A stretch of DNA of 64,000 nucleotides from Amylibacter marinus. Its GTDB lineage: Bacteria; Pseudomonadota; Alphaproteobacteria; Rhodobacterales; Rhodobacteraceae. The notes beneath the pieces are model-generated. The model saw only the letters and a list, made by a program, of their open reading frames with translations. It had not been told where the DNA came from and did no database searches. Shown piece by piece: positions 1 through 64,000 of this stretch (position 1 is the stretch's first letter; every line of letters begins with the position of its first letter). The stretch is from assembly GCF_030160015.1 (NCBI RefSeq), contig NZ_BSNN01000002.1, forward strand, positions 248,001 to 312,000, read 5' to 3'. A program made the translations under genes and the position numbers.

Positions 1-638
1 ATCATCGGGGTGCGGCCCAAACCACCGCCCACAATCACCTGATAGCCCGGCTCGCCCGCCGCATTGCGACGTAAACGCAGGCCAATATCATGGGCCTTGA
101 TCACCGCGCGATCGGTTTCAGATCCTGTGATCGCGATTTTAAACTTGCGGCCCAAGAAGGCAAATTCCGGGTGATCGGTTGACCATTGGCGCAGCAGTTC
201 TGCGGTGGGGCGGGGGTCTTCTATCTCGTCAGCCGCCGCACCAGCAAAATGATCAGAGGTCACGTTACGGATACAATTCCCAGAGGTTTGAATGGCGTGC
301 ATATCAACCTCGGCCAAGGCATCCAACATATCTGGCACATCCGTCAGTTTTGGCCAGTTGTATTGAATGTTTTGGCGGGTGGTGAAGTGGCCATAACCGC
401 GGTCATATTTATCGGCGATATGCGCCAGCATGCGCATTTTAGCGGAATTCAGGGTCCCATAGGGCACCGCCACGCGCAGCATATAGGCATGCAATTGCAG
501 ATACAGGCCATTCATCAGGCGCAGGGGGCGAAACTCCTCCTCGGTCAGCGCACCTTCTACACGGCGCTCTACCTGCTTGCGGAACTGGCTTACACGTTGC
601 TGGTTAAACTCTTTGTCAAACTGGCTATAGCTGTACAT
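1..638 (-). CDS. cysI: Assimilatory sulfite/nitrite reductase hemoprotein, N-terminal part (cut by window edge)
   Basis: The gene reads from an ATG at 636-638 to the window edge, giving 212 residues without a stop. The family has about 550 residues, so this is the N-terminal ferredoxin-like half domain and the start of the first catalytic domain. Visible family motifs are TTRQNIQYNW (about residues 86-95) and SGNCIRNVT (about 119-127). The siroheme/4Fe-4S cysteines lie outside the window. The likely role is six-electron reduction of sulfite to sulfide for cysteine synthesis in the cytoplasm. A nitrite reductase of the same family cannot be fully excluded. It starts one base after the DUF2849 stop, with a GGAGG-type RBS inside that gene's end, so the two are co-transcribed and probably translationally coupled. 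Confidence 0.9.
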   Translation of the reverse strand, partial: MYSYSQFDKEFNQQRVSQFRKQVERRVEGALTEEEFRPLRLMNGLYLQLHAYMLRVAVPYGTLNSAKMRMLAHIADKYDRGYGHFTTRQNIQYNWPKLTDVPDMLDALAEVDMHAIQTSGNCIRNVTSDHFAGAAADEIEDPRPTAELLRQWSTDHPEFAFLGRKFKIAITGSETDRAVIKAHDIGLRLRRNAAGEPGYQVIVGGGLGRTPM

Positions 639-639
639 T

Positions 640-939
640 TTATTGGGCCTCCTGCTTTCCGTGAATATAATTCGACGGGCCTTTGGTGCGGAATTCTTCG
701 CGGAAATGGGTGGGGATGGGCGTACCATCTTTCATCTCTGCATTGGCCAAATAGGGGCCAACCAGCAGATCCGCTAATTTCAAGGCCTTGGCCAGCTCTG
801 TATTGGCCACGGCTTCGTCTTCGATCAGCCATGCTTGGTCATGGAACAATACCCATTCGCCAGAGGCGTTTAGATAAACGACATCGCCTTCAATTAGGCG
901 GTTGGCTGTCAGGACTTTGGGTGTGTATGCGCGTGCCAT
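640..939 (-). CDS. DUF2849 domain protein of the sulfur-assimilation operon
   Basis: This 99-residue cytoplasmic protein matches my memory of the DUF2849 family. It has an N-terminal stretch like MARAYTPKVLTANRL, a GDVVYL segment and a DGTPIPTHFREEFR-like C-terminal part. The family is found almost only in alphaproteobacteria, next to siroheme and sulfite reductase genes. Its biochemical role is not established; electron delivery or assembly for the reductase is only an inference from the neighbourhood. It is the first gene of the minus-strand operon that continues into cysI one base later. It faces away from an Lrp-type regulator across a 157-base region with repeated palindromic sites. Confidence 0.85.
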   Translation of the reverse strand: MARAYTPKVLTANRLIEGDVVYLNASGEWVLFHDQAWLIEDEAVANTELAKALKLADLLVGPYLANAEMKDGTPIPTHFREEFRTKGPSNYIHGKQEAQ

Positions 940-991
940 GTTGTAAAAACCATTGATTAAACTTCGATCACCACGTTATATAGGGTGCAGC

Positions 992-1075
992 GGGAAAATA
1001 TTCCACTAAAATACGTACAATCCCTGTAGAATAGGAAATAAATCCCACAATAATATCGGATGGGAATTAATTCCC
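992..1075. promoter_or_regulatory. Three repeated GGGAA-TTCCC-like operators in the divergent cys/lrp promoter region
   Basis: Between the divergent DUF2849-cysI operon and the Lrp gene are three related sites: GGGAAAATATTCC (992-1004), GGAAATAAATCCC (1034-1046) and a perfect 14-base palindrome, GGGAATTAATTCCC (1062-1075). Their centres are about 42 and 28 bases apart. Lrp/AsnC proteins are oligomers that usually bind several phased palindromic sites, so these are good candidates for binding by the adjacent regulator. That link is inference; the sites themselves are seen directly. Confidence 0.55.
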
Positions 1076-1096
1076 CAGCAATGATGGATTTAAAGA

Positions 1097-1558
1097 ATGG
1101 TGACCCAACTAGATGCCATAGATCGAAAAATACTTGCTGAATTGCAAGCGGATGCCTCGCAATCCTTGGATGAAATTGCCAAAAAGGTTGGCGCTTCTAA
1201 AACGCCTGTTTGGAATCGCATCCGCAAACTGCGTGATAGCGGTCTGATCAAAAGCCAAACAGTTATTCTGGATCCAGATAAACTGGGCCTAGAGGCCTGT
1301 TTTTTTGTGCTGGTGCGCACTTCAGAACACGAGAAAGATTGGCAGGATCGGTTTCTAACCGCGCTGTTAGAGCGCGAAGAGGTGTTAGAGGCACACCGCT
1401 TGGCAGGAGATATCGACTATATTCTAAAAGTACGGGTGAAAAATGCCAAAGCCTATGATGATTTTTATCAGGCACTGATTTCAGAAGTGAAAATATTCAA
1501 CATGACCGCACTGCTTTCTATGGAAGAGATCAAGTCCACATTGCGCCTGCCAGTCTAG
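1097..1558 (+). CDS. Lrp/AsnC family transcriptional regulator
   Basis: This 153-residue protein has the standard Lrp layout: an N-terminal winged helix-turn-helix (about residues 4-60; LDAIDRKILAELQADAS and VGASKTPVWNRIRKLRDSGLI are typical) and a C-terminal RAM domain (about 65-145) for ligand binding and oligomerisation. The gene is divergent from DUF2849-cysI, with three palindromic sites in the shared promoter region. A role in sulfur or amino-acid assimilation control and autoregulation is therefore likely but inferred. Its stop is directly adjacent to the stop of the convergent downstream gene, with no spare bases. Confidence 0.92.
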   Translation: MVTQLDAIDRKILAELQADASQSLDEIAKKVGASKTPVWNRIRKLRDSGLIKSQTVILDPDKLGLEACFFVLVRTSEHEKDWQDRFLTALLEREEVLEAHRLAGDIDYILKVRVKNAKAYDDFYQALISEVKIFNMTALLSMEEIKSTLRLPV

Positions 1559-1963
1559 CTATTTCTTCTGCAACAGATCGGATTTCTTACGCACGATAAC
1601 ACTGCGCAGATCATGCATGGCCAGCAACAGATCATCGGCCAATATTTCAATTTGGCTGTCGGTTGCCTTGGATTGCATCCACTGGGTGGTCAGGTTCAAA
1701 TGATCAATCGCGCGGTAAATATCATCAATCTGTCGATCGGCAATGGTCTTGCGCCGCTGGACAATCCATTTCTCGATTTCTTCGCGCTCTGCATCGGTTG
1801 GCGGCTCGTCCCCTTGGGGCTTTATCTCGCCTTTTTGCAAATTCAATGTGGCGATCTGCTTGAAATCCAGCCGCCGGTGGCGGTTTTCCGTATCCATTCG
1901 AAATACCGCCGCACCATTCTCCTTGGTTCTAAAAAACAGATTTTCTGGCTTTTGCATATTCAA
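1559..1963 (-). CDS. Conserved hypothetical protein, 134 residues
   Basis: I do not recognise a named family. The protein is soluble, has no signal peptide or membrane segment, and is rich in charged residues. Residues 1-60 are probably beta-rich or disordered (RMDTENRHRRLDFKQIATLN). Residues 60-134 look helical, with ERE.IEKWI and DDIYRAIDHLNLTTQWM segments. Codon use resembles its neighbours. It is convergent with the Lrp gene, their stop codons abutting, and lies 30 bases downstream of the aspartate aminotransferase stop on the same strand, so it may be co-transcribed with it. Function is unknown. Confidence 0.65.
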   Translation of the reverse strand: MNMQKPENLFFRTKENGAAVFRMDTENRHRRLDFKQIATLNLQKGEIKPQGDEPPTDAEREEIEKWIVQRRKTIADRQIDDIYRAIDHLNLTTQWMQSKATDSQIEILADDLLLAMHDLRSVIVRKKSDLLQKK

Positions 1964-1993
1964 CGCCTAAATTAAGGAAATTTTGAGTTATAT

Positions 1994-3211
<1,218 letters not shown>

Positions 3212-3299
3212 TCAATTCCTCATTCTTAGAGCGCAGGAACAGGTGTTACAAGTTCGGTTTTCTTGTTGACCTTTGGGGTTAAAAAAAACAAAAGACCCT

Positions 3300-3572
3300 A
3301 TGACTGATCCGACCGAAACACATGAAACGCGCCTGAAACGGTTGCGCCTGCGCTCTTGGCGGCGCGGGATCAAAGAGATGGATCTGATTTTGGGGGGCTT
3401 TGCAGATCATAAAATGGCCTCGCTTAGCGTGGCCGAGCTGGACGAGCATGAGATCATGATGTCCGAACATGATCACGATTTATATATGTGGATCAGCGAG
3501 CAACAGCCCGCGCCAATCGAGTTGGCCTCGGCGCTGGATCGGGTTCGACGCTATTTTCTGGAAACTAAATAA
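3300..3572 (+). CDS. sdhE: SdhE-type FAD assembly factor for succinate dehydrogenase (DUF339)
   Basis: This small 90-residue protein has the RGxxE signature (RRGIKEMD, about residues 20-27) and an HDLYMWISEQQPAP segment typical of the SdhE/Sdh5/YgfY family. These proteins bind SdhA and promote covalent attachment of FAD. The reading frame is open further upstream from a TTG at 3273, but the ATG at 3300 gives the usual family length and N-terminus and is preferred. The gene stands alone between the divergent aspC and ldtR. The catalytic partner sdhA is not in this window. Confidence 0.9.
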   Translation: MTDPTETHETRLKRLRLRSWRRGIKEMDLILGGFADHKMASLSVAELDEHEIMMSEHDHDLYMWISEQQPAPIELASALDRVRRYFLETK

Positions 3573-3656
3573 AATCTTCTACAAACCGCTGTAAATTTAA
3601 CGGCTTATTTGAATTTATGCTTCACAAAGGTCTCAGCAGAAAGTCGGAGACACTAT

Positions 3657-4181
3657 ATGAGCATCCATTCACCCTTGAATTCCCAAAAGAAAAATGTGGA
3701 ATCCAGCGAACCACCCGCCCGCGATTTCCTCAGCAACTATCTTGATACACTTGGGATGGTCGAACGCATGCACCGCTTGTTACTGGATGTAATCAAGGAC
3801 GAGTTCGAGCGCCTTGGTTTGTTGGACATCAATTCTGTACAGGCATTGCTGTTGTTTAACATTGGGAATAACGAGGTGACCGCTGGTGAGTTGAAATCAC
3901 GCGGCTACTATCAGGGTTCAAATGTCTCGTATAATCTGAAAAAGCTGGTTGAATCAGACTATATGCATCACAAACGCTGTGAAATTGATCGTCGCGCGGT
4001 GCGGGTTAAATTGACCGAACGCGGTCAGGAAATCAGTAAAATCGTAGGGGAGCTGTTCGAGCGACACGCCCAAGGCATGCTTGGGAGATCAGTTTTGGAA
4101 GACGAAACCCTGAATGATATCAATCGCGCATTGCATAAGGTCGAGCGCTATTGGACAGATCAGATTCGCTACATTTACTAA
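3657..4181 (+). CDS. ldtR: MarR-family winged-helix regulator, LdtR type
   Basis: This 174-residue MarR-family protein has a helical dimerisation segment (ERMHRLLLDVIKDEFERLGL), a winged helix (VTAGELKSRGYYQGSNVSYNLKKLVESDYM) and a wing with DRRAVRVKLTERG. The YYQGSNVSYNLKKL recognition helix matches the LdtR group known from Rhizobiales and Rhodobacterales, where it controls an L,D-transpeptidase and envelope stress genes. That target is recalled for the family, not shown here. The start at 3657 follows GGAG; a longer TTG start at 3609 lacks one. The downstream neighbour hemA has its own 95-base leader. Confidence 0.85.
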   Translation: MSIHSPLNSQKKNVESSEPPARDFLSNYLDTLGMVERMHRLLLDVIKDEFERLGLLDINSVQALLLFNIGNNEVTAGELKSRGYYQGSNVSYNLKKLVESDYMHHKRCEIDRRAVRVKLTERGQEISKIVGELFERHAQGMLGRSVLEDETLNDINRALHKVERYWTDQIRYIY

Positions 4182-4276
4182 TCGCAATTTTTTAGGGGGA
4201 GGATGCGGCGTTTTGCATCTTAATATTTCCTAAAACATTTGCTAGACTGCGTTCATTCTTACTGATGGACCTAGCT

Positions 4277-5500
4277 ATGAATTACGACAGCCAGATCGAC
4301 AAAGCCCTTGATGCACTACATTCAGAGGGGCGTTATCGCGTATTCCAGGATATTAGCCGTATCAACGGGCGATTCCCCTCCGCCAATTGGATCGATGAAA
4401 ACGGTGATAAACAGCAGATCACGGTTTGGTGTGGAAACGACTATCTTGGCATGGGTCAACATCCGGCGGTGATCGCAGCTATGCACGAAACACTAGATGT
4501 GGCTGGCGTCGGTTCAGGCGGCACACGTAATATTTCTGGCAACACAGTTTATCATAAGGCCCTAGAGGCCGAATTGGCCGATTTACATCAGAAAGAGGCG
4601 GCCCTGCTGTTTACCTCTGCCTATAATGCAAACGAGGCAACTCTTTCTGCTCTGCCAAAGTTGTTTCCGGGGCTGATTATCCTGTCTGATGCTTTGAATC
4701 ACGCCTCGATGATCGAAGGTATCCGCCACGGAAACTGTGAAAAGCATATTTTCCGCCACAATGATGTGGCCCATTTACGTCAGATACTAGAAACACTGCC
4801 AGCGAATGCGCCCAAGGTTATTGCCTTTGAAAGCCTCTATTCCATGGATGGAGACTTTGCGCCAATCGAGGAAATCTGCGATTTGGCAGATGAATTCTCG
4901 GCGCTCACCTATGTCGACGAGGTGCATGCCGTCGGTCTCTATGGGCCTCGTGGCGGGGGTGTTTGCGAACAACGCCAAATTCTGGATCGGGTAGATATTT
5001 TTAACGGGACACTTGCCAAGGCCTATGGCGTAATCGGGGGTTATATCGCGGCCTCTACGCGTTTTGTGGATGCCATCCGCTCTTATGCACCAGGTTTCAT
5101 CTTCACATCTTCCTTGCCGCCTGCGGTTGCCGCCGCAGCCCAAGCATCCGTTAAGCATTTGAAATCAGATAATTCTTTGCGCATTCAGCATCAAGAAATC
5201 GCAGCACAGTTAAAATTGCGCTTCAAGGCTATGGGGTTGCCGCTGGATGATCAAGGTAGCCATATCGTACCCGTACATGTGGGGGATCCCGTGAAATGTA
5301 AGATGATCTCGGACCGCTTGCTCAAGGACTACGGAATTTATGTGCAACCAATCAATTTTCCCACGGTGCCCCGCGGTACGGAACGGCTGCGTTTTACGCC
5401 ATCACCGGTGCACAGCCAAGAGATGATTGATGCTCTTCTGACCGCCATGGATGCGCTTTGGTCGCATTGCGAACTTAGTCGGCTGAAAACCTCCGCATAA
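4277..5500 (+). CDS. hemA: 5-aminolevulinate synthase
   Basis: This PLP enzyme condenses glycine with succinyl-CoA to 5-aminolevulinate, the first step of tetrapyrrole synthesis by the Shemin route of alphaproteobacteria. It has 407 residues from the ATG at 4277. That start puts the PLP lysine of [10 protein letters not shown] at K248, the number known for the Rhodobacter enzyme, so it is preferred over the ATG four codons upstream (4265). Other motifs are [29 protein letters not shown] and FTSSLPP. It is alone in its transcription unit, with ldtR upstream and a rodZ-like gene downstream. Confidence 0.96.
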
Positions 5501-5562
5501 ACCATTATAACAACCAAGGGGTGACCGCAGGTATAAAAATGTGTTAATACAAGTGGTAACGA

Positions 5563-5588
5563 GAGATCGAGCACAGCGAATCGATCTC
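5563..5588. repeat. Perfect 8-bp inverted repeat upstream of the rodZ-like gene
   Basis: GAGATCGA (5563-5570) and TCGATCTC (5581-5588) are exact inverted repeats around a 10-base spacer, 33 bases before the rodZ-like start codon. No T-run follows, so it is not a Rho-independent terminator of hemA. It could be an operator or an RNA hairpin in the leader. The structure is seen; the role is unknown. Confidence 0.5.
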
Positions 5589-5620
5589 CAAGAGGCGATA
5601 AGGTTGGGGTTGGGTCGTTC

Positions 5621-6781
5621 ATGGACCAGGTTTCTGACATCGATGGACCGCAAGGGTATGATGCATTTTCTGTGTCTCTTGGTGACAAGATGCGCGGCGA
5701 ACGCGCGACCTTGGGAAAAACATTAGAAGATGTCGAATCCGAGCTGAAACTACGCCGCGAAGTTTTGGTCGCTATCGAAGACTGTAATCTAGAGGGATTT
5801 GCCTCGCCCAGCTTCATCGCAGGTTATGTGCGCTCTTATGCTGCTCATCTGGAATTAGACCCCCAAGAGTGTTTTGAACAGTTTTGCCAAGAAAGTGGCT
5901 TTGTTGGCATTCAATCTCAAATCGATACGGGAAAAACACCGACCACAAAGAAAATGCCCAATTCGCGCAAGCAAATTGATGAGGCGCTATTAAATCCGCG
6001 CATCCCACACCGCATGGCGAAATCAGGAATGTTTGCGGAATTCTCACTATCTGGATTGGTTTCTCTTGCGGTGGTGACCCTTTTGATTGGGGGGCTTAGT
6101 TGGGGTAGCCTTACGGTTTTGAAAGAGGTTCAGCGCGTGCAATTTGCACCAGTGAATGACGTGCCAACAGTTGTACCGCATGTCGCGATTTTGAATTCGG
6201 ACGATAGCGAGAGTCAGATCGACGATCTGAAGACGGCACGCGAATTGGCCGAGGAAAAAGACCGCCGTCTAGCTGAGTTATACCGCCCAACAGAGCTTAC
6301 AGTGCCGCGCCTAACGCCGCGCGATGGGCCAATTTCGGGCATCGACCCCACCAGTTTCGGCGTATTTGCCGCGCGCGCGCCTGATGTTTCTGTAGAGAAA
6401 ATCGATGCAGTTATCCAACCCCCACAGGTTACAGAGACAGGTCCGCTGTCTGTTGATGTAGTCGCGTTAAAGCCCGCATGGGTTAGGGTTTTTCAGGCCG
6501 ATGGCAAAATATTGTTCGAAAAAATCCTTGATTCTGGTCAGCGTTACCGCGTGCCAGCAGATGCCGCGGACGCCTTGATGCGTGCTGGGAATGCCGGTGC
6601 GGTCTATCTGATGGTTGGGGATGATCTCTTTGGCCCTGTTGGCGCTGGAACCAGCGTGGCACGCAAGGTCGCCCTAAGCCCTGATGCAATTGCCGAGGTT
6701 TATGAAAAGGCAACGCCCACATTGGATAATCCCCTACAGGCGCCAATAAACCAAGCAATCACTGCCGAAGCTGCGCGATAG
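5621..6781 (+). CDS. RodZ-like membrane protein: N-terminal HTH, one TM helix, C-terminal DUF4115
   Basis: This 386-residue protein has a cytoplasmic Xre-like helix-turn-helix (about residues 18-75: SLGDKMRGERATLGKTLEDVE), a basic linker, one transmembrane helix (about 142-162: SLSGLVSLAVVTLLIGGLSW), a periplasmic linker and a C-terminal DUF4115 beta domain (about 270-345, LKPAWVRVFQADGKILFEK). This is the RodZ architecture, which links MreB to the cell-shape machinery in E. coli. In alphaproteobacteria such a gene commonly precedes ispG, as here, 67 bases apart. A true cell-shape role is inferred. A TolA-like or regulatory role is the alternative. Confidence 0.82.
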   Translation: MDQVSDIDGPQGYDAFSVSLGDKMRGERATLGKTLEDVESELKLRREVLVAIEDCNLEGFASPSFIAGYVRSYAAHLELDPQECFEQFCQESGFVGIQSQIDTGKTPTTKKMPNSRKQIDEALLNPRIPHRMAKSGMFAEFSLSGLVSLAVVTLLIGGLSWGSLTVLKEVQRVQFAPVNDVPTVVPHVAILNSDDSESQIDDLKTARELAEEKDRRLAELYRPTELTVPRLTPRDGPISGIDPTSFGVFAARAPDVSVEKIDAVIQPPQVTETGPLSVDVVALKPAWVRVFQADGKILFEKILDSGQRYRVPADAADALMRAGNAGAVYLMVGDDLFGPVGAGTSVARKVALSPDAIAEVYEKATPTLDNPLQAPINQAITAEAAR

Positions 6782-6848
6782 CAACTTCTGTGATTGCGGA
6801 TTGATGTTGGTCTTCCTATAAAACAAACAAGTTTTTAGGAGTTTCCCC

Positions 6849-7970
6849 ATGAGCCTGACCTCCATCCGCCCCTGGCGCACAATCGAGCGGCGAAAATCAC
6901 GTAAAATACATGTAGGCTCGGTGCCTGTTGGCGGAGATGCACCAATTTCCGTGCAAACCATGACCAATACGCTAACCCATGATGCTAGTGCGACGATAAA
7001 GCAGGTTTTGGCCTGTGCCGAGGCAGGGGCCGATATCGTACGGGTCAGCTGTCCTGATGTGGACAGCACGTTGGCCATGAAAGAGATCTGTCGCGAAAGC
7101 CCCGTGCCCATCGTGGCCGACATCCATTTCCACTACAAGCGCGCCATCGAGGCCGCCGAGGCGGGTGCGGCATGTTTGCGTATTAACCCTGGCAACATCG
7201 GATCTCCAGAGCGCGTGCGCGAGGTGATTAGGGCCGCAAATGATCATGGTTGTTCCATCAGAATCGGGGTTAATGCCGGATCACTGGAAAAACACCTTCT
7301 GGAAAAATATGCGGAACCCTGCCCAAAGGCCATGATCGAAAGCGGGCTAGATCATATCCGCATCCTACAGGACAATGATTTTCACGAATTTAAAATCTCG
7401 GTAAAAGCATCCGATGTTTTCCTAGCCGCCGCCGCCTATCAAGGACTGGCCGAGGCCACCGATGCGCCAATTCATCTAGGCATCACCGAAGCAGGGGGGC
7501 TGACCAGCGGCACCATAAAATCTGCGATTGGATTGGGCAATCTATTGTGGTCGGGCATTGGTGATACGATCCGCGTCTCGCTATCTGCTGATCCGGTAGA
7601 AGAGGTGAAGGTCGGGTTCGAGATCCTTAAATCACTGGGCCTGCGCCACCGTGGTGTGAATATTATTTCCTGCCCGTCCTGTGCTCGCCAAGGTTTTGAT
7701 GTGATCGAAACGGTAGCAAAGCTAGAAGACCGCCTAGAGCATATAAAAACCCCAATGAGCCTCTCTATCATCGGCTGTGTGGTAAATGGGCCGGGCGAAG
7801 CCCTGATGACGGATGTAGGATTTACTGGCGGGGGTGCGGGGTCTGGAATGATCTATTGGGCTGGTAAACAAGATCACAAAATAGACAACGATAAGATGCT
7901 GGATCACATAGTCGAATTGGTCGAAAAACGTGCTGGAGAAATAGAAGAGGGTGCGAAATCCGATGCTTAA
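6849..7970 (+). CDS. ispG: 4-hydroxy-3-methylbut-2-enyl diphosphate synthase (IspG/GcpE)
   Basis: This 373-residue MEP-pathway enzyme converts MEcPP to HMBPP using a [4Fe-4S] cluster. The cluster ligands are visible: CPSC (275-278), C310 and E317 in GCVVNGPGE. The N-terminal TIM barrel shows [11 protein letters not shown] and [11 protein letters not shown]-like segments. A strong AGGAG at 6836-6840 precedes the ATG. Length matches the bacterial two-domain form. The gene follows rodZ-like and overlaps the DUF1499 gene by eight bases, so the two are probably translated together. Confidence 0.96.
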
Positions 7971-8412
7971 GCTGGCCTATGGGGCGCTGTTTTTGGCGGC
8001 TCTGGTGGTGGGATCACAGGCGGCGATCCGTTTGGCATCGCAAAATAGTCAAGATTATATCTCGGATCCGTTTCAGGCGGTTTTACCCAAGACGCCCAAT
8101 GGGTATATTTCCACCGATGCCGAGGGACAATTTGAACTGCCCCTGCCTGTTATGGCGCAAAAACTGGCGGCACATATGCAAAACCTTGCGCGTACTACGA
8201 TCATCTCGCCCAACCAAGACCTTGCGCAGGGGCCCGTTACCTACCGGATACGCACATTATTGATGGGGTATCCGGATTACGTATCTATGGCCCTGCGCAC
8301 AGACGTTGCAGGCAAAGTTACCGTTAAAATTTTCTCGCGCTCACGGTTTGGGAGTAGTGATTTCGGGGTGAATAAAACCCGCGTGCAGGCTGTTTTGGCG
8401 GCTTTGAGGTAG
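7963..8412 (+). CDS. DUF1499 domain protein with N-terminal membrane anchor
   Basis: This 149-residue protein starts at an ATG inside the last codons of ispG (8-base overlap); a GTG at 7951 is a weaker alternative. Residues 3-22 ([20 protein letters not shown]) form a signal anchor or signal peptide. The rest is a DUF1499 domain with the typical ending [21 protein letters not shown]1499 has no defined function; members sit in the envelope or periplasm. The 3' end is overlapped on the opposite strand by the small Cys-rich exported protein (8341-8412), an unusually long convergent coding overlap of 72 bases. Confidence 0.8.
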
Positions 8413-8667
8413 TGTCGGAATAGGGCGCAAATCAGATGACAGGCAAGATCCGCTTAGCTCTCTCCACATGGGATTGTTTTGCGACATCTCACAGCGGGCC
8501 AAAAACTCGCGCCCCCCAACCTGTAGGCAAATCACCTGTCCCAATTCCAGCCGCTGGCCCGTTTTATCCGTGCAATAGCAATCGGGCCACTGCACATCAG
8601 CGCCCTCAGATAGGCTAGGGGAACCCAAGAGTAACACCCCCAAGACAGAGATCATAATTCGGTTCAT
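8341..8667 (-). CDS. Small exported cysteine-containing protein of unknown function, with C-terminal extension
   Basis: This 108-residue protein from the ATG at 8665-8667 has a signal peptide (MNRIMISVLGVLLLGSPSLS) followed by QWPDCYCTDKTGQRLELGQ, CLQVGG and RCEMSQNNPMWREL. I recall small roseobacter proteins with this Cys pattern that end soon after the NNPxWR segment. Here the frame runs on for about 40 residues and overlaps DUF1499 by 72 bases. A lost stop codon is therefore possible, and the ancestral end may lie near 8415-8430. The four core cysteines suggest two periplasmic disulfides. Function is unknown. Confidence 0.65.
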   Translation of the reverse strand: MNRIMISVLGVLLLGSPSLSEGADVQWPDCYCTDKTGQRLELGQVICLQVGGREFLARCEMSQNNPMWRELSGSCLSSDLRPIPTLPQSRQNSLHAGFIHPEITTPKP

Positions 8668-8744
8668 GCTCCACCATAACATAAAAAGATGAAAAATGCA
8701 CCTCTGCCCTTGACCCTACCCAAAACAACAGTGAAGACAGGGGT

Positions 8745-9800
8745 ATGGTACCTACAGATAAACTAGAACAAATTCTCGCTCGTTTCGCATTCCTAGAGGC
8801 CAAAATGGCCGATGGCTCTGCCATGGATGAAATCGCCGAAATGTCCAAAGAGTATTCCACGCTGAAACCGGTTGTTGACCAAATTCAGGCCTACCGTTTG
8901 CTGATCTCTGATATCGCCGAGGCCGAAGAGATGCTGAGTGACCCCGAGATGAAAGCCTTGGCAGAAGAGGAACTGCCCGCGCTGAAATCGGCCCTGCCAA
9001 ATGCCGAACGCGAGCTTCAGCTGTCGCTATTGCCCAAGGACGAGGCCGATGACAAGCCCGCGATTGTTGAAATCCGCGCCGGTACAGGTGGCGACGAGGC
9101 GGCGCTGTTTGCGGGGGATTTATTGCGCATGTACCAGCGGTTTTGCGAATCCAACGGGTGGAAGTTTGAGATCGTAGAGGGCAGCGAGACAGAGCTGGGC
9201 GGATATAAAGAGGTGATTGCCAACGTCAAAGGCGATGGCGTTTTTGCGCGGATGAAATTTGAAAGCGGTGTTCACCGTGTGCAACGCGTACCAGAAACAG
9301 AAAGCGGCGGGCGCGTGCATACCTCTGCTGCGACCGTAGCAATTATGCCCGAGGCAGAAAACGTAGATATCGATATCCCAGCCACAGATATCCGTCTGGA
9401 TACCTACCGCGCCTCTGGTGCGGGGGGGCAGCACGTGAATAAAACCGATTCTGCCGTGCGCATTACCCACCTGCCCACAGGGCTAATTGTTACCAGCTCG
9501 GAAAAATCACAGCACCGCAACCGTGAAATCGCCATGAACGTCTTGCGTACGCGCCTCTATGATATGCAACGCCAACAGGCCGCGGATGAGCGCGCCGCCA
9601 CACGTAAGGATCAGGTGGGATCGGGGGATCGTTCTGAACGCATTCGCACCTATAATTTCCCGCAAGGCAGGGTGTCCGATCACCGCATTAACCTTACGCT
9701 TTATAAGCTGGATCAGGTGATGCAGGGGGATCTGGACGAACTGATCGATGCGCTCATTGCCGATGATCAGGCAACCAAGCTGGCCGAACTAAACCCATGA
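8745..9800 (+). CDS. prfA: Peptide chain release factor 1
   Basis: RF1 recognises UAA and UAG and releases the finished peptide. The 351-residue protein has the release-factor coil domain, the GGQ catalytic loop (G227-G228-Q229) and the codon-recognition tripeptide P183-E184-T185 within RVPETES. The E. coli equivalent is PAT, and the PxT form marks RF1 rather than RF2. Its last four bases overlap prmC, whose product methylates the GGQ glutamine. This classic pair confirms both calls. Confidence 0.97.
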
Positions 9801-10615
9801 GCCTGCTGATATCTGCGGTGCTTTCGCACGGGGCAGAGCAGCTTGGCGATGCCATTGATGCCGAGATCCTTTTGGCAGAGGCATTGGGGATCGCGCGTGA
9901 CCGCCTACGCCTATATCCCGACCAAGTGGTTTCTACCGACCAAATGGCAAAATTCAACAGGTTCCTACAGGCGCGGATGCTGCATCAGCCGGTGTCCCAG
10001 ATCATCGGCCACCGCGATTTTTGGAAACATCGGTTTATTGTAACCCCAGATGTGTTAGACCCGCGCCCCGATACAGAAACGCTGGTCGAACAGGCCCTTG
10101 GGCTGGCGCCTAAAAACCGTATCTTGGATTTGGGAACCGGTTCTGGGTGCATCGTGCTCAGCCTGCTGGATGAATGGCAAAATGCGACAGGGGTTGGTGT
10201 TGATATCAGCACCGCCGCCCTAAAGGTCGCAAAACAGAATGCCACGAACCTAGGCGTTACCGATCGTATAGAGCTGGTTGAGGGGGATTGGTTCGCGCCG
10301 CTGTCAGATCAGTTTGATCTGATCGTTAGTAACCCGCCCTATATCACCGCCCAAGAAATGCAGCACCTAGACGCGGATGTGCGCGACTGGGAGCCGCGCA
10401 TTGCCCTAACACCAGAGGGCGATGGGCTGGATGCATACCGTATTATCTGTGCCCAAGCAGGGGCATACCTGCAATCGTCAGGGCATTTGGCCGTTGAGAT
10501 AGGCCACCAGCAGGGGGCAGCAGTTGCCCAGATGATGTCGCTTGCGGGTTTTGCAGACATCCAAATTATACAAGATTTAAACCGCAAGGATCGCGTGGTT
10601 ATCGGCGTTATTTAG
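9797..10615 (+). CDS. prmC: Release factor glutamine N5-methyltransferase
   Basis: PrmC (HemK) methylates the glutamine of the GGQ motif of release factors with S-adenosylmethionine. The 272-residue protein has the N-terminal helical domain and a Rossmann methyltransferase domain with [16 protein letters not shown] (SAM motif I) and N179-P180-P181-Y182, the NPPY motif that holds the target amide. It overlaps prfA by ATGA, so the two are translationally coupled. The following 172 bases are non-coding. Confidence 0.95.
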
Positions 10616-10787
10616 GCCTGATTTGCGCAGTTTTACACAATAATACCGATGTTTAGGGTTGTTTAATTATTCTGCCCTTGTATAAATACAGGGTCTTTGT
10701 CGAACAGTGTTCGATAGACTGCCAACCTCAATTCGCTTGGCCATACGCAAAAGGCGTCCATTTCCACCATAAGGTAATCAGATCATT

Positions 10788-11372
10788 ATGAGATCTTCAA
10801 ACAAATCGCGTTCACGCAACAAAAATAATAATAACCGTCGCCATAATACCGGAAACGTGATGAACCGCGTGTTTGATTCTTCTGGCCCCGAGGGAAAAGT
10901 TCGCGGAACTCCTCAGCAGATCATCGATAAATATCAAGCGCTGGCCCGCGATGCACAATTGGCAGGCGACCGTGTCGCGCACGAGAATTTCCTACAGCAT
11001 GCTGAACATTATTCCCGCCTGCTAAGCGACTCTCAGCGTGAAATTGCCGCCCGTAAAGAGGCACAACAGGCCCAGCAGGCGCAAAACCAAAACACGCAGC
11101 AGAACGCTCAACCAAAGGCCAGCGTGGCCGAAGGATCGGATCAGCCCGTAATAGCCGCCGCACCCGACCAAGAGGTCTTCCCAGGTGAAAGCCAAGACAG
11201 CGATTTGGTCTCTACACCAGAATCCGCCCCCACAAAAAAGAAAAATACCCGCCGTCCAGCCCGCAAACCCGCGGCCACCAAGGCGCAACCAGATCAGGAA
11301 CAGCCGGCATTGGCGCTGAGCACTGGTAGTGAACCCCAAGAGGCACCGATCAAGGCCGAGGCCCCTGAATAA
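10788..11372 (+). CDS. DUF4167 domain protein
   Basis: This 194-residue protein has a DUF4167 domain at residues 1-80 (RNNNNRRHNTGNVMNRVFDS-like, then VRGTPQQIIDKYQALARDAQ and AENFLQHAEHYSRLL-like segments). The domain is restricted to alphaproteobacteria. The C-terminal half is low complexity: Q/A-rich (QQAQQAQNQNTQQN) and then basic (KKKNTRRPARKPAATKA). The basic, N/R-rich start and tail suggest nucleic-acid contact, but no function is established. Its gene is convergent with rsmA, with stop codons adjacent. Confidence 0.85.
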   Translation: MRSSNKSRSRNKNNNNRRHNTGNVMNRVFDSSGPEGKVRGTPQQIIDKYQALARDAQLAGDRVAHENFLQHAEHYSRLLSDSQREIAARKEAQQAQQAQNQNTQQNAQPKASVAEGSDQPVIAAAPDQEVFPGESQDSDLVSTPESAPTKKKNTRRPARKPAATKAQPDQEQPALALSTGSEPQEAPIKAEAPE

Positions 11373-12209
11373 TTATCCAGAAAACTGCTGAGCAAGGGAG
11401 CAAAATTGCTCTAGGCTCAGCCGTTCAGCGCGCTCGGTGGGGGCAATTCCCGCCGCAATAATCCGATCCTCTACATCAGGTGCCAGCCCCTTTAGGCTTG
11501 CACGCAACATTTTGCGGCGTTGATTAAAGGCCCGCGCTACAACGCGTTCAAGCAATTTCGCATCCACATCAAAGCGCGGTTTCTCTAGGCGTTTGATATG
11601 CACCACCGCCGAATTCACCTTGGGCGGTGGGGTAAAGGCCTGAGGTGGGATTTCCATGGCAATACGCGCATCACAGCGAAATTGCGCCAGAATAGACAGG
11701 CGGCCATAGGCCTTTGATCCAGGCTGAGCAACGATCCGTTGTGCGACTTCTTTTTGAAACATCAGGGTCAGGCTATCCCAGATCGGGGGCCACTGTGCAG
11801 GTGTTAACCAGCGCACCAACAGCTCTGTTCCCACATTATAGGGCAGGTTTGCCACCACCTTAACAGGGGCCGACAGATGCGCCGAAACATCCACCTGCAA
11901 GGCATCACCATAGAGCACTGTTAAGCGCCCATCCGATGCATCGGTCACCTCTTGTAGGGCTGGGCGCAGGCGCTCGTCGCGCTCTACTGCCAACACATGG
12001 CGCGCACCTTCGGCCAATAGTCCTCGGGTTAGCCCGCCAGGCCCTGGGCCAATCTCTAACACATCACACTGTGACAAATCCCCGGCTTGGCGCGCGATCT
12101 TGCTGGTTAGATTCAGATCAAGCAGAAAGTTCTGCCCCAATGATTTTTTCGCACTTAGACCATGGGCATTGATTACTTCGCGCAGGGGCGGCAGATCATG
12201 TATCGACAT
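11373..12209 (-). CDS. rsmA: 16S rRNA (adenine-1518/1519-N6)-dimethyltransferase
   Basis: RsmA (KsgA) dimethylates two adjacent adenines in helix 45 of 16S rRNA late in 30S assembly. The 278-residue protein shows [14 protein letters not shown] motif [17 protein letters not shown], the catalytic [11 protein letters not shown] and [11 protein letters not shown]. The ATG at 12207-12209 (MSIHDLPPL) fits the family start better than an upstream TTG-type start at 12257. It overlaps the end of pdxA by 14 bases. It is the last gene of the lptFGD-surA-pdxA-rsmA operon, an order widely conserved in proteobacteria. Confidence 0.96.
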
Positions 12210-13185
12210 TTGTTTTCCGGTTCTGCGCCAGTTTATGGGCATATTTAAGGGCGGCAATCAGGCTACTGGGATTGGCATCTGGCCCGCCAGCCAGCGCAAA
12301 TGCCGTGCCGTGATCAGGGCTGGTGCGGATAAACGGCAACCCAAGGGTCACATTTACGCCGCCATGGAAGTCCAATGTTTTTATCGGGATCAAAGCCTGA
12401 TCGTGGTACATGCAAATGGCCACATCATACCGTGCGCGCGCCTCTGCATGAAACATGGTGTCGGCGGAGATGGGGTCGCTGATATCCATGCCTTGCGCGC
12501 GCAACTTGTGGATCAGCGGTTGCATCATATCGATTTCGCTACGCCCAAATGTCCCACCTTCGCCCGCATGAGGATTTAGGCCGGCCACAGCTATCCTGGG
12601 GTTTGGAATGCCATGATCTTCAATCAATGATTTGTGTGTAATTTCAATGGTTTCCAGCAATAACTCTGGCGTTAAATGATCCTGTACATCGCTTAGGGCT
12701 ATATGAATGGTCACTGGGACGACGCGGAGTTCGTCACAAGCCAACATCATAACCGAGCGCTTGATACCGGCCAATGCCGCCAAAAATTCGGTATGCCCGG
12801 GATAGGCGAAGCCAGCGCCTTCCACCAAAACCTTTTTATGAATGGGATTGGTACAAAGTGCCGATGCCGCGCCGGACTTTACCAAATGAACACCCCGTTC
12901 GATCACGGCAATAATATCGCGGGCGTTTTCGCCTTGCTCGCCGGTCAGGGTAGGGCGCGCGCTAAATTGGTGGTGTAAAACACCCAACCTGCCTTGGGGC
13001 AAGCTAAGAACATCTGCGGGGCGTTCGATTAGGTGATGAATGCCGTTGTGATCTCTGGATTCCACATGTTGCTTGTCCGCAATCAAGAAGAAAGGCGTGT
13101 CCACAAGGCGCTGTGCGGCCATTAGTGAAATATCAATCCCAACGCCATTGGGATCGCCACAGGTTAATGCGATGGGCGGCATCAT
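12196..13185 (-). CDS. pdxA: 4-hydroxythreonine-4-phosphate dehydrogenase
   Basis: PdxA oxidises and decarboxylates 4-phosphohydroxy-L-threonine in pyridoxal-5-phosphate synthesis. The 329-residue protein has [12 protein letters not shown] at the N-terminus, TNPIHK (about 112-117), [12 protein letters not shown] with a metal-binding His, [13 protein letters not shown] and [11 protein letters not shown], all characteristic. Its ATG overlaps the surA stop by four bases (the start is a double ATG). It belongs to the LPS-assembly operon only by location, as in many proteobacteria. Confidence 0.96.
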
Positions 13186-14093
13186 TTTATATCAATAAAG
13201 GCGTCGCCTTTCAGCTCTTGCAAATACCCATTGGCTAGACCTGCGATTTTTTGGTTCACAAGGATTTCCGTGATGTTACTGCGGTCGCCCTCTGGTAATT
13301 CTCTGGAGCGCGAACAAAGCATCAATACGGTTGTCCGCCCATCCGCACCCGTTATCGTGGTGGTTTCGCGCGGATCCAGCGCATTCAAGGGCCCGCGCAA
13401 TGCATCTGGAATATCTGCTAGCCTACCGCCACCCTCGCCAAATTCTGACCCTTCAAAATTGTTTCGCGCAGCGCGCAAATCTAGGCAGGTATCGATTTCG
13501 GTACGTAGAACACGGGCCTTGGCGGCACGGGTTTTCACATCACCCTCGGATGCGGGCAGGGCAAGGGTCGCATAACCAAGAATTTCATTTGGTTGGCGCC
13601 CACCTTGACCAGGAGAGCGCAGCAAGGCCACATCAACGTCGTTCTCCGTAATTTGCGCTTGGCGAGCAAAGCGCGTACGCACAACAGTGCGCCATACCAA
13701 TCCAGCATGCACGAAATCATAAAACGTTTCACGTACCACACCGCGTTGGCCCAGAATTTCAATTAATTGATCCGATGTAAGATCGGCACGGGCGGCAAAT
13801 TCATTCATGCCATCAAGAACCTCGCCCTCGGATACGGTGACGCCCATTTGTTCGCCAGCCTGCAAATACAAACGTTCGTCAACCAATTGTCCCATGGCCA
13901 AATTTCGCAAATCCGCACGTGCCCCGAATACCTGAAGCATGCTCACCCGCTGAAATAGCTCGAAATTGGTTACAACAGCATCATTGACAACCGCGGCCGA
14001 GGAAAACACATTCCCACTTTGCGCAAGGCTGGGCGCACCGAAGGTCAGGTTGCACAGGGCAACAACACAGAGCAATTTAAGTTTTTTCATCAT
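13182..14093 (-). CDS. surA: SurA-like periplasmic chaperone / peptidyl-prolyl isomerase
   Basis: This 303-residue protein has a signal peptide (MMKKLKLLCVVALCNLTFGAPSLAQ) and a SurA N-terminal domain (about 28-160: AVVNDAVVTNFELFQRVSML, LVDERLYLQAGEQMGV). A single degenerate parvulin-like region ends with CSRSRELPEGDRSNITEILVNQ. The E. coli protein has about 430 residues and two parvulin domains, so this is the shortened alphaproteobacterial form and isomerase activity may be absent. It probably escorts outer-membrane proteins, including LptD, whose gene ends nine bases upstream. Confidence 0.85.
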   Translation of the reverse strand: MMKKLKLLCVVALCNLTFGAPSLAQSGNVFSSAAVVNDAVVTNFELFQRVSMLQVFGARADLRNLAMGQLVDERLYLQAGEQMGVTVSEGEVLDGMNEFAARADLTSDQLIEILGQRGVVRETFYDFVHAGLVWRTVVRTRFARQAQITENDVDVALLRSPGQGGRQPNEILGYATLALPASEGDVKTRAAKARVLRTEIDTCLDLRAARNNFEGSEFGEGGGRLADIPDALRGPLNALDPRETTTITGADGRTTVLMLCSRSRELPEGDRSNITEILVNQKIAGLANGYLQELKGDAFIDIK

Positions 14094-14102
14094 GTCTTCT
14101 CG

Positions 14103-16235
14103 TTAGACCCCACAACGGTGGGCAGATTTGGTATTTTTGTTTCGTGAACCCAAGCCAGAAAAGGCAATTTGGAGCCCATAATCACGCTCTATGTTACCAT
14201 CGGCATCGTATTGAAGCGAGAGCGAAAAACGCACCTCGGCGCATTCATTTTGGTAAACCAAGCCTAAATCACCCTCGATCGGCGTCCCAGTGCCTAGATT
14301 ATGGCGCCAATCCGCTGTCCATTGCCAATTGTCACTGGCCATATAGGCGGCCGATAGGCTGGCCTCGTGTTGGCGATTTGGTTGTCCTAGGACGGTGTAT
14401 TGATCAAGCCATACATAGGATGCGGCAAAATCGAACCTGTCACCATCAAACACAATCGATGTTTCATTCTTGGACACATTAAAATCATCGTCCGCCAACA
14501 TGCGTGTTAAAAATTGAAATTGATCCGAATATGAGAAGCTAAGCGCCCCCACAAAATCCGAGTTAGTCGCATCTAGACCAGTAGAGGTGGAGGTATCAAA
14601 TTGGTTCAAATTCTTGGCGCGAATTACCCGGCCCAGCGTTACGTTCATTTCCCAGCCCGAGGGCGCATAGCGTAGATACCGCATGCCGATATTGGCGCGT
14701 ACCCCGGCCTCGGATTCATCAAACCCAGGAAAACGATTGATGGAAAACAGGTTGGTTTCTTCAAATTCTGCGGTGGTGCTGTCGCTGGTGCTGCGGTCTT
14801 GGTTAGCGCTGCCCCATGGATCATCGGGTGCCCAGATCAGCTGGGCGATGGGTTCGATCACATGGGTGGCGTTTTTTGTGGCTTTCTTTAACGGGTAGCG
14901 GATCTCTGCGCGCAGGATCGGCAGGGCCGAGAAATCGGAACTGCCATCACCGTAATACAGATTGGCATTCAGCTGGCCTGCGGCACCCAGTACCAATCCC
15001 TGACCTGTATGCCACTCTTTGCGCCAATCGCCACGTGCCCCAATGCGGGTATAGCTGTTTTCCAAGTTGCGCAACAGGCTGACCGAATGCAGGGTTAGGT
15101 TTGCCTTGCCATTAAATATCGGGTCGACATAGCTCTGAGTGTAGTGGATCTCGGGCAAAACCACGGGGATATCGGTATCGATTTCAACGGCCCGCAGGGA
15201 CTGGGTGAATGAGCTGCCAACATAAAAGAAACCGGTGCGGGTTGTCTTGGTAATCTGGATGAAATTGGTCAGACGATCATCGTTGCTATAACCATAATTA
15301 TCTAAAAAACCATCCTCATTCAAAGTATCAAACTCAGAGCTTAGAGATATTGCAAAATCAAGCTGGTAGTCATTGCGCAGATCAAAACGGCCTTCGGATT
15401 GGAAATAGCCGTTGTAGTCCTCTTGGCTTAGGCGATCGCGCAATGCCAGCGCACCGCGCATTTCGTAAGCGCCGTTTTGCACCCGACGCCTGTATTCGCC
15501 TTCGATAATGGCGCTACCCTTGCTGGTGACAAAGGGGGTTATGGTGGCATCACTATGGGGGGAAATGGCCCAATAATAGGGGATTTTGACCGAGGCCCCA
15601 ATCGTGGTCCCAGAGGTAAAGCGCGGCACCAAAAAACCGCTGGCACGTGCAACGCCCGGCTCGGGTATGCTGAGGCGTGGGGTGTAGAAAATGGGCACGC
15701 CCAGAAAATCCAGCCGCGCCTTCTCGAAATACAAGCGCTGGCCATCTGTGTCATGTATTACCCGCGCTGCACGAATTTGCCAAAATGGCACATCGCCTTT
15801 GTCACAGACATGACAGGTAGAGGCCACGACCCTGTTTAGGGTGGTAAATTGCGGATCGGCGCGGTGCACCTCTTGGGCCGCGATCTGCAATTGCTGGCTG
15901 ATGACGACGCGGGCGGTACTGATCAACCCAGCCTGCAACTTTGAATCCAGCTCCGCGCCCGCCGCGTGCACGACAAAATCATCCCCCTCGCGCAGGGTAA
16001 ATTCACCGGGAACAAGGATGCGATTTGCGCGCTGATCGTAGATTATTTCCTCGGTTTGTAAAACCAATCGGTCATAGAAAACCTCTACATTGCCCCGCGC
16101 AACAAGCCTCGTACTGGCCCCATCAAAACGAATGGTATCTGCAATCAAAGAGGCGACTGGCGTGCGCTCTTGGGCCGAGACTGCCCCAGTAAAACAGCCG
16201 ATGAATATGGAAACAACGATAAAAATACGTGCCAT
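14103..16235 (-). CDS. lptD: LPS-assembly outer-membrane protein LptD
   Basis: LptD forms the outer-membrane barrel that inserts lipopolysaccharide at the cell surface. From the ATG at 16235 it has 710 residues: a signal peptide (MARIFIVVSIFIGCFTGAVSAQ), an N-terminal OstA/jellyroll domain (about 30-150, GASTRLVARGNVEVFYD) and a C-terminal barrel (ARASGFLVPRF to SLGLVYQNEC). Cysteines occur near STCHVCDKGD and at the C-terminus (YQNECAEV and the terminal HRCGV), plausible partners for the inter-domain disulfides. A TTG six bases upstream overlaps the lptG stop, but the ATG has better spacing to GAGG. Confidence 0.93.
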   Translation of the reverse strand: MARIFIVVSIFIGCFTGAVSAQERTPVASLIADTIRFDGASTRLVARGNVEVFYDRLVLQTEEIIYDQRANRILVPGEFTLREGDDFVVHAAGAELDSKLQAGLISTARVVISQQLQIAAQEVHRADPQFTTLNRVVASTCHVCDKGDVPFWQIRAARVIHDTDGQRLYFEKARLDFLGVPIFYTPRLSIPEPGVARASGFLVPRFTSGTTIGASVKIPYYWAISPHSDATITPFVTSKGSAIIEGEYRRRVQNGAYEMRGALALRDRLSQEDYNGYFQSEGRFDLRNDYQLDFAISLSSEFDTLNEDGFLDNYGYSNDDRLTNFIQITKTTRTGFFYVGSSFTQSLRAVEIDTDIPVVLPEIHYTQSYVDPIFNGKANLTLHSVSLLRNLENSYTRIGARGDWRKEWHTGQGLVLGAAGQLNANLYYGDGSSDFSALPILRAEIRYPLKKATKNATHVIEPIAQLIWAPDDPWGSANQDRSTSDSTTAEFEETNLFSINRFPGFDESEAGVRANIGMRYLRYAPSGWEMNVTLGRVIRAKNLNQFDTSTSTGLDATNSDFVGALSFSYSDQFQFLTRMLADDDFNVSKNETSIVFDGDRFDFAASYVWLDQYTVLGQPNRQHEASLSAAYMASDNWQWTADWRHNLGTGTPIEGDLGLVYQNECAEVRFSLSLQYDADGNIERDYGLQIAFSGLGSRNKNTKSAHRCGV

Positions 16236-16237
16236 AT

Positions 16238-17338
16238 TCAACCGTCCTCGTAATGTAAAAACAAACTAAGCGCCACAAGCGCCGCCGATAGGATAGGCGC
16301 CCAAGCGGCCACCCACAATGGGATTTCACCAGAACTGCCTAGTGTACTTGCAAAATTATGGAGAAAATGTAGGGAAAACCCGAATATCAACGATGACAGA
16401 ACCGCAATCCCCAATCCACCCTGTCGAGAGGTTTTAAGTGTGAAAACCGCCCCAATGATCATCATCACCGCAAACAGCAGGGGGCGCGCGATCTGATTTA
16501 TCTGCTGTGCGCGATATTTTAGCGAAGAAAACCCAGCAGTTTCCAACGCCGCGATTTGGCGCGGCATATCGATCGGCGAAAGGGTCTCTGGCTTGGGATA
16601 ACCATCCAACAGCTGCTGCGGTGTGATATCTGTCTTTAGCCTATAGAACCTCGCCGAGGATTTCGCCTGTTCTGGCGCATTAACCAATAACGCGTCACGC
16701 CAGCGTTGTGTGTTCACAAAAACCCACTCGCCAGTATTCAAATAGCCGGTCTCGGCGACCATTCTGCTAACAATAATACCATTCTCATCATATTCATAAA
16801 GGGTGATCCCCTTGAGAACTCGCCCGTTTTTGGTGGCGGTCTGTGCCTGAATTACATGATGCCCGTTGGGGCTGGATTGCCGCATCCAGAACCCGCTGTC
16901 ATGTAGGGAAACCGGGGCGGCGGCGGCGCCTCGAATTTGGGCACGCTTGGTATCATAAGAGTTATACATTTGGCCCGCTAGGGGCTCGTAGAACATCACA
17001 GATAGGATGCCAAGGCCCATGGCACAAAACATCGGTGGTATCAAACTCCGCAGGGCCGACAAACCCGCCGCGCGCGAGATCACAAATTCACTAGAGCGCG
17101 CCAAACCAATACAAAATGCCAAACTGGACAACATAACAATCAGCGGCATTGCAGTGGATAGAAAGGTAGGTGCGCGCAATATGGTTAGGGAAAGCGCATT
17201 TTGAAACGGGGCGTTGGTTTTGCTGGTGCTGGAAATATTTTCTAGGAAATCGATTAGGAAAACAATCAATGCTATCGCCAGTAACACTCTGATAAAATTC
17301 ACTAAAAATCTTTTGCAGAAGTACAGCGCTAATGTCAT
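16238..17338 (-). CDS. lptG: LPS export ABC transporter permease LptG
   Basis: LptG and LptF form the inner-membrane channel of the LptB2FG transporter, which extracts LPS and passes it to LptC. The 366-residue YjgP/YjgQ-family protein has three N-terminal TM helices (LYFCKRFLVNFIRVLLAIALIVF onward), a periplasmic beta-jellyroll (about 130-260) and three C-terminal TM helices (LLFAVMMIIGAVFTL). Its start overlaps the lptF stop by four bases. The ATPase lptB and lptC/lptA are not in this window. Confidence 0.93.
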   Translation of the reverse strand: MTLALYFCKRFLVNFIRVLLAIALIVFLIDFLENISSTSKTNAPFQNALSLTILRAPTFLSTAMPLIVMLSSLAFCIGLARSSEFVISRAAGLSALRSLIPPMFCAMGLGILSVMFYEPLAGQMYNSYDTKRAQIRGAAAAPVSLHDSGFWMRQSSPNGHHVIQAQTATKNGRVLKGITLYEYDENGIIVSRMVAETGYLNTGEWVFVNTQRWRDALLVNAPEQAKSSARFYRLKTDITPQQLLDGYPKPETLSPIDMPRQIAALETAGFSSLKYRAQQINQIARPLLFAVMMIIGAVFTLKTSRQGGLGIAVLSSLIFGFSLHFLHNFASTLGSSGEIPLWVAAWAPILSAALVALSLFLHYEDG

Positions 17339-18471
17339 GTCGCCGCTCCAAATACATCTTTTCTCAGGCGAAACAAGGTTTTTAGATCCTTGGTTCCTAA
17401 CCAGATTAAAAGCAATATCAGACCGATAGTTACGATGATTGGCACATAGATCATTGGCCAGCTGTGAATATCAACGCTGCCCCAGGATTCCGCCGCCCCG
17501 CGCAATGAATTGATCCCTGCCATCAACAATACCCCCAAGCCAATGCGCGGTAGGAACCCAGATCGACTGAACCCCCCCAGCAACAGGGTGGCCATGCCCA
17601 AGGCTGGCGCCAATAGAACCAGCAATGTAATCGAGATACGCTCGTGCAGCAATGTCTGGGCGCGGATGAGGGCGGGCAGGTCTGCCTCCATGCCCGAAAT
17701 ATGCGCCAGCAAAGCAGGGGTAGACAGCTCGCTGATTTGGCTTTCGCGCGCAGGGATATCCCCACCCAAAGACGATAGGTCAAAGGCCAATGAATCAAAC
17801 TGCACTAGGCTGAGATTATTATTGCCACGTTGCAGGCGCTGAATAGAACCCTCAAACAGCACCAGCGTGATCTGGCCATCCTCGTTCACCACTTGGCCTT
17901 GCTTGGCAATATGGGTCACGGTTTCTGTGTCAGAGATGCGCTCCTCTATCAGCACATCGCGCACCAGCCCATTGGGGAATTTTTCGCCAAAGAAAAACGT
18001 ATAGCGATCTTGGTCGGATATAAATTCACCGGGTTGGATGATTTGGGTGATGAATTGACGGCGAATTTCATCGCGCCGATCCAATTGCTCGGTCTTGGCC
18101 CATGGGTTCACAAAATGTACCATCACCAGCATCAACACCAAACAGATCATCCCAAAGGTGAAAAACGGTTTGGTCAACTGATGGTTGGATCGCCCCGCAC
18201 TCATCATCACAACCAATTCCGATTCTCCAAATAACTTGTTGGTGACAAAAATAGAGGCCGCAAAACCGGCGATGGGTATCGTTGATTCCATAACCTTGGG
18301 AAATAACAGCAGGCTAAGTTTAACAAATACACTGGCTGGTTGGCCGTTATCGATCACAATATCAACAATCGCCAAGGCCTGATTCAGCCATAAAATACCT
18401 GCAAACACGAGGCAAAAGAAGAAAAATGGCCCCAACAACTGGCCCAAGATATATCTATCTAGTTTTTTCAA
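17335..18471 (-). CDS. lptF: LPS export ABC transporter permease LptF
   Basis: This is the partner of LptG, with the same YjgP/YjgQ architecture: TM helices near residues 10-35 and 55-110, a periplasmic domain (about 130-265) and three C-terminal TM helices (SITLLVLLAPALGMATLLLGG). No ATG fits. I chose the TTG at 18469-18471 (start KKLDRYILGQLL), which has AGGGA about seven bases upstream. A TTG five codons earlier would place that RBS inside the gene. It is the first gene of the six-gene LPS operon and is divergent from pepA across 139 bases holding both promoters. Confidence 0.9.
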   Translation of the reverse strand: MKKLDRYILGQLLGPFFFFCLVFAGILWLNQALAIVDIVIDNGQPASVFVKLSLLLFPKVMESTIPIAGFAASIFVTNKLFGESELVVMMSAGRSNHQLTKPFFTFGMICLVLMLVMVHFVNPWAKTEQLDRRDEIRRQFITQIIQPGEFISDQDRYTFFFGEKFPNGLVRDVLIEERISDTETVTHIAKQGQVVNEDGQITLVLFEGSIQRLQRGNNNLSLVQFDSLAFDLSSLGGDIPARESQISELSTPALLAHISGMEADLPALIRAQTLLHERISITLLVLLAPALGMATLLLGGFSRSGFLPRIGLGVLLMAGINSLRGAAESWGSVDIHSWPMIYVPIIVTIGLILLLIWLGTKDLKTLFRLRKDVFGAAT

Positions 18472-18610
18472 TTCTAATCCCTGCAAATATGCGCCCCTGT
18501 ATGGGCTATGGCTAATCTATTTCAATAAAAAACAACAGTCCAATGTGGTCACCCTGATACAATGGCGTTAGGTTAGCACAAAGTTGATTTTAAAATAAGG
18601 ACAGAGCCCC

Positions 18611-20077
18611 ATGAGCAGCCCCATTACCCCAAATTTTATCGATCCAGTCTTGGATGACATCGCCACACTTGAAGGCAGTGTTGTGGTTGTTGTCGGCTCT
18701 GACGAGAGCCTGGATATGATGGCGCGCCGCGTAAACCGCCTGACCAAGGGTGCGATCAATCGTTTTGTTGAGGGGCAGAGCTTTGCGGATATGCCCGCTG
18801 GCGCGACCCAAACCTTTGTGATGCCGGCTGGTATGGCTGCAGAGCAGGTGATTTTGACCAAACTGTCCAAAAAGGCCGATACCGAGCTCAGCCGCAAGGC
18901 CGGTGCAAATGTAGGAAAATCCGCCGGTAAAACAGCTATTCATCTGCTAGTAGGCCCAAATCACAAAGCCGCGGATATCGCCTTTGGAGTGGCGCTGCGC
19001 CGCTACGGATTTAATGATCACAAAACCAAAGAGGCTGTTGAATACGGCGCGGTCAGCGTGCACAGCACCAAATTCGAAGCACTTGCGGTTGATTATGGCG
19101 ATATGGATGCGGTGGCTCAGGGGGTGTTTTTCACGCGTGACTTGATCAACGAGCCGGCAAATGTGCTGACCACCACAGAATTTGCCAACCGATTGATCGA
19201 TCTGGAAAAACTGGGCGTAAAGGTCACGGTCCTCGAAGAGGCCGATATGCAGAAGCTGGGGATGGGGGCCTTGCTGTCCGTGGGCCATGGCTCTGATAGC
19301 CCGTCCAAAACGGTGATCATGGAATGGAATGGCGGTGGCGACGAGCAACCCTTTGCGCTGGTGGGCAAGGGCGTGGTCTTCGATACTGGTGGAATTTCAT
19401 TGAAACCAGCCGCCGGTATGGAAGATATGACCATGGATATGGGGGGCGCCGGTGTGGTTTCTGGGGTGATGAAGACACTGGCCCTGCGCAAGGCCAAGGC
19501 AAATGTCGTGGGGCTGGTGGGCTTGGTCGAAAATATGCCAGATGCCCGCGCAACCCGCCCAGGTGATGTGGTCACATCCATGAAGGGCACGACAATCGAG
19601 GTGATCAATACCGATGCCGAAGGTCGTCTTGTCCTAGCAGATGTCCTGCACTATGCCCAAGAAACCTACAAGCCGAGTGCAATCATCAATCTGGCGACCC
19701 TAACGGGGGCCATTATTATCGGGCTTGGCCACGAGAACGCGGGTGTTTTCTCTAATGATGACAAGCTCAGCGCCAGCTTCTTAAAATCTGCCAATGCCGA
19801 GGCCGAGGGCGCTTGGCGCATGCCCATGGGCGCTGGATATGACAAGCTGATTGAATCCCGGATTGCCGATATTCAAAACATCGGGGGCCGGGCGGCGGGC
19901 TCTATCACTGCTGCACAATTCCTGCAACGCTTTGTGGCCGATGATATGCCGTGGATCCATCTAGATATCGCAGGCGTTGCTTCGGTGAAATCTGAAACAG
20001 ATTTCGCCCCCAAGGGTGCAACAGGTTGGGGCGTAAAGGCGCTTAATCGTTTAATTGCAGATAATTACGAGGCTTAA
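18611..20077 (+). CDS. pepA: Leucyl aminopeptidase (M17)
   Basis: This cytosolic dizinc or dimanganese exopeptidase removes N-terminal hydrophobic residues. The 488-residue protein has the substrate-binding N-terminal domain and the M17 catalytic domain with GKGVVFDTGGISLKPA (metal ligands K and D), MTMDMGGAG and the signature NTDAEGRL (333-340), followed by the bicarbonate-site arginine. PepA in enterobacteria also binds DNA; nothing here shows that. The holC start follows the pepA stop with no gap. Confidence 0.96.
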   Translation: MSSPITPNFIDPVLDDIATLEGSVVVVVGSDESLDMMARRVNRLTKGAINRFVEGQSFADMPAGATQTFVMPAGMAAEQVILTKLSKKADTELSRKAGANVGKSAGKTAIHLLVGPNHKAADIAFGVALRRYGFNDHKTKEAVEYGAVSVHSTKFEALAVDYGDMDAVAQGVFFTRDLINEPANVLTTTEFANRLIDLEKLGVKVTVLEEADMQKLGMGALLSVGHGSDSPSKTVIMEWNGGGDEQPFALVGKGVVFDTGGISLKPAAGMEDMTMDMGGAGVVSGVMKTLALRKAKANVVGLVGLVENMPDARATRPGDVVTSMKGTTIEVINTDAEGRLVLADVLHYAQETYKPSAIINLATLTGAIIIGLGHENAGVFSNDDKLSASFLKSANAEAEGAWRMPMGAGYDKLIESRIADIQNIGGRAAGSITAAQFLQRFVADDMPWIHLDIAGVASVKSETDFAPKGATGWGVKALNRLIADNYEA

Positions 20078-20539
20078 TTGTCTGAGGTTTTCTTCTATCA
20101 CTTAACCCGCTCGCCGCTTCAGGCCTTGGTGCCTGACTTGGCTGAAAAGTCCCTATCTCGGGGATGGCGGGTTAGCCTTCGGGCGCGTGAGCAAGCGCGC
20201 CTGAAATGGTTCTCGGACCATATCTGGCGCTTTGGTGACACCAGCTTTTTGCCCCATGGGCTGGCTGGTGGGGATTTTGATCAAGATCAGCCTATCCTGT
20301 TAGAAACTACAAAAAACACCAAAATTCAGGCGGATATATTGCTGTTGGTGGATGATGCTGAATTTTCACCCAGCGAAGCGGCGGACTATCAACGGGTGTG
20401 CCTGTTGTTCGATGGCAATGATCATACCGCGCTGTCGCAGGCGCGTAACCAATGGCGCGCAGTTACCGCGGCAGGGGTGCCCGCCCAATACTGGTCGCAA
20501 GAAGACGGCCCATGGCAGAAAAAGGCCAGCTCGACCTAA
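20078..20539 (+). CDS. holC: DNA polymerase III chi subunit
   Basis: HolC links the clamp loader to SSB at the replication fork. The 153-residue protein matches the family: SEVFFYHLTRSPLQALVPDL at the start, RGWRVSLRAREQARLKWFSD and a central LLVDDAEFSPSEAADYQRVCLLFDG. The start is TTG immediately after the pepA TAA, so translation is probably coupled. The pepA-holC order is common in alphaproteobacteria. The last bases overlap the convergent protease gene by four. Confidence 0.9.
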   Translation: MSEVFFYHLTRSPLQALVPDLAEKSLSRGWRVSLRAREQARLKWFSDHIWRFGDTSFLPHGLAGGDFDQDQPILLETTKNTKIQADILLLVDDAEFSPSEAADYQRVCLLFDGNDHTALSQARNQWRAVTAAGVPAQYWSQEDGPWQKKASST

Positions 20540-21120
20540 GGTGTGAGATACAACAGATCTTTGACAATTCGAAATTCTGAAAAGCGGTTGATATATTCCA
20601 TGCCCATCAGAGATGTGTGCAAATCACCCTGATTAACGCTGGCACGTAGATGGCTATGCGCGGTTTGCCCAATACGCACATCATGCAAGACCACGGGCGC
20701 CGAGCCAATCCGCCCGTTGGCGGTATAGGCTGTTTGAGAGTAATTCAACGTATCAGGATCAATACCCACGCGGCGCGCATCATCACGGTTCAGAACCACG
20801 GTGGTTGCGCCGGTATCTACAGCAAATTTCACAGGCACATTGTTCACCAAGAGGGTCGCATAGAAATGCCCATCCTCTTCGCGTTGAAACACATAAGAGC
20901 CATCCATTTTTTCCACGATTGTTTTCTCGGGGAACAATTGTTCGTTCAGCGCTTCGCGCATGCCATACACGGCGATAAACCCAAAAAATATCAGGCACCA
21001 TATGGCCATTTGTTGCACTGATTGCCCTAGGCGGCTTCTAGTAGATGCTAAATAGCTGACACCGATAAAGGCCAGAAACAACAACAGATAGGTGAAATAT
21101 GCGACATCCGTTCCGGTCAT
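20536..21120 (-). CDS. Membrane-anchored retropepsin-like aspartic protease (TIGR02281 type)
   Basis: This 194-residue protein has TM segments in residues 5-60 (FTYLLLFLAFIGVSYLA; QQMAIWCLIFFGFIAVYG). A single retropepsin domain (about 90-194) has the active-site motif AVDTGATTVVLNRDDARRVG and the flap/DVRIG region. The single DTG indicates a homodimeric protease of clan AA in the periplasm or on the membrane. Its substrate is unknown. Related family members include rickettsial APRc, recalled only as a structural comparison. It lies 16 bases downstream of the ABC-F stop's far end on the same strand order and may be separately expressed. Confidence 0.87.
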   Translation of the reverse strand: MTGTDVAYFTYLLLFLAFIGVSYLASTRSRLGQSVQQMAIWCLIFFGFIAVYGMREALNEQLFPEKTIVEKMDGSYVFQREEDGHFYATLLVNNVPVKFAVDTGATTVVLNRDDARRVGIDPDTLNYSQTAYTANGRIGSAPVVLHDVRIGQTAHSHLRASVNQGDLHTSLMGMEYINRFSEFRIVKDLLYLTP

Positions 21121-21136
21121 CTAAATTTATACACCC

Positions 21137-23011
21137 CTATGTTTCGCGCCTCTTTTTATCCAAGGCTTCTTCTGCTTCCATCCACAAGGCCTCGGCCTTG
21201 GCCACTGCTTGCTTCGCCTCGGCGCTCTTTGCGCTTAGCTCTTCAACACGAGAACTGTCAGCATGCGCATAAATCTCTGGATCTGCAAGGGCTTCGTCAA
21301 TCTTGCCTTGAATTATCAATATTTTATTAAGACGCTCTTCGCTTTTCTCAACCTCGGCCAAATAAGGGGCCAGCACTTTCTTGCGCTCAGAGTTCGACAG
21401 ACGCTTCTTCTTGACCTTCTTACCCGGCTTAGCTTGTCGATCCGCCGCACCGCGTTCGGCCAATAACAGGGTTTTATAGGCCTCTAGGTCTTCGTGGTAC
21501 ACATTAACCGCCCCGTCTTTGACCAACCACAGGGTATCGGCGATGGCATTTACCAAATGCGGGTCGTGGCTAACAAGAATCACTGCACCGCTATAGGCCG
21601 CCAATGCAAAAACCAGTGCCTCGCGGCTTTCGATATCAAGGTGGTTTGTCGGCTCGTCCAAAATCAGCAGATGTGGGGCCTCTAGGGTTGCTAACAGCAA
21701 TGATAAACGGGCCTTTTGCCCCCCAGACAGACGCCCAACTTCCGTCAGGGCCTGTTCTGGGCCGATACCGCCTTGGGCCATACGCGAGCGCAATTGCCCG
21801 GGCGTTTCTTTGGGCAGTTCTCGTTGTAAATGTTGTAGCGGCGTTTCATCTAAGTACAGCTCGTCCACCTGATGCTGTGCGAAATAGCCGATTTTCAACT
21901 TGCTGGAGCGAACGACATCCCCCTGCATTGGGGGCAGACTATCGGCCAATAGTTTTGAAAGAGTTGATTTACCCTGACCATTCGCCCCTAACAGCGCAAT
22001 GCGATCGGTCTGATCAATACGCAGGTTCAAATCCCGCAAGATAGGTTTGCCATCATAGCCCACATCAGCACCCTCTAGGCGCAAAATCGGCGGGCTTAGC
22101 TCTTCTGGGTTTGGAAAGTTGAACGCCGCCACAGCATTTTCAACACCGGCGGCAATCGGCTCCATCTTTTCTAGCATTTTAATACGGGATTGTGCCTGTT
22201 TGGCCTTGCTGGCCTTGGCACGAAACCGATCAACGAAGCTTTGCAGGTGTTCGCGCGTAGCCTCTTGTTTACGTGATGCGGCGGCGCGCTGTGCCAGCTT
22301 TTCACGGCGAATTTGATCGAAGGTATCATAGTTGCCCTGATAAAAGGTCAGCTCCTTGTCCATCAGGTGCAGGATCGAATTTACCGATGTATTCAACAGC
22401 TGACGGTCGTGCGAAATAATCAAAACCGTGTGCGGATATTTGCGCAGATAGTTTTCCAACCACACAGTGCCCTCTAGATCCAAGTAGTTGGTCGGCTCAT
22501 CCAGCATCAAAATATCCGGTTGGGCAAACAGCACACCGGCGAGGGCAACACGCATGCGCCAGCCACCAGAAAATTCATGGCAGGGGCGCGCTTGGGCCGC
22601 GGTGTTAAATCCAAGACCAGCCAAAATGCTGGCGGCGCGGGCCTCTGCACTATAGGCATCAATATCCATCAAACGGGTGTGGATTTCGGAAATGCGGTCT
22701 GGATCGGTACAGGTCTCAGATTCTGCCATCAATTCCGCACGCTCGGTATCCGCGGCCAGAACCGTTTCCAGCAGGCTATCATCCGATGCAGGTGCTTCTT
22801 GGGCAATGCCGCCAATGCGGGCCTTCTTGGGGATGGAAATAGATCCATCATCTAGCCCATAGGCACCCGTGATAAGCTTGAACAAGGTGGTTTTGCCGGT
22901 GCCGTTACGCCCGACGATACCGACCTTATGGCCCTGAGGAATGGTGGCACTGGCACCTGACAGCAATTGCCGTCCTGCAATGGAGAAACTGATATCTTCG
23001 ATTTTTAACAT
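21137..23011 (-). CDS. ABC-F family ATPase (YheS/Uup-like)
   Basis: This soluble protein of 624 residues has two ABC domains and no membrane segment. Walker A motifs are GRNGTGKTT and GANGQGKST, signature motifs EFSGGWRMRVALA and RLSGGQKARLSLL, and Walker B LMLDEPTNYLD and LILDEPTNHLD. An inter-domain linker (RAAASRKQEATREHLQSFV) and a C-terminal Lys/Glu-rich coiled coil follow. ABC-F proteins act on the ribosome E site or in ribosome assembly. The ATG at 23011 is chosen; a GTG six codons earlier is possible. Nothing suggests antibiotic resistance specifically. Confidence 0.92.
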   Translation of the reverse strand: MLKIEDISFSIAGRQLLSGASATIPQGHKVGIVGRNGTGKTTLFKLITGAYGLDDGSISIPKKARIGGIAQEAPASDDSLLETVLAADTERAELMAESETCTDPDRISEIHTRLMDIDAYSAEARAASILAGLGFNTAAQARPCHEFSGGWRMRVALAGVLFAQPDILMLDEPTNYLDLEGTVWLENYLRKYPHTVLIISHDRQLLNTSVNSILHLMDKELTFYQGNYDTFDQIRREKLAQRAAASRKQEATREHLQSFVDRFRAKASKAKQAQSRIKMLEKMEPIAAGVENAVAAFNFPNPEELSPPILRLEGADVGYDGKPILRDLNLRIDQTDRIALLGANGQGKSTLSKLLADSLPPMQGDVVRSSKLKIGYFAQHQVDELYLDETPLQHLQRELPKETPGQLRSRMAQGGIGPEQALTEVGRLSGGQKARLSLLLATLEAPHLLILDEPTNHLDIESREALVFALAAYSGAVILVSHDPHLVNAIADTLWLVKDGAVNVYHEDLEAYKTLLLAERGAADRQAKPGKKVKKKRLSNSERKKVLAPYLAEVEKSEERLNKILIIQGKIDEALADPEIYAHADSSRVEELSAKSAEAKQAVAKAEALWMEAEEALDKKRRET

Positions 23012-23159
23012 GAGGCGTGCATGAACCACTGGGGCAGGGGTGTCAATGACTGCGTGCAGGGTTTCTGAATTGGGTTCTTTTCAAAGCGAAATCCTTGTGT
23101 TACTGCGGGCCCAAACCCCGCGGGGTCGAAATTTAACACTTAATCAAAGGAAACCAATC

Positions 23160-23582
23160 ATGGCCCTAGAACGGACATTTTCAATCATCAAACCAGATGC
23201 CACAAAACGCAACCTAACTGGTAAAATCGCCGCAAAATTCGAAGAAGCTGGCCTGCGCATTGTTGCATCCAAGCGCATTCAATTGACATTGGCCCAAGCG
23301 CAACAATTCTACGGCGTACACGCCGAGCGCCCATTCTTTGGCGAATTGTGTGAATTCATGATTTCAGAGCCAATTGTTGTTCAGGTTCTAGAAGGCGAAA
23401 ACGCGATTGCTAAAAACCGCGAAGTAATGGGCGCAACGAACCCAGCCGACGCTGATGCGGGCACAATCCGCAAAGAATTCGCCCTATCAATTGGCGAAAA
23501 CTCTGTGCACGGTTCAGACGCTCCTGAAACAGCAGCCGAAGAAATCGCGTTCTTCTTCTCTGGCCTAGAACTGGTTGGATAA
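23160..23582 (+). CDS. ndk: Nucleoside diphosphate kinase
   Basis: This enzyme equilibrates nucleoside di- and triphosphates through a phosphohistidine. The 140-residue protein begins [17 protein letters not shown] and has the active site [10 protein letters not shown] (catalytic His of SVHGSD). An AAAGGAA-type RBS precedes the ATG; a longer frame from 23040 is spurious. The stop codon and last codons (ctggttggaTAA) fall in a 52-base unit that is repeated downstream, so the 3' end has been duplicated. Confidence 0.96.
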
Positions 23583-23684
23583 CCAGTTCGCCGGCAGACC
23601 AAATGGAATTTGGTCGAAAGGTATGGTTGGATAACCAGTTCGCCGGCAGACCAAATGGAATTTGGTCGAGAGGCATGGTTGGCT
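23573..23684. repeat. 52-bp tandem repeat at the ndk 3' end, each unit with two nested hairpins
   Basis: Units 23573-23624 and 23625-23676 differ at only two of 52 positions, and a third unit starts (GGTTGG at 23677) and fades. Each unit holds a hairpin TGGTT-GGAT-AACCA (first copy 23571-23586, including the ndk stop codon) and GACCAAAT-GGA-ATTTGGTC (23597-23615 and 23649-23667, perfect 8-bp stems). The array would make four consecutive stem-loops in the ndk 3' UTR before the terminator at 23721. Confidence 0.85.
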
Positions 23685-23720
23685 AAGCCTATCAACACCG
23701 AACAGGGTGCTAAAATATCG

Positions 23721-23747
23721 AAAGGGTCGCAATCGCGGCCCTTTTTT
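23721..23747 (+). terminator. Rho-independent terminator of ndk
   Basis: AAAGGGTCGC and GCGGCCCTTT form a 10-bp stem with one G-U pair around an AATC loop, followed by a T-run. It is the end of the ndk transcript, about 140 bases after the stop codon. Confidence 0.9.
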
Positions 23748-23894
23748 CATATCTGCTGGTTTTGATGATTAAACAGGTGGTATTTCCATGATCGCATGAT
23801 GGCTCTGACCTCACGGGGCAGCGTGGCCACCTTCCCCACGGGGTAGGTGCAGATGTAGGGGACGGTGGTGTTCTGTAAACTATCGCCTGGGCTT

Positions 23895-24128
23895 CTAGCC
23901 AGTATAGGGGGCCAAATAGCCTTGAATGCGTTCTACACCCAATAGAACCTGATAGGTACACAGCGTCAGAGCCGAGCACAGGCTCATATGCGCCAACACG
24001 CGAAAACCGCGATTGATACTGTCTGTATTAAACCTGACGCGTGGCACAAAATTCGCGGGGACAAATGCCCCTAGCCCGTCGAATTTGGGCTTGTTGCCAG
24101 CGCGTGGGCGAAAATCGACCACTGCCAT
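23895..24128 (-). CDS. Small hypothetical protein, 77 residues
   Basis: I do not recognise the family. The ATG at 24126-24128 has a good upstream RBS (CAGGAGAGCAGAT), which is the main reason to call it. The product begins AVVDFRPRAGNKPKFDG and has a hydrophobic stretch (VLAHMSLCSALTLCTYQVLLG, about residues 44-64) that could be one membrane helix. It lies alone between the ndk terminator and the TfoX-C gene. A spurious ORF cannot be excluded. Confidence 0.45.
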   Translation of the reverse strand: MAVVDFRPRAGNKPKFDGLGAFVPANFVPRVRFNTDSINRGFRVLAHMSLCSALTLCTYQVLLGVERIQGYLAPYTG

Positions 24129-24326
24129 ATCTGCTCTCCTGTTGGGCCTCGTTTTTTGGGCCTCATTGAGAACACCTTAGCAAATCATCTGCGGCATTCG
24201 AGCGTTATTAACCTTGGTATGGGAATTTATCATTTTGCCTGAGTCTTTTGTGCAACGTCCCAGCGCGCGGGGTGAGGCAGGTTTTTAGGCTAAAATTGGC
24301 ATCGGCCAAGGCCGAACGCACCCAAT

Positions 24327-24668
24327 CTATGGTTTATCTGCCGATCTGGAAATCACCCCTAGGCGATTCAGCTCTTCTTCAAATGGATCCTGATTTTGGG
24401 GCCTAATCTGGGCTTTTATTGCTTCGAAGCGTTTTTTTAGCGCGGCCTTTTCAGCGCCACGACAATCATTCCATGGCCGCCCCTGTAGCCCCATGACCAT
24501 GGCGTAATAACCGATGAAATGCGCCTTCCCCCCGGCATTCAGCGCCAGCAGATAGGCTTGATCCGGGCCAATTTCGCGCAATTTATCGGCTGTATCTATG
24601 CCTGCGCGGCCATAGAATGTATCCGAAGCCGGCCCAAGGTTGCGAATTGCCGATGGTTTGTCAGTCAT
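24327..24668 (-). CDS. TfoX C-terminal domain protein
   Basis: This 113-residue protein consists essentially of a TfoX/Sxy C-terminal helix-hairpin-helix-like domain (IRNLGPASDTFYGRAGIDTADKL and GPDQAYLLAL) followed by a charged tail. Full-length TfoX proteins, with an extra N-terminal domain, regulate competence; C-terminal-only versions have no defined role. The ATG at 24668 overlaps the end of purN by eight bases, so it is translated as the third gene of purM-purN-tfoX-C. Confidence 0.85.
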   Translation of the reverse strand: MTDKPSAIRNLGPASDTFYGRAGIDTADKLREIGPDQAYLLALNAGGKAHFIGYYAMVMGLQGRPWNDCRGAEKAALKKRFEAIKAQIRPQNQDPFEEELNRLGVISRSADKP

Positions 24669-25239
24669 CGCGTTTGACAAAATTGGCCAGCACCTGTGGG
24701 TAAAGGATGTGTTCTTGTACCAAAACCCGCGCACCCAGATCTTCGGCGGTGTCACTTTCGCGAACTTCCACCTCGGCTTGGCCCAACACCGGCCCTCCAT
24801 CTAATTCGCTGGTCACCACATGAACAGAAACACCCGCAACCTTGTCGCCAGCATCGATGGCGCGTTGGTGGGTGTTCAGCCCCTTATATTTAGGCAAGAG
24901 AGAGGGGTGAATGTTCAGCATCTTACCAGCCCAATGGTCGATAAATTCAGCCGTAAGGATGCGCATGAACCCCGCACAGCAGATGATATCAGGCTGGGCC
25001 TTCTGCAAAACCGCTAGCATGGCCGCGTCAAATGCGGCGCGATCACCCTTGAAGGGGCGGTGATCAACAACGGCGGTTTCAACACCCAGATCCCGTGCCT
25101 TGGCCAGCCCACCGGCTTCTGGGTTGTTCGATAAAACCAGCACAGGTGTTGCCGCAATGGCCCCCATGTGCATGGCCTTGACCAGCGTCACCATATTAGA
25201 GCCACCCCCAGAAATCAGAATGGCAACGCGGGGCATCAT
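24661..25239 (-). CDS. purN: Phosphoribosylglycinamide formyltransferase
   Basis: PurN transfers a formyl group from 10-formyl-THF to GAR in purine synthesis. The 192-residue protein has VAILISGGGSNM at the N-terminus, ICCAGFMRILT, the catalytic Asn/His region LNIHPSLLPKYKGLNTH and the Asp of SELDGGPVLGQAEV. It directly follows purM: the purM stop and the purN double ATG overlap as TAATGATG, an arrangement that couples translation. Confidence 0.96.
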   Translation of the reverse strand: MMPRVAILISGGGSNMVTLVKAMHMGAIAATPVLVLSNNPEAGGLAKARDLGVETAVVDHRPFKGDRAAFDAAMLAVLQKAQPDIICCAGFMRILTAEFIDHWAGKMLNIHPSLLPKYKGLNTHQRAIDAGDKVAGVSVHVVTSELDGGPVLGQAEVEVRESDTAEDLGARVLVQEHILYPQVLANFVKRDD

Positions 25240-26282
25240 TATAATGTGCCCTTGTATGCCACACCTTTGGCGGCAGTTACGGCACCGATGATCACCGGCT
25301 CTACACCCTCGCCAGCAAGGGCTGTGGTGATTGCGGCCACATCATCCGCGGCACAGATGGCGATCATGCCAATGCCACAGTTGAATGTCTTTAGAGCCTC
25401 GTCTTGGGCCAAATTGGCCTGAGAAATCAACCAGTCAAAAATAGGCAAACGCACCCATGCGTTTAGGTCGATCTCGGCACCCAATCCATCGGGCAGGGCG
25501 CGGGGCAGGTTCTCGGTTAATCCGCCACCGGTGATATGGGCCAAGGCTTTCAATTTTCCGGTTTCTAGGGCGGCAACGGCAGGGCGCACATAGATTTTGG
25601 TGGGCTCTAACAGGTGCTGGGCCAATAGGCCCTCGCCAAACGGGCAATCATCGTTCCAGTTTAGCCCGCTATGCTCGACGATTTTGCGGACCAAGGAATA
25701 GCCATTTGAATGCACGCCGCTTGACGGCAGTCCAATTAACACATCTCCCTCGGCCACATCGCGCGGCAAGGTGGCACCACGCTCCATCGCACCCACGGCA
25801 AAGCCAGCCAAATCAAAATCATCGCCTTCATACATGCCCGGCATCTCGGCGGTTTCACCACCCACCAAGGCGCTGTTGGCCTGGCGGCAACCCTCGGCAA
25901 TGCCATCAATCACTGCAGTGGCGCGGTCAATGTCCAGTTTTCCGGTGGCAAAATAATCAAGGAAGAACAAAGGGATCGCGCCTTGGCAGATCAGATCATT
26001 CACGCACATGGCCACCAAATCAACGCCCACGGTGTCCAAATGCCCTGTGTCAATCGCAATGCGCAACTTGGTGCCAACACCATCAGTGGCCGATACCAAA
26101 ACAGGATCGTTAAACCCAGCCGCCTTCAAATCAAACATGGCACCAAATCCACCCAGCCCATCCATAACGCCCGCGCGTTTGGTAGATTTGGCGGCGGGTT
26201 TGATACGATCGATCAATGCGTTTCCTGCGTCGATATCAACGCCAGCTTGGGCATAGGTAAGGGGTGTTTTGGATGTGGTCAT
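25239..26282 (-). CDS. purM: Phosphoribosylformylglycinamidine cyclo-ligase
   Basis: PurM (AIR synthetase) closes the imidazole ring of the purine in an ATP-dependent step. The 347-residue protein shows [17 protein letters not shown] at the N-terminus, [38 protein letters not shown] and [13 protein letters not shown], all family landmarks. It is the first gene of the purM-purN-tfoX-C unit and reads away from the tRNA(CAU) gene. Confidence 0.97.
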
Positions 26283-26445
26283 GATAGGGCTCCAGATTCG
26301 GTTGCCCCCCTCTATAACACGCGCGCCCCAAAGGAAAGATCAGCCACAGGCGAAAGCGCACCAGATATGAAAAAAACGCCCCCCAAAAACGCATGCAGGC
26401 CTTGACCACACCTCGTGGCCCAAGTAATCCACTCCCAGACTGTGT

Positions 26446-26522
26446 GGGCCTGTAGCTCAGTTGGTTAGAGCAGAGCGCTCATAACGCTTTGGTCGCAGGT
26501 TCGAGTCCTGCCGGGCCTACCA
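26446..26522 (+). tRNA. tRNA with CAU anticodon (elongator Met, or Ile2 if lysidinylated)
   Basis: The cloverleaf folds fully: acceptor GGGCCTG/CGGGCCT, D arm GCTC/GAGC, anticodon stem GAGCG/CGCTT with loop CTCATAA, T arm GCAGG/CCTGC, discriminator A and an encoded CCA (26520-26522). The acceptor ends in a G1-U72 wobble. CAU is read by elongator tRNA-Met and, after C34 modification, by tRNA-Ile2. From sequence alone I cannot separate them, though a free initiator tRNA is excluded by the normal D arm. It marks the left border of the accessory lasso region. Confidence 0.93.
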
Positions 26523-26622
26523 GTCTAAAATCCCAGATACCGCCCCATGGCCACATCCCCTGCGCCCCTCGGTTGCCCAGATAAAATTTGAGTTTGTCAA
26601 CGTACTCGCCTATGGATTGCCT

Positions 26623-27273
26623 ATGAAAAATACCACCAAGCCCATTCAGCCCCCCATAATTATCGTATCTGGACTACCAAGAAGCGGGACGTCTCTAATG
26701 ATGCAGATGCTAGATGCTGGTGGGGTTCAGGTGTTAAGCGATGGTGTGCGACGCGCGGACCAAAGCAACCCAAAGGGTTATTTTGAATGGGAACCGATCA
26801 AAAAGCTGGTGAAGGACACCACCGTGATCCGCGCAGAAATAGCCGCGGGCAGGGTTGTGAAGGTAATTTCTACATTGCTGCCAAGGCTTCCCAAAAAATA
26901 TGACTACAAGGTTCTCTATATGCAACGCGATATCGGCGAGGTTATTCAGTCTCAGCAGAAAATGTTGACGGACACAGGGCAAAATATTGGCGCGCAAGAC
27001 GCTGATATATCAGCGAAATTTCAAGCACATGATGCAAAGGTGCGTGCTTGGCTAACGCGCGCGCCCCATATGCAGGAATTGTTTGTGAATCACAAAGATC
27101 TTCTGACTGATCCAGAACGTCAGGTGGCCAAAATCGTCTCTTTTCTGGGCCCCGAGGCATTGCCCCAGCGCGATCGCATGGCGGCGGTAGTAGACCCTAG
27201 GTTGTATCGCACCAAAATACAAAAGCCTGTGCGCGGCCCGTTGGGTCTATTCGCAATAAAACCACCCACCTAG
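26623..27273 (+). CDS. Sulfotransferase-like P-loop protein at the edge of the lasso cluster
   Basis: This 216-residue protein has an N-terminal PAPS/P-loop motif, IIIVSGLPRSGTSLMMQML (about residues 12-30), as in bacterial sulfotransferases. A central LYMQRDIGEVIQSQQKML corresponds to the 3'-phosphate-binding strand-helix, and the late segment is HKDLLTDPERQVAKIVSFLG. The substrate is unknown. Being next to the lasso genes it might sulfate the peptide or an envelope glycan, but co-regulation is not evident: it ends convergently with, and overlaps by 27 bases, the minus-strand oxygenase gene. The ATG at 26623 is preferred over a TTG two codons upstream. Confidence 0.75.
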   Translation: MKNTTKPIQPPIIIVSGLPRSGTSLMMQMLDAGGVQVLSDGVRRADQSNPKGYFEWEPIKKLVKDTTVIRAEIAAGRVVKVISTLLPRLPKKYDYKVLYMQRDIGEVIQSQQKMLTDTGQNIGAQDADISAKFQAHDAKVRAWLTRAPHMQELFVNHKDLLTDPERQVAKIVSFLGPEALPQRDRMAAVVDPRLYRTKIQKPVRGPLGLFAIKPPT

Positions 27274-27963
27274 GGTATAGCGCGCCAAGCCCTCGGGCAA
27301 ATTGGCGACAGGTTCGATATGATGCTTGTCATGGGCCGTTACATCAAACAGCACCAAGCTGTTAAACGCGGGCATAAGGCGCTGCACCTCCTGACCCTGT
27401 GCATTGATACATAGAGCGCCCCCATGATCCCTATGCCACCCCGGTGAAAGATACAGGATATAGGCGATCTTTCGCCCTGATCTACGGTCATCATGCGGTT
27501 TTAGATAATGGCGGCTGTCTAATCGATGTGCCAGGGGTGCTGTGGTTGCGTCAAGGGCGCTAGACGTCACCTGACCAACATATGCACGAAAATCTTCGCC
27601 GAATAAGAACTTTTTGAACCTTAAATAGGTCAAGAAACTGGGGCTTAATCCGCAATCCGGCTTGGTGCCATTTAGCATTTCATAATAGAAAAACCGATCA
27701 TTCTCTGGTGCGTTTGACCATTCCTGCATATCTGTACGGTGTGATTTTTTTGAATATAGCCCATAAATCGGATCAAAGATTGCTTGTTCGGTTAAAAAAT
27801 GTGCCAAGGAATTCACCACAGTTGGGTCTAAAAAATCGTGGATCTGAATCACGCCCAAGGCATTGGATTGAAACTGTGAAACATAGGCGTGATGGACTGC
27901 GGGCCCAAGATGGGTGGCATTCATGAATTTGCGCAATTCATTCGTGGCAATAGTGAGTTCCAT
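27247..27963 (-). CDS. Fe(II)/2-oxoglutarate-dependent oxygenase (prolyl-hydroxylase-like)
   Basis: This 238-residue double-stranded beta-helix oxygenase has the facial triad H157-x-D159 (LKPHDDRRSG), a distal His at H215 (DKHHIEPV) and R228 (ARYTLGGWF), which would hold the 2-oxoglutarate carboxylate. YILYLSPGWHRDHGGAL is a typical core strand pair. The enzyme should hydroxylate a peptide or small molecule. It is divergent from the PqqD-like gene across a 136-base region, the usual sign of a shared regulon, so the lasso precursor is a plausible substrate; this is inference. It is not closely similar to the second oxygenase at 28387. Confidence 0.78.
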   Translation of the reverse strand: MELTIATNELRKFMNATHLGPAVHHAYVSQFQSNALGVIQIHDFLDPTVVNSLAHFLTEQAIFDPIYGLYSKKSHRTDMQEWSNAPENDRFFYYEMLNGTKPDCGLSPSFLTYLRFKKFLFGEDFRAYVGQVTSSALDATTAPLAHRLDSRHYLKPHDDRRSGRKIAYILYLSPGWHRDHGGALCINAQGQEVQRLMPAFNSLVLFDVTAHDKHHIEPVANLPEGLARYTLGGWFYCE

Positions 27964-28041
27964 AACGGTCTCCAGTGTTATTGGTTCGGGTCAATCTACA
28001 TCGAACATAGCGCTATGCAAGGTCTGGAATGCATGGGTGAA

Positions 28042-28070
28042 TTGACAGGCCTGTAACTAAGCGATAATCC
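28042..28070 (+). promoter_or_regulatory. Candidate sigma-70 promoter of the lasso operon
   Basis: A perfect TTGACA at 28042-28047 is followed by a 17-base spacer and TAATCC (28065-28070); GATAAT two bases earlier gives a 15-base spacer. It lies 30 bases before the PqqD-like start and points into the operon. The match is by eye only. Confidence 0.5.
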
Positions 28071-28099
28071 TGTGAATACAACTATTAGGGTCTCAGAAT

Positions 28100-28390
28100 A
28101 TGACACAGATTTCCGGTCGAATCTCGATCTCAGAGAAGGCCTTGATGGTCGACCTTGAAAACGAGGCAGTTATTTTGAACCTGAATAACGAACGATATTA
28201 TGGCCTTGATGATGTCAGCAAAAATTTCTGGCATTGGTTGAACGAATTCAAGGATGTTGATCAGGTTCTTCATCATGCGGTTGATGCCTATCAGGTCGAA
28301 GAAGAGGTTATCCGCAAGGATCTTGGGGGCTTCTTGCTAGAGCTATCCAAGGCTGGGTTGATCTCTTTTGACGGTGAGCAGACCTCTTGA
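28100..28390 (+). CDS. PqqD-like leader-binding protein (RiPP recognition element, lasso B1)
   Basis: This 96-residue stand-alone PqqD-fold protein has an N-terminal beta-hairpin MVDLENEAVILNLNNERYYGLDDVS, in which the NxxxYYGLD pattern is diagnostic, followed by a winged-helix-like helical half (VIRKDLGGFLLELSKAGLI). In lasso systems the B1 protein binds the YxxP leader of the precursor and presents it to the B2 protease. It is the first gene of the plus-strand operon. Its TGA overlaps the TTG start of the oxygenase gene, indicating coupled translation. Confidence 0.9.
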   Translation: MTQISGRISISEKALMVDLENEAVILNLNNERYYGLDDVSKNFWHWLNEFKDVDQVLHHAVDAYQVEEEVIRKDLGGFLLELSKAGLISFDGEQTS

Positions 28391-28989
28391 GCATAGACCT
28401 ACTTCGCAAGCTTGGCGTCTATATTGATACGGATTTCCTAACACCGACCCAATGCCAAAACCTATGCCAAGAAATTCAAAAATCCTCTTTTGCCGAGGCC
28501 AAGGTCTATGATGCCGATACCAAATCCAGCACCAAGGATGATGCATTGCGTCAATCGCTCTTTGGTACAGTGTCTTCACAGGCAGATAAAGAAATTCGCA
28601 AAAAAATCATGGGTCTGCGCACGGATCTAGAGCACCATTTCAACGAACAATTCGATGCGATTTTCGAAGCCCCAAAGTATCTGGCCTATGACACAGGTCA
28701 TTTTTTCGGGGCGCATACAGATGATCAATTGGGCCGCAGGATCAATATTTCGATCTATTTAAATGACGAAACATCCCAAGAGAATACGCAGAACAACAGC
28801 TATTGTGGCGGGTCGTTGAAAATTTACGGATTGCTTGATAACCCGGCTCTGAAAGATTGGGGCGTTTCACTTACAGGTGCACAGGGGCTTTTGGTTGCCT
28901 ACCGCGCGGACCTGCTACACGAGGTTACCCCCGTCTTGTCTGGAAGCCGCTATGCCATTGTCTCGCGATTCCTAAAGCCGCGCAAATGA
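28387..28989 (+). CDS. Fe(II)/2-oxoglutarate-dependent oxygenase inside the lasso operon
   Basis: This 200-residue cupin-fold oxygenase has the facial triad H110-x-D112 (GAHTDDQ) and H178 (LLHEVTPV), plus R188 (SGSRYAIVSRF) for 2-oxoglutarate, a complete prolyl-4-hydroxylase-like signature. The start is TTG, overlapping the PqqD-like TGA, and its end overlaps B2 by ATGA, so it is embedded between the leader-binding protein and the leader peptidase. That location makes the lasso precursor or mature peptide the most probable substrate. Fe/2OG hydroxylation of a lasso Asp is known, as I recall, from the canucin system. The target residue here is unknown; the conserved Asp, Pro and Tyr of the core are candidates. 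Confidence 0.85.
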   Translation: MSIDLLRKLGVYIDTDFLTPTQCQNLCQEIQKSSFAEAKVYDADTKSSTKDDALRQSLFGTVSSQADKEIRKKIMGLRTDLEHHFNEQFDAIFEAPKYLAYDTGHFFGAHTDDQLGRRINISIYLNDETSQENTQNNSYCGGSLKIYGLLDNPALKDWGVSLTGAQGLLVAYRADLLHEVTPVLSGSRYAIVSRFLKPRK

Positions 28990-29411
28990 CACTTGCACGT
29001 ATCAAAATGGCGGTTGTCATAATACAAAACATTCTTTTGGTTGTCCTTGTGGAATTCAGCCTAAGGATCATCGGAATAAAACGCACGTGGAAAATCCTAG
29101 AGCGGTGCCTGATCAAAAAACGCATATCCCATGATGATGACCAAGAGCTGAAAAACAGCCTCGCTGGGTTGGCAAATGCCATGAAACGATCCCCGTTCAA
29201 GGGAAAGTGCCTGGCGCGTTCTCTGGTCTTGTGGTGGCAGTTAAAACGCCGAGGGATTTCATCTACCCTGCACATCGGTGTGCAAAGTAGAAAGATAATG
29301 CGCGCCCATGCTTGGGTGCAATATGGTGATCGTATATTAAATGCTGGCCCCAATGTGCACAGCCGATATCGCGCAATGGCGCAATTTAACAACCCGAAAG
29401 AGCTAGGATGA
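28986..29411 (+). CDS. Lasso peptide biosynthesis B2 protein (leader peptidase, transglutaminase fold)
   Basis: This 141-residue protein matches the transglutaminase-like core of lasso B2 proteins. The Cys nucleophile is C75 in FKGKCLARSLVLWWQLKRRG, the His is H108 in RAHAWVQYG, and an acidic or Asn third residue lies near GDRILN (115-119). B2 cleaves the leader after the PqqD-like protein has bound it, freeing the amine used for macrolactam closure. A hydrophobic N-terminal helix (VVIIQNILLVVLVEFSL) is typical of short B2 proteins. Both ends overlap neighbours by ATGA (oxygenase before, cyclase after). The start at 28986 is clear. Confidence 0.92.
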   Translation: MTLARIKMAVVIIQNILLVVLVEFSLRIIGIKRTWKILERCLIKKRISHDDDQELKNSLAGLANAMKRSPFKGKCLARSLVLWWQLKRRGISSTLHIGVQSRKIMRAHAWVQYGDRILNAGPNVHSRYRAMAQFNNPKELG

Positions 29412-31279
29412 GCGGAATAGTTGGCCTTTTCCAATTTGAAAACAAAGATATAGATCAGACCGTTTTGGCGGCCATGATGTCCACGCTTCGGCGCCAAGGC
29501 CCCGATGCTCAGGCCTATTGGATGCAGGGAAATGTAGCCCTTGGACATACCTTATTGGGCAGTACGCGCTGCTCGTTTCGTGAACAACAGCCCGCGACAC
29601 GTGATCAACAGGTCTGGATTTCCGCCGATGCCCGCATCGATGATCAGGCCACACTCAGAACAAAATTAGCGCAAGAGGGGATCCAAATAGAGAGTGACGC
29701 CACAGATGACCATTTGATTCTGATGGCCTACGGGTGCTGGGGGACGGATTGTCTGAACCATTTGATCGGCGATTTCGCCTTTGTTTTGTGGGATCAACGC
29801 CGTAAAATCATGCTTGCCGCCACCGATCATTTCGGGGTTTCACCGCTCTACTATACTGAGCGGCAGGGTGGGTTTGGGATTAGCAATAATCTGGCCTGTT
29901 TGCGATTGCACCCCGAAGTCTCTGATCGCTTAGATGAACATACTATCGGCGACTATCTTTTGTATCGGATGAACCACAATCCGTGTTCTACGACTTTGGC
30001 TGATATTAAAAAATTGCCAGCTGGGCATCGAATTATCGTGACCGATAATAGCGTCAAGGTTGATCGCTATTGGTCTGCCCCAACTCCCAATTATATTCGC
30101 CGATCCGAGGCCGAGCAGGCGGAGATGTTCAATCATCTGTTCACCGCCGCAGTTTCTGATCGCCTGCGTGCCGATAGCGCTGGCACGCATATGAGCGGCG
30201 GCATGGATTCCACATCGATTTCGGCCGTGCTGTCAGAGCTGAAGGCCCAAGGGAAGACCAAGGATATCCAAGCCTATAACCACGCAAGCCATCTAGACGA
30301 TCATAACCTTGAGCAAGGCTTCGCAGAAGAAACCGCCCAGAAGCTGGGCCTGCCATTGCAGGTGCATCGCGGGGATCGCGAAATTGGGCTAAACCAGCTG
30401 TTCAATCCAGCCGATTTCACACCAGAGCCCAGCGTCATGCAGGTAAACAGCGCGCGTTATCACATATTCACCGACTGCTCTGCGCGTGGGCGCACCCTCT
30501 TTGCGGGGTTCGGGGGCGATCCGCTTTTGGCAGCAGACGCTAGTTATTGGGCCGCTCTGCGCACATCTGGCCAAATTAGACACTATATCGCCGACATCGG
30601 GTTACAGCTGCGCATACAAGGCCGTCTGCCGCGGGCACTGTTGCCTGACCGCCTAAACAAATACAGCAAATCCATAAAGGGTTATCGGCAGCAGCCAATC
30701 CCAAGCTGGATTGGTGCATCCTTCGTAAGCAGAACAGGCCTGAACAACCGGCACCGCGAGCTGTTCCAAGAGGCCGAAATCTATCCGGATCAGCGCATCG
30801 GCATGACCAAGCACGCGCTATGGCGGCGCATTTTTGAATGGCACAGCCCCGCCGTGTCTTTGCACCCCCTAAAGGTCAGGTTTCCATTCTTTGATGTGCG
30901 CCTGCTGGAATGGGCCCAAAGTGTCCCGCAGTACCCTTGGTTTGAAAAGAAATACCTGCTGCGCAAGATAATGCAGGGGCGCTTGCCACAGTCGGTCTTG
31001 AATCGTGCGAAAACCCCGATGCCTGGCAGTGTCATGGTGGCCAATGCCAAACGTGAAGGTCTGCCAAAAATGTACGCCGAGTTGGCCGTTGATCCCATAC
31101 TGTCGGATTATGTGGATATTGGCAAAATATCCGCTATGGTTTCCGAACCAGAGCATTTGACAGCAGTTCATGCGAAGAGTATCGTCAGGTTATCATCATT
31201 AGCGTATTGGTTGCGCTTGAATTTATCAAATAGGAACGTAACTAATGCCAAGCTTTCAGAATTCCAACGACGCCAATAA
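29408..31279 (+). CDS. Lasso macrolactam synthetase (asparagine-synthetase-like cyclase)
   Basis: This 623-residue class II glutamine-amidotransferase/Asn-synthetase homologue has an N-terminal Ntn domain (MSGIVGLF, DARIDDQATLRTKL, GDFAFVLWDQRR) and a C-terminal adenylating domain with the PP-loop S263-GGMDS-268. The residue after Met is Ser instead of the glutaminase Cys2, so ammonia release from glutamine is probably lost, as in lasso cyclases that use the peptide amine. It should adenylate an Asp/Glu side chain of the core and close the ring. Its last 35 bases overlap the first precursor gene in another frame. Confidence 0.92.
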   Translation: MSGIVGLFQFENKDIDQTVLAAMMSTLRRQGPDAQAYWMQGNVALGHTLLGSTRCSFREQQPATRDQQVWISADARIDDQATLRTKLAQEGIQIESDATDDHLILMAYGCWGTDCLNHLIGDFAFVLWDQRRKIMLAATDHFGVSPLYYTERQGGFGISNNLACLRLHPEVSDRLDEHTIGDYLLYRMNHNPCSTTLADIKKLPAGHRIIVTDNSVKVDRYWSAPTPNYIRRSEAEQAEMFNHLFTAAVSDRLRADSAGTHMSGGMDSTSISAVLSELKAQGKTKDIQAYNHASHLDDHNLEQGFAEETAQKLGLPLQVHRGDREIGLNQLFNPADFTPEPSVMQVNSARYHIFTDCSARGRTLFAGFGGDPLLAADASYWAALRTSGQIRHYIADIGLQLRIQGRLPRALLPDRLNKYSKSIKGYRQQPIPSWIGASFVSRTGLNNRHRELFQEAEIYPDQRIGMTKHALWRRIFEWHSPAVSLHPLKVRFPFFDVRLLEWAQSVPQYPWFEKKYLLRKIMQGRLPQSVLNRAKTPMPGSVMVANAKREGLPKMYAELAVDPILSDYVDIGKISAMVSEPEHLTAVHAKSIVRLSSLAYWLRLNLSNRNVTNAKLSEFQRRQ

Positions 31280-31421
31280 TACGCCCTGTGAAACAAACAT
31301 TGGTGATTATCGCGCGCCGACCCTAACAGACTATGGCCCGGCCAGCGAGCTGACCGAAACCATTTCTGGAAGACGTGGGTTTGACGGTGGTGATACACCT
31401 TCGTCATATACCGCTAGTTAG
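31245..31421 (+). CDS. Lasso precursor peptide A (58 residues)
   Basis: The ATG at 31245 lies inside the 3' end of the cyclase gene, about ten bases after AGGA. Residues 22-37 hold the lasso-leader pattern Y-x-x-P-x-L-(x3)-G-(x4)-L-T (YRAPTLTDYGPASELT). The C-terminal region is TETISGRRGFDGGD then TPSSYTAS, ending in serine. If Thr37 is the -2 Thr of the leader, the core is residues 39-58 and D47 is core position 9, a canonical ring-closing position. If Thr39 is -2, the core starts at S41 and D47 is position 7. The first 20 residues differ from peptides B and C. The gene is too short for ordinary gene callers. Confidence 0.88.
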   Translation: MPSFQNSNDANNTPCETNIGDYRAPTLTDYGPASELTETISGRRGFDGGDTPSSYTAS

Positions 31422-31435
31422 TTAAAGGATATCCC

Positions 31436-31600
31436 ATGCCAAAAATAGAGAACACCGAGCCACAGGCCGTAGCGAATACGCCTGCCTACCACGCGCCGAC
31501 CCTAACAGACTATGGCCCGGCCAGCGAGCTGACTGAAACCATTTCTGGACGCACTGGTGATGACGGTGGTAATACACCTTCGTCATATACCGCTAGTTAG
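31436..31600 (+). CDS. Lasso precursor peptide B (54 residues)
   Basis: The ATG at 31436 follows AAAGGAT at a 6-base spacing, a better RBS than that of peptide A. The leader motif YHAPTLTDYGPASELT spans residues 18-33; the C-terminal part is TETISGRTGDDGGN then TPSSYTAS, ending in serine. With Thr33 at -2, the core is residues 35-54 and D42/D43 are positions 8 and 9; with Thr35 at -2, D43 is position 7. Compared with A, the ring part changes from RGFDGGD to TGDDGGN while leader and tail are conserved, as expected for a diversified core between fixed recognition parts. Confidence 0.9.
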   Translation: MPKIENTEPQAVANTPAYHAPTLTDYGPASELTETISGRTGDDGGNTPSSYTAS

Positions 31601-31614
31601 TTAAAGGATATCCC

Positions 31615-31779
31615 ATGCCAAAAATAGAGAACACCGAGCCACAGGCCGTAGCGAATACGCCTGCCTACCACGCGCCGACCCTAACAGATTATGGCCCGGC
31701 CAGCGAGCTGACTGAAACCATTTCTGGACGCACTGGTGATGACGGTGGGAATGTGCCTTCCTCCTATACTGCCAGTTAG
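31615..31779 (+). CDS. Lasso precursor peptide C (54 residues)
   Basis: This copy is nearly identical to peptide B. The same leader YHAPTLTDYGPASELT is followed by TETISGRTGDDGGN and VPSSYTAS, with one substitution (Thr47 to Val) just before the conserved Pro. Codons in the tail differ silently from B, so the duplication is not brand new and the peptide is under purifying selection. The same AAAGGAT RBS lies six bases before the ATG. It too ends in serine. Confidence 0.9.
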   Translation: MPKIENTEPQAVANTPAYHAPTLTDYGPASELTETISGRTGDDGGNVPSSYTAS

Positions 31780-31793
31780 TTCCAAGGTATCCT

Positions 31794-32007
31794 GTGGCGA
31801 AATCAGAGATCATCCTACCACAGGCCGCATTGAAAATCGCCGCCTAACATGGCCACCGATGGCACAACCCGCAAGCCCATGGAAACCCGGGCGCGAAGCG
31901 CAGGGGGTAACAGCGGTGGTATTCCCAACAGTTACTCCGCCAGCGAGTTTGAAAACTCGCCCATACGGTTTCACGATTGGCTCACCCATTCAAAAGCACA
32001 GATGTGA
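31794..32007 (+). pseudogene. Decayed fourth lasso precursor copy
   Basis: The spacing and start resemble B and C: GTG at 31794 opens with AKSEIILPQAA, matching PKIENTEPQAV of peptide B, but a TAA at 31845 ends it. In the +1 frame an ORF (ATG 31849 to TGA 32007, 52 residues) then carries NSGGIPNSYSASEF, clearly aligned with DGGNTPSSYTAS, but the stop after the final Ser is lost and about 20 foreign residues follow. The YxxP leader and ring acceptor are not recognisable. The kinase ATG follows the TGA directly, so the remnant may still be translated and serve coupling. Confidence 0.75.
31943..31960 (+). promoter_or_regulatory. RNA hairpin between precursor genes and kinase gene
   Basis: GCGAGTT-TGAA-AACTCGC is a perfect 7-bp stem with a tetraloop (8 bp if a 2-base loop is allowed) inside the decayed fourth copy. 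There is no T-run. It could shield the 3' end of a processed precursor mRNA or reduce read-through into the kinase, so the precursors are made in excess of the enzymes. The structure is seen; the role is inferred. Confidence 0.55.
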
Positions 32008-32985
32008 ATGACGTATAAATACACCGCTTATGGCATTGAAATCCAATCAACCAAATCGATTGCACTGCTTCCCAAAGGTGATCTAGAGGCAGCGGTTGAT
32101 GTCCGTATTGATTTCGCACCGCCAGATGTGCTTGAAAACACCACGCTTTGGCGGGATTTTTTGGAATTTAACCCCACCTCAAATGATGGCCCCATAATCC
32201 AAAAGCAGGATGGGCGGATAAAGCTGCGCTATTCACGCGATACCAATACCTTCGTAGAATTTGTGATCTCTGCAACATATGATCACATACGGGTACATCA
32301 AACATCTGATTTACCAGAGGGGGATGCTCTGTCATTCTTGATCGGGCCTATATTGGGGCTGATATGCCGCTTGCGAGGACGGCCCTGCCTACACGCCAGC
32401 GTTTTATCGATAAAGGATCAGGCCTTTGCCTTGGTGGGGCCAAAACGGGCAGGTAAATCAACAACCGCCGCCGCTCTTCTCAAAATGGGTGCGCAATTGG
32501 TCGCAGATGATATTGCCGTTCTTGAAAACAATAGCGGTCAATATCAGGTGTCTCCAGGATATCCCTTTACGCGCTTGACCCAGCAAACCATTGATCAGCT
32601 TGGGTATTCTGCGAATGGAACCCATCGTGTCCTGTCTGTTGGTGACAAACGGTATATCTCCATCGAACAGGCCAATCTCGGCGGTTTTCAGGCGAAAACA
32701 GTACCGCTTAGGGCTGTATATGCCTTATCACGACGCCCCAAAGACACAGGATCTGTGCACATAAATCCGCTATCCGAGGCAAATGCAGTGCGCCATTTGA
32801 TGGCTCATTGCTATGCACAGCGGCTCATGGATACCGCAATGCAAATTCAGGATTTCGCAGATATGACAACCCTTATCCAGCACTGCCCCGTTCGATCCGT
32901 AAGCACCCCAGATGACCTTAGCTTTCTAGACACTCTCTCCACAAACATTCTCGATGATTTCCAGGGCCAGTATTCCTATGCATGA
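32008..32985 (+). CDS. HprK-like kinase, probably phosphorylating the C-terminal Ser of the lasso precursor
   Basis: This 325-residue protein has an HPr kinase/phosphorylase C-terminal-type fold. The Walker A motif is G144-PKRAGKS-151 within ALVGPKRAGKST, followed by GAQLVADDIAVLE, the Asp-containing strand of HprK, and a later VPLRAVYALSRRP. The N-terminal 130 residues have no clear domain. Homologues in lasso clusters such as paeninodin phosphorylate the C-terminal serine of the precursor. All three intact precursors here end in serine, which fits. HPr itself is not encoded nearby. The start directly follows the stop of the degenerate precursor, and the stop overlaps the next gene by eight bases. 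Confidence 0.85.
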   Translation: MTYKYTAYGIEIQSTKSIALLPKGDLEAAVDVRIDFAPPDVLENTTLWRDFLEFNPTSNDGPIIQKQDGRIKLRYSRDTNTFVEFVISATYDHIRVHQTSDLPEGDALSFLIGPILGLICRLRGRPCLHASVLSIKDQAFALVGPKRAGKSTTAAALLKMGAQLVADDIAVLENNSGQYQVSPGYPFTRLTQQTIDQLGYSANGTHRVLSVGDKRYISIEQANLGGFQAKTVPLRAVYALSRRPKDTGSVHINPLSEANAVRHLMAHCYAQRLMDTAMQIQDFADMTTLIQHCPVRSVSTPDDLSFLDTLSTNILDDFQGQYSYA

Positions 32986-34402
32986 CACGCCAAATCAGAA
33001 GCAAAACATCATCCTTGTTACAGTGGATTGCTGGCGCGGGGATCATGTTGGCATAAACAATCCCACAGGCCCCAAAACGCCGCATTTAGATCGGTTTGCA
33101 AAACAAGGCATCAATTTCCCCAATGCCTACACCTGTGGAGGGTGGACCAAGATCGCGATGACAGCCTTGATGTCATCGACCTATGGGTCGATGTATGGAT
33201 TTGCACAGGGGAAAATGTCTGATCAACGCCCCTTACTTGCCGAGATCCTACAGGCGCAGGGCTATGAAACCGCGGGTTTCACCACCAACCCCGTTTGTGG
33301 CACGGGGGGTGGTTTTCAACGTGGTTTTGAAACCTTTCGCGATCTCCGCCCAGGCCTAAAGGGCAAGTTGCTGCGTTATCCGCGTCTTGATAGAATTTAC
33401 ACCCGCCTAGCCACCAGCGCAAAGGTAAGGCGCGCGCTGGCGCAGGTGGGCATAGGCTATTTGCCGATCAATCCGACCCTGTTGGCCGATGATGTGGTTC
33501 AAATAGGCCTTGATTGGCTGAACCAAGAGCACGACCAGCCCTATTTTCTGTGGCTACACTTCATGGATTTACACTGGCCCTATTTTTCAGCGGATCGGCG
33601 CAACACCCGCAAAGACCGCGAAGAGATCTGGCAAGATCGCACCGCATGGCAAAAGGTTCGCAAACAGCGCGGCAAAGGATACCCCGGCGATAGCCGCGCA
33701 GAGCGCTGGCGTCAGTTGTACAAAGAAGAGGCAGAGGGTCTTGATACATCTTTGGGTGTTTTGTTCGATGCCATTGATGCCCGTGCGGATCGCGATAACA
33801 CCAATGTCATTCTGTCGGGTGATCATGGCGAGGAACTATATGAACACGGATCTTGGGCCCACTCGTGGAACCAGCTGCATAAAGAGGGCACCAACGTCCC
33901 GCTAATTATTCGGCCAGCAAAATCCAGATCGGCCCAGAGCATAGAGCGCCCGGTCAGCCATATCGACCTTGCCCCCACGATTTTAGATATGGTCAACGTG
34001 CCCAAACCCGACTTGATGGAGGGCGACAGCCTGCTGCCCCTTGCATCATCTGCGGCAGATATCATGGAAAAACCCATCTATTCTGAAATGTTTGGCCATC
34101 ACAATTCCTATATCTATCGCCTGTCGATTACTTATCAGGGGCACAAATACATCTATGATGGAGACCGTGATACCTGCTATCTATTTGATCTTAAACAAGA
34201 TCCAGATGCCCTGAAGGATATCTATTCGCATGATCACGACCTCTCACTTAGCTTTGACAAACTGCGCCTTTCGCATGTGAGCAAAGGCTTGATCACGGTT
34301 CTAAAATCCGATGCCCCTATTCTGGGGGGGGATATTTCCTACGATCTTGATGCAGATCCCAAGGTGGTCGCGCAACTGCGCGCACTTGGCTATCTAGACT
34401 GA
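32978..34402 (+). CDS. Alkaline-phosphatase-superfamily hydrolase (sulfatase-like, Thr nucleophile)
   Basis: This 474-residue metallohydrolase has metal ligands D17 ([12 protein letters not shown]) and D282-H283-G-E ([13 protein letters not shown]). The position of the catalytic residue reads YTCGGWTK (51-58). It lacks the C/S-x-P-x-R formylglycine signature of true sulfatases; by alignment with related WT-type enzymes, T57 would be the nucleophile, as in phosphodiesterases and phosphotransferases of the superfamily. It could hydrolyse or transfer phospho-groups, possibly acting on the kinase-modified peptide. No signal peptide is visible, so it is cytoplasmic. The start at 32978 overlaps the kinase end by eight bases, so it belongs to the operon. 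Confidence 0.8.
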
Positions 34403-34409
34403 TCTTAGC

Positions 34410-34434
34410 CGGGGAGGGCATCTATCCTGCCCCG
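34410..34434 (+). terminator. Weak hairpin after the lasso operon
   Basis: CGGGGAGG and CCT-G-CCCCG can pair with one bulged G, eight bases after the last stop codon. No T-run follows, so an intrinsic terminator is not proven. It is the only candidate end structure before the oppositely oriented tRNA-Arg. Confidence 0.35.
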
Positions 34435-34500
34435 TCGATCGCTGTGATCACCAGCCTCAGGTGTCGATAGGGCTCTTGGGGGTTCGTTGCCAACAAATTA

Positions 34501-34577
<77 letters not shown>

Positions 34578-34709
34578 ATTGCGCTTTCTATAGGATATGC
34601 TGTGGTGGGGTTCAATCTGGAAATGCCACGTCTGTCGAAATCCTGTAAATTTGTTCTTTCTATTTTCGCCTGCATCGTGCCAAGCTACCACAAACAAGAG
34701 GAGGTCATC

Positions 34710-35702
34710 ATGCCATTCAACGCATTGGTCGTGCGAAAAGACGACGACGGAAAAACCAGCTCTGCCATCGAAACCATCGAACTTGATGATTTGCCCAGCG
34801 GCAACGTGACCGTAGCTGTTGAATATTCAACCCTAAATTACAAAGATGGCCTGTGCTTGGGCGCTGGTGGCGGTTTGGTGCGCAACTATCCCCATGTACC
34901 GGGCATTGATATGGCAGGGGTTGTGGAATCATCAGATGATCCGCGCTATGCAATGGGGGATCGTGTCGTGTTGACGGGCTGGCGATATGGCGAGGTGCAT
35001 TGGGGCGGCTATGCCCAGAAAACCCGCGTAGATGCTGATTGGCTGGTGCCTTTACCGGTCGGGATCTCCACCAAACAGGCCATGGCAATCGGAACGGCGG
35101 GCATCACGGCCATGTTCTCTGCTATGGCGTTGATTGAACGGGGGCTAAAGCCAGAAAATGGCCCAGTGCTGATCACAGGGGCTGCAGGGGGGGTGGGCTC
35201 TGTGGCCACCGCGCTGTTGGCAAATATGGGCTACGAGGTCGCTGGTGTGACCGGCCGCCCCGAAACCGGCGACTACCTGCGCACCCTCGGCGCCAGCCGG
35301 ATCATTGCCCGCGAGGATATCAACGAAACCATAAAACGCCCGCTAGAGAGCGAGACTTGGGCCGGCTGTATCGATGCGGTCGGCGGGCCAATGCTGGCAC
35401 GCGTCTTAGGGCAGATGAAATACGGGGCATCCGTGGCCGCCGTTGGTTTGGCTGGCGGTGCGGATCTCCCCGCCACGGTCATTCCGTTCCTGCTGCGCGG
35501 GGTTAACCTTTTGGGAATAGACAGTGTGCACCGCCCCTATGACAACCGCACAGCGGCCTGGGATCAACTGGCCCGCCACTTCCCCATGGATTACCTTGAT
35601 AGAATGATCGTACCCGCCCGATTGGCAGACCTAGAACAGCTGGGCAAAGACATTTTACACGGGCAGGTACAGGGCCGCGTGGTGGTGGATGTAAACGCCT
35701 AG
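34710..35702 (+). CDS. acuI: Acryloyl-CoA reductase-like MDR oxidoreductase (AcuI/YhdH)
   Basis: This 330-residue zinc-free medium-chain dehydrogenase/reductase shows [12 protein letters not shown], the NADPH-binding [16 protein letters not shown] and [12 protein letters not shown]. The sequence and length fit the AcuI/YhdH family, which reduces acryloyl-CoA to propionyl-CoA, the detoxifying step of DMSP cleavage in roseobacters. No DMSP lyase or dmdA is nearby, so the physiological link is family knowledge only. The ATG at 34710 has a strong GAGGAGG; the open frame upstream crosses the tRNA and is not coding. Confidence 0.88.
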
Positions 35703-35792
35703 AGTTTATTGATATTCCAATTCAGCGAAAGCTGGGGTAGGGTTAATCACCATTTCACCGCCCCAGCCTTGGGCCACAATACAGCGACTCCT

Positions 35793-36257
35793 ATGAAGAT
35801 TTCGTATCAGCTTAATACCGCAGCGCACCTGATTGCCGGAATTACCATCGGGCTTACGGGGTTTTTCGCATTTCTGATGCACGCCCATATCGCCGAAAGT
35901 TCAGGGGATTCCCTGCCGGGGTATTTCCCAGTCTCTGGAGGGATTATTTGCCTGCTTACGGGGTGGAATACCTTGGGAAATCGCCCAGGATTCGGCGGAA
36001 TGGCCTCTATTGCATCTGGCCTAAGGGCCATGATCTTTTCGATCATGGTGTGTTGTGCATTATTTGGCCTCTATTACATCTATCTGGCCTTGCTTCAGGG
36101 CCTGTACCTTGATCCCTTTCGCGCATTATTTGATTGGTTCCGCATTTCGTTTGAATTTTTCATCGGCACCATCAGTGCAGAGGTCTGGGTGATAATCATA
36201 CTGGGGGGCGCTATTTCTGGGCGCATTACCGGAATGGCGAACTATAGTTGGCGATAA
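35793..36257 (+). CDS. TrgA-family membrane protein
   Basis: This 154-residue integral membrane protein has about four TM helices (AAHLIAGITIGLTGFFAFL; GGIICLLTGWNTLG; MIFSIMVCCALFGLYYIYLALL; VWVIIILGGAISGRI). The layout and the late E-VW-(x4)-L-GG-(x)-I-(x)-G pattern match the TrgA family, named after a tellurite-resistance locus of Rhodobacter sphaeroides. Function in resistance is weakly established even there. The ATG at 35793 gives the family N-terminus; the frame is open further upstream. It is followed 82 bases later by cysK. Confidence 0.7.
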   Translation: MKISYQLNTAAHLIAGITIGLTGFFAFLMHAHIAESSGDSLPGYFPVSGGIICLLTGWNTLGNRPGFGGMASIASGLRAMIFSIMVCCALFGLYYIYLALLQGLYLDPFRALFDWFRISFEFFIGTISAEVWVIIILGGAISGRITGMANYSWR

Positions 36258-36339
36258 AGGGCGATTGATTGTTGAAATCGGCGTTGCGCGCCGCTGAAAT
36301 GCTGACTAGTCTGACCTCCAGACAATACAGGAATTTTCG

Positions 36340-37374
36340 ATGAACACTTACACAGATCTCCCAGCCTCTATCGGGAACACGCCCCTTATCAGACTGACCA
36401 AAGCATCAGAATTAACGGGGTGTGACATCTATGGTAAGGCCGAGTTTCTAAACCCTGGACAATCCGTCAAGGATCGCCCCGCGTTGAGCATTATTCAGGC
36501 GGCTATAAAATCCGGCGAGCTGCGCCCCGGTGGCACAATCGTAGAAGGCACAGCGGGCAACACAGGCATCGGCCTTGCATTGGTGGGCAATGCCTTAGGG
36601 TTTAAAACCGTTATCGTTATCCCAGAAACCCAAAGCCAAGAGAAAAAAGACATGTTGCGCCTTGCTGGTGCCAATCTGGTAGAGGTTCCGGCAAAACCCT
36701 ACAAAGACCCAAATAATTATGTAAAATATTCCGCCCGCCTAGCGGCCAAGCTGGCCACAACAGAGCCCAACGGCGCAATCTGGGCAAACCAGTTCGATAA
36801 CACCGCGAACCGGGATGCTCATATTCACACCACAGCCCCTGAAATCTGGACACAAACCGATGGCAAGGTCGATGGGTTCATCTGCTCGGTCGGCTCTGGG
36901 GGCACATTGGCTGGTGTGGCCGAGGGCCTACGCCATAAGAACAAAGACATCAAAATCGGCATTGCCGACCCAGATGGGGCAGCACTTTATAATTTCTATG
37001 CCAATGGCGAACTGAAATCCGAGGGCAGCTCGATCACCGAGGGCATCGGGCAGGGGCGCATCACCGCAAACCTAGAGGGGCTTGCGGTGGATATGGCCTA
37101 TAATATCCACGACAAAGAGGCACTGCCGATCATTTTTGACCTGCTAACAGAAGAAGGCCTGTGCATGGGCGGCTCAACCGGTATAAACATCGCAGGCGCC
37201 ATCCGCATGGCACAGGAAATGGGCCCAGGACATAAAATCGTAACCGTGCTCTGTGATTTTGGTAATCGCTACCAGTCCAAGATTTTTAACCCCAAGTTCT
37301 TAGCGGCAAATAACCTGCCGGTTCCGCGCTGGCTGGCCGAGGCACCCGCGCGTATCCCCACAGTATTTGAATAG
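36340..37374 (+). CDS. cysK: Cysteine synthase A (O-acetylserine sulfhydrylase)
   Basis: This PLP enzyme converts O-acetylserine and sulfide to cysteine. The 344-residue protein has the PLP lysine in NPGQSVKDRPAL, GTAGNTGIGLALVG (phosphate and substrate loop), GSGGTLAGVAEGL and the late GSTGINIAGA. It has the slightly long alphaproteobacterial form with an extended C-terminus (FGNRYQSKIFNPKFL). It uses the sulfide from sulfite reductase, whose gene lies at the far left of the window. The mscS-like gene starts 11 bases later. Confidence 0.94.
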   Translation: MNTYTDLPASIGNTPLIRLTKASELTGCDIYGKAEFLNPGQSVKDRPALSIIQAAIKSGELRPGGTIVEGTAGNTGIGLALVGNALGFKTVIVIPETQSQEKKDMLRLAGANLVEVPAKPYKDPNNYVKYSARLAAKLATTEPNGAIWANQFDNTANRDAHIHTTAPEIWTQTDGKVDGFICSVGSGGTLAGVAEGLRHKNKDIKIGIADPDGAALYNFYANGELKSEGSSITEGIGQGRITANLEGLAVDMAYNIHDKEALPIIFDLLTEEGLCMGGSTGINIAGAIRMAQEMGPGHKIVTVLCDFGNRYQSKIFNPKFLAANNLPVPRWLAEAPARIPTVFE

Positions 37375-37385
37375 GGCATAGAGAC

Positions 37386-39734
37386 ATGCGGTCGATCACT
37401 CGGGCGCTCTTGTGCGCTGTTTTCACTGGTTTTTTATCAGCATCGGCCATAGCGCAGGGCACCAGCATCTTTAATGTTGATGCCTTTCGAACTGCGGCGA
37501 CCCAAATAGAAACAGCGGTCGAAGAGGCCCGCGACAGCAATGAGACGCTCGAGGGCTATCGCTCTGATCTCACAGCCTTTCGCTCGGCCTCTTTATCGGC
37601 CCAAGAGACCTATGCCGATCGCGTCGCTAGTGTGCGTGCGCAACTGGATATTCTGGGCGAAGAGCCAACAGAGGCAGGCGTGCCCGAAACCGCCGAGGTC
37701 AAGGCCCTGCGCGCAGATCTGACAGGGCGCCTGTCAGAAGCACAAGCCCCCTTGATTGTTACACAAGAAGCCTTTCAACGGATTGAAAACCTGATCGCCG
37801 AGATCGACCAAATCATACGCACCCGCCAATCCGAGGCTCTAACCAGCCTTGGCCCCAGCCCTTTGTCGCCCAGCCTATGGCCCCCTGCGGCCTCGGCAGT
37901 GGGGGCCTATTTTTCGCAATTGGGCGGCGAGGTGAAGAATGCCTTTAACAGCCCAATTCGCACCAAACGGCTGGCCGAAAACGCCCCGATTATCCTGCTG
38001 TTGCTGATCATAGGCGGGGCATTAGTATTTCCCGCGCGCAATTGGGTTTCGCGTCAAATGCAAATCAGCACAGATGGAATTGATCAGCCGCGCAATGCAT
38101 TCTCTCTGTTTTTAATGTCAACTGGTTTGGTGATTTGCCCGATGTTGGGCATTTACGTCATTACCCATGCTATTGAATTAGCTAATATTTTTGCGGTGCG
38201 GGGCAATGTTTTGCTGGGCTATATCCCCCAGATCGCGCTCTCGCTTATTGTGGCGCTTTGGGTGGCGCGTAACCTGTTTGCTCAGGGCGGGCCAGGGGCG
38301 CGGGTCTTGGGTGTTGATCAGTCAAAAATCATTGGTGGGCGGCGTACTTGCATTGGCCTTGGGCTGGTGTTTGCGTTGTTTTATTTTAGCCAGGCCATGA
38401 ACAACAGCGAGAAATTCTCGCTAGAGGTTTCGGCGGTTCTGACCTTCCCGATTATTGTTCTTGGGGCCTATGGGCTATATCTAATCGCACGCAAATTCCG
38501 CGTTTATCGCCAAGCTTTGCACAGCGATGCCATGAGCGCGGGCGATGCGCTCTCTGCGCGCATTTTCCGTTTTGCCAATTCTCTGTGCCTGCTTGTGGCG
38601 CTTGTGGCACCTTTGGTGGCGCTGATTGGTTATGTGAATTTGGGGTTGTTGCTGGTAATGTCAACATTGCTCAGTATCACGCTGTTTACGGTTCTGTTCC
38701 TGACCTATGCGCTGTTCGTAGGGGTTATTGACTGGCTTGCACAGCCTGACAGCAACGAAAGCAGCCCCAGCACCGATGTTCGGGCAGGGGGGCTTTATAA
38801 ATCTGCGCTTGGCATTGTGCTGGTTGGGGTTGCAATGCCGCTATTGGCCATCGTGTGGGGCGCGCGCGTTAGCGATATTTCCGATTTCTGGTTTGCCATC
38901 AAAGAGGGCATCGATGTCGGGGGCACGCGCCTATCATTTTCTGATGTTCTGTCATTTGTGATCATTTTTTCAATTGGATATACTGTCACCCGCCTTCTTC
39001 AGGCCGCATTGCGCACCGCGGTTTTGCCCAATACTGGTATTGACGAGGCCGCCCAGAACTCGCTGGTTACTGGGCTGGGGTATATCGGTATCTTTCTATC
39101 AGCGCTGTTTGCCATCACGTCTACAGGGCTGGATTTGTCTAATCTGGCGATCGTAGCTGGTGCCTTGTCTGTAGGGATTGGTTTCGGGCTACAGGCGATT
39201 GTGTCGAATTTCGTATCTGGCATTATCTTGCTGATCGAACGCCCGATAAAGCTGGGCGATTGGGTCGAGGTGGGGGCCGTATCTGGATATGTGCGCAAAA
39301 TCGCTGTGCGCTCGACCAGTATTGAAACCTTTGATAAGGCGGTGGTGATCGTGCCCAACGCGGATCTGATTGCAGGCACGGTTACCAATCGCACACTCAC
39401 CAGCACCCGAGGTCGCGTACGTGTGCCCATCGGGGTTTCATATGACTGTGATCCCGAAGCGGTGCGCAAGGTGCTGTTAGAGCTTATCGCCGATCATCCG
39501 TTGGTGCTAAAACATCCGGCACCTTCGGTATTCTTCATGGGGTTTGGGGCGGATTCCCTTAACTTTGAGATGCGCGGCATTCTGCGCGATGTGAACAGCA
39601 AACTGACCGTAACGTCTGACATGAATTTCGCCATTGCCGCACGCTTCGCCAAAGAGGGCTTTGAAATCCCATTTGCCCAACGCGATGTGCGGATAAAAAA
39701 CCTGTCAGAACTGACGCGAAAAAACACAGACTAA
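37386..39734 (+). CDS. Large MscS-family mechanosensitive channel with DUF3772 domain
   Basis: This 782-residue protein has a signal peptide (ALLCAVFTGFLSASAIAQG), a periplasmic coiled-coil/DUF3772 region (about 25-190), roughly ten TM helices (about 195-590) and a C-terminal MscS pore and beta domain. The pore helix is VAGALSVGIGFGLQAIVSNF, and the beta segment is ERPIKLGDWVEVG with VVIVPNADLI. It should release solutes during hypo-osmotic shock, like the KefA/MscK type. It lies 11 bases after cysK and is probably on the same transcript. Confidence 0.9.
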   Translation: MRSITRALLCAVFTGFLSASAIAQGTSIFNVDAFRTAATQIETAVEEARDSNETLEGYRSDLTAFRSASLSAQETYADRVASVRAQLDILGEEPTEAGVPETAEVKALRADLTGRLSEAQAPLIVTQEAFQRIENLIAEIDQIIRTRQSEALTSLGPSPLSPSLWPPAASAVGAYFSQLGGEVKNAFNSPIRTKRLAENAPIILLLLIIGGALVFPARNWVSRQMQISTDGIDQPRNAFSLFLMSTGLVICPMLGIYVITHAIELANIFAVRGNVLLGYIPQIALSLIVALWVARNLFAQGGPGARVLGVDQSKIIGGRRTCIGLGLVFALFYFSQAMNNSEKFSLEVSAVLTFPIIVLGAYGLYLIARKFRVYRQALHSDAMSAGDALSARIFRFANSLCLLVALVAPLVALIGYVNLGLLLVMSTLLSITLFTVLFLTYALFVGVIDWLAQPDSNESSPSTDVRAGGLYKSALGIVLVGVAMPLLAIVWGARVSDISDFWFAIKEGIDVGGTRLSFSDVLSFVIIFSIGYTVTRLLQAALRTAVLPNTGIDEAAQNSLVTGLGYIGIFLSALFAITSTGLDLSNLAIVAGALSVGIGFGLQAIVSNFVSGIILLIERPIKLGDWVEVGAVSGYVRKIAVRSTSIETFDKAVVIVPNADLIAGTVTNRTLTSTRGRVRVPIGVSYDCDPEAVRKVLLELIADHPLVLKHPAPSVFFMGFGADSLNFEMRGILRDVNSKLTVTSDMNFAIAARFAKEGFEIPFAQRDVRIKNLSELTRKNTD

Positions 39735-39797
39735 TTGCCCATAGACCGCTCTTTTGGCTTGTCAGTGAAATCCTTGCGGTGTATTGCACATGCCAAT

Positions 39798-39887
39798 GGA
39801 CAGGTGGCCGAGTGGTCGAAGGCGCACGCCTGGAAAGTGTGTAGGCGGGTGACCGTCTCCAGGGTTCGAATCCCTGTCTGTCCGCCA
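39798..39887 (+). tRNA. tRNA-Ser (GGA)
   Basis: This is a 90-base class II tRNA: acceptor GGACAGG with CTGTCC, D arm GCCGAGTGGTCGAAGGC, anticodon stem CACGC/GTGTG with loop CTGGAAA (anticodon GGA), a long variable arm, T loop TTCGAAT, discriminator G and encoded CCA at 39885-39887. The long variable arm is diagnostic for Ser/Leu. Confidence 0.96.
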
Positions 39888-40473
39888 TTTACCCAAGTGT
39901 ATAAAACCCCATCGCTGGCTGTGCACTTGTGCCACCTTACTTCACTATTCCGGTGTCCTATGCGGGGCTAGGGTCGGTGCGATAGGCGTCATTACTCTGT
40001 TTTGGCGTTTGCTCATATCTGCGCATGCGGCCATATGATCAATAGAAATAGCGCGGCCTAGATTAGATGATACATATCTGCATCGCTCTTCAACAACGCA
40101 TGTAAAGCGCTCACAGGCGGGCCGGCCCCAACACAGCGGTAGCCGGTCTCATCACCACCCAGCTGTAGAACTGACCGCAGGCATCGCAGATTGCTGCATC
40201 CCCTGATACCAGCTTGTCCCCCTGTACCGTGGGGCCCCTATTTGGTGGATGCGTATTGCCCGTTGTAATGATCTCGAGGGCAATTTCGTGCATCATGCAT
40301 GGCACCTACGGAATACCCCGCCAAAAACAAGAGATCCAACCCGTGTGCAAGGGCAGGCTAGAACACTAGGCCAAAGTGGTGAAAGATAGGCGATGGTACA
40401 GATCAAAAGAAGAGACTGGCAATCGCTGGTTGTTCTAGCAAAGCAAAGTAACTGGCAGCAGATGTCAGCCCAT
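39888..40473. other. Gene-poor stretch; one weak minus-strand ORF (40111-40305)
   Basis: No convincing gene lies between tRNA-Ser and the nqrF terminator. The only candidate is a 64-codon minus-strand frame starting with GTG at 40305 (ATG three codons later). It reads ITTGNTHPPNRGPTVQGDKL, SGDAAICDACGQF, and vaguely recalls PAAR-type proteins (GD, GG/GP-TVxGD and Cys pairs). It has a poor RBS and no partner genes, so it may be a decayed remnant. The rest shows no clear repeat, tRNA or hairpin. Confidence 0.3.
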
Positions 40474-40515
40474 AAAAAAACCGCGCGGCCACATTAATGA
40501 CCGCGCGGTTTTTTT
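40474..40515. terminator. Strong bidirectional terminator downstream of nqrF
   Basis: AAAAAAACCGCGCGG and CCGCGCGGTTTTTTT pair perfectly over 15 bp around a 12-base loop. The A-run/T-run symmetry makes it functional in both directions. It lies 13 bases after the nqrF stop on the minus strand and ends the NQR operon. Confidence 0.95.
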
Positions 40516-40528
40516 GGGGGTAGGGGGC

Positions 40529-41752
40529 CTAGCCGCCGAAATCATCTAGCATGATGTCTTCGCGATCCACACCCAATTCCAGCAGCATGTTGATCACAGA
40601 TTGGTTCATGATCGGTGGACCACACATATAGTACTCACAATCTTCGGGATTTTGGTGATCTTTTAGATATTCATCATGTAGTACATTATGAATGAAACCT
40701 GTGTAACCGCTCCAGTCGTCCTCTGGCATGGCATCTGAAAGGGCTACATGCCATGTGAAATTCGGGAATTCCGCGGCCAAGTTGTCGAAATCTTCTACAA
40801 AGAACATCTCTTTCTTAGAACGCGCACCATACCAGAATGTGATCTTACGATCCTTGTTTTTCAACCGCTTTAGCTGATCAAAGATGTGGCTGCGCATCGG
40901 CGCCATACCAGCACCACCGCCCACAAAGACCATCTCTTTTTCAGTTTCACGTGCAAAAAACTCGCCAAACGGCCCAGAAATGGTCACCTTGTCGCCGGGC
41001 TTTAGGTTAAAGATAAAGGAGGACATTTGACCCGCAGGAATACCCGTTGATCCAGGCGGTGGTGATGCCACGCGCACGTTCAACATGATCAGACCCTTTT
41101 CATCAGGGTAGTTGGCCATGGAATAGGCGCGCTCAATAGGCTCTGCCACGGACGAGTCGTATTGCCAGAGGTTAAACTTGTCCCAATCTTCGCGGTATTC
41201 CTCGCCAATATCAAATTCGGTGTATTTTAGGGCATGGGCTGGGGCCTCGATCTGGATGTAACCACCAGCACGGAAATTCACATCCTCGCCTTCGGGCAAC
41301 TCTAAAACCAGATTTTTAATAAAGGTCGCAACATTGTCGTTGGACTTTACCGTACATTCCCATTTTTTAACGCCAAAGACTTCTTCGGGCACTTCCACTT
41401 CCATATCCTGCTTGACGGCTACCTGACAGGACAGGCGATCGCCACAGGCGGCTTCGCGTTTCGTGATATGGCCTTCCTCGGTGGGTAGAATTGACCCACC
41501 CCCTGCATGGATACGCACGCGACACTGGGCACAGGTGCCGCCGCCGCCACAGGCGGATGGCACAAACAGCTTCTGCTCGGCCAAGGTTTGCAACAGCTTG
41601 CCACCTGCGGGAACAGAAATGGTTTTTTCGCCATTGATGGTGATGTTCACATCCCCCGTTGATACCAAACGAGACCGCGCCATTAGAATGATCATCACCA
41701 GAGCGATAACAATTACAGTAAAGAGGATAATACCTAAGCTAAAGGTTTCCAT
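40529..41752 (-). CDS. nqrF: Na+-translocating NADH:quinone reductase subunit F
   Basis: NqrF is the NADH-oxidising entry subunit. The 407-residue protein has one N-terminal TM helix ([17 protein letters not shown]), a plant-type [2Fe-2S] ferredoxin domain with C68, C74, C77 and C109 ([12 protein letters not shown]), and a FAD/NADH reductase domain with RAYSMANYP (FAD binding), [13 protein letters not shown] and [12 protein letters not shown] (NADH binding). It is the last gene of nqrABCDEF, nine bases after nqrE. Confidence 0.97.
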
Positions 41753-41761
41753 GATAATGTC

Positions 41762-42370
41762 CTACAGTTTCACGCCAGAGAAAGACATAAAGGCCATCGC
41801 CATCAGTCCCGCAGTGATAAAGGTAATGCCAAGCCCCTGAAGGCCATCGGGCACATCCGAATATTTCATTTTTTCGCGGATACCAGCCATGGCGGTGATT
41901 GCCAAAGCCCAGCCAAACCCAGAGGATAGACCATAGGTCGCAGACTCCACAAAATTATAGCCCCGCTCCCCCATAAAGATCGAGCCCCCCATGATCGCAC
42001 AGTTCACGGTGATCAAGGGAAGGAACACGCCCAAGGCATTGTAAAGGGGCGGAAAAAACTTATCCAACACCATTTCCAAAATTTGCACCAAAGCCGCAAT
42101 AACACCAATATAGGAAATCAAGCTCAAGAAGGTCAGGTCAACATTGTCAAACCCCGCCCATGCCAGCGCACCAGGAGACAGCAGCTTGGTCAGCAACAGG
42201 TTGTTTGCAGGCACAGTGATCGCCTGTACCAGCATCACCGAAATACCCAGACCAATGGCCGTAGACACCTTTTTTGATACCGCAATAAAGGTACACATGC
42301 CCAAGAAAAACGAAAGTGCAAGGTTCTCGACGAAAATCGCCTTAACCGCAAGAGAAAGTAAACCTTCCAT
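41762..42370 (-). CDS. nqrE: Na+-NQR subunit E
   Basis: This 202-residue membrane subunit has six TM helices and is homologous to NqrD in inverted topology. [17 protein letters not shown] near the N-terminus carries the cysteine that, with one in NqrD, holds the intramembrane iron centre; [12 protein letters not shown] is the second conserved Cys segment. It directly abuts nqrD, the stop and start sharing one base. Confidence 0.96.
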
Positions 42371-43023
42371 TAGTGGGCCTCTACATTTTGAATTTTATAT
42401 TCACGCTCTTCGACCTGTGCGGGTTTCCATGTGCGGAATGCCCAGATTAGAAGACCAATGACAAAGAAAGCAGACGGCGGCAACAGCAACAGACCGTTTG
42501 GCACATACCAACCGCCGTTGTTCACCGTTTCCAGTACCGTCACACCAAACAGGCTGCCTGATCCAAACAGCTCGCGAAAGAAGCCAACCAACATCAAGAT
42601 CAAACCATACCCAAGGCCATTACCGATACCATCAACAAAACTGTCCAAGGGGGTATTCTTCATGGCAAATGCCTCGGCGCGTCCCATTACGATGCAGTTG
42701 GTGATAATCAACCCTACAAACACAGATAGAGTTTTGGAAATTTCAAAGGCAAATGCCTTTAATACCTGATCCACCATAATCACAAGGGATGCAATGATCA
42801 CCATCTGCACAATGATCCGGATAGAGCTCGGGATATGATTGCGGATCATCGAGATAAACATCGATGAGAAGGCGGTTACGATGGTCACCGCTATGGTCAT
42901 CACCAGTGCAACCTTCAATGACGATGTCACAGCCAATGCCGAGCAAATCCCCAATACCTGAAGGGTAATCGGATTGTTGTCGACCAAGGGGTCGATTAAC
43001 ATTTCTCTACGGGTTTGCGCCAT
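42370..43023 (-). CDS. nqrD: Na+-NQR subunit D
   Basis: This 217-residue membrane subunit has six TM helices. [13 protein letters not shown] and [13 protein letters not shown] carry the two conserved cysteines of the NqrD/NqrE iron site. It begins [17 protein letters not shown], as is typical. It shares one base with nqrC (stop/start) and one with nqrE, so the membrane genes are tightly coupled. Confidence 0.96.
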
Positions 43024-43844
43024 TAGATATCTCCTGCTTTAAGGTTGGCCAAGAAGGGGGCATAGCCTTCTTCACCCATCCAGAACCGCACCAAATTATG
43101 AACCCCAACAGAGGTAAGTGTAGCACCCGATAGGGCATCCACGTGATATTCTGCACCTGCTGCCGGTACGGCCTTGGTTACGCTGATCTGCAATTCATTC
43201 TGCGCGTCAGCCAATTTCTTACCACTCCACAGAACCTTCCAGCGCGGGTTGTCCACCTCCGCTCCTAGGCCCGGTGTCTCGGCATGGCTGTAAAACTGTA
43301 GCCCGTAAATGTCGTTGCCATTGGCCTCTAGGGCAATAAAACCATACAGTGTCGACCACAATCCATACCCATGAATGGGCAAGATCAACTTGTCGATGCT
43401 GTCATCTTCGTTGCGCAATAAATAAACCGTAACGAACTTGGATTTGCGCCCAATGCCGGCAGGATCATCCGATAACGCGATTGAAATTTCTGGGTTATCT
43501 GCCGCTGCGCGATCATCAAATGTGGCCGCATCAAACTGATCTGTGAACAAACCTGTTTCCAGCTCCAGCACCTGTGGCTCAAACGCCTGAAATGCCTCTA
43601 GAACATCCTTTGAAGGGTCATAGACACCTGCAACCTGTAGAATGTTGATCTGCTTATCCTTCAGCTTGTTCACCTCTTGGATCGGGCGCAGGGATACGGC
43701 CACTGCGGAGACGATCATCGAGGCTACCAAGCACAAGGACAGTGCGACAAACAGCGTCTTTTCAACGGAATCTGACGGCAGGGCCAGAAAGCGGCGGATG
43801 AAACCCTGGGGTTTCTGGTCGGTGTTTTGGGGCTTATCAGACAT
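43023..43844 (-). CDS. nqrC: Na+-NQR subunit C (covalent FMN)
   Basis: This 273-residue protein has one N-terminal TM helix ([21 protein letters not shown]) and a periplasmic FMN-binding domain. The flavinylation motif D-x-x-SGAT is present near the C-terminus ([13 protein letters not shown]); the Thr receives FMN through ApbE, whose gene is divergent in this same locus. The ETPGLGAEV segment is also typical. It overlaps nqrB by eight bases. Confidence 0.96.
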
Positions 43845-45036
43845 TGCGTTTTGCTCTGCGTTTAATGTTCGCCTGAACGACGAAGTAATCGATTAAGGGG
43901 GCGAATACATTGCCAAACAGAATCGCCAGCATCATGCCCTCGGGGAAGGCGGGGTTGATCACACGGATCATCACCACCATGAACCCAATCAGGGCACCAT
44001 AAATATACCGCCCCGTATTGGTGTGTGCGCCAGAAACCGGCTCTGTAACCATAAAGACCAAACCAAAGGCATAGCCCCCGACAACCAGATGCCAATACCA
44101 CGGCATGGCGAACATTGGGTTGGTATCAGAACCGATCCAATTCAACAGCCCAGAAAAGGCAATCATACCGGCCATACAGCCCACAATCATCCGATAGTTG
44201 GCGATCTTGGTGATCAATAGGAAAATCAATCCCAATATACAGGCCAGCGTCGATGTCTCGCCCATAGATCCAGGAATAAACCCAAGGAAGCTGTCCCACC
44301 ACGTAACACCGCGACCAGCCAAGGCCTGAAACCCATCAGATGCAGAAACCGCCAGCGCCGTCGCGCCCGTAAACCCATCTACAGGAACCCATACAGCATC
44401 ACCAGATAGCTGCGCAGGATAGGCAAAATACAAAAATGCACGCCCCGTTAGGGCAGGGTTCAAGAAGTTTTTGCCAGTACCACCAAAAACCTCCTTGCCG
44501 ATCACAACACCAAAGATAATGCCCAGTGCCACCTGCCACAAAGGCGTGGTGGCAGGCACGATCAAGGCATAAAGCATGGAGGAAACCAAGAAGCCCTCGT
44601 TCACCTCGTGCTTGCGCACCGTGGCGAAAACCACCTCGAAAATCCCCCCCGCAACCAAGGTCACGATATAAACAGGCAAGAAATACAACGCCCCATGTAC
44701 CATATTGGCAAAGGGATTGGCCGCATTAAACCCAATTCCGAAAAACTCGATAATTGCCGCGCGCCAACCAGATGCCCCAAATTCAGCAATCGCCAAATTG
44801 GTGTGATACCCGGTGTTATACAGCGCCATCAAAATACAGGGAATCGTGGCCAAGACCACATAGGTCATGATCCGCTTCATATCCACATAAGAGCGCGCAT
44901 GCGGTGCGGCAGTGGTTACCGTTTTCGGCGTATACAGAAAACTTTCGACCATCTCATAAATGGGGAAATACTTTTCCCATTTGCCACCTTTAACAAAGTG
45001 GGGTTCGATGCCGTCAAAGAAATTACGAAGGCCCAT
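43837..45036 (-). CDS. nqrB: Na+-NQR subunit B (covalent FMN, riboflavin)
   Basis: This 399-residue subunit is the main Na+-conducting membrane protein of NQR, with about ten TM helices. The flavinylation motif is DGFTGATAL (D-x-x-TGAT), whose Thr carries FMN. Other landmarks are GKEVFGGTGKNFLNPALTGR and the late FAPLIDYFVVQANIKRR. It starts two bases after the nqrA stop. All subunits are of normal length, so the complex should be intact. Confidence 0.97.
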   Translation of the reverse strand: MGLRNFFDGIEPHFVKGGKWEKYFPIYEMVESFLYTPKTVTTAAPHARSYVDMKRIMTYVVLATIPCILMALYNTGYHTNLAIAEFGASGWRAAIIEFFGIGFNAANPFANMVHGALYFLPVYIVTLVAGGIFEVVFATVRKHEVNEGFLVSSMLYALIVPATTPLWQVALGIIFGVVIGKEVFGGTGKNFLNPALTGRAFLYFAYPAQLSGDAVWVPVDGFTGATALAVSASDGFQALAGRGVTWWDSFLGFIPGSMGETSTLACILGLIFLLITKIANYRMIVGCMAGMIAFSGLLNWIGSDTNPMFAMPWYWHLVVGGYAFGLVFMVTEPVSGAHTNTGRYIYGALIGFMVVMIRVINPAFPEGMMLAILFGNVFAPLIDYFVVQANIKRRAKRNV

Positions 45037-45038
45037 TG

Positions 45039-46382
45039 TTATCCTTCCTTTTCGATTTTAGTCAGACAATCGCGAAGTGCGATGCCATATTCGTATTTAG
45101 CAGGGCAGGCGAAACCAATAAGCCCCAAATCTTCTTCATCCAGTTCCAGCACACCCAATTGCTGCGCCTGATCGGTATCCATCACCAGCAACGCGCGCGT
45201 TAGCTGCGTGGGTAGGAAATCTTGTGGCATCAGCTGTTCAAACGTGCCCAAAGGCACCATAGCGCGCCGCCCACCATTTAGATTAGAGGTCAGCGGGAAT
45301 TTTTTACGCGACAGCAATGATCCCAAAACCGGCTGAACCGCATATTTTGCAAACATTGGGCGAATCCAACCCAATGTGATCTGTTTGGTGTCTTCCTCGA
45401 TCAGGGTCACCTGACGGGCATAGCGCCCCAAAAACCCATCAACACCCGCACCTGCGCGCCCACTTAGAACTGAACCTGAAATCATGCGCACAGGAATGTC
45501 CTGTGGGATATCAGTGCCCAATAGATCCTCTAGCGATGCGCCCGAAATCGTACGTACCAGACGCGGGTCACCACAAAGTGGCCCCCCCAAAGAAATAATT
45601 TTGCTGGCATCATATTTACCGCTGATTAGCAACCGCCCGATGCATAGCACATCTTGATAACCGATCGTCCAAACAAAGGTATTTGGTTTCGGGGGCGTAA
45701 GAAAATGGATATGTGTACCAGCCAATCCCGCTGGATGTGGGCCACTAAAGGCCACGGCCTCTACACCCGGAACATCATGGCCCGGTAATGGATCCCCATT
45801 GGCTTGGCACAAATAGGTTGGCCCATCACTTAGCAGCGACACCGCGGCCATACCACGGGCAAAGGCCTCTGGCTCGGCGTTGATGGCAACGTTTGGATCG
45901 GCGGCCAATGGATCACTGTCTATCGCGGTTACATAGATTGCATCTGCTTGGCTGTCTGGCTGGGGCACCTTGGAATAGGGGCGGGTGCGAAATGATGTCC
46001 ATAGACCCGCCGCACAGAGCTTCTCAATCAACCCATCGCGGCTATCGGCCTTGCCAACTTTTGAAAAATCAACGGGCGCACCAATGGTGTCATCACATTC
46101 GATCTCGATGCTGATCAGCTTGCGCCGCGCGCCGCGATTAATCGCCTTGATACGTCCTGCAGCGGGGGACACGATTTGAACCTCGGGCATGTTTTTATCA
46201 AACATCAAGGGCGTGCCGGCAACAACCTCGGCGCCTTCCTCGACAGATATGCGGGGTTTCAGATCAATGTAATCCGCGCCTAAAACGGCGACGGTTTTCA
46301 CATCGGGCGAGTGATCAATCTCTTGTCGAGGGGATCCCGTGATGGGCAAGTCCAAGCCTTTACGTAGAATAAGGTGCTTCAA
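45039..46382 (-). CDS. nqrA: Na+-NQR subunit A
   Basis: NqrA is the cytoplasmic quinone-site subunit. The 447-residue protein has ILRKGLDLPITGSPRQ at the N-terminus, VLGADYIDLKPRISVEEGAEV, and a Rnf C-like barrel sandwich. FSGPHPAGLAGTHIHFL is characteristic. It is the first gene of the operon; the 194 bases upstream are shared with the divergent apbE gene and must hold both promoters. Confidence 0.97.
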   Translation of the reverse strand: MKHLILRKGLDLPITGSPRQEIDHSPDVKTVAVLGADYIDLKPRISVEEGAEVVAGTPLMFDKNMPEVQIVSPAAGRIKAINRGARRKLISIEIECDDTIGAPVDFSKVGKADSRDGLIEKLCAAGLWTSFRTRPYSKVPQPDSQADAIYVTAIDSDPLAADPNVAINAEPEAFARGMAAVSLLSDGPTYLCQANGDPLPGHDVPGVEAVAFSGPHPAGLAGTHIHFLTPPKPNTFVWTIGYQDVLCIGRLLISGKYDASKIISLGGPLCGDPRLVRTISGASLEDLLGTDIPQDIPVRMISGSVLSGRAGAGVDGFLGRYARQVTLIEEDTKQITLGWIRPMFAKYAVQPVLGSLLSRKKFPLTSNLNGGRRAMVPLGTFEQLMPQDFLPTQLTRALLVMDTDQAQQLGVLELDEEDLGLIGFACPAKYEYGIALRDCLTKIEKEG

Positions 46383-46576
46383 GTGGTATTCCTCGGGCTA
46401 GTGGAGCGTTCATCAATTGTAACGAATTGACGCAAACTCGCGTTGGTGACGGGGAGCATCTACAAAAGTCAGCGCCAGAGTGCTAGCGCTTTTTTTGCCA
46501 AAAGCGACATATTCTGCTTGAAAATTCCCCGCGCATTCGACTACGAGTACACAAAATTCGCTGAAAGGTCATCTTC

Positions 46577-47605
46577 GTGAGCAACTTGAACCGCTTCTCC
46601 CGCCGCTCTTTTCTTGTTATGCCGCTGGCACTTGCTGCCTGCTATGACAGCAAGCAAGTAATTGAATTCGTTGGTAAAACAATGGGTACCACCTACAAGG
46701 TCTCGTTGGTTGATCACACGAATCAACTAAAAGAATCTCAGGTGAAACCGCTGGTTTCTGCCGCCTTGTTGGATGTAAATAAATCCATGTCAAACTGGGA
46801 TGCTGGCTCTGAAATTTCCAGAATCAATGCCGTACCCAAAGATTCGCATCAATCAATGTCCGCTACTTTGGCGCATGTGATGCAGGCGGCTAGGGATGTA
46901 AACCTCGCCAGTGCAGGGCGCTTTGACACCACTGTTGGCCCCTTGATCGAGCTTTGGGGCTTTGGTGCTCCGGGTGCCACCGCCAAACCAACGGATGCCG
47001 CGATTGAAACTGCTCTTGCGAAATCTGGCCAACAAACCTCATTGGCCCTGCGTGGCAACTCTGTTGCGCGTAAACATGGCGACACACAGGTCTATCTGGC
47101 GGGTATTGGCAAAGGATTTGGTGCCGATCACGTAGGACAGGCGCTAGAAAGCATTGGAATCAAGGACTATATGGTAGAGATCGGCGGCGATTTATATGCG
47201 GCTGGCCGTAATCCTGATGGCCTGCCATGGCAAATCGGTATCGAAACCCCAAATGCACACGACCGCAATATCATGGGTGTGGTTGGCGTATCTGGTTTGG
47301 GTCTGGCCTCTTCCGGGGACTACCGCAACTATTTTGAACAAGATGGTCAGCGCTATTCGCACCTGATCGACCCAACAACCGGTCGCCCTGTTGATCACAA
47401 AACCGCCAGCGCCACAGTTTTGGCTGGCAATGCGATGCTGGCCGATGCATGGTCAACCGCGATGTTGATCTTGGGACGCGAACGCGGCCTAGAAATCGCC
47501 AGCGCCCATAATATTGCGGTTCAGTTCATTGATCGTGATACCAACGCCGGCGCTCTGGGCTTTACTACCCATGCCAGCGATGCGTTTAAAACGCTGACGG
47601 CCTAA
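46577..47605 (+). CDS. apbE: FAD:protein FMN transferase (lipoprotein)
   Basis: ApbE attaches FMN to Thr of D-x-x-[S/T]GAT motifs in NqrB and NqrC, in the periplasm. The 342-residue protein starts at GTG (AAAGG nine bases upstream). It has a lipoprotein signal with lipobox LALAAC (C22) after RRSFLVMPLA, then MGTTYKVSL, the FAD-binding GGDLYAAGRNPDGLPWQIGIE and SSGDYRNYF with HLIDPTTGRPVDH. It is divergent from nqrA, and nqrM follows, so this small operon serves NQR maturation. Confidence 0.96.
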   Translation: MSNLNRFSRRSFLVMPLALAACYDSKQVIEFVGKTMGTTYKVSLVDHTNQLKESQVKPLVSAALLDVNKSMSNWDAGSEISRINAVPKDSHQSMSATLAHVMQAARDVNLASAGRFDTTVGPLIELWGFGAPGATAKPTDAAIETALAKSGQQTSLALRGNSVARKHGDTQVYLAGIGKGFGADHVGQALESIGIKDYMVEIGGDLYAAGRNPDGLPWQIGIETPNAHDRNIMGVVGVSGLGLASSGDYRNYFEQDGQRYSHLIDPTTGRPVDHKTASATVLAGNAMLADAWSTAMLILGRERGLEIASAHNIAVQFIDRDTNAGALGFTTHASDAFKTLTA

Positions 47606-47672
47606 GACAGCAGAGCCAAATCAGGCGCCTATTGTGGGCGTCTGAGAACCCAGTAAATTCAAGGACGCTGTT

Positions 47673-47906
47673 ATGGAAACCTTTTTGTTAACCTTTGGCT
47701 TGTTGGTTCTGGTCATGCTGGGCATGTCCCTTGGCGTGATTTTTATGAACAAACGGATCAAGGGCAGCTGTGGGGGCCTGAATGCCATTGGGGATGCGGA
47801 CAAATGCTTGGTCTGCTCGAAAGAGATCGATCCAGACAGCCCGCTGCGCGAACGTCTAGAATGCCCACGGGCGCGCAAGATGCTGGAACGTGTTCAAGAC
47901 GCTTGA
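47673..47906 (+). CDS. nqrM: Na+-NQR maturation protein NqrM
   Basis: This 77-residue protein has one N-terminal TM helix (LLTFGLLVLVMLGMSLGVIFM) and four cysteines: C33 in GSCGGLNAIG, C45 and C48 in KCLVC, and C64. This is the NqrM (DUF539) pattern. NqrM is needed to insert the iron centre between NqrD and NqrE. It follows apbE at 67 bases and completes the NQR maturation set. Confidence 0.95.
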   Translation: METFLLTFGLLVLVMLGMSLGVIFMNKRIKGSCGGLNAIGDADKCLVCSKEIDPDSPLRERLECPRARKMLERVQDA

Positions 47907-47954
47907 ATAAGTTGAGTATGTTAGGCTAGGCTGTCCTTAGAGGAGAGACCAATA

Positions 47955-48470
47955 ATGCCAACATCATACCAATCCCCCATGCGACAAGACCAACAAGGCC
48001 AAAATACCAAGAGCCAATCTGTCGAATTATACGATCACAATGCCACCGTTGCTGACCTTTTGGATGGCAAAGGGCGCGATGTATTCTCAATAAAACCCGA
48101 AGATACCCTAAAAGATGCGGTGGTAGAGCTGCGCGACCGCAGAGTAGGGGCGCTGATTGTCACCGATGATAGCGGCGCCTTGGTCGGCATTTTGTCCGAG
48201 CGCGATATCGTGCGCAAATTGGCCGATAGCCCTGGCCAAACCCTGCCGCAATCAGTGGGCAGTGTAATGACCAAAAAGGTGAAAGTCTGCGGGCCTAGCG
48301 ATCTGGCGATCGATGTGCTCAAGCGTATGACAGAGGGGCGATTCCGCCACCTTCCAGTAATAGAAAACGACCAGTTAATTGGCATGGTCACCATTGGCGA
48401 TGCCATCCATCACCGCCTGACCCAGCTAGAGCACGAAGCCCTGCAAATGAAACAGCTGATCGTTGGCTAG
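47955..48470 (+). CDS. Two-CBS-domain protein
   Basis: This 171-residue cytoplasmic protein has two CBS domains (about 40-95: VFSIKPEDTLKDAVVELRDRRVGALIV; about 105-160: VCGPSDLAIDVLKRMTEGRFRHLPVIE) and a short helical tail. Such stand-alone CBS pairs bind adenine nucleotides and sense energy state; the partner is unknown. A good GAGGAGAG RBS precedes the ATG. It may be independent of nqrM, with a 48-base gap. Confidence 0.92.
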   Translation: MPTSYQSPMRQDQQGQNTKSQSVELYDHNATVADLLDGKGRDVFSIKPEDTLKDAVVELRDRRVGALIVTDDSGALVGILSERDIVRKLADSPGQTLPQSVGSVMTKKVKVCGPSDLAIDVLKRMTEGRFRHLPVIENDQLIGMVTIGDAIHHRLTQLEHEALQMKQLIVG

Positions 48471-48473
48471 GCC

Positions 48474-48662
48474 TTATCCGGCAACAGACATCGGTACAAA
48501 GGCCAATATGGCAAACCCAACAGCCGCGAGGGCGCCAAATATCCAATATTGGTATCTGGGGCCCTCGCGTTTCCATGTGCGCCGATAGCTGAATCCTGCG
48601 TAACAGGCGATTACAAAAATAAGGGTCGCAAGCGCGGGCGTTAGCGTGAAATCTATCATCAT
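48474..48662 (-). CDS. Small two-helix membrane protein, 62 residues
   Basis: Two hydrophobic helices (PALATLIFVIACYAGFSY, about 9-26; YWIFGALAAVGFAILAFVPM, about 39-58) flank a basic loop (RRTWKREGPRYQ). The clean helix-loop-helix design argues for a real gene, though the RBS is weak. I recall similar short proteins in roseobacters without assigned function. It is convergent with the CBS gene, three bases apart. Confidence 0.6.
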   Translation of the reverse strand: MMIDFTLTPALATLIFVIACYAGFSYRRTWKREGPRYQYWIFGALAAVGFAILAFVPMSVAG

Positions 48663-48736
48663 ACTGTCTCTGTTAGCGGCTGTTTATGCGGGTTTGATGG
48701 GTACCTAGCGCCCCTAGCACGCCGGGGCAATGGTGT

Positions 48737-50077
48737 TTAGCGCGGAATAAACAGCTGTGCTCGTAGCCCGCCCAAGGCATCGCTGTGCCCCAATGTTAGC
48801 TGCCCGCCATGGCTGCGCGCCACATCCGCCACAATGGCCAGCCCCAGGCCCGTACCCGTGCCTTGATTTTGATTGCGCGCCGCATCTAACCTCTCAAAGG
48901 GCTGTAGGGCATCCTCGCGGCTGGCCTTGGGGATGCCCGGTCCATCATCCTCAACCACAAACCGCACGCCATCGGAATCGATCGAGACCGTGGCACGACA
49001 GGCCTGTGCATAGCGTTGGGCATTGGCTAACAGATTGTTGATGGCGCGACGCAACGATTGATGCTTGGCCATTATTTCGGGCGATTCCTGATCTCCTTGG
49101 GCAAAATGCAAATCGACTTCATGGCCCAGCCTCTTGCGATCTCGGATCAATGACTTGATGAACGGTTTCACATTCACCGCGACTGTATCTTCGCCAGAAT
49201 CGCCCCGTGCAAAGGCCAGAAACTCCTCCATGATATGCTCCATTTCGACCACATCCCCCTGCAACTCTTGGATTTGTGGATCATCCCCTAGCATAGATAG
49301 CGACAACTTCATGCGGGTTAGGGGGGTGCGCAAATCATGGCTGACGCCTGACAGCATCTGGGTGCGTTGATCGATCTGGCGCTCGATGCGACTCTGCATA
49401 GAAATAAAGGCATGGCCCGCGCGGCGTACCTCGGCGGCACCGCGCGGCGCAAAGGGAATCTTGCGCCCCTTACCAAAGGCCTCCGCAGAGCGCGCCAACA
49501 GGGTGATCGGCTTTACCTGATTCTTTAGGAAAATGATCGCCAAGCCCAGAAACAACAACGCCGCCAGCGTACTGGCCACCAACAATTGATGCGGGTTAGA
49601 GGCGGTGGCGCGGTCTCGGCGAATGTTTATCCGCCATATCTGCCCCGCGCGGCGCAGGTCGATCAAAATTCTATCCTCTTGGCTTAACAAATCAATGCCG
49701 ACAATCTGATCTATCTCTTGGCGCAGGGTGGCGATTAAATAACGCCCAGAAATATCAATGAACCCAATGCGATCTTCGTTTATCCGCAGACCTGTAGGCA
49801 ATTGCGTGTTCACACGAATTTGCAAGGGCGCAGCGCGGCTGCGCAGCTGGGCCAGAGACGGGGCTGAAGCCTCGCCGGTATCGCTGGGTTCCAGCACGTA
49901 ATTCACCTCGCGCGCCAGATCCGTGGTCTTGGCAATGGTCACATCCCCATATAGCCGATCAACAAAAATATAGGTCACAACCGATTGCACCGCCAAAATC
50001 GGGATAACAACGATCAAAAGGGAACGCCCGAATAGGCTTTTGGGCAGATAATCTTTAATAACGGCGAATATTTTCAT
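48737..50077 (-). CDS. EnvZ-like sensor histidine kinase without adjacent response regulator
   Basis: This 446-residue membrane sensor has TM1 (LFGRSLLIVVIPILAVQSVVTYIFV, about 14-38), a periplasmic domain (about 40-155), TM2 (LLVASTLAALLFLGLAIIFL), HAMP, a DHp domain with the phospho-His in GVSHDLRTPLTR, and a HATPase_c domain with N box NNLLANAQRYA and G boxes DDGPGIP and GTGTGLGLAI. The N-terminus YLPKSLFGRSLLIVV resembles the EnvZ kinases of Rhodobacterales, which normally sit next to an OmpR-type regulator. None is present on either side here, so its partner must be elsewhere. Confidence 0.92.
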   Translation of the reverse strand: MKIFAVIKDYLPKSLFGRSLLIVVIPILAVQSVVTYIFVDRLYGDVTIAKTTDLAREVNYVLEPSDTGEASAPSLAQLRSRAAPLQIRVNTQLPTGLRINEDRIGFIDISGRYLIATLRQEIDQIVGIDLLSQEDRILIDLRRAGQIWRINIRRDRATASNPHQLLVASTLAALLFLGLAIIFLKNQVKPITLLARSAEAFGKGRKIPFAPRGAAEVRRAGHAFISMQSRIERQIDQRTQMLSGVSHDLRTPLTRMKLSLSMLGDDPQIQELQGDVVEMEHIMEEFLAFARGDSGEDTVAVNVKPFIKSLIRDRKRLGHEVDLHFAQGDQESPEIMAKHQSLRRAINNLLANAQRYAQACRATVSIDSDGVRFVVEDDGPGIPKASREDALQPFERLDAARNQNQGTGTGLGLAIVADVARSHGGQLTLGHSDALGGLRAQLFIPR

Positions 50078-50196
50078 GGGCTTACGCTAGGGAAATACCG
50101 ATGCCTTGGCAAGAATGCGGAAAAAAATCCATAAGATTGAAAAAGGCTATTGCCGCCCGAAATTCTGTTCGCTATAGACTGCCACACATTAGGTAA

Positions 50197-50271
50197 TCCG
50201 GCGTAGCTCAGCGGTAGAGCAGTTGACTGTTAATCAATTTGTCGTAGGTTCGATCCCTACCGCCGGAGCCA
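50197..50271 (+). tRNA. tRNA-Asn (GUU)
   Basis: This is a 75-base cloverleaf: acceptor TCCGGCG/CGCCGGA, D arm GCTC/GAGC, anticodon stem GTTGA/TCAAT with loop CTGTTAA (anticodon GTT), T loop TTCGATC, discriminator G and encoded CCA (50269-50271). Confidence 0.96.
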
Positions 50272-50394
50272 AATGTTTCATATATCTTAGAACGCTCAGA
50301 CCTTGATATAAGGTCATCCGCGTAAAATCATCACAGAATTCAACTATTTATAACAGAATAATACCTGTTTATTCCCCTGCGCGTTACGATCATC

Positions 50395-53385
50395 TTAAGC
50401 AGGGGCGTGATCCAAAGAGCGCGCGCCATCTAGATCCATGGCCTCTATAATCGCCAAAAGAAAATCATCCCTTTGGACTGGTTTCATTAGGCGGATGTCT
50501 TCTGGGCGTAGATCGTTTCCATGCACCGTGGTCTCGCTGGCATATCCTGACATAAAAATAACGGGCAGATTTGGCTTCAGCTTACGCAAAGCCTTGCATA
50601 GCTCCGTTCCCTGCAGTTTCCCCGGCATAACGATATCTGTGACCAGCAAATCAAAATTTTGATTTTCCGCGAAGATAGCAAGAGCCTCATCGCCTGAATG
50701 CGCTTCGCTGACCCGATACCCCGCCTTGGTGATCAATGTGGCCAACACAGAGCGCACCTCTGCCTCATCCTCTACCAGTAAGATTTCCAAGTCACCTGTG
50801 GCGCTGCGCGGATTTGTGGGGGCCTTCTTGTGCTTGGTTTCCAAATTCACATCCTTAGCAGGGAAATACAGCTTGAACGTTGTTCCGATCCCTAGCTCGG
50901 AATATACCTGAACCATACCGCCAGATTGTTCCATAAACCCTTGAACCATAGATAACCCAAGCCCAGATCCCGCCCCAGGGGCCTTGGTGCTAAAGAAGGG
51001 ATCGAATATCTGTGATACCTGTGCATCGGAAATTCCGTGGCCGGTATCAGAAACCGCTAACATGGCATATTGCCCAGGTAAGACCTCGGTGTTTCGCGCA
51101 TCCATATAGGGCTGATCTATATGCACATTGGCTGTTTCGATTGTTAGTTTTCCCCCCTCCATCATGGCATCACAGGCATTCAGAATAAGATTCAACAAGG
51201 CCGCCTCGGTCGAAGCAGGATCTGCCTCTACCGTCCACAATCCAGCCAACAACGAGGTTTCAATTTCTATATTCACAGGCAGGGTTCGCCCAGCCCATGT
51301 GCGTGTCTCGCCAACCAATGTGTTCAAATTAAATGAATGTGGGCGCAGCCGAGACTGCCGTGCAAATGCCAACATGCTGCGGGTTAAATCCGCGCCTCGC
51401 TTTGTGGCATTTATGCCTGCGTCAATCATGCTGGTTTTATCGGAATCCCTTTCGTCATCCCTTAATAGCTCAAGATTGCCCAAAATCACGGCAAGAAGAT
51501 TGTTGAAATCATGGGCTACACCCGCGGTAAGCTGGCCAATGCTTTGCTGTTTTTGCGCATGATGGTTCAGCTCTTTTTGATGCTCCAGTTCGTTTTGGCG
51601 GGCAACTTCCTCGGTTATATCCAAAACAAGAATAAAGAAATGCGTGGTGCCATCTTCCAATCGGGTCGGATAGCCACGCTCTTCCAGCCAGATTTGTTTT
51701 CCTTGCGGGGTTTTGTAGGGCACAATCGCATGAAAGGGCTCTAAGGTTTGTATCGCGCGTGTTATATCCGCGAAAACCTTATCGAGTACCTGCTGATCCG
51801 ATACCAATGACCACAGCAAATTGTTGTCTGCCTCTGCTTCATCGGCTGTAACGCCCCAGATTTTGTAACAGGAATCCCTATTTAAAAAGGACATGGTATC
51901 CTCGGGGCCCATAGTTTCATTCCCAGGTGGGAGGCTATAGGACAATGCCGCCCCGCCGAGCTGTGTTAAGATATACTCAAGCTGAAACCCCTGTTCAGCG
52001 TTGGCCAGCTCTTGTTGAACCTCTTTGGTAACATCCAGAACAATCAAATCAAGACGTGTCATCCCATCTTCGATCATGGAAGAACTGCCATGTAATTCCA
52101 ACCAACGGGTTTCGCCATTGCGATGGGTGATTTTATGGCGGTGGTTCACGGCGCTCAGGGTTTTTATACTTTTATGTAGGGCCGCCAGCAATTTAGACCT
52201 GTCGTCTGGGCTCATGGTGTTTGGCAATACCTCGGGCTTGGCATAAACCTCTTCAGGGCTATACCCCCAGATATCAAGACTACTTGGGCTGACGTAGCTG
52301 GGTTTCAGGGGCGTTGATCTATCTGTTATAAAATAGATCATTGCCCCAGGCAGGTTTTGTGCAACGGTCGCTAATTGTGATGAGGCAAGCGCGCGTGCGG
52401 CTTCTGCCTGTTTAATTTTCGTCAGGTCAGTGTGGGTTCCCACAATCCGCGCAGGGATGCCATCGGCGTCAAATTCGGTTAACCATTGCGCGCGGATATA
52501 GCGAATTTCGCCACTCGGGTGGAGTGCGCGAAACTCTACAACATTGTTGATCGGCTCATTCGCCTGTGGCGCTTGCAGTGCCGCCATAATCAACGGGCGA
52601 TCCTCAGGATGCACCCGCGCGATCCAATCGGCAACCGGCACCATGCCCGGTTGGTGATCCAGACCATAGATTTCGATTATACCAGCATCATACAGCGCTT
52701 CTTCCTCACCATTGAGATGCTCAAACGTTCCAATGCCACTGTGTTGGATTGCCAATTCCAATCGTTGCGCTAGGTCTGCATTCATGCGGGCTTTCTGGGA
52801 AACCTTTACGACAAAATGAACCATGCACCATACGATCAAGGTCGATAGAATACCCACTGTGGCCTCGACAGACATACGCAACAACAACGGCCCAATGGAC
52901 AGCGCTGCTATCGATTTAGGGCTCGAAAGAAACGCGGGCGCTATAAGGAAGACCAAATAGGAAATGATCAGAAACATGATCCCATTCGCAGACGGTATAG
53001 GCCAAGGGCGCGGCGCCCAAATTCGAGCGGCTAAAAGCCCCGATACTACATAGCCAATGCTCAAATATAAACCCGCCCCCATCACCGGCCCGCCAATACA
53101 TATGCGCGTAGAAATGATCAGTACGGCCGCCATAACAGCCCCAACTGTGCCCCCTAGGTACCCCGCAAATAGCAATGGCCCCGCGATCACATAAACCTGA
53201 TCAGGAAGCTGGCCAATCATATGCGTATTGGTCGTCAAGAGGGTGGCAAGAAGACCAAAAACAAGCCCCATCATTGCAGGTCTAAGCACACGATGGCGTG
53301 TTAGGCGCGGGCTAACCAGAATGGCATAGCACCCCAATCCAGCAAGTACTAATGCGCTTAGGCTCTGAAACAGGGAATAGTGCAT
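50395..53385 (-). CDS. Hybrid sensor histidine kinase: 5TMR-LYT-like membrane domain, PAS repeats, kinase, receiver
   Basis: From the ATG at 53385 this is a 996-residue protein. Residues 1-200 form a multi-helix membrane domain of the 5TM LytS type (LVFGLLATLLTTNTHMIGQL; VIAGPLLFAGYLGGTVGAVM). About three PAS/PAC domains follow (about 210-600; HPSGEIRYIRAQWLTEFDADG, THRNGETRWLELHGS, GKQIWLEERGYPTRLEDG). The kinase has the phospho-His in TAGVAHDFNNLLAVILGN and an ATPase domain. A C-terminal receiver carries the phospho-Asp in LLVTDIVMPG. The input ligand is unknown. A longer TTG start at 53469 adds 28 residues and is less likely. Confidence 0.9.
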   Translation of the reverse strand: MHYSLFQSLSALVLAGLGCYAILVSPRLTRHRVLRPAMMGLVFGLLATLLTTNTHMIGQLPDQVYVIAGPLLFAGYLGGTVGAVMAAVLIISTRICIGGPVMGAGLYLSIGYVVSGLLAARIWAPRPWPIPSANGIMFLIISYLVFLIAPAFLSSPKSIAALSIGPLLLRMSVEATVGILSTLIVWCMVHFVVKVSQKARMNADLAQRLELAIQHSGIGTFEHLNGEEEALYDAGIIEIYGLDHQPGMVPVADWIARVHPEDRPLIMAALQAPQANEPINNVVEFRALHPSGEIRYIRAQWLTEFDADGIPARIVGTHTDLTKIKQAEAARALASSQLATVAQNLPGAMIYFITDRSTPLKPSYVSPSSLDIWGYSPEEVYAKPEVLPNTMSPDDRSKLLAALHKSIKTLSAVNHRHKITHRNGETRWLELHGSSSMIEDGMTRLDLIVLDVTKEVQQELANAEQGFQLEYILTQLGGAALSYSLPPGNETMGPEDTMSFLNRDSCYKIWGVTADEAEADNNLLWSLVSDQQVLDKVFADITRAIQTLEPFHAIVPYKTPQGKQIWLEERGYPTRLEDGTTHFFILVLDITEEVARQNELEHQKELNHHAQKQQSIGQLTAGVAHDFNNLLAVILGNLELLRDDERDSDKTSMIDAGINATKRGADLTRSMLAFARQSRLRPHSFNLNTLVGETRTWAGRTLPVNIEIETSLLAGLWTVEADPASTEAALLNLILNACDAMMEGGKLTIETANVHIDQPYMDARNTEVLPGQYAMLAVSDTGHGISDAQVSQIFDPFFSTKAPGAGSGLGLSMVQGFMEQSGGMVQVYSELGIGTTFKLYFPAKDVNLETKHKKAPTNPRSATGDLEILLVEDEAEVRSVLATLITKAGYRVSEAHSGDEALAIFAENQNFDLLVTDIVMPGKLQGTELCKALRKLKPNLPVIFMSGYASETTVHGNDLRPEDIRLMKPVQRDDFLLAIIEAMDLDGARSLDHAPA

Positions 53386-53585
53386 AGACCAAAAAAACCT
53401 TTCGAAATGTATAAATCGAATAAAAACGCCGAATAGTAATAACCTACAGCGCCAAAACCTAAACAACAACAGCGCCTAGCGCCAATCTAATAAATCCGCT
53501 TTGGCGCAATATGAATTGAGACTTGGGGCTAATCGGTGTGATCTAACAGTTCAAAAAATTTCACAGCCGCATGATAAACATAGGC

Positions 53586-54440
53586 CTAATTGAACTTGCG
53601 AAACAGCTTGGTTCGGTCAAACAGCTCTTCCAGCTCCTCCATTCGATCCTTGGTTTCATTCCAACTTAAATTCTGAATCGCTGAAATCATCGTCTCAATC
53701 AACAACAGCGTTGTCGCCGCAGAATCCCATGCCGAGGGCACCTCGATACGATTGCTGAAGGTAATGTCGGCCAATGCATCAATCGGTGAACGCCACTGAT
53801 CCGTAAACAGAACAATTTTTGCCCCCTTAGCATGGGCAATCTCCGCCAGCTTTAGCGTGTTATTTTCATAGCGGCGCATATCAAAAATAACAAAAACATC
53901 CCCCTTTTGCACATCTAACAAATAATGCGGCCAAGCGTTTGATGTGGATTGAATATGGGTGATCTTGGGGCGGATGGTCTGGAGATGCAAAAACAAATAT
54001 TCGGCCAATGTATGGGTGATGCGCCCTCCCACCACATACAGATGGGTGTTTGATGCCGCGACCAAAGCACAGGCCTCGTCAAACAACCTTGGCTCGATCT
54101 GGCCCAATGTCAGGCGAATGTTATCGATCACAGCGTCGGTAAATTGGTTCAGCATATGCTCAGAGGGGGCGCCCTCGGCCCATGTGTCATGCTTGGCAAT
54201 GGGGTTCTTCACCTTGGCCTTTAGCTCCTCACGCAGCTCTGCCTGAAACTCGGGATATCCCTTAAACCCCAGCTTTTGCACCATACGGGCCACGGTTGGC
54301 ACCGATACCTTGGCGCTTTTGGCCAATGCCGACAGCGGCCCTAACCCAGAGGCGGGATAATTATCAAGGATTGAATGGGCCAGCTGGCGCTCCGCACGGG
54401 TCAGATTTTCCAGCTCTTGCTGAATTTTATCCGAGATCAT
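53586..54440 (-). CDS. RpiR/MurR-family transcriptional regulator
   Basis: This 284-residue protein has an N-terminal HTH_6 domain (about 1-77: LTRAERQLAHSILDNYPASGLGPLSALAKSAKVSVPTVARMVQKLG) and a C-terminal SIS domain (about 115-250: HLYVVGGRITHTLAEYLFLHL, DVFVIFDMRRYENNTLKLAEIA). SIS domains of these regulators usually bind phosphosugars, but RpiR members also control amine and amino-acid catabolism. It is divergent from the TRAP/GS/ALDH/ADH operon, and a 12-bp palindrome lies in the shared promoter region, so it most likely controls that operon. Confidence 0.92.
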   Translation of the reverse strand: MISDKIQQELENLTRAERQLAHSILDNYPASGLGPLSALAKSAKVSVPTVARMVQKLGFKGYPEFQAELREELKAKVKNPIAKHDTWAEGAPSEHMLNQFTDAVIDNIRLTLGQIEPRLFDEACALVAASNTHLYVVGGRITHTLAEYLFLHLQTIRPKITHIQSTSNAWPHYLLDVQKGDVFVIFDMRRYENNTLKLAEIAHAKGAKIVLFTDQWRSPIDALADITFSNRIEVPSAWDSAATTLLLIETMISAIQNLSWNETKDRMEELEELFDRTKLFRKFN

Positions 54441-54486
54441 CTGTCCTTTGATTGAAATGTTACCTCTCCCGTGGTTTTTGATGTTT

Positions 54487-54517
54487 TATTTATCAGAATA
54501 TATACTTCTGATAAATA
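54487..54517. promoter_or_regulatory. Long operator-like palindrome between rpiR-type gene and catabolic operon
   Basis: TATTTATCAGAA (54487-54498) and TTCTGATAAATA (54506-54517) are perfect 12-base inverted repeats around a 7-base spacer. The site is 46 bases from the regulator start and just upstream of the candidate promoter of the plus-strand operon. It is the obvious candidate operator for the RpiR-type protein. Confidence 0.7.
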
Positions 54518-54532
54518 TTTTCCAGAAATTTG

Positions 54533-54561
54533 TTGACAAAACGGCTCTCAGTTCGAAATGT
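54533..54561 (+). promoter_or_regulatory. Candidate sigma-70 promoter of the catabolic operon
   Basis: TTGACA at 54533-54538 is followed, after 17 bases, by AAATGT (54556-54561). The -35 is perfect and the -10 poor, which suits a regulated promoter. It lies 16 bases downstream of the palindrome and 46 bases before the first start codon. Confidence 0.45.
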
Positions 54562-54606
54562 AACGCTATCGCCGACTAAAAACCACATGCTCAAAGGACC
54601 GTTTTG

Positions 54607-55359
54607 ATGAAACACGTCGATATCGTAAATCCTAACGCTGCATCGCGCTTGGTTTTGATTTGCGAACACGCATCCTGTTTCATTCCCCCTCAATACAATG
54701 ACCTAGGGCTAGAACCCATGGCACAAACCAGCCACGCCGCATGGGATCCGGGCGCCTTGCCGGTTGCCAAACATTTGGCCAAACTGCTGGATGCGGTTTT
54801 GATCGCAGGCACGGTCTCTCGGTTGGTCTATGATTGTAATCGCCCCTCTGATGCCCCCGGTGCAATGCCCGCACACAGTGAGGTTTTTGAAATTCCGGGC
54901 AATGTGGATATTTCTGATCAAGAGCGCCAAGCGCGCACAGAAAATTACTATGAACCCTTTCGCCGCGCCGTAGCCCAGCGCATTGCCAAGATAGACAACC
55001 CCATCATCGTTACCATTCACAGTTTCTCGCCGGTCTATCACGGCCAAACCAGAGCGGTGGAAATTGGCGTTTTGTATGATGCGGATACGCGGCTGGCGGA
55101 TGCGCTGATGGATGTGGTGGCCCTGCACAGCATTTCTAATATCCAGCGCAACCAGCCCTACGGCCCAGAAGACGGCGTGACCCATACCCTGAAAGAACAT
55201 GCGCTAAAAAATAACCACCTGAATGTGATGTTAGAAATTCGCAATGATCTGATCGAAACCCCTGATGATCAGGAATATTACGCCAAAATGATCGCGGGCT
55301 GGATCACTGGCGCACTCACGGCCCTTGGGCACGGGGAGGGCGGCAAATGCACAGCATGA
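54607..55359 (+). CDS. N-formylglutamate amidohydrolase-family hydrolase
   Basis: This 250-residue metallohydrolase of the HutG/N-formylglutamate deformylase family (PF05013) shows ICEHASCFIPP, SHAAWDPGALPVA, RLVYDCNRPSDAP and IVTIHSFSPVYHG, where the metal and substrate residues lie. No histidine-utilisation genes are present, so hydrolysis of N-formylglutamate may not be its task. With a glutamine-synthetase-like ligase downstream, it could cleave a gamma-glutamyl or N-acyl-glutamate amide. This is inference. It is the first gene of the operon and overlaps the TRAP small permease by 13 bases. Confidence 0.85.
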   Translation: MKHVDIVNPNAASRLVLICEHASCFIPPQYNDLGLEPMAQTSHAAWDPGALPVAKHLAKLLDAVLIAGTVSRLVYDCNRPSDAPGAMPAHSEVFEIPGNVDISDQERQARTENYYEPFRRAVAQRIAKIDNPIIVTIHSFSPVYHGQTRAVEIGVLYDADTRLADALMDVVALHSISNIQRNQPYGPEDGVTHTLKEHALKNNHLNVMLEIRNDLIETPDDQEYYAKMIAGWITGALTALGHGEGGKCTA

Positions 55360-55916
55360 TGCAGGGCTATATCCGCTATGTGGATGCGGTTAATCTGCGC
55401 ATAGGGCGCATCGTGATGTATGGTATTTTCGTGCTGATGGGCATTCTTATTTGGTCATCGATCAGCAAAACATTCTTCCTGCCCTCGCTTTGGACGCTGG
55501 AAATGGCACAGTTCACCATGGTGGCCTATTATATCCTTGGGGGGCCTTATTCTATTCAGCTTGGCTCGAATGTACGTATGGATCTGCTGTATGGCGAATG
55601 GTCTCTGCGCAAAAAGGCATGGTTTGATCTGCTGACGGTGTTCTTTCTAATCTTCTATCTTTGTGTTCTGCTGTATGGCGCAATCAGCTCTACGGCCTAT
55701 TCCCTTGGCTATTGGGGGGGGGATCCGCTGTCCTTCTTTGGGGGGCTGATCACGGGGGGCGAGGAAATCGGCCGCCTAGAACGCTCCTCCAGCGCATGGC
55801 GCCCCTATCTGTGGCCCATAAAATCAATCATGATATTGGGTATGTTCTTGATGCTTTTGCAATGTATCTCAGAGCTGTTCAAAGATGTTCTGCGCCTTAA
55901 GGGAGAGAAAATCTGA
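55347..55916 (+). CDS. dctQ: TRAP transporter small permease (DctQ)
   Basis: This 189-residue membrane protein has four TM helices (IVMYGIFVLMGILIWSSIS; MAQFTMVAYYILGG; WFDLLTVFFLIFYLCVLLYG; SIMILGMFLMLLQCI). PYSIQLGSNVRMDLLYG is a typical DctQ loop. It pairs with the large permease, whose ATG overlaps its TGA by one base. The transporter imports an organic solute using the sodium gradient, which fits with the NQR sodium pump encoded in this window. Confidence 0.93.
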   Translation: MHSMMQGYIRYVDAVNLRIGRIVMYGIFVLMGILIWSSISKTFFLPSLWTLEMAQFTMVAYYILGGPYSIQLGSNVRMDLLYGEWSLRKKAWFDLLTVFFLIFYLCVLLYGAISSTAYSLGYWGGDPLSFFGGLITGGEEIGRLERSSSAWRPYLWPIKSIMILGMFLMLLQCISELFKDVLRLKGEKI

Positions 55917-57244
55917 TGCCCTATGAAATGATCGCCACGCTAATGTTCTCCTCTATGATGCTGATGTTGCTCACAGGCCAACGGGTTTTTGGCGCCATTG
56001 GCTTTATCGCCGTGATTGCGGCCCTGCTGTTGTGGGGCGATCGGGGGGGCTATGACATCGGATTTTCCGCCGCGATGAAGCTGATGAAATGGTATCCCTT
56101 GCTGACGTTACCGATGTTTATCTTCATGGGCTATGTGCTGTCTGAATCCAAAATCGCCGATGACCTTTATAAAATGTTTCATGTTTGGATGGGGGGCTTG
56201 CGCGGGGGGCTGGCGATCGGGACAATCGGCCTTATGGTGTTGATCTCTGCGATGAACGGCCTGTCGGTGGCTGGAATGGCCATCGGATCCACCATCGCAC
56301 TGCCAGAGCTTTTGAAACGCGGCTATGACAAACGCATGGTCACAGGGGTGATCCAAGCAGGCTCGTCCTTGGGTATCCTCGTGCCACCTTCGGTTGTTCT
56401 GGTGCTCTATGCGATGATTGCGCGCCAGCCTGTGGGGCAATTGTGGCTGGCGGGGGTCGTTCCAGGGCTGATGATGGCGGCAATGTTCATCGCCTATATT
56501 GTGATCCGCTGTCGGATAAACCCTGTGCTTGGCCCAGTGCTCCCGGCCCAAGAGCGCAATATTCCGCGCGCTGAAAAACTACGTCTGCTGCGGGCAGGGC
56601 TGCTGCCGATCATCATCTTTGCCACAATGATGGTGCCCTTCGTCAAGGGCTGGACATCGCTGGTAGAAAGCTCTGCCATCGGTGCAATGGCCGCATTTTG
56701 CGCCGCAGTCCTAAAGGGGCGCATGACCCGCGAGGTGTTTGAAAACTCTGTGCGCAATACGCTGGGCATCACCTGTATGTTCATGTGGATTATCCTCGCG
56801 GCGCTGGCCTTTGGCGCGGTGTTCGATGGGCTGGGCGCGGTTAAGGCCATCGAGGCGGTTTTCACCGAACGCCTAAACCTTAGCCCTTGGATGATCCTCA
56901 TTTTAATGCAGCTCAGCTTTATCCTAATGGGCACGTTCCTTGACGATACTGCTATGCTGGTGATCGTCGCCCCCCTATATGTGCCCTTGGTGGGCGAGCT
57001 GGGCTTTGACCTGATCTGGTATGGTATTTTGTACACGATCACCACTCAGATTGCCTATATGACACCGCCCTTTGGCTATAATCTGTTCTTAATGCGGGCC
57101 ATGGCGCCCCCTGAAATTTCCCTGCGCGATATCTACGCCTCTATCACCCCGTTTGTATTGGTGATGGTCTTTGCCCTGACGCTGGTCATGGTCTTCCCAG
57201 GTATCGCCACTTGGCTTCCTGATTACGTTTACAACAAACCCTAG
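55916..57244 (+). CDS. dctM: TRAP transporter large permease (DctM)
   Basis: This 442-residue protein has about twelve TM helices and carries out Na+-coupled transport. Landmarks are LLTLPMFIFMGYVLSESKIADDLYKM, AMNGLSVAGMAIGSTIALPELLKRGYDK, QAGSSLGILVPPSVVLVLYA and FLDDTAMLVIVAPLYVP. It belongs to the same subgroup as the adjacent DctP, where substrates are usually carboxylates or other small organic solutes; the actual ligand is unknown. Confidence 0.95.
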   Translation: MPYEMIATLMFSSMMLMLLTGQRVFGAIGFIAVIAALLLWGDRGGYDIGFSAAMKLMKWYPLLTLPMFIFMGYVLSESKIADDLYKMFHVWMGGLRGGLAIGTIGLMVLISAMNGLSVAGMAIGSTIALPELLKRGYDKRMVTGVIQAGSSLGILVPPSVVLVLYAMIARQPVGQLWLAGVVPGLMMAAMFIAYIVIRCRINPVLGPVLPAQERNIPRAEKLRLLRAGLLPIIIFATMMVPFVKGWTSLVESSAIGAMAAFCAAVLKGRMTREVFENSVRNTLGITCMFMWIILAALAFGAVFDGLGAVKAIEAVFTERLNLSPWMILILMQLSFILMGTFLDDTAMLVIVAPLYVPLVGELGFDLIWYGILYTITTQIAYMTPPFGYNLFLMRAMAPPEISLRDIYASITPFVLVMVFALTLVMVFPGIATWLPDYVYNKP

Positions 57245-57288
57245 AGAACCGTGCCAAACGGTCGGAAAACCCAACGAAGGAGAATACC

Positions 57289-58323
57289 ATGACAACAAGA
57301 CGCAAGTTTATAACCAGTGCCGCAATGGCCGGCCCCGCGGCCGCGCTTGCGGCACCCGCCGTTGCCCAAAGCACCATCAAATGGCGTATGCAAACCTATG
57401 CGGGCGCATCCCTTGCCGCCGAGGTGATCGTACCAGCCATTGAAATGTTCAATAAAATCGCTGGCGACCGCATGCAGATCGAACTGTTTTTTGCTGACCA
57501 AATCGTACCAACGGGTGAATTGTTTCAGGCCATGCAACGCGGCACCATCGATGCGGTGCAATCAGACGACGATTCCATGGCATCCCCCACAGAGGTCACT
57601 GTTTTCGGCGGGTATTTCCCATTTGGTTCGCGCTATTCTCTGGATGTGCCTGTGCTGTTTAATCAATACGGCCTAAACGAAATCTGGGACGAAGAATATT
57701 CCAAGGTTGGCGTGAAACACATCAGCGCCGGCGCATGGGATCCTTGCCACTTTGCCACCAAAGACCCGATCAACTCTTTGGCAGACCTGAAAGGCAAACG
57801 CGTCTTTACCTTCCCAACCGCGGGGCGCTTCCTCAGCCAATTTGGCGTGGTTCCTGTGAACCTCCCATGGGAAGATATCGAGGTTGCCATGCAAACAGGT
57901 GAATTGGACGGTATCGCATGGTCAGGCATCACCGAGGACTACACCGTAGGTTGGGCCGATGTGACCAACTATTTCCTCACCAACAATATCTCGGGCGCAT
58001 GGGCGGGGTCGTTCTTTGCCAATATGGACCGCTGGAATGAATTGCCAGAGGATCTGCAAACGCTGTTCCGTGTGTGTTGTGATCAATCGCATTACTACCG
58101 CCAATGGTGGTATTGGGGCGGCGAGGCCAACCTGCGCGTTAATGGCGACAAGATGAAGCTGACCACCATTCCAGACGACGAATGGGCCACCGTCGAGGCC
58201 AAGGCGCTTGAATTCTGGGAAGAAATTGCCGCAGAATCCGAAACTAAACGCCGGGTTGTTGATATTTTCAAAAAATACAACGCGGATATGGTCAAAGCTG
58301 GCCGCCCGTACCGGTACGGCTAG
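57289..58323 (+). CDS. dctP: TRAP transporter substrate-binding protein (DctP), Tat-exported
   Basis: This 344-residue periplasmic binding protein has a Tat signal (TTRRKFITSAAMAGPAAALA, cleavage after APAVAQ). It shows the DctP landmarks GELFQAMQRGTIDAVQSDD, LADLKGKRVFTFPTAG and VNLPWEDIEVAMQTGELDGIAWSG. The Arg commonly used to bind carboxylates seems replaced around KRVFTFPTAGRFL, so I do not infer the ligand. It has a strong AAGGAG RBS and is followed directly by a terminator, so it may be made in excess of the enzymes downstream. Confidence 0.94.
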   Translation: MTTRRKFITSAAMAGPAAALAAPAVAQSTIKWRMQTYAGASLAAEVIVPAIEMFNKIAGDRMQIELFFADQIVPTGELFQAMQRGTIDAVQSDDDSMASPTEVTVFGGYFPFGSRYSLDVPVLFNQYGLNEIWDEEYSKVGVKHISAGAWDPCHFATKDPINSLADLKGKRVFTFPTAGRFLSQFGVVPVNLPWEDIEVAMQTGELDGIAWSGITEDYTVGWADVTNYFLTNNISGAWAGSFFANMDRWNELPEDLQTLFRVCCDQSHYYRQWWYWGGEANLRVNGDKMKLTTIPDDEWATVEAKALEFWEEIAAESETKRRVVDIFKKYNADMVKAGRPYRYG

Positions 58324-58328
58324 TACAC

Positions 58329-58355
58329 AAAGAGCCGCCCTGGGCGGCTCTTTTT
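58329..58355 (+). terminator. Intrinsic terminator between dctP and the GS-like gene
   Basis: AAAGAGCCGCC and GGCGGCTCTTT form a perfect 11-bp stem with a CTG loop, followed by TTTTT. It starts five bases after the dctP stop and lies 24 bases before the next gene. The enzymes downstream need read-through, or the element sets the transporter-to-enzyme ratio. Confidence 0.9.
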
Positions 58356-58378
58356 CCCCAAACGTGAATGGATATAGC

Positions 58379-59740
58379 ATGTCAAAAAATTTGAAATTTG
58401 ATACCCTGAAAGCCAAAGTCGCCGATGGGGCCATAGATACGGTTCTGGTCTGCCTGATTGATATGCAGGGCCGCCTGATGGGCAAACGCTTCCATGCCCG
58501 GGCCTTTGTGGATGGCGGGTATGACGAAACCCACTGTTGCACATATCTGCTGGCCACGGATCTAGAAATGGCTACGCCTGATGGCTATGCCTCGACCAGC
58601 TGGGAACAGGGCTACGGCGATTATACCATGAAAACTGATCTCGAGACCCTGCGCCTTGTACCGTGGCTCTCGGGTACGGCCATGGTGATCTGTGATATCT
58701 TCGATCACCACGGCCACCCCATTGCCCATGCCCCGCGTGCCATGCTGCAGAAACAAATCGCTCGCTTGACGGATATAGGCCTAAGCCCCACGATGGCCAC
58801 CGAACTAGAGTTTTTCCTCTTCGAGAACAGCCTCGATGAAATCGCCAAGGGCGGGTTTCGTGATCTGACCCCGATCAGTGGCTATAACGAAGATTACCAT
58901 ATCCTCCAAACCACCAAAGAAGAGCACGTGATGCGCCCGGTCCGCAATCATCTCTTTGAAATGGGCATCCCGATCGAGGGCTCCAAGGGCGAGGCAGAGG
59001 CCGGCCAAGAAGAGCTGAATATCAAATATGCCGAAGCACTGGCCTGTGCAGATCATCACACGATCGCCAAACACGCCATCAAAGAGATCGCCTGGCAACA
59101 GGGCCATGCTGCCACCTTTCTGGCGAAATGGCACCACGACCGCGTCGGCTCCTCCAGTCATGTGCATCAATCCCTGTGGCAGGGCGGAAAATCAATGTTC
59201 TACGACCCAGATCGCCCATTGGGTAAATCGGAATTGATGGATCAATATATGGCCGGCTTGATCAAATACGCCGCTGATTACACCTATTTCATGGCCCCCT
59301 ATGTGAACAGCTATAAGCGCTTCGCCAAGGGATCCTTTGCCCCCACACGTATCATCTGGTCGGTGGATAATCGCACCGCCGCATTCCGGCTCTGCGGCGA
59401 AGGCACAGAGGCCATTCGCGTTGAATGTCGTATTCCAGGCGCAGATATGAACCCCTATCTGGCACAGGCCGCCATGCTGGCCGCAGGCCTCAAAGGCATC
59501 GAGGAAAAACTCGCCCTGCCGGAGGCCTTCTCTGGGGATGCCTATGCGGATGAAACATCTGCCCATATCCCGCGCAATCTGCGCGATGCGCGCGATGCAT
59601 TGCATGGCTCGGATATGTTGCGCGCGGCCATGGGGGATGCGGTAATAGATCACTATGCCCGCGCCGCAGGCTGGGAATTAGAAGAGTTTGACCGCGTGGT
59701 AACCGATTGGGAAATCGCCCGCGGCTTTGAAAGGGCGTAA
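58379..59740 (+). CDS. Glutamine-synthetase-like ligase (gamma-glutamyl-amide synthetase type)
   Basis: This 453-residue GS-family protein has a beta-grasp domain (about 1-100) and a catalytic domain with metal-binding Glu in ATELEFFLFE and GEAEAGQEELNIKYAEA, the His in GSSSHVHQSLW, ATP-binding NSYKRFAKGSFAPTRIIWS and RVECRIPGADMNPYLA. It is not a classical GlnA: the MP-adenylylation and ammonia-site features are absent. It is of the group including PuuA and IpuC/GMAS enzymes, which join glutamate to an amine. The amine acceptor is unknown. It starts after an intrinsic terminator; the ALDH ATG follows its stop by one base. Confidence 0.88.
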   Translation: MSKNLKFDTLKAKVADGAIDTVLVCLIDMQGRLMGKRFHARAFVDGGYDETHCCTYLLATDLEMATPDGYASTSWEQGYGDYTMKTDLETLRLVPWLSGTAMVICDIFDHHGHPIAHAPRAMLQKQIARLTDIGLSPTMATELEFFLFENSLDEIAKGGFRDLTPISGYNEDYHILQTTKEEHVMRPVRNHLFEMGIPIEGSKGEAEAGQEELNIKYAEALACADHHTIAKHAIKEIAWQQGHAATFLAKWHHDRVGSSSHVHQSLWQGGKSMFYDPDRPLGKSELMDQYMAGLIKYAADYTYFMAPYVNSYKRFAKGSFAPTRIIWSVDNRTAAFRLCGEGTEAIRVECRIPGADMNPYLAQAAMLAAGLKGIEEKLALPEAFSGDAYADETSAHIPRNLRDARDALHGSDMLRAAMGDAVIDHYARAAGWELEEFDRVVTDWEIARGFERA

Positions 59741-59741
59741 A

Positions 59742-61112
59742 ATGATTACCTGTATTTCACCAATTGATGGCTCTGTTTACGCAACCCGCGAAACCCTAAC
59801 CAAGTCTGCATCTCAGGCGCGGGTCGCCTCGGCCAGACAGGCACAGGCCGAATGGGCCGCGCGCCCGATAGAACAGCGCATAAATTGCGTGATGGACGCG
59901 GTTGCCGCCGTCGGCGCACAAAACGACCAGATTGTACCCGAAATTGCATGGCAAATGGGGCGCCCCGTGCGCTATGGCGGTGAATTCGGCGGCTTTAACG
60001 AACGCGCATCATATATGGCCACAATCGCCCAAGAGGCCCTTGCCCCGATCGAGGTCGAAAACAGCGACAGCTTTCGCCGCCTGATAAAACGCGTACCCCA
60101 CGGGCTGGTGCTGGTGGTGGCGCCGTGGAATTACCCCTATATGACCGCGATTAACACCATCGCGCCTGCGCTGATTGCGGGCAATGCGGTGATGCTGAAA
60201 CATGCCTCGCAAACCCCGCTGGTCGGCGAGCGCCTAGAGAGCGCACTCCACGCGGCAGGCGTGCCACAGGCAGTGTTTCAAAACGTCTTTTTGGATCACG
60301 AAACCACATCGCAGCTGATCGCAGAACGCGCCTTCGACTTTGTGAATTTCACAGGGTCGGTCACTGGCGGCAAGGCGATAGAAAAGGCCGCCGCGGGCAC
60401 GTTCACCGGCATTGGCCTAGAGCTGGGCGGCAAAGATCCTGGATATGTGATGGAGGATGCGGATATCGATGCGGCGGTGGATACGCTGATTGATGGAGCG
60501 ATGTTCAATTCTGGCCAATGCTGTTGCGGTATAGAGCGGATCTACGTCCACGAATCCCTGTTCGACAGCTTCCTCGAGAAGGCTGTGAAAATTGTCAGCG
60601 CCTATAAACTTGGCAATCCGCTCGACCCAGAAACCACCCTTGGCCCCATGGCGCACCAGCGCTTTGCCCAAGAGGTGCGCGAGCAAATCCGCGACGCCAT
60701 AGCCGAGGGCGCTACCGCCCATATCGACCCGGCATTGTTCCCAAAGGACCAAGGCGCCTACCTCATGCCCCAAATCCTAACAAATGTAACCCATGATATG
60801 CGGGTGATGCGCGAAGAAAGCTTCGGCCCCGTGGTGGGCATCATGGCGGTGAAAGACGACGCCGAGGCGATTAGGTTGATGAACGACAGCACCTTCGGCC
60901 TGACCGCATCGCTCTGGACCAAAGATACCGCGCGCGCCGAACAGATCGCCGATCAAATAGAGACAGGCACAGTGTTCATGAACCGCGCAGATTACCTTGA
61001 CCCCGGCCTCTGTTGGACAGGATGCAAGGATACGGGCCGCGGTGGCGGCCTGTCGATCATCGGTTATCACAATCTAACACGCCCGAAATCCTATCACCTA
61101 AAGAAAGCATAA
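59742..61112 (+). CDS. Aldehyde dehydrogenase family protein
   Basis: This 456-residue NAD(P)+-dependent ALDH has APWNYPYMTAINTIAPALIAGN (cofactor and substrate entrance), the general-base Glu in LELGGKDPGYV, and the catalytic Cys (C261) in FNSGQCCCGIERIYV, followed by EESFGPVVGIM. It probably oxidises an aldehyde made by the Fe-dependent alcohol dehydrogenase encoded next. In a gamma-glutamyl pathway that aldehyde would be gamma-glutamyl-aminoaldehyde; this is inference. The ATG at 59742 is preferred over a TTG five codons upstream. Confidence 0.93.
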   Translation: MITCISPIDGSVYATRETLTKSASQARVASARQAQAEWAARPIEQRINCVMDAVAAVGAQNDQIVPEIAWQMGRPVRYGGEFGGFNERASYMATIAQEALAPIEVENSDSFRRLIKRVPHGLVLVVAPWNYPYMTAINTIAPALIAGNAVMLKHASQTPLVGERLESALHAAGVPQAVFQNVFLDHETTSQLIAERAFDFVNFTGSVTGGKAIEKAAAGTFTGIGLELGGKDPGYVMEDADIDAAVDTLIDGAMFNSGQCCCGIERIYVHESLFDSFLEKAVKIVSAYKLGNPLDPETTLGPMAHQRFAQEVREQIRDAIAEGATAHIDPALFPKDQGAYLMPQILTNVTHDMRVMREESFGPVVGIMAVKDDAEAIRLMNDSTFGLTASLWTKDTARAEQIADQIETGTVFMNRADYLDPGLCWTGCKDTGRGGGLSIIGYHNLTRPKSYHLKKA

Positions 61113-61116
61113 GCCC

Positions 61117-62262
61117 ATGACGATCACCGCCAATTGGTCCTACCCAACCGCCATTCGCTTTGGGGCAGGGCGCATAAATGAAATCGCTGATGCATGTGCC
61201 GCCGCGGGTATTAAAAACCCGCTGTTGATCACCGATCGCGGCTTGGCAAATATGGATATCACCACCAGAACCCTAGATCTGCTGGATGGCGCGGGCCTTG
61301 GTCGGGCGCTATTTGCGGATGTAGATCCGAACCCCAACGAGAAGAACGCCGCCGCAGGGGTTGCGGCCTTCGTGGCCGGCGGGCACGACGGTGTTGTGGC
61401 CTTTGGCGGTGGCTCGGGCCTTGATCTGGGCAAATTGGTGGCCTTCCTTGCGGGTCAAACACGCCCCTTGTGGGATTTCGAGGATATTGGCGATTGGTGG
61501 ATGCGCGCAGATGCGGACGCCATTGCCCCCATTGTGGCTGTACCCACAACCGCAGGCACAGGATCAGAGGTGGGGCGCGCATCCGTGATCACAAATTCCG
61601 AAACCCAAGAGAAAAAAATCATCTTCCACCCCAAATTCCTGCCCTCGGTGGTGATTTGCGACCCAGAGCTAACCGTCGGCATGCCCGATTTCATCACCGC
61701 AGGCACGGGGCTTGATGCCTTTGCCCATTGCCTAGAGGCCTTCTGTTCGCCGCATTACCACCCCATGTCACAGGGCATGGCCCTAGAAGGTATGCGCTTG
61801 GTCAAGGAATACCTGCCGCGCGCCTATGCCGATGGCACCGATATCGAGGCCCGTGCACATATGATGTCTGCGGCGATTATGGGGGCCACGGCATTCCAAA
61901 AGGGGCTGGGGGCAATCCATGCGCTATCGCACCCGATCGGGGCCCTGTACCACACTCATCACGGCACAACCAATGCCATCTGCATGCCTGCGGTTTTGCA
62001 ATTCAACAAACCCAAAATCGAACAGGTGATCACACAGGCGGCACAATATCTGGGCATCGAAGGCGGGTTCGAGGGGTTCTGTGCCTATGTCGATCAGCTG
62101 AATGCATCGCTGGGCATTCCCAAAACCTTGGCGGAACTGGGGATTGAAACCCCAGATATCGACCGCATTGTCTCGGGGGCGTTGGCTGATCCCAGCACCG
62201 GCGGAAACCCTGTTGAAATGACCCGTGAAAACACCCGCGAATTGCTGATGCGTATCGTTTAG
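61117..62262 (+). CDS. Iron-containing alcohol dehydrogenase
   Basis: This 381-residue group III alcohol dehydrogenase has an N-terminal NAD(P)-binding domain with GGGSGLDLGKLVAF and AVPTTAGTGSEVGRASV. The metal-binding helical domain has the metal Asp and His residues in GTGLDAFAHCLEAF and GAIHALSHPIGALYHTHHGTTNA. It follows the ALDH stop by four bases and is the last gene of the operon. Together with ALDH it forms an alcohol-to-acid oxidation pair; the alcohol substrate is unknown. Confidence 0.94.
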   Translation: MTITANWSYPTAIRFGAGRINEIADACAAAGIKNPLLITDRGLANMDITTRTLDLLDGAGLGRALFADVDPNPNEKNAAAGVAAFVAGGHDGVVAFGGGSGLDLGKLVAFLAGQTRPLWDFEDIGDWWMRADADAIAPIVAVPTTAGTGSEVGRASVITNSETQEKKIIFHPKFLPSVVICDPELTVGMPDFITAGTGLDAFAHCLEAFCSPHYHPMSQGMALEGMRLVKEYLPRAYADGTDIEARAHMMSAAIMGATAFQKGLGAIHALSHPIGALYHTHHGTTNAICMPAVLQFNKPKIEQVITQAAQYLGIEGGFEGFCAYVDQLNASLGIPKTLAELGIETPDIDRIVSGALADPSTGGNPVEMTRENTRELLMRIV

Positions 62263-62297
62263 CTGGTGAAATAGCGACGGTGCGCGATCTTTAGGTA

Positions 62298-62322
62298 TGG
62301 GAATCCGCTTACTGGATTCCCA
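62298..62322 (+). terminator. Inverted repeat after the catabolic operon, possible weak terminator
   Basis: TGGGAATCC and GGATTCCCA form a perfect 9-bp stem around a 7-base loop, 36 bases after the Fe-ADH stop. It is followed by ACTTTCAGTTCT, not a proper T-run, so termination is uncertain. Between it and the riboswitch (62323-62576) the sequence is AT-rich and non-coding and should contain the thiD promoter. Confidence 0.5.
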
Positions 62323-62540
62323 CTTTCAGTTCTGGAATCAACAAATAATGGGCTGAAAATTATCGCAAGAAACGATAACGCTGGTATCATTTAGTGAAAA
62401 TTCCCAAATTTATATTTTGTTAAGCAATTGATTTAAAATCAGATTATTGACCTGTGCTCTCACCCCTTGTTTGGCCGATGTAACAAAGCCTTATAAGTGT
62501 TGCACATGAATCCAAAAATATCTAAGTACCTTTTTAAGAC

Positions 62541-62570
62541 ATTTGTGGGCTGTCACAGCCCACTACAAAT
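62541..62570 (+). repeat. Palindromic hairpin just upstream of the TPP riboswitch
   Basis: GTGGGCTG (62545-62552) and CAGCCCAC (62556-62563) pair perfectly around a TCA loop. The flanking ATTT and AAAT extend the stem past a three-base bulge (TAC). It sits six bases before the riboswitch P1 stem. There is no T-run. It could be an operator around the transcription start or a 5' stabilising hairpin of the mRNA. Confidence 0.55.
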
Positions 62571-62576
62571 AATAAT

Positions 62577-62658
62577 CCGTCGGGGGGCCCATCGTGGCTG
62601 AGAGGTGCATGCACCGACCCGTCGAACCTGATCCGGATAACACCGGCGTAGGGAACGG
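62577..62658 (+). promoter_or_regulatory. TPP riboswitch (THI element)
   Basis: The conserved parts of the thiamine-pyrophosphate aptamer are present in order: P1 strand CCGT (62577-62580) with ACGG (62655-62658), the pyrimidine-sensing CTGAGA (62598-62603), ACCGACC, GAACCTGATC (62624-62633), GGATAA and GTAGGGAA (62648-62655). It precedes thiD by 65 bases. High TPP should repress thiD-thiO, most likely by hiding the RBS, as no terminator follows the aptamer. Confidence 0.95.
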
Positions 62659-62723
62659 GTATTGTGCAAAAGGCACGCAGTCCTTTTCCAACGTTGGTGG
62701 TCCATGAACGCGGAGACCACCCA

Positions 62724-63533
62724 ATGCGACAGAATACATCAATCGCCCTAACTATTGCCGGATCTGACAGCGGCGGCGGCGCAGGTATTCAGGCCGACCT
62801 AAAGGCCATGTCAGCAAATGGCGTGTTCGCAGCCAGCGTTCTAACGGCTATCACCGCCCAGAATACCACCTCTGTGACGGCTGTGCATCAGGTGCCCGCG
62901 GATATAGTGGCCGCGCAAATCGATGCGGTGCTCTCGGATCTGGATGTAGGTGCGATCAAGCTGGGTATGTTGTTTTCCCCTGATATCATCGATGCAGTTT
63001 CTAACAAGATTTCGTCCTTTCAGGGCGCGGTGGTGGTTGATCCGGTGATGATCGCCAAATCCGGCGATGCGCTGTTACAAGATGCCGCCGTATCGGCCCT
63101 AGAACAGCATATGCTGCCACAGGCAACCCTGCTAACCCCCAATCTACCCGAAGCCGCGCGCCTGCTGGGCACGCAGGCCGCTAAGACCCCGGCAGAAATG
63201 GCCGACCAAGCACAGGCCTTGTTGGCCATGGGCCCAAAGGCCGTGCTGATGAAGGGTGGCCACGGTCTTGGTGCCACCTGTACTGATATTTTGGTCAACG
63301 ACAGCGGGGTTATCGAAACTATTCATGCTCTGCGCGTTGATACCAAAAACACCCATGGTACCGGATGTACCTATTCCGCCGCAATCGCCGCAGAGTTGGC
63401 CAAGGGCCAAGACCTAAGAGCCGCGGTAAACACCGCCCACGCATATCTACAGGGGGCGATCAATGCCGCAGACCGGCTGAACATCGGACAAGGCCATGGG
63501 CCTGTGCATCATTTCTTTGGCCAATGGGCATGA
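62724..63533 (+). CDS. thiD: Hydroxymethylpyrimidine/phosphomethylpyrimidine kinase
   Basis: ThiD phosphorylates HMP twice to HMP-PP for thiamine synthesis. The 269-residue ribokinase-fold protein has TIAGSDSGGGAGIQADLKAM at the N-terminus, VVVDPVMIAKSGDALL, TPNLPEAARLLG and the anion-hole/catalytic TKNTHGTGCTYSAAIAAE. The ATG at 62724 follows GGAG and gives the family start; the open frame upstream runs through the riboswitch. It overlaps thiO by ATGA. Confidence 0.96.
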   Translation: MRQNTSIALTIAGSDSGGGAGIQADLKAMSANGVFAASVLTAITAQNTTSVTAVHQVPADIVAAQIDAVLSDLDVGAIKLGMLFSPDIIDAVSNKISSFQGAVVVDPVMIAKSGDALLQDAAVSALEQHMLPQATLLTPNLPEAARLLGTQAAKTPAEMADQAQALLAMGPKAVLMKGGHGLGATCTDILVNDSGVIETIHALRVDTKNTHGTGCTYSAAIAAELAKGQDLRAAVNTAHAYLQGAINAADRLNIGQGHGPVHHFFGQWA

Positions 63534-64000
63534 CTGATGTCACCATAATTGGGGCAGGGGTCATGGGATTATGTGCGGCCCGCGCCTTATTAGATCGCGG
63601 CGCAACGGTTACCCTGATTGACCGCCACGGTGATATCGGCCCCCATGCCTGTTCGTGGTGGGCGGGCGGCATGTTGGCGCCTTTTTGCGAAGGCGAAACC
63701 GCCGAAGAGCCGGTGGTGCGCCTCGGCCAAGAGGCCGCCGATTGGTGGGATGCGCAGACAGATGCGGTTCATCGCTGTGGCACATTGGTGGTATCACCTG
63801 CGCGCGATCACACCGAATTGGCACGCTTTGCCCGCCGCACATCGGGGCACCGCGCCGTAACGGGGACAGAAATTTCCACACTTGAACCCGATCTAGGCAC
63901 CAGCTTTGCCAAAGGGCTGCTCTTTGAAACCGAAGCCCACCTTGCGCCGCGCCGCGCCATGGCTGATCTACGCCAGAGTTTGCTGCGTGATGGCCTGAAA
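63530..64000 (+). CDS. thiO: Glycine oxidase ThiO, N-terminal part (cut by window edge)
   Basis: The 157 residues seen have the FAD-binding start DVTIIGAGVMGLCAARALLDRGATVTLID, then CSWWAGGMLAPFCEGE, the flavin-contacting ThiO pattern, and ETEAHLAPRRAM. ThiO oxidises glycine to iminoglycine for the thiazole moiety of thiamine. The overlap ATGA with thiD and the riboswitch upstream support a thiamine operon, presumably continuing with thiS-thiG-thiE beyond the edge. About 160-200 C-terminal residues are missing. Confidence 0.92.
   Translation, partial: MTDVTIIGAGVMGLCAARALLDRGATVTLIDRHGDIGPHACSWWAGGMLAPFCEGETAEEPVVRLGQEAADWWDAQTDAVHRCGTLVVSPARDHTELARFARRTSGHRAVTGTEISTLEPDLGTSFAKGLLFETEAHLAPRRAMADLRQSLLRDGLK

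Follow-up and report, generated by a model that had tools for sequence, protein, structure and literature searches.

A kinase-type lasso peptide cluster of Amylibacter marinus with a predicted set of further tailoring enzymes

Background

The window analysed here, a stretch of 64,000 nucleotides from Amylibacter marinus, holds between positions 26623 and 34402 the genes of a lasso peptide core together with five accessory enzymes (OGx1, K, S, OGx2 and ST), which raises the question of whether the core is truly of the lasso type and whether the five enzymes modify its product. A preliminary description of this DNA had proposed one compact operon, and the genes that it named are all in place, the frames of all eleven (ST, OGx2, B1, OGx1, B2, C, A1-A3, K and S) being intact. 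We consider it likely that the block works as a biosynthetic cluster, probably acquired by horizontal transfer, whose products are a family of lasso peptides with several modifications, a reading based on the domain hits of the core, the gene overlaps, the leader motif and C-terminal Ser of the precursors, and the motif and fold of the kinase; the distribution of ST, OGx2 and S is narrow, like that of the core. The cluster appears as a variant of the phosphorylated (paeninodin-type) lasso clusters, not previously described in the material searched, in which the core is near certain and the reactions of OGx1, OGx2, S and ST are what we infer.

The biosynthetic core

B1 (28100..28390, + strand) is a PqqD-type leader-binding protein (RRE) of 96 aa that scores 48.8 bits against PF05402 (cut-off 23.4) and 49 bits against lasso_PqqD_Bac, under the cut-off of 80 for that model. 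B2 (28986..29411, +), a transglutaminase-like leader peptidase of 141 aa, reaches 81.9 bits with lasso_biosyn_B2 (NF033537, cut-off 33) and 67.8 bits with PF13471, and C (29408..31279, +), an Asn-synthetase-like lasso cyclase of 623 aa, reaches 100.9 bits with PF00733 (cut-off 21). The earlier assignments of a PqqD-like protein, a B2 peptidase and a cyclase are thus borne out by hits to PF05402, lasso_biosyn_B2 and PF00733 that all lie over cut-off. The cyclase has at most 33% identity over its length to any cyclase found, and its N-terminus, MSGI, has Ser in place of the glutaminase Cys2. Its score against lass_lactam_cya (NF033535) is 307 bits (E 2.8e-91), under the cut-off of 525, and this is the point that would favour a role outside lasso biosynthesis, either in another PqqD-dependent peptide system or in asparagine/amidotransferase metabolism. 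We regard such a role as exceedingly improbable, since B2 and two precursor leaders are over the lasso cut-offs and the cyclase groups with lasso-locus cyclases (SH-aLRT 98 with a set of 3 rows and 100 with a set of 15 rows), away from a group of 28 rows in whose loci no lasso genes were detected; the domain and tree results together contradict a non-lasso pathway. The tree is a quick one, without bootstrap, from which cyclases shorter than 540 aa, including that of L116, were excluded, and a "nolasso" row in it is one where no more than one among B1, B2 and K was detected, which means that some of these rows may be lasso loci. The presence of a lasso core, as first proposed, is therefore upheld with near certainty, and nearly all of the testable sequence features that define a lasso cluster support it, with an ambiguity as to where the core peptide starts.

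That ambiguity lies in the precursors, which are encoded downstream of the cyclase on the same strand: A1 (31245..31421, 58 aa), A2 (31436..31600, 54 aa) and A3 (31615..31779, 54 aa), the last repeating A2 in tandem at a distance of 179 bp. Their cores by the standard register are TISGRRGFDGGDTPSSYTAS, TISGRTGDDGGNTPSSYTAS and TISGRTGDDGGNVPSSYTAS, respectively. The scan with lasso_leader_L3 (NF033521, cut-off 19) covered A1 and A2, which score 19.4 and 19.9 bits, and the leader of A3 is identical to that of A2. In all three the leader carries a YxxPxL motif (-17 to -12) and T(-2), and all three end in ...SSYTAS, which places a Ser at the C-terminal acceptor position. The standard register gives Asp9 in each core and, as residue 1, Thr, which is atypical at the start of a lasso core. 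The register could be off by one or two positions, and a shift of two would give Ser1 and Asp7. Precursors of related loci have their acid at position 8, 9 or 10, and T(-2) is found in 47 of 48 candidates from these loci by a pattern in which I, V, S or L could equally stand at that position, one or two of the rows (L072 and the second row of L116) looking spurious; the figure is drawn from the 48 candidates because the 41-locus count of gene order given below required T(-2) by its pattern.

Between A3 and K, alignment with A1-A3 reveals a fourth precursor copy (31783..32007, +) that has decayed and has an interrupted frame. This copy, along with the rearranged neighbourhood described below, might suggest that the entire cluster is a productless relic decaying after insertion at a rearrangement point, but the eleven other frames are intact, the catalytic motifs inspected are kept, the genes overlap tightly and the three intact precursors share a leader motif while differing in their cores, so that we hold decay of the whole to be very unlikely.

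The kinase and related loci

K (32008..32985, +; 325 aa) resembles HprK-type lasso precursor kinases and scores 32.8 bits with HprK_rel_A and 23.9 bits with Hpr_kinase_C, both under cut-off (33.3 for the latter). What had been called an HprK-like kinase thus falls short by the Hpr_kinase_C profile and is recognizable by motif and fold: its H129-GPKRAGKS-DD motif is as in 29 lasso-locus kinases, with H129, G149, K150, S151 and D168 invariant across the 30 proteins, and its structure model (pLDDT 90.5) matches PEPCK and HprK structures. The motif was judged by alignment, an initial regular expression (32 of 59 matched) having been too strict, and it agrees with the lasso kinase motif as it appears in the portion of PMC10368454 available to us. 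Phosphorylation of the precursor by K is, in our estimation, highly likely.

For comparison, a locus was counted as lasso when phmmer detected two or more among B1, B2 and K, using a B2 query that began four codons inside the gene; this gave 63 loci, reduced to 61 by the duplicates L080 (= L045) and L109 (= L048). K is present in 57 of the 61, a proportion that is favoured by the way the loci were selected. Of 38 kinase loci, 25 have at least one precursor ending in Ser (24 of 37 if the duplicate L109 is dropped), and the other 13 show none. Placement of the precursors 3' of the cyclase, which had been thought unusual, turns out to be the commonest order, seen in 26 of the 41 loci with a recognised precursor (26 of 40 without L109), and gene order was accordingly dropped as a novelty.

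Among known systems, the cluster is most readily compared with the paeninodin/SyanK type (PadeK, ThcoK, SyanK), with which it shares B1, B2, C, a kinase and precursors with C-terminal Ser, and from which it differs in its C-A-K-S order and in the addition of two Fe/2OG oxygenases and S. Proteobacterial members are already known among phosphorylated lasso peptides, according to the sections of PMC8498205 and PMC9266682 consulted.

An alkaline-phosphatase-superfamily enzyme after the kinase

S (32978..34402, +; 474 aa) overlaps K by 8 nt, while B1, OGx1, B2 and C are coupled to one another by overlaps of 4 nt, and these overlaps tie both S and OGx1 into the operon. The assignment of S as a phospho-/sulfo-hydrolase stands as regards the alkaline phosphatase superfamily of hydrolases and transferases (PF00884, 152 bits, cut-off 25), and its sulfatase part does not. 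Where sulfatases have CxPxR, S has WTKIAM, with P and R missing and Thr at the formylglycine/nucleophile position; the metal-site D and DHG are retained (VDCWRGD, SGDHGE). An ordinary type I (formylglycine) sulfatase was therefore rejected, T-K-I-A-M standing in place of C/S-x-P-x-R. A Thr nucleophile is typical of superfamily members that act on phosphoesters, and we slightly favour action of S on the phosphorylated peptide.

In kinase loci the enzyme to be expected beside the kinase is NTP_transf_5, a likely glycosyl-phosphate partner and the family of which we take PsmN to be a member, which was detected in 41 of 57. It is absent from the window, an absence that alone is nothing special since 16 of the 57 also lack NTP_transf_5, and S as well, in the stretch covered. 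By phmmer (E 1e-3; sets of 35 and 80 loci) the sole homologue of S is in L145, a locus showing none of B1, B2 and K; among 101 genomes S occurs in its own and in two others at 28-29% identity, and a viral scan with S returned no relative. In pseudomycoidin, as in the window, a kinase (PsmK) is joined by a second enzyme, the nucleotidyltransferase-like PsmN, that possibly acts on phospho-Ser (the part of PMC9266682 seen by us), whereas the window lacks NTP_transf_5 and has in S a member of another family. Pseudomycoidin's is the only step following on lasso phosphoserine in those portions of the reviews PMC8498205 and PMC9266682 on which we draw. Kinase lasso clusters are common in the genomes searched, and what sets this one apart is that a different enzyme follows the kinase.

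A speculative extension, somewhat improbable as a whole, is that S extends the C-terminal phosphoserine and so replaces the NTP_transf_5 glycosyl-phosphate step, which would be a new lasso phospho-tailoring, on a peptide that two oxygenases also hydroxylate, of which one belongs to the ribosomal prolyl-hydroxylase type, and that is perhaps sulfated. A doubtful alternative is that S serves in reversal or self-protection, stripping phosphate from the peptide, or polyphosphate built by K, for control of activity and not for maturation. The position directly after K with its overlapping frame, a lack of signal peptide by eye and the Thr nucleophile would all suit such a role, and lasso kinases can polyphosphorylate, as reported in the available part of PMC9266682; yet the kinase-type lasso loci searched hold no S homologue, the one parallel being an archaeal plasmid with S-like genes 4 to 14 kb from a kinase-like gene.

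Two oxygenases and a sulfotransferase

OGx1 (28387..28989, +; 200 aa, TTG start) is a PKHD-type Fe/2OG oxygenase (PF13640, 40.3 bits, cut-off 27; PDB 3dkq, E 0.0013) that has its HTD, H and R residues (HxD...H plus distal Arg) and is genetically locked between B1 and B2. We think it quite likely that OGx1 acts on the peptide. As the preliminary description had it, the second oxygenase is divergent, with the sulfotransferase beyond: OGx2 (27247..27963, - strand; 238 aa) starts 136 bp from B1 and at its 3' end shares 27 bp with ST. OGx2 is of the OGFOD1/TPA1 type (PF13661, 63.4 bits, cut-off 27; also PF13640) with HDD, distal H and R present, and its nearest solved relative is OGFOD1 (PDB 4nhx, E 4e-18), which it matches over the catalytic half; it differs from the OGFOD1/TPA1 prolyl hydroxylases as a single-domain protein beside a lasso operon. 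Members of that family hydroxylate a ribosomal protein. We lean towards a peptide substrate for OGx2, and tentatively name Pro14 as its site. ST (26623..27273, +; 216 aa) is a PAPS-type sulfotransferase (PF13469, 48.2 bits, cut-off 27) whose 5' phosphosulfate-binding loop is GLPRSGTS, and the chances that it acts on the peptide seem about even.

It is conceivable, though the less probable case, that the pathway comprises B1, OGx1, B2, C, A, K and S and makes a phosphorylated and hydroxylated lasso peptide, ST and OGx2 having arrived in the same insertion but serving other substrates. Both lie outside the operon, OGx2 divergent and ST convergent to it; the two relatives of OGx2 found in 385 genomes beyond its own (25-26% identity) have no lasso genes near them, and OGFOD1 itself has a ribosomal-protein substrate. 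Set against this, relatives wholly or almost wholly lack the two genes, as they do the core (at E 1e-10, ST matched its own genome only among the 101 searched), both are within the same tRNA-bounded block, OGx2 close to B1, and sulfotransferase genes have already been reported at the beginning of kinase-type lasso clusters in Firmicutes (PMC8498205, in the part available). For multiple modification in general, the outlying ST and OGx2, the convergent ST, the decayed precursor copy, the OGx2 homologues elsewhere in the class and the frequency of S-like enzymes outside lasso loci count as contrary observations.

The set of tailoring genes had been called unusual, a view that we keep in a narrower form. 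A phmmer search (E 1e-3) of the sets of 35 and 80 loci gave no homologues of OGx1, OGx2 or ST; the kinase is nonetheless the rule, sulfotransferase genes are on record for kinase-type clusters of Firmicutes (PMC8498205), and oxygenases recur beside kinases in at least six loci (L047, L048 and L086 of the Reyranella type, L104, L116 and L046), which disposes of the idea that the two never occur together. The six are a lower bound because the screen combined a motif filter with some Pfam checks and searches by similarity; a profile search of the 49 genomes behind 50 loci (PF13640, PF00884) gave a contig assignable to a lasso locus for L116 alone. The cyclases of L046, L047, L048 and L086 share the 15-row clade with the window cyclase, but the oxygenases of the six loci, which are PhyH or PF13640 proteins, have no phmmer similarity to OGx1 or OGx2, and homologues of S and ST were not found in them. 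Canucin A also has a Fe/2OG enzyme in a lasso cluster (the Asp beta-hydroxylase CanE, compared here by description), with B1 likely assisting, whereas the window has two oxygenases plus a kinase and a core without C-terminal Asp. The literature matches listed include no description of this enzyme combination, and in the material searched the combination, and S, are new.

A proposed pathway

In the multi-modification reading that we prefer, B1 would bind the leader and present the linear precursor to OGx1 and K, in keeping with the boost that B1 gives to kinase and 2OG tailoring of linear precursors in the accessible portions of PMC9266682 and PMC10368454. OGx1 would hydroxylate the core and K would phosphorylate the conserved C-terminal Ser20, after which the phosphorylated peptide may be the substrate of S, working either as a phosphotransferase or as a phosphoester hydrolase where many related clusters have NTP_transf_5. 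OGx2 could hydroxylate Pro14 or a residue close by, and ST could sulfate a hydroxyl, e.g., that of Tyr17. B2 would cleave after Thr(-2)-Glu(-1), and C would close the macrolactam between the new N-terminus (Thr1 in the standard register) and Asp9. Such a compact pathway is suited to heterologous testing and is a promising place to seek new peptide chemistry.

Borders and origin of the block

The block lies between two tRNA genes identified with ARAGORN, tRNA-Met (cat; 26446..26522, +) on the left and tRNA-Arg (ccg; 34501..34577, -) on the right, each with its 3' end facing the block. In relatives the two tRNA-flanked segments that border it are apart, as judged by neighbourhood comparison: purM has tRNA-Met close by in 14 of 14 same-genus stretches examined (14 of 29 genomes with a purM match), and in 4 of the 6 relatives compared tRNA-Arg (ccg) is near an acrylyl-CoA-reductase-like gene. 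The block is the site of a rearrangement point, and it is probably foreign, acquired horizontally. No att-like repeats of 12 or more bases were found at its edges, and in a plasmid megablast the best 20 of 36 records match the block only at the two tRNA genes. A promoter scan found 5 sites where 9.9 were expected, and terminator-like sites numbered 19 against 8.4 expected, all 19 inside genes.

Two further observations run counter to multiple modification, namely that cyclase and kinase fall under strict NCBIfam/Pfam cut-offs and that the block has no exporter. The reported lack of a dedicated ABC exporter holds for the block; elsewhere in the genome, there is a second B2 gene, and it overlaps with one for an ABC transporter.

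Layout of the cluster and its lasso core

The lasso block (window positions 26623-34402) lies between a tRNA-Met gene at its left border (26446-26522) and a tRNA-Arg gene at its right border (34501-34577), with eleven intact genes between the two. It opens with the sulfotransferase ST (+ strand) and the Fe/2OG oxygenase OGx2 (- strand), followed by a + strand operon consisting of B1 (a PqqD-type leader binder), a further Fe/2OG oxygenase, OGx1, B2 (the leader peptidase), the Asn-synthetase-like cyclase C, a tandem array of the precursors A1, A2 and A3 that ends in a decayed fourth copy (31783-32007), the HprK-type kinase K and the alkaline-phosphatase-superfamily enzyme S. The 4 nt overlaps at B1/OGx1 and OGx1/B2 (B2 and C overlap likewise) and the 8 nt overlap at K/S make OGx1 and S integral parts of the operon. 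OGx2 diverges from the operon, its start lying 136 bp from B1, and ST converges on OGx2, their 3' ends sharing 27 bp. The compact lasso operon of the preliminary description, with a divergent second oxygenase and a sulfotransferase beyond, is therefore borne out, all of the genes being present with intact frames.

The lasso core proposed there (precursor, B1, B2 and cyclase) also holds. In Pfam/NCBIfam profile searches B2 exceeds the lasso_biosyn_B2 cut-off (81.9 vs 33), B1 is a PqqD protein (48.8, cut-off 23.4), and the leaders of A1 (19.4) and A2 (19.9) pass the lasso_leader_L3 cut-off of 19. The cyclase, which starts with MSGI and lacks the glutaminase Cys2, scores 307 bits with lass_lactam_cya, under that model's cut-off of 525; in a tree built quickly from 99 cyclase-like proteins it groups with those of loci L045 and L046 (SH-aLRT 98) inside a 15-row set (SH-aLRT 100; 11 rows from loci with detected lasso genes, 4 from loci without), and separately from a 28-row group whose loci showed no detected lasso genes.

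According to PMC10368454, lasso leaders carry YxxPxL from -17 to -12 and a Thr at position -2. By this register the predicted cores are TISGRRGFDGGDTPSSYTAS, TISGRTGDDGGNTPSSYTAS and TISGRTGDDGGNVPSSYTAS, each of 20 residues with Asp9, a C-terminal Ser, a single Pro (14) and a single Tyr (17). Thr is unusual as core residue 1, and a cut two residues later, giving Ser1-Asp7, is possible because some relatives of the same cyclase clade likewise have T-x-T ahead of a DG motif and place the acid at residue 9 or 10. The calculated [M+H]+ values of the lasso forms are 2013.926 (A1), 1925.847 (A2) and 1923.868 (A3) for cores beginning with Thr, and 1799.794, 1711.715 and 1709.736 for cores beginning with Ser. 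In several other precursors with canonical leaders (L081 (11867), L047, L048, L147 and L046) the earliest acid between positions 7 and 10 is residue 10, which could mean that the cut site is shifted or that the ring has ten residues.

The kinase and the enzyme that follows it

K scores under the family cut-offs of Pfam and NCBIfam and has the H...GKS...DD motif, of which H129, G149, K150, S151 and D168 are invariant when it is aligned with 29 other lasso-locus kinases. The best PDB matches of its AlphaFold model (pLDDT 90.5) are PEP carboxykinases and the next are HprK/P structures, together the known HprK fold group. A kinase is ordinary in this setting: 57 of 61 related lasso loci (at least two of B1, B2 and K by phmmer, a selection that favours kinases) carry one. 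Among 38 kinase loci, 25 have one or more precursors with a C-terminal Ser.

The PDB matches of S are sulfatases and phosphonate monoester hydrolases. At the site of the CxPxR motif S has TKIAM, its nucleophile position being occupied by Thr, which speaks against a formylglycine sulfatase. Three proteins encoded by two further genomes of the window's class, and one from Runella, have Cys there within a CxPxR motif. Since a Thr nucleophile in this superfamily generally goes with phosphoester chemistry, the residue points to such chemistry for S, so that of the phospho-/sulfo-hydrolase first proposed the phospho side is favoured and the sulfatase side dropped.

NTP_transf_5, the family to which we take PsmN to belong, was not found anywhere in the 64-kb window, where S occupies the position 3' of K. 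PsmN is the phosphoserine-glycosylating enzyme of pseudomycoidin (PMC9266682). The absence carries limited weight, because 16 of the 57 kinase loci likewise lack NTP_transf_5 in the stretch examined and also lack S. Across phyla, 41 of 57 kinase-type lasso loci have an NTP_transf_5-like gene, which suggests that phosphate-linked glycosylation is widespread among them.

The nearest parallel to the pairing of K and S is an archaeal lasso locus on the Halopiger xanaduensis plasmid pHALXA01 (12000-45000), with genes for PqqD, B2, cyclase, a kinase-like protein, a nucleotidyltransferase and an ABC transporter. Its three S-like or sulfatase-like genes also have Thr at the nucleophile position, but these are separated from the kinase-like gene by 4 to 14 kb and sit among glycosyltransferase genes, and what they say of the role of S is suggestive only.

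Accessory enzymes and distribution

OGx1 is PKHD-like (NCBIfam 35.9 bits, under the cut-off of 143; PDB 3dkq, E 0.0013). OGx2 matches OGFOD1 (PDB 4nhx, E 4e-18), with weaker matches to TPA1 and a HIF-type prolyl hydroxylase. HxD...H and the distal Arg are conserved in the two oxygenases. ST has a PAPS loop and resembles SULT and protein-tyrosine sulfotransferases too weakly (E 0.013-0.1) to indicate its substrate.

Oxygenases recur beside other lasso genes. A PF13640 protein adjoins the cyclase in L046, and PhyH dioxygenases lie next to K or B1 in L047 (12221-13009), L116 (4010-4951) and L104 (14259-15248) by Pfam, and in L048 (12384-13172) and L086 (6761-8629) by similarity. Judged from these six loci, the pairing of oxygenase and kinase comes up repeatedly, chiefly within the clade of the window cyclase, and none of the papers listed in the literature searches described it. 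Members of the PhyH family recur at kinase-type clusters, those of Reyranella among them, either running divergently from the kinase gene or placed close to B1. L116 encodes three 2OG proteins, of which one falls under the Pfam cut-off.

A cyclase search at E 1e-40 gave matches in two of 195 relatives, its own genome and one other (31%), and in 7 of 385 genomes of the class with its own counted (33% for the best of the others). B2 was found in 25 of the 390 genomes searched in the order, again counting its own. A one-genome-per-species scan gave at least 80 loci, with identities, among the matches listed, of at most 32% across the full length and 36% on partial segments. For the accessory enzymes, phmmer (E 1e-3) found no homologue of OGx1, OGx2, ST or S in 35 loci (L045-L079). 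In the 80 loci L080-L159 it found none of OGx1, OGx2 or ST, and S in L145 alone, a locus where B1, B2 and K were not detected. ST was found in a single genome of 101 (its own), OGx2 in 3 of 385 (the two others not beside lasso genes) and S, at E 1e-20, in 3 of 101 (the two others at 28-29% identity).

Of 41 loci with an identifiable precursor gene, 26 place it 3' of the cyclase, so that the order at first thought unusual is the commonest; 10 are precursor-first and in 5 the precursor follows B1. None of the papers listed in the open-licence literature searched described the full gene combination, so the claim of novelty survives for the whole set; kinase, oxygenases and gene order each recur elsewhere. 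On gene content, the kinase-type lasso cluster is of a known kind, and the enzyme combination, with S after K, appears new.

Genomic setting

The tRNA-Met gene is beside or near purM in each of the 14 same-genus stretches compared (from 29 of 33 genomes with a purM match). In six relatives compared further, the gene matching window 48.7-50.1 kb, by eye a sensor kinase, lies between tRNA-Met and tRNA-Asn. There tRNA-Met and this gene are within a few kb, as against ~22 kb in the window (26446-50271), where the gene also adjoins tRNA-Asn and the intervening DNA holds the lasso block along with several further genes. On the other side of the block, tRNA-Arg(ccg) is near an acrylyl-CoA-reductase-like gene in 4 of 6 relatives examined, and in one genome (G022) that gene is ~193 kb from purM. 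Because these two neighbourhoods lie apart in relatives, the cluster is placed by this comparison at the junction of two segments. The 3' ends of both tRNA genes point at the cluster; no integrase gene was seen among its genes, and the block edges share no repeat of 12 bases or more. The GC content of the block is 50.5%, vs 52.4% for the rest of the window.

Proposed working and export

Tailoring in other systems described in PMC9266682 and PMC10368454 takes place on the linear precursor, aided by B1. By analogy, OGx1 would hydroxylate and K would phosphorylate (at Ser20) the B1-bound precursor, S would act on the phosphate, OGx2 on Pro14 and ST on a hydroxyl such as that of Tyr17, with B2 cleavage and then cyclisation to follow; the published tests supply the precedent alone, and the roles of S, OGx2 and ST are ones that we infer. 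Export may be by an ABC transporter encoded elsewhere in the genome. One such gene overlaps a second lasso-type B2 gene of the same genome (9814-10308 within a stretch of another contig, C7 24001-44000). This stretch yielded no recognisable B1, cyclase, kinase or precursor and, with an NTP_transf_5 gene near B2 and Polysacc_synt_2 and Wzz in the surroundings, looks like an exopolysaccharide locus.
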